DNA of 6,613 nt. Source: Candidatus Bathyarchaeota archaeon. Lineage in GTDB: Archaea; Thermoproteota; Bathyarchaeia; TCS64. This document shows, piece after piece, positions 1 to 6,613 of this stretch (position 1 is the first letter of the stretch; each line of letters begins with the position of its first letter). The notes below the pieces were generated by a model. The model had not been told where the DNA came from. It searched no databases and saw nothing but the letters and a program-made list of their open reading frames with translations. The translations under genes and the position numbers were made by a program. The DNA lies in contig JAFGTA010000032.1 of assembly GCA_016934355.1 (NCBI GenBank), positions 1 through 6,613 on the forward strand, written 5' to 3'.

Positions 1-1184
1 ACCATGATGGTGGGGGGCTTTACCGCCAGGTTGGGCTCCAGTATCACCTGCAGTGCCTCCCGGTCCTTGCTGGGCCGAGCCAGCGCGTCCGCGTACGCCA
101 TGCCTACGGGTCCGTCCACGGTGCCTATGAGGAGGTCGATGTGGGCGACCTCGTTGCTGTCGGGGTCCACCAGCGCCTCTCCTGTCCTTAGGCAGAACTG
201 CTCGATGAGTTTCGGCGTGACGTCCACCGCGGCGAACCTCTCGGTCACCGGCTTCTCGGGCAACTTGAAGGTGATATCCTTCTTCTTGATCAGCTCCAGC
301 TTCTCCAGCTCCACCCTGAACTCCTCGCGCAGCTCCCAGCTCACCACGTCCCCCAGCACGATGGGACGCCTCGTGGTGCCCACCTTCTGCCCCATGTAGT
401 TGAGGCAGACCTTGGGGCCGAGGGCTCCCGTGGCGACGATGTGTCTGGTGAACTTCTGCAGCCTGCGCTGTACCTTACGCGCCTCGTCCAGCTTCCCGGC
501 CTTGAACTTCCCGTATAGGTCGAGCCAGTAGGGGGCGACGACGTTGGCGGAGGCGAGAATCATGCCTTTGCACCCGGCTGCGAGGGCGGCAAGGACCACC
601 TCGTCCCAGCCGACGACGACGTCTATCTTGTCGCCGACCTTCTCAAGCACCGACATGAGGTACTTGAGGTCGCCGCTGCTGTCCTTCATGGCGCGGATGG
701 TGCTGCACTCGTCCACGAGGTCCTCGACCACCGGCCACGGGATGTACTGGTTGGTGGCGACGGGGATGTTGTAGAGCACCATGGGTATGTCCACGGCGCC
801 CGCTATGGTGACGTAGTGGTCGTAGATGCCCTTGCCGCCCTTGGGCTTCATGTAGTAGGGGTTGACTATGATGGCGGCGTCGGCGCCCACATCAAGGGCG
901 TGCTTGGTGGCGTCGATGACCAGCTTGGTCGCCGTGTCTCCTGTGCCGGCGATTACGGGTATCCTGCCGTTCACCTGGTCGACGCAGACCTCGATGACCT
1001 TCGCCCTCTCAGCCTGTGTCATGAGGCTGAACTCGCCTGTGGTGCCGCAGGGCACTATGCCCGTGATGCCCTGCCCTATGAGCCAGTCGACGAGGCTGCG
1101 GAAAGCGGGCTCGTCGAACTCCTCTTTTTTGTCGAAGGGCGTGACCACCGCTGGTAGCACGCCCTCAAGCTTGAAACCTGACAT
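1..1184 (-). CDS. Class I pyruvate aldolase (DapA/KDG-aldolase family) fused to formaldehyde-activating enzyme (Fae) domain; partial, C-terminus beyond left edge
   Basis: An uninterrupted frame of 394 codons runs from ATG 1184 off the left edge; I checked every codon and found no stop. Residues 1-300 are a full-length DapA-type TIM barrel: pyruvate-binding GTTGE (47-51), NPYY (108-111), catalytic Tyr138 in YNIP, and Schiff-base Lys167 in KDSSGD. The Arg that binds aspartate semialdehyde in true dihydrodipicolinate synthase (YNVPxRT) is Ala143 here, so a sugar-acid or hydroxy-oxoacid aldolase is more likely than lysine synthesis. After a linker (about 303-328), residues 329-394 match the Fae start: GEALV (335-339), NEVAHIDLLIG (344-354) with the conserved active-site His348, then EPNLAVKPPT (383-392). 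Fae joins formaldehyde to tetrahydromethanopterin. Roughly 100 Fae residues should lie outside the window. The segment around 371-378 departs from the usual Fae pattern, so it may be a Fae-like paralogue. The fusion suggests the aldolase releases or uses formaldehyde (inference). Confidence 0.92.
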   Translation of the reverse strand, partial: MSGFKLEGVLPAVVTPFDKKEEFDEPAFRSLVDWLIGQGITGIVPCGTTGEFSLMTQAERAKVIEVCVDQVNGRIPVIAGTGDTATKLVIDATKHALDVGADAAIIVNPYYMKPKGGKGIYDHYVTIAGAVDIPMVLYNIPVATNQYIPWPVVEDLVDECSTIRAMKDSSGDLKYLMSVLEKVGDKIDVVVGWDEVVLAALAAGCKGMILASANVVAPYWLDLYGKFKAGKLDEARKVQRRLQKFTRHIVATGALGPKVCLNYMGQKVGTTRRPIVLGDVVSWELREEFRVELEKLELIKKKDITFKLPEKPVTERFAAVDVTPKLIEQFCLRTGEALVDPDSNEVAHIDLLIGTVDGPVGMAYADALARPSKDREALQVILEPNLAVKPPTIM

Positions 1185-1195
1185 CTCAGACTGAG
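1185..1195. repeat. Short palindrome at the aldolase-Fae start
   Basis: CTCAG-A-CTGAG is a perfect 5-1-5 inverted repeat directly against the ATG, at the predicted transcription start. It lies where a bound repressor would block initiation. It is short enough to be chance, so the operator role is only a suggestion. Confidence 0.3.
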
Positions 1196-1208
1196 TAACG
1201 TTTTCATT

Positions 1209-1216
1209 ACTATAAG
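1209..1216 (-). promoter_or_regulatory. TATA-like element for the aldolase-Fae gene
   Basis: Read on the minus strand this is CTTATAGT, centred about 28 bases before the ATG at 1184. In archaea transcription starts about 25-28 bases after the TATA box, so the mRNA should begin at or next to the ATG, that is, leaderless. No ribosome-binding site precedes the ATG, which agrees. Confidence 0.55.
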
Positions 1217-1235
1217 ACTACCGTCAGGCTTCATC

Positions 1236-1246
1236 CGAATAATTCG
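1236..1246. repeat. Short palindrome in the middle of the divergent promoter region
   Basis: CGAAT-A-ATTCG is a perfect 5-1-5 inverted repeat with the same layout as the palindrome at 1185-1195 but a different sequence. It lies between the two outward-facing TATA-like elements, about 20 bases from each, a position suited to a regulator controlling both arms. No binding protein can be named. Confidence 0.32.
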
Positions 1247-1266
1247 ACGCGGGTGGGCTCGGCATG

Positions 1267-1275
1267 TGTTAAATT
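1267..1275 (+). promoter_or_regulatory. Weak TATA-like element for the LarA-UxaA operon
   Basis: The AT-rich stretch TTAAAT (1269-1274) is the best TATA candidate before the operon. It would place the transcription start near 1298, about 10 bases before the TTG at 1308. It is weaker than the element serving the opposite gene. Confidence 0.35.
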
Positions 1276-1307
1276 GAGGCGTGACGTAAGTGTTGTGTTG
1301 ATGAAAT

Positions 1308-2558
1308 TTGATTGAGGTTGACATTCCTCACCACAGCTGGTATGAAGACGACCGCCTGACCCTCACGTTCCCGGACGGCTGGAAGGTGCACAGGTGCAGC
1401 GTCGCCTCCGAGGGCGCCAAGGCGCTGTCCCCGCAGCAGATCAAGGAGGCAATACACAGCCCCATAGGCCAGAAGCCGCTGACCAGGCTCGCGGAGAACG
1501 CCGAGGAGGCTGTAATCATCTTCGACGACATGACGAGGCCCACCAAGACGTATCAGTACGCGCCGGTCATACTGGAGACCCTCCGCAAGGCGGGGCTCCC
1601 CGAGGAGAACATCAGGTTCATCATCGCCCCAGGAACCCACGGCACCTATGGCCGCAGGGACTTCGTGAAGAAGCTGGGCGACAAGATAGTCTCGGAGTAC
1701 CAGGTCTACAACCACAACCCCTATGAGATGCTGGACTACCTGGGTGACACCAAGTATGGTTGCCCGGTCTGGGTGAACAGCGAGGTGATGGACTGCGACC
1801 TCAAGATCGGCGTGGGCACCGTACTGTTCCACAGGCTCGCGGGGCTCAGCGGCGGCGGCAAGCTCATCAGCCCGGGCGTCGCGGGCGTCGAGACCATCAG
1901 GTTCAACCACGGCGAGGTGGGCGGCTTCGGCCCGGGGCGTACCCCCCACAAGTCAACGGGCTACCTGAAGAACGACATGAACAAGTTGAGGCTGGACGCC
2001 GAAGCGGCGGCGAGGATGGCTGGGCTCGACTTCAAGATAGATACGGTGCTGAACCTGAGCAGGGACCCAATCGAGCTGTACGCTGGTGACTTCGTGGAGA
2101 CACAGAGGAAGGCCGCGGCGGGGGCCAAGAGGTGGCACAAGACCGAGAGCGTCGAGTCTGACATCGTGGTTGTGGGCAGCTACATGAGAGAAAACGAGCC
2201 GTACCTCGGGATGTGGCCCGCCCTGAACAGCGTCAGGGAGGGAGGCACCATCGTGCTGGTCAACGACTGCCCCGACGGCGACATAAACCACTGGCTATTC
2301 AACCGCCACGGCAAGAACGTGGGGGCGAGCCTGTGGAACCCGGTGGTTCGCCCGGTGCCTAAGAAGTGCAGGCTCATCATCTACGGGGATTACCCGCTGC
2401 AGAGCTTCCTCATGAGGTATGAGCCGGAAACGGTGAAGTGGATAAGGCGGTGGGGCGAGGTGGTGGAGGAGCTCAGGAACTACCATAACCCGGGTTCGAG
2501 AGTAGCCGTTATACCTGACGGGACGTCATGCATACCCAGCAAGGCTTTGGAGGCTTAA
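1308..2558 (+). CDS. LarA-family nickel-pincer 2-hydroxyacid racemase/epimerase
   Basis: This 416-residue protein is close in length to Lactobacillus plantarum lactate racemase LarA (about 424). LarA-family enzymes move a hydride at C2 of 2-hydroxy acids using a nickel-pincer nucleotide cofactor. The residues known from LarA appear at nearly the same numbers: DDMTRP (73-78) with Arg77; His111 in APGTHG; catalytic His175 in FHR; Lys185 in SGGGK, the lysine that carries the cofactor; and nickel ligand His201 in FNHG. The pocket therefore looks complete. Substrates in the family vary widely and cannot be read from this; the dehydratase genes that follow suggest a sugar acid rather than lactate. 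Cofactor synthesis needs LarB, LarC and LarE, none of which is here. The start is TTG at 1308, the first start codon after an in-frame stop at 1302-1304; no in-frame ATG or GTG precedes the conserved N-terminus. It ends 2 bases before the next gene's ATG. Confidence 0.9.
   Translation: MIEVDIPHHSWYEDDRLTLTFPDGWKVHRCSVASEGAKALSPQQIKEAIHSPIGQKPLTRLAENAEEAVIIFDDMTRPTKTYQYAPVILETLRKAGLPEENIRFIIAPGTHGTYGRRDFVKKLGDKIVSEYQVYNHNPYEMLDYLGDTKYGCPVWVNSEVMDCDLKIGVGTVLFHRLAGLSGGGKLISPGVAGVETIRFNHGEVGGFGPGRTPHKSTGYLKNDMNKLRLDAEAAARMAGLDFKIDTVLNLSRDPIELYAGDFVETQRKAAAGAKRWHKTESVESDIVVVGSYMRENEPYLGMWPALNSVREGGTIVLVNDCPDGDINHWLFNRHGKNVGASLWNPVVRPVPKKCRLIIYGDYPLQSFLMRYEPETVKWIRRWGEVVEELRNYHNPGSRVAVIPDGTSCIPSKALEA
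2549..2553 (+). promoter_or_regulatory. Ribosome-binding site that fixes the SAF-subunit start
   Basis: GGAGG lies inside the last codons of the LarA-family gene, 7 bases before ATG 2561. It favours that ATG over the in-frame ATG at 2528, which would overlap the upstream gene by 31 bases. Confidence 0.75.
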
Positions 2559-2560
2559 AG

Positions 2561-2866
2561 ATGAAGAAGGCGATTCAGCTGGACGAGAAGGACAACGTGG
2601 CGACCGTCACCGACGACGTGTCCAAGGGCGAGCAGGTCGAGGTGCTGAGCCCCATGGGTGAGGTCATCCTAGACGCGAAGCCGGTGGAGCCCATAGAGTT
2701 CGGGCACAAGCTCGCGCTGCGAAAGTTCACGAAAGGCGAGCAGGTAGTCAAGTACGGCGAAGTCATCGGGGTGGCGTCCCGGCCCATCGAGGTGGGCGAG
2801 TGGGTGCACACCCACAACGCGGAGTCGGGGCGGCTCCCCACCAGCAAGCTGGAGGCACAGGCATGA
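2561..2866 (+). CDS. Small (SAF-domain) subunit of a UxaA-family sugar-acid dehydratase
   Basis: This 101-residue protein corresponds to the N-terminal SAF domain of altronate/galactarate dehydratases, which in many organisms is fused to the catalytic part. Matching family features are GHKLALRKF (48-56), KGEQVVKYGEVIG (58-70), and the C-terminal VGEWVHTHNAESG (78-90) with paired His83 and His85. Acting with the large subunit next door, it should help remove water from a 2,3-dihydroxy acid to give a 2-oxo-3-deoxy acid. ATG 2561 was chosen because of the GGAGG 7 bases upstream and because the upstream in-frame ATG would add 11 non-family residues. It starts 2 bases after the LarA-family stop and overlaps the next start by 4 bases (ATGA). 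SuyA, the small subunit of (R)-sulfolactate sulfo-lyase, has the same layout, so that is the main alternative. Confidence 0.9.
   Translation: MKKAIQLDEKDNVATVTDDVSKGEQVEVLSPMGEVILDAKPVEPIEFGHKLALRKFTKGEQVVKYGEVIGVASRPIEVGEWVHTHNAESGRLPTSKLEAQA
2851..2855 (+). promoter_or_regulatory. Ribosome-binding site that fixes the large-subunit start
   Basis: GGAGG sits 7 bases before ATG 2863, the same spacing as for the preceding gene. With the ATGA stop/start overlap it supports ATG 2863 over the in-frame ATG at 2800 and suggests coupled translation of the two subunits. Confidence 0.75.
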
Positions 2867-4038
2867 CAGAGTTCTACGGTTACCAGCGGGAAGACGGCGA
2901 AATAGGCGTAAGGAACCACCTACTGGTCATCGCGCCAATCGACTGCAGCTACGAGCCCGCGAAGCAGGTGGCCGCCCAAGTCGAGGGCGCAGTGGCGGTG
3001 ACCCAGTACCACGGCTGCAGGGCCGATGAGATGCTTGTGAACGCCCTCGTGGGCACGGGTAGGAACCCCAACGTCGCTGGGATACTGCTGTTCGGCCTCG
3101 GCTGCGAGGTGCTAACCAACGACATCCTCATGGAGGGGATCAAGGACACGGGTAAGCCCATCGAGAGCATCGTAATCCAGGAGGACGGCGGCACCATAAA
3201 GTCCATGGAGAAGGGCGTCAGGGCCCTTCAGAGGATGGCCCAGTACGTGGGCGAGCTCAGAAAGGAGCCTTTCCCCCTCAGCGAGCTGACCCTCGCCGTG
3301 GAGTGCGGGGGCAGCGACGCCACCAGCGGCCTCGCCGCCAACCCGGCGGTGGGCGTTGCAGCGGACAGGCTCATCGAGGAGGGGGGCACGGTGATCTTCA
3401 GCGAGCCCCAGGAGATGATAGGCACCCAGCACATGTTGGCGAGGCGCGCCGTCAGCGAGAATGTGGCTAACGACATCTACGAGATGATAGAGAAGCAGGA
3501 GAAGAGGCTCAGCGCCATGGGGGTGGACAGCAGGTACATGAGCAAGGGAAACGTGGACGGCGGGCTCACCACAATCGAGGAGAAGAGCCTCGGCGCAATC
3601 CGTAAGGGCGGCACCAAGCCCATCCAGGGGGTGCTCTGGAACACGTGGGACAGCTTCGACCTCCCGGACGAGCCGGGCCTCTACCTTCAGGACGGCACCG
3701 GCTGGGACGTGCCCAGCGTCACCCACATGGTGGCGGCCGGCGCCCAGGTGGTCTGCTTCACAAGCGGCCGCGGAAGCACCACGGGCCACGCGGTGGCGCC
3801 CGTCATCAAGATAACGGGGAACCCCAAGACCTACGGTAACCTGGGCGACAACATCGACATCAACGCTGGCACCATTCTGGACGGCAGCGAAAGCCTGAAC
3901 AGCGTGGGGCGCCGCATCTTCGACGAGGTGATCTCGGTGGCCAGCGGCAAGAAGACCAAGGCTGAGGCGTTGGGCTTCAAGGACTACGTGGTGTTCGGCA
4001 GGGACAGGGCTTCCGAGAGGCTGCTGGGTCACTGCTGA
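2863..4038 (+). CDS. Large catalytic subunit of a UxaA-family (altronate/galactarate-type) sugar-acid dehydratase
   Basis: This 391-residue protein matches the catalytic region of altronate/galactarate dehydratases, which use a metal (usually iron) to remove water from sugar acids. Family signatures appear in order: GEIGVRN (12-18), YHGC (49-52), GLGCE (78-82), CGGSDATSGLAANPA (148-162), GGLTTIEEKSLG (about 230-241), FTSGRGSTTGH (299-309), then PVIKITGNP and DINAG. Cys52, Cys81 and Cys148 are the conserved cysteines visible. It is separate from its SAF partner, as in two-subunit members of the family (UxaA pairs, SuyAB). The exact substrate cannot be read from sequence; altronate, galactarate, shorter aldonates and sulfolactate are all used within the family. 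The LarA-like epimerase in the same operon and the divergent pyruvate aldolase favour a sugar acid broken down through a 2-oxo-3-deoxy acid (inference). It starts at ATG 2863 within the upstream stop. Confidence 0.92.
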   Translation: MTEFYGYQREDGEIGVRNHLLVIAPIDCSYEPAKQVAAQVEGAVAVTQYHGCRADEMLVNALVGTGRNPNVAGILLFGLGCEVLTNDILMEGIKDTGKPIESIVIQEDGGTIKSMEKGVRALQRMAQYVGELRKEPFPLSELTLAVECGGSDATSGLAANPAVGVAADRLIEEGGTVIFSEPQEMIGTQHMLARRAVSENVANDIYEMIEKQEKRLSAMGVDSRYMSKGNVDGGLTTIEEKSLGAIRKGGTKPIQGVLWNTWDSFDLPDEPGLYLQDGTGWDVPSVTHMVAAGAQVVCFTSGRGSTTGHAVAPVIKITGNPKTYGNLGDNIDINAGTILDGSESLNSVGRRIFDEVISVASGKKTKAEALGFKDYVVFGRDRASERLLGHC

Positions 4039-4050
4039 GCCCCCGTATTA

Positions 4051-4059
4051 CTTATATAC
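4051..4059 (+). promoter_or_regulatory. TATA box for the ribbon-helix-helix gene
   Basis: TTATATAC (4052-4059) is a strong archaeal TATA match, 13 bases after the dehydratase stop. Its centre is about 28 bases from GTG 4083 and 34 from ATG 4089, so the gene has its own promoter and a leaderless or nearly leaderless mRNA. Confidence 0.65.
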
Positions 4060-4082
4060 TACCTATTTCCTACCAACTATGA

Positions 4083-4385
4083 GTGTCCATGGTTCAGAAG
4101 ATATCCATATCCATCTCCGAGGAGCTCGACAGGACGCTGAGCAACCTGGCAAAGGAGAACCGGATATCCAAGAGCAGGCTCATAGAGAACTACCTCAGGG
4201 AGAACCCCAAGGTCATCACAGAGCTCATCACCAGAGGAGACACCTGCTCGCTGTGCCACACAAAGATCGGCAAGGACGAGGTCAAGGTCAACACGCCGAG
4301 GTACGGCGTGCTGTGCCTGAGCTGCTGGACTGAGAAACAGGGAGAACTATTCGAAGAACATCCATTACACGTGGACAGGGGCTAA
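4083..4385 (+). CDS. Small ribbon-helix-helix protein with C-terminal zinc-binding CxxC pair
   Basis: This protein of about 98-100 residues has two parts. Counting from ATG 4089, the first 40 residues read as a ribbon-helix-helix (CopG/Arc-like) DNA-binding domain: strand KISISIS (4-10), helix EELDRTLSNLAKEN (11-24), turn RISKS (25-29), then a second helix. The rest carries CSLC (53-56) and CLSC (76-79), two CxxC knuckles 19 residues apart that should hold one zinc ion. It is probably a dimeric transcription regulator; the target is unknown. GTG 4083 fits the TATA spacing for a leaderless mRNA, and ATG 4089 is equally possible. It follows the dehydratase by 44 bases and could regulate that operon, but has its own promoter. 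Its stop overlaps the stop of the converging acetyltransferase by 3 bases (4382-4385 shared region). Confidence 0.8.
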   Translation: MSMVQKISISISEELDRTLSNLAKENRISKSRLIENYLRENPKVITELITRGDTCSLCHTKIGKDEVKVNTPRYGVLCLSCWTEKQGELFEEHPLHVDRG

Positions 4386-4750
4386 CTCGGCACCCTGAAT
4401 ATGAGGGTCTTGCAGCCCTCTCCCCAGTGGGGGTCGTCGTAGGATAGAACCTCCTCCCAGCCGAGGGCAGCGAAGAACGGCGCCACATCGCCGACGGCCT
4501 CGCAGCACATTATCACTATTCCTCTTTCGCGGCAGGTCAGTAGGATGAACTCCATCAGCTTGGCGCCGTAGCCCTTCCCGGTGTGCCCTTCCGCGACGCC
4601 GACGCGGCTCAGGTACAGCGTGTCGTGGACGTTGGTGAAGCTGCGGACGTGGAAGCTCACGAGGCCCAGGACTTCCTCGTCGTCTGTTAGCACGTAGGTC
4701 TCGTACCCTTTCTCCCTGTCGCGGCGCAGGTAGTGATGGAGTGTGATCAT
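4382..4750 (-). CDS. GNAT-family N-acetyltransferase, N-terminus uncertain
   Basis: From ATG 4750 this is 122 residues with a GNAT fold: YETYVLTDDEEVLGLVSF (16-33), then motif A, SRVGVAEGHTGKGYGAKLM (about 48-66), whose xGxGxG-type loop binds the acetyl-CoA pyrophosphate. The CCEAVGDVAPFFAALGWEE stretch is the usual C-terminal part (motif B). It transfers an acetyl group from acetyl-CoA to an unidentified amine. In this subgroup, which includes TacT-like proteins, an RRLxxxDDR...FxxG...FD segment comes before the LxxYLRR helix. Here that segment is in frame upstream of ATG 4750 (4751-4837) but has no ATG, GTG or TTG to start it. So the ATG-4750 product may lack its first strand, or the real start may be unusual. 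The gene converges with the ribbon-helix-helix gene. No toxin-antitoxin partner is evident; a link to that DNA-binding protein is unlikely because they are transcribed toward each other. Confidence 0.8.
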   Translation of the reverse strand: MITLHHYLRRDREKGYETYVLTDDEEVLGLVSFHVRSFTNVHDTLYLSRVGVAEGHTGKGYGAKLMEFILLTCRERGIVIMCCEAVGDVAPFFAALGWEEVLSYDDPHWGEGCKTLIFRVPS

Positions 4751-4837
4751 TTTCCCGTCGATGTCCGTGTCGAAGGATGCGACGCCTGTGCGGAACTCCT
4801 TTCCGCGGTCGTCTTCACGGAGTCTCCTTGTTTCTAT
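4751..4837 (-). other. In-frame N-terminal extension of the acetyltransferase without a normal start codon
   Basis: Twenty-nine codons upstream of ATG 4750, in the same frame, read IETRRLREDDRGKEF then RTGVASFDTDIDGK. This resembles the N-terminal region of many archaeal and bacterial GNAT proteins (RRLxxxDDR, FxxG, FD). The frame stays open to a stop at 4934-4936, yet contains no in-frame ATG, GTG or TTG above 4750. The likely former or unusual start is ATA 4837. Possible readings: non-standard initiation, a start-codon mutation, or a sequence error. Confidence 0.5.
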
Positions 4838-4881
4838 GAGGCTTCGCCCCTGTCTCCCACGTCTGAGATGAGCCGTGCCGT

Positions 4882-4891
4882 GATAATAAAC
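4882..4891 (-). promoter_or_regulatory. Possible TATA-like element for the acetyltransferase
   Basis: Read on the minus strand this is GTTTATTATC. It would place a transcription start near 4860, about 23 bases before ATA 4837 but 110 bases before ATG 4750. That spacing favours a longer acetyltransferase product. It is the only AT-rich TATA-like site found in the 204-base gap on this strand. Confidence 0.35.
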
Positions 4892-4921
4892 AGGATGATC
4901 CTTACAGTCTTCTCTGTAAAC

Positions 4922-4929
4922 GGTTAAAC
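4922..4929 (+). promoter_or_regulatory. TATA-like element for the hexuloisomerase gene
   Basis: GGTTAAAC is centred about 29 bases before ATG 4955, the distance expected for a leaderless archaeal mRNA. It resembles the TTAAAT element proposed for the LarA-UxaA operon. Confidence 0.45.
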
Positions 4930-4950
4930 GTCTCTAAAACTAGTAGAGAC
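4930..4950. promoter_or_regulatory. Inverted repeat between TATA element and start of the hexuloisomerase gene
   Basis: GTCTCT (4930-4935) and AGAGAC (4945-4950) are perfect 6-base arms around a 9-base centre. The repeat fills the space between the TATA-like element and the ATG at 4955. A protein bound here would block RNA polymerase, so it is a reasonable operator candidate. If transcribed it could instead form a hairpin, but the predicted leaderless start makes that less likely. Confidence 0.42.
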
Positions 4951-4954
4951 TGCC

Positions 4955-5554
4955 ATGCATTATTTCGTTCAGGCATACGAGGAGTTGGTCTCAGCTATCT
5001 TCGCGGCTATGAAAGGGCTCAACACGGAGGAGGTCGAGTCCCTCATGTCGGCTCTTCTGGAGACGCGTGAAAGCGGCAGCAAGGTTCTGGTGGTGGGCGC
5101 CGGCAGGAGCGGCCTCGTGGGCAAGGCGTTCGCGATGCGGCTCATGCACCTCGGTTTCCGGGTCTACGTGCTGGGGGAGACCATCAACCCGTACATGGGG
5201 GAGGGCGACCTGGTCATCGTCATATCGGGCAGCGGAAAGACCACTGTCCCCCTAGCCGCGGCTACGATGGCGAAGCGCCTCGGGGCTAGGGTGGTCGCGA
5301 TCACGAGTCAGGAGAGGTCGCCTCTCGCCCTGAACGCCGACTTGGTCGTCGACATTCCGGGGAGGGACGAGATCGCTGACATGGACGAGTATCATAGTAG
5401 GCAGATGCTTGGGATGCATGAGAGCCTGGCCCCCATGGGGACGCTGTTCGAGGACACCGTGATGGTGTTTCTGGACTCGCTGATAGCCGAGTTGATGAAC
5501 AGGCTGGGGCTCAGCGAGGACTCTATGAGGAGGCATCACGCGACGATAGAGTAG
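4955..5554 (+). CDS. hxlB: 6-phospho-3-hexuloisomerase (PHI), SIS-domain enzyme
   Basis: This 199-residue protein interconverts D-arabino-hex-3-ulose 6-phosphate and fructose 6-phosphate. With hexulose-phosphate synthase (HPS), it fixes formaldehyde onto ribulose 5-phosphate or, in many archaea, runs backward to make ribulose 5-phosphate and releases formaldehyde. It has the family signatures: VGAGRSG (47-53), FAMRLMHLGF (59-68), GET (74-76), the SIS phosphosugar loop SGSGKT (91-96), PMGTLFE (160-166) with the conserved Glu, and Arg-His (193-194) near the C-terminus, as in Methanocaldococcus MJ1247. Length is normal. It is a single-domain enzyme; no HPS gene or HPS fusion is in the window. 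Start: ATG 4955, well placed after a TATA-like element. The upstream inverted repeat suggests regulation. It ends 6 bases from the stop of the converging rubrerythrin-like gene. Confidence 0.93.
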   Translation: MHYFVQAYEELVSAIFAAMKGLNTEEVESLMSALLETRESGSKVLVVGAGRSGLVGKAFAMRLMHLGFRVYVLGETINPYMGEGDLVIVISGSGKTTVPLAAATMAKRLGARVVAITSQERSPLALNADLVVDIPGRDEIADMDEYHSRQMLGMHESLAPMGTLFEDTVMVFLDSLIAELMNRLGLSEDSMRRHHATIE

Positions 5555-5560
5555 GGGCCG

Positions 5561-6028
5561 CTACATCTCGGCGAGGACTACGTCGTCGTACTCTTTCTCC
5601 AGGAGGTACTTGTGGCGGAGCTCCTCCTTGGCGAAGTTGTTGAACATCTTCCCGAGCTCGGTGTCGCTGAACTTTCTCGCGACCTGTACGTAGAAGTCGT
5701 GGGTCGTCTTCTCCCGCTGTGCCGCGTAGATGAGTATCTGCGGGTAGTCGGCCTGGGGGTCGAGGGGTACCTTGACCAGCTTGTCCGTTATCTTGAGGTC
5801 TGGGATGTTCTCCTTGAGGGTCCGCATCTTGACGTTCTTAGGGTCCTTGAGGCCCTGGAGGAAGTATTCGCGGTGCCGCTTCTCGTCTGAGGCGAGCTCT
5901 GTGAGCAGCTTCTTGGCCCCCGGGTACGTCGACTTCTCGGCGGTCTCGGTGTACAGGGTGTATGATTCGAGCTCCATCTCGGCGCCTACCTTGAGCGCCT
6001 TCTCGATGGTCCAGTTCTCGATATTCAT
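5561..6028 (-). CDS. Rubrerythrin-like ferritin-fold diiron protein without a rubredoxin domain
   Basis: This 155-residue protein is a four-helix ferritin-like domain. Helix 1 has the EMELESYTLY pattern (17-26) with a likely ligand Glu19. Helix 2 has DEKRH (48-52), an ExxH pair. Helix 3 has Glu106 in QREKTTHDFY, and helix 4 has EELRH (135-139), a second ExxH pair. These are the carboxylate/histidine ligands of a diiron site. Rubrerythrins usually reduce peroxide and carry a C-terminal rubredoxin with CxxC pairs; this protein has no cysteine at all, so it would need a separate electron donor, or may have another role such as iron handling. It is cytoplasmic, with no signal peptide. ATG 6028 follows a good TATA element by about 33 bases. 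It is divergent from the CinA-like gene and convergent with the hexuloisomerase gene. Confidence 0.87.
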   Translation of the reverse strand: MNIENWTIEKALKVGAEMELESYTLYTETAEKSTYPGAKKLLTELASDEKRHREYFLQGLKDPKNVKMRTLKENIPDLKITDKLVKVPLDPQADYPQILIYAAQREKTTHDFYVQVARKFSDTELGKMFNNFAKEELRHKYLLEKEYDDVVLAEM

Positions 6029-6056
6029 GGTTATCCTGTTTTCTCAGCCCGCGGGG

Positions 6057-6066
6057 CAATATAAGG
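6057..6066 (-). promoter_or_regulatory. TATA box for the rubrerythrin-like gene
   Basis: On the minus strand this reads CCTTATATTG, a good archaeal TATA match, centred about 33 bases before ATG 6028. It predicts a leader of only about 5-8 bases. Confidence 0.6.
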
Positions 6067-6078
6067 CTAAGGATAACG

Positions 6079-6086
6079 CGTATATG
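6079..6086 (+). promoter_or_regulatory. TATA box for the CinA-like gene
   Basis: CGTATATG is centred about 27 bases before ATG 6110, the exact spacing for a leaderless archaeal mRNA. It lies only about 20 bases from the opposite-facing TATA box at 6057-6066, so the two promoters sit back to back in an 81-base spacer and may compete. Confidence 0.6.
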
Positions 6087-6109
6087 CAGCCGCCCGCGAT
6101 TGTGTTGAT

Positions 6110-6613
6110 ATGAAGCCCACCGGCAGCGTCAACGTGGAGATCATCGCCACGGGGGACGAGTTGATCTACGGCAGGATATTGGACACGAACAGTCACTGGA
6201 TCGCTCAGCGGGTGGCGGAGCTGGGCGCCAGGCTCAGGAGGATCACGACCATCGGCGACGAGCCTGAGCTCATCGCGGAGACCCTGCACGACGCGCTGAA
6301 GAGGGACGCCCACTTCATCATTTTCTCGGGCGGCCTCGGCCCCAGCGAGGACGACAAGACTGTGGACAGCATCGGCTTGGCGCTGGGTAAGGGTACTGTC
6401 GTCGACGAGGAGGGGGCCCGGAAGATCGAGGCAGTGTACAGGAAGCGGGGCATAGTCGACAAGCCGTCTATTGTTCGTGGGCGGAGGATGGCGAGGATTC
6501 TGGAGGACAGCTGCGCGATGCAGAACCCTGTGGGTTTCTCGGTGGGGATGGCGGTGGATGTCGGCGGTAAGACGGTCTGCACGTTGCCGGGTGTACCGGC
6601 TGAGATGAAGGGC
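6110..6613 (+). CDS. CinA/MoeA-like molybdopterin-binding (MoCF) domain protein; partial, C-terminus beyond right edge
   Basis: The first 168 codons are present and the frame is open at the right edge. The sequence matches the MoCF-biosynthesis domain of the CinA N-terminal family (COG1058): VEIIATGDELIYGRILDTN (9-27), with the conserved TGDELxxG and DTN; SGGLGPSEDDKT (73-84), the nucleotide/pterin-binding loop; NPVGF further on; and LPGVPAEMKG (159-168), the family's LPGxPxEM motif. Archaeal members are usually about 250 residues and lack the C-terminal nicotinamide-mononucleotide deamidase domain of bacterial CinA; whether that domain is present here cannot be seen. Relatives hydrolyse pyrophosphate bonds in ADP-ribose or NAD-type nucleotides, but the role in archaea is not settled. 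Start: ATG 6110, leaderless after a TATA box 27 bases upstream. It is the first gene of its unit, divergent from the rubrerythrin-like gene. Confidence 0.88.
   Translation, partial: MKPTGSVNVEIIATGDELIYGRILDTNSHWIAQRVAELGARLRRITTIGDEPELIAETLHDALKRDAHFIIFSGGLGPSEDDKTVDSIGLALGKGTVVDEEGARKIEAVYRKRGIVDKPSIVRGRRMARILEDSCAMQNPVGFSVGMAVDVGGKTVCTLPGVPAEMKG

Follow-up and report, generated by a model that had tools for sequence, protein, structure and literature searches.

A widespread archaeal fusion of a DapA-type pyruvate aldolase to a formaldehyde-activating enzyme and its possible role in 4-hydroxy-2-oxobutanoate metabolism

Fusions of a formaldehyde-activating enzyme (Fae) to an aldolase are already known from Fae-Hps (NCBIfam NF009833, bifunctional tetrahydromethanopterin hydro-lyase/3-hexulose-6-phosphate synthase), in which Fae is joined to a formaldehyde-handling aldolase, hexulose-phosphate synthase. 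The Fae-Hps fusion has been proposed to recover formaldehyde (PMC5241800, available portion) and has been found in one Lokiarchaeota MAG (PMC7495880, available portion). Among aldolases that depend on pyruvate, the relevant family is PF00701, which comprises the DHDPS, NAL and KDG aldolases, including YagE and NanA of Escherichia coli, and is marked by a Schiff-base lysine, a tyrosine and a GTTGE motif. Pyruvate is the usual substrate of these DapA enzymes, to whose family YagE and NanA belong. According to the accessible part of PMC12709889, YagE splits 4-hydroxy-2-oxobutanoate (HOB) into pyruvate and formaldehyde in vitro and E. coli requires NanA to grow on an HOB precursor. Cleavage of HOB is a side activity of both enzymes, and neither is fused to Fae. 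Strains have also been described in which aldolases join formaldehyde and pyruvate into HOB, which is transaminated to homoserine (PMC13279387, available portion). The synthetic homoserine cycle (He et al. 2020, via the review PMC8879981, available portion) leads likewise from pyruvate and formaldehyde through HOB and homoserine to threonine (ThrB/ThrC); it was engineered in E. coli and relies on RhmA and free formaldehyde, and the same part of the review terms HOB non-native. The protein considered here is a Fae–aldolase fusion, hence of a kind known from Fae-Hps, with a pairing to DapA for which no description was found in the literature searched.

The window, that is the whole stretch of 6,613 nucleotides that was analysed, comes from a Candidatus Bathyarchaeota archaeon and begins inside the fusion gene (Table 1). 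A preliminary description, made from the letters alone, had read this gene as a single stop-free frame running from its ATG to the edge, with an intact DapA-type active site followed by the signature motifs of Fae. Each of these points is borne out. The frame holds 394 codons and zero stops, and its 3′ end lies past the window edge. The N-terminal domain is a class I pyruvate aldolase barrel with GTTGE, Tyr138 and Lys167 at the positions proposed, and the profile match together with the Schiff-base lysine, the tyrosine and GTTGE places it in the DapA/DHDPS superfamily. The Fae part corresponds to positions 1-60 of 159 of the PF08714 profile and contains EVAHIDLLIG (with His348) and PNLAVKPPT, an instance of the PNLxxKP motif. 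This fragment exceeds the Pfam cut-off (56 versus 27 bits) and, taken alone, stays below that of TIGR03126 (58 versus 118.05 bits); since the window edge falls inside Fae, the remainder of the domain was assessed from relatives. The protein falls outside Fae-Hps, as its other domain is PF00701 and lies on the N-terminal side. Fae is thus C-terminal to the aldolase in DapA-Fae, whereas it is N-terminal in Fae-Hps, where the Hps barrel is of another kind and acts on a sugar phosphate; the signature motif of Fae is shared by both. In the predicted structure, confidence is good for the DapA barrel and lower for Fae; the linker (residues 305-344) is poorly modelled, at pLDDT <50.

Table 1. Features of the window, with coordinates on its forward strand
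Feature	Coordinates	Strand	Basis
DapA-Fae fusion gene, 5′ 394 codons	3..1184	-	Stop-free frame from ATG 1184 to base 3
DapA/DHDPS domain, residues 6-276	357..1169	-	Pfam PF00701, E 2.3e-70
Fae domain, first 61 residues (334-394)	3..185	-	Pfam PF08714, E 6.2e-15
LarA-like nickel-pincer 2-hydroxyacid racemase/epimerase	1308..2558	+	Lar_N PF09861, 2.7e-52
Small SAF subunit, UxaA/galactarate-dehydratase-type enzyme	2561..2866	+	PF08666
Large subunit (GD_AH) of that dehydratase	2863..4038	+	PF20629, 4.4e-86; PF04295
6-phospho-3-hexuloisomerase (HxlB/PHI)	4955..5554	+	TIGR03127, 177 bits (cut-off 160)

The domain pair is found well beyond this contig. When residues 290-394 were searched against ~5.8 billion proteins, 793 matches were obtained, and among the 120 listed both Pfam domains are present in 111. 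Full-length homologues are mostly 494-501 aa long and carry the Fae residues missing from the window, about 100 of which the preliminary description had expected beyond the edge. The listed proteins of at least 480 aa, 104 in number, all contain E[VL]AH[IV]D, whose histidine we take to be the catalytic one of Fae, and 103 of them contain [MLIV]KDSSGD with the lysine; the columns that never vary in an alignment of 14 sequences include GTTGE, Tyr138, Lys167, His348 and Lys389-Pro390. When one genome was scanned for each species, 101 loci were found, and all of the best 80, which were kept, match query residues 4-491 or more, i.e. both domains. Their hosts are Bathyarchaeota, Lokiarchaeota, one Theionarchaeum and two genomes titled only archaeon or Thermoproteota. 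In the class of G024 (Bathyarchaeota), 54 of the 190 genomes carry the full fusion, taken as a match spanning about positions 2-456 or beyond; the fragment genomes G065, G198, G140 and G142 were excluded from both sides of comparisons within this class. In the class of G014 (Lokiarchaeota) the full fusion is carried by 33 of 64 genomes. The gene order of the window recurs in locus L002 (genome G002, Bathyarchaeota RBG_13_60_20), whose fusion (3177-4661) is 87.6% identical over 394 residues, with a Fae match reaching position 158 of 159. The fusion is therefore real, not accidental, and widespread in two archaeal classes. As far as the literature searched on the fusion, its hosts and related chemistry shows, it is also undescribed, in agreement with the earlier statement that no such aldolase–Fae fusion was known: the accessible main text of a survey of archaeal fusions (PMC11237513) does not contain DapA-Fae, and the accessible part of PMC11631310, which records fae for Bathyarchaeia, mentions no fusion either.

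When complete, the C-terminal domain qualifies as Fae by a curated profile cut-off, scoring 188.8 against 118.05 bits (TIGR03126, one_C_fae) in L010; that of P0001 matches Methylobacterium extorquens Fae (1y5y) at E 1.7e-25. A tetrahydromethanopterin (H4MPT) cyclohydrolase is found in 37 of 40 fusion genomes, with no match in G006, G024 and G028; for G024 this speaks against an H4MPT role in that organism, unless the 22 kb of its chromosome that are masked hide the gene. Fae matches are present in 40 of 40 of these genomes and number two in 32. Fifteen of the second copies were fetched and ten scored, of which nine are Fae-Hps over the cut-off and one is a lone Fae, so that Fae-Hps often stands beside DapA-Fae in one genome; its position as the nearest known relative, suggested at the outset, is upheld. 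The bathyarchaeal Fae-Hps proteins of L101, L104, L110, L111 and L115 carry an N-terminal extension of ~55-90 residues before Fae, which by eye looks like a DNA-binding domain.

A pyruvate-using aldolase and a formaldehyde-handling site have one natural meeting point, HOB, and two unrelated kinds of neighbour, thrB-thrC in genome G197 and the UxaA-type pair in the window, L002 and L066, both point to this compound. The chemistry of HOB and formaldehyde put forward in the preliminary description is thus supported as a prediction from context. The most economical reading, to which we give slightly less than an even chance, is that the fusion is a formaldehyde-channelling pyruvate aldolase, in effect an H4MPT-dependent pyruvate hydroxymethyltransferase, whose direction probably differs between lineages. 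Pyruvate would form a Schiff base with Lys167 in the DapA domain, where the C3–C4 bond of HOB would be made or broken; the Fae domain would take up or supply formaldehyde as methylene-H4MPT, formaldehyde passing between the two sites, with the net reaction pyruvate + methylene-H4MPT + H2O ↔ HOB + H4MPT. PanB and SHMT also move a C1 unit between a methylene-tetrahydropterin and a carbon acid, the type of transfer proposed here, but they do so in a single active site and by an unrelated mechanism. In one set of archaea the reaction would probably run towards HOB, a transaminase then yielding homoserine for ThrB/ThrC in place of the aspartokinase–Asd–Hom (homoserine dehydrogenase) route. With the arrangement seen in the window it would probably run in reverse, splitting HOB that stems from sugar acids with four carbons and keeping the C1 unit available to the H4MPT branch of the Wood–Ljungdahl pathway.

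The clearest operon is that of G197 (L081), in which the fusion (6938-8425), ThrB (8622-9500) and ThrC (9497-10726) follow one another on the + strand in a genome giving no match to Hom. It is the only case of thrBC beside the fusion in the 97 loci searched, some of which share a contig and many of which have cut flanks; in L059 a ThrC-like paralogue (36% identity) lies 3.4 kb from the fusion. On the genome scale (class of G024), Hom is present in 6 of 54 fusion genomes (G001, G003, where it is a fragment at a contig end, G027, G028, G063 and G125) versus 109 of 132 others, a count uncorrected for kinship that includes short or weak pieces (G003, G158, G152) and comes from MAGs that may miss genes. 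With ThrC taken as a best E of 1e-72 or better and ThrB as 81 matches over the cut-off plus four weaker ones, ThrB and ThrC occur without Hom in 5 of the 9 fusion genomes that have both versus 4 of 70 others (Fisher p 6e-4, kinship uncorrected). In a block around the window's near relatives, delimited post hoc by genome listing order, Hom is found among ThrC-positive genomes in 1 of 6 with the fusion versus 8 of 10 without (p 0.035, kinship uncorrected). The figures become 1 of 4 versus 8 of 10 (p 0.095) if ThrB is also required, and 1 of 7 versus 9 of 11 (p 0.013) if G197 and G200 are included; these two were removed because their ThrC and the fusion of G197 look like those of another group. 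Three genomes with no fusion (G201, G203 and G210) have thrB-thrC(-ask)-asd-hom together, ask and asd being confirmed by model, and at the corresponding locus three with the fusion (G199, G037 and G204) have only thrB-thrC; G202 and G208, which keep thrBC with neither a Hom match nor the fusion, are counter-examples. These counts agree in part with a route from HOB to homoserine. In 15 Lokiarchaeota fusion genomes, Hom occurs in four and ThrC over the cut-off in five, both side by side in three. In the class of G024, ThrC is found in 8 of the 14 fusion genomes that lack the partner protein described below, and ThrB and ThrC occur together in only 3 (G003, G027 and G197) of the 40 that have it, so threonine supply cannot be the general or only use of the fusion.

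The neighbours in the window point the other way. The LarA-like gene is divergent from the fusion, finds its best solved match in the malate racemase Mar2 and stands at the equivalent place in L002. The dehydratase pair is also divergent, in the window as in L002 and L066, the LarA-like gene being found only in the first two of these; the small SAF subunit takes the equivalent place in all three, and the best solved match of the large subunit is galactarate dehydratase (6u7l, E 2e-50). A UxaA-type dehydratase acting on a tetronate, a four-carbon sugar acid, would give HOB, which the fusion could then split. The pair could also act on another substrate: alternatives are a SuyA-type identity for the SAF subunit and a SuyAB-like sulfolactate lyase for the pair as a whole. 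The preliminary description had joined a formaldehyde-releasing site to a formaldehyde-trapping one; the UxaA/LarA context of the window favours such a release, and as a one-way scheme the idea is unsupported, since the fusion–thrB–thrC operon points towards HOB synthesis. HxlB/PHI, also encoded in the window, belongs to the other formaldehyde-linked route (reverse RuMP); no copy was found next to the fusion in any of the 80 kept loci, and its tie to the fusion is metabolic only.

Other assignments have to be weighed against a formaldehyde-channelling HOB aldolase. The name dapA used in databases would make the fusion a normal dihydrodipicolinate synthase for lysine, joined to Fae by chance, and it is explained by a score just above the cut-off of the NCBIfam dapA equivalog TIGR00674 (211.7 versus 206.15 bits; 235.4 bits for L010). 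DHDPS, however, has an arginine that the fusion lacks. Ala143 aligns opposite the arginine of solved DHDPS chains (6xgs, 2yxg), the residue after YNxPx that we take to be Arg138 of E. coli DHDPS, which binds aspartate semialdehyde. No arginine occupies this position in any of the 104 long listed proteins or the 32 aligned rows, in which Cys, Ala, Leu or Thr takes its place; the protein thus does not qualify as DHDPS proper (EC 4.3.3.7), and a carboxylate appears not to be needed on the aldehyde partner. Moreover, tblastn (E 1e-5) on the fusion-bearing chromosome G024, of which 22 kb reads N, gave no match to two bathyarchaeal aspartokinases, Asds and Homs or to three ThrBs, with EF-1A and SHMT found as controls, so no route to the DHDPS substrate is seen there. 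Missing arginine and missing Ask/Asd together make lysine synthesis a highly improbable job for the fusion. Replacement of PanB, by formation of ketopantoate from 2-oxoisovalerate and formaldehyde, shares the overall reaction type with PanB and would suit the 23 of 40 fusion genomes that have no PanB over the cut-off; we consider it very unlikely, as PanB is present in the other 17 (including 12 of 15 Lokiarchaeota) and DapA enzymes normally use pyruvate.

Harder to set aside is the proposal that DapA acts as a sugar-acid aldolase on a longer 2-oxo-3-deoxy acid and so handles an aldehyde other than formaldehyde, with Fae binding another aldehyde or only holding the oligomer together. Its main support comes from a sister group of DapA-Fae proteins, ~471 aa when complete (P0263, P0267, P0272, P0274-P0278, P0281, P0283, P0285-P0287 and P0289, the last labelled Chloroflexota), in which the DapA site is kept and Fae has decayed, the His motif and usual C-terminus being lost in most rows (P0278 keeps HID); a Fae fold can thus persist without Fae catalysis. 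Sugar acids also suit the UxaA and LarA neighbours, the GWDE/GHDE residues of the fusion resemble the sugar-binding GYDE of NAL, and G024 bears the fusion with no H4MPT cyclohydrolase match. The Fae His motif in all 104 long listed fusions and the H4MPT cyclohydrolase in most hosts argue against it, and we regard it as unlikely while giving it real weight. That the fusion is a catabolic trap only, HOB from sugar acids being split and the formaldehyde captured by Fae for the Wood–Ljungdahl pathway, would agree with the divergent LarA and UxaA genes, with the absence of ThrC by threshold from 37 of the 40 fusion genomes with a partner gene and with Fae-Hps as a precedent for formaldehyde capture (PMC5241800, available portion); the G197 operon and the thrBC pairs kept without ask-asd-hom in G199, G037 and G204 make so restricted a role quite improbable. 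The poorly modelled linker would suit domains with unrelated jobs, or a tether for formaldehyde detoxification only; with the pair maintained in Bathyarchaeota, Lokiarchaeota and a Theionarchaeum, and a separate Fae-Hps fusion coexisting in these genomes, this is scarcely credible. A tandem arrangement in genome G082 (L087:6052-9001, - strand) brings two DapA-Fae genes together, of which one retains the Fae His motif intact and the other has a decayed Fae, and the gene of the partner protein is nearby.

This partner protein, of ~428 aa, is the commonest neighbour of the fusion, present in 61 of the 80 kept loci. In all 36 Lokiarchaeota loci its gene immediately precedes the fusion on the same strand; of the other 44 loci 25 have it, 19 of these in divergent orientation within ~600 nt. 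In the class of G024 it is found in 43 of 190 genomes, of which 40 have the full fusion. An example is L010:1219-2502 (+ strand; alignment A4). The protein carries the motifs LDTKGT, HLGGPxTITGYFGGVG, EHHIxET and SAKHEGG. Its relatives in databases number at least 8000; neither a Pfam family nor a family name was found for it, and its modelled fold, a helical domain plus a barrel, gave no distinctive structural match. A broader version of the HOB reading, which we advance tentatively and think somewhat unlikely, would combine a natural route from Wood–Ljungdahl C1 units to homoserine, the fusion replacing aspartokinase, Asd and Hom, with a further pathway in Lokiarchaeota and Bathyarchaeota that starts from pyruvate and C1 units and involves the partner protein. 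If true, uncultured archaea would possess a natural counterpart of the homoserine shortcut engineered for methanol use, the H4MPT C1 pool would be linked directly to pyruvate and amino acids, and threonine synthesis without homoserine dehydrogenase would become easier to understand in some archaea; a ready-made channelled enzyme for condensing formaldehyde would also be at hand. Fae would then have been joined to two or more distinct aldolases that handle formaldehyde, and a protein with thousands of database relatives is marked out beside one of them.

Several smaller features of these contigs may be recorded. Where no partner gene was found nearby, fusion contigs carry a ~311-aa protein (L002:4773-5705, + strand; also L066, L069, L075, L078 and L091; alignment A5), with a weak resemblance to peptidase U32 (seen in 2 of 6 members, best E 0.043) and perhaps to the partner protein. 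In the window, a rubrerythrin/ferritin-like protein (5561-6028, - strand) and the start of a CinA-like protein (6110-6613, + strand) show no sign of belonging with the fusion. A PNP_UDP_1-type phosphorylase, identified by Pfam in L006 and alike by eye in L007 and L086, follows the fusion by ~50-100 nt in these three loci (L006:7911-8819, L007:11587-12450 and L086:10219-11076).
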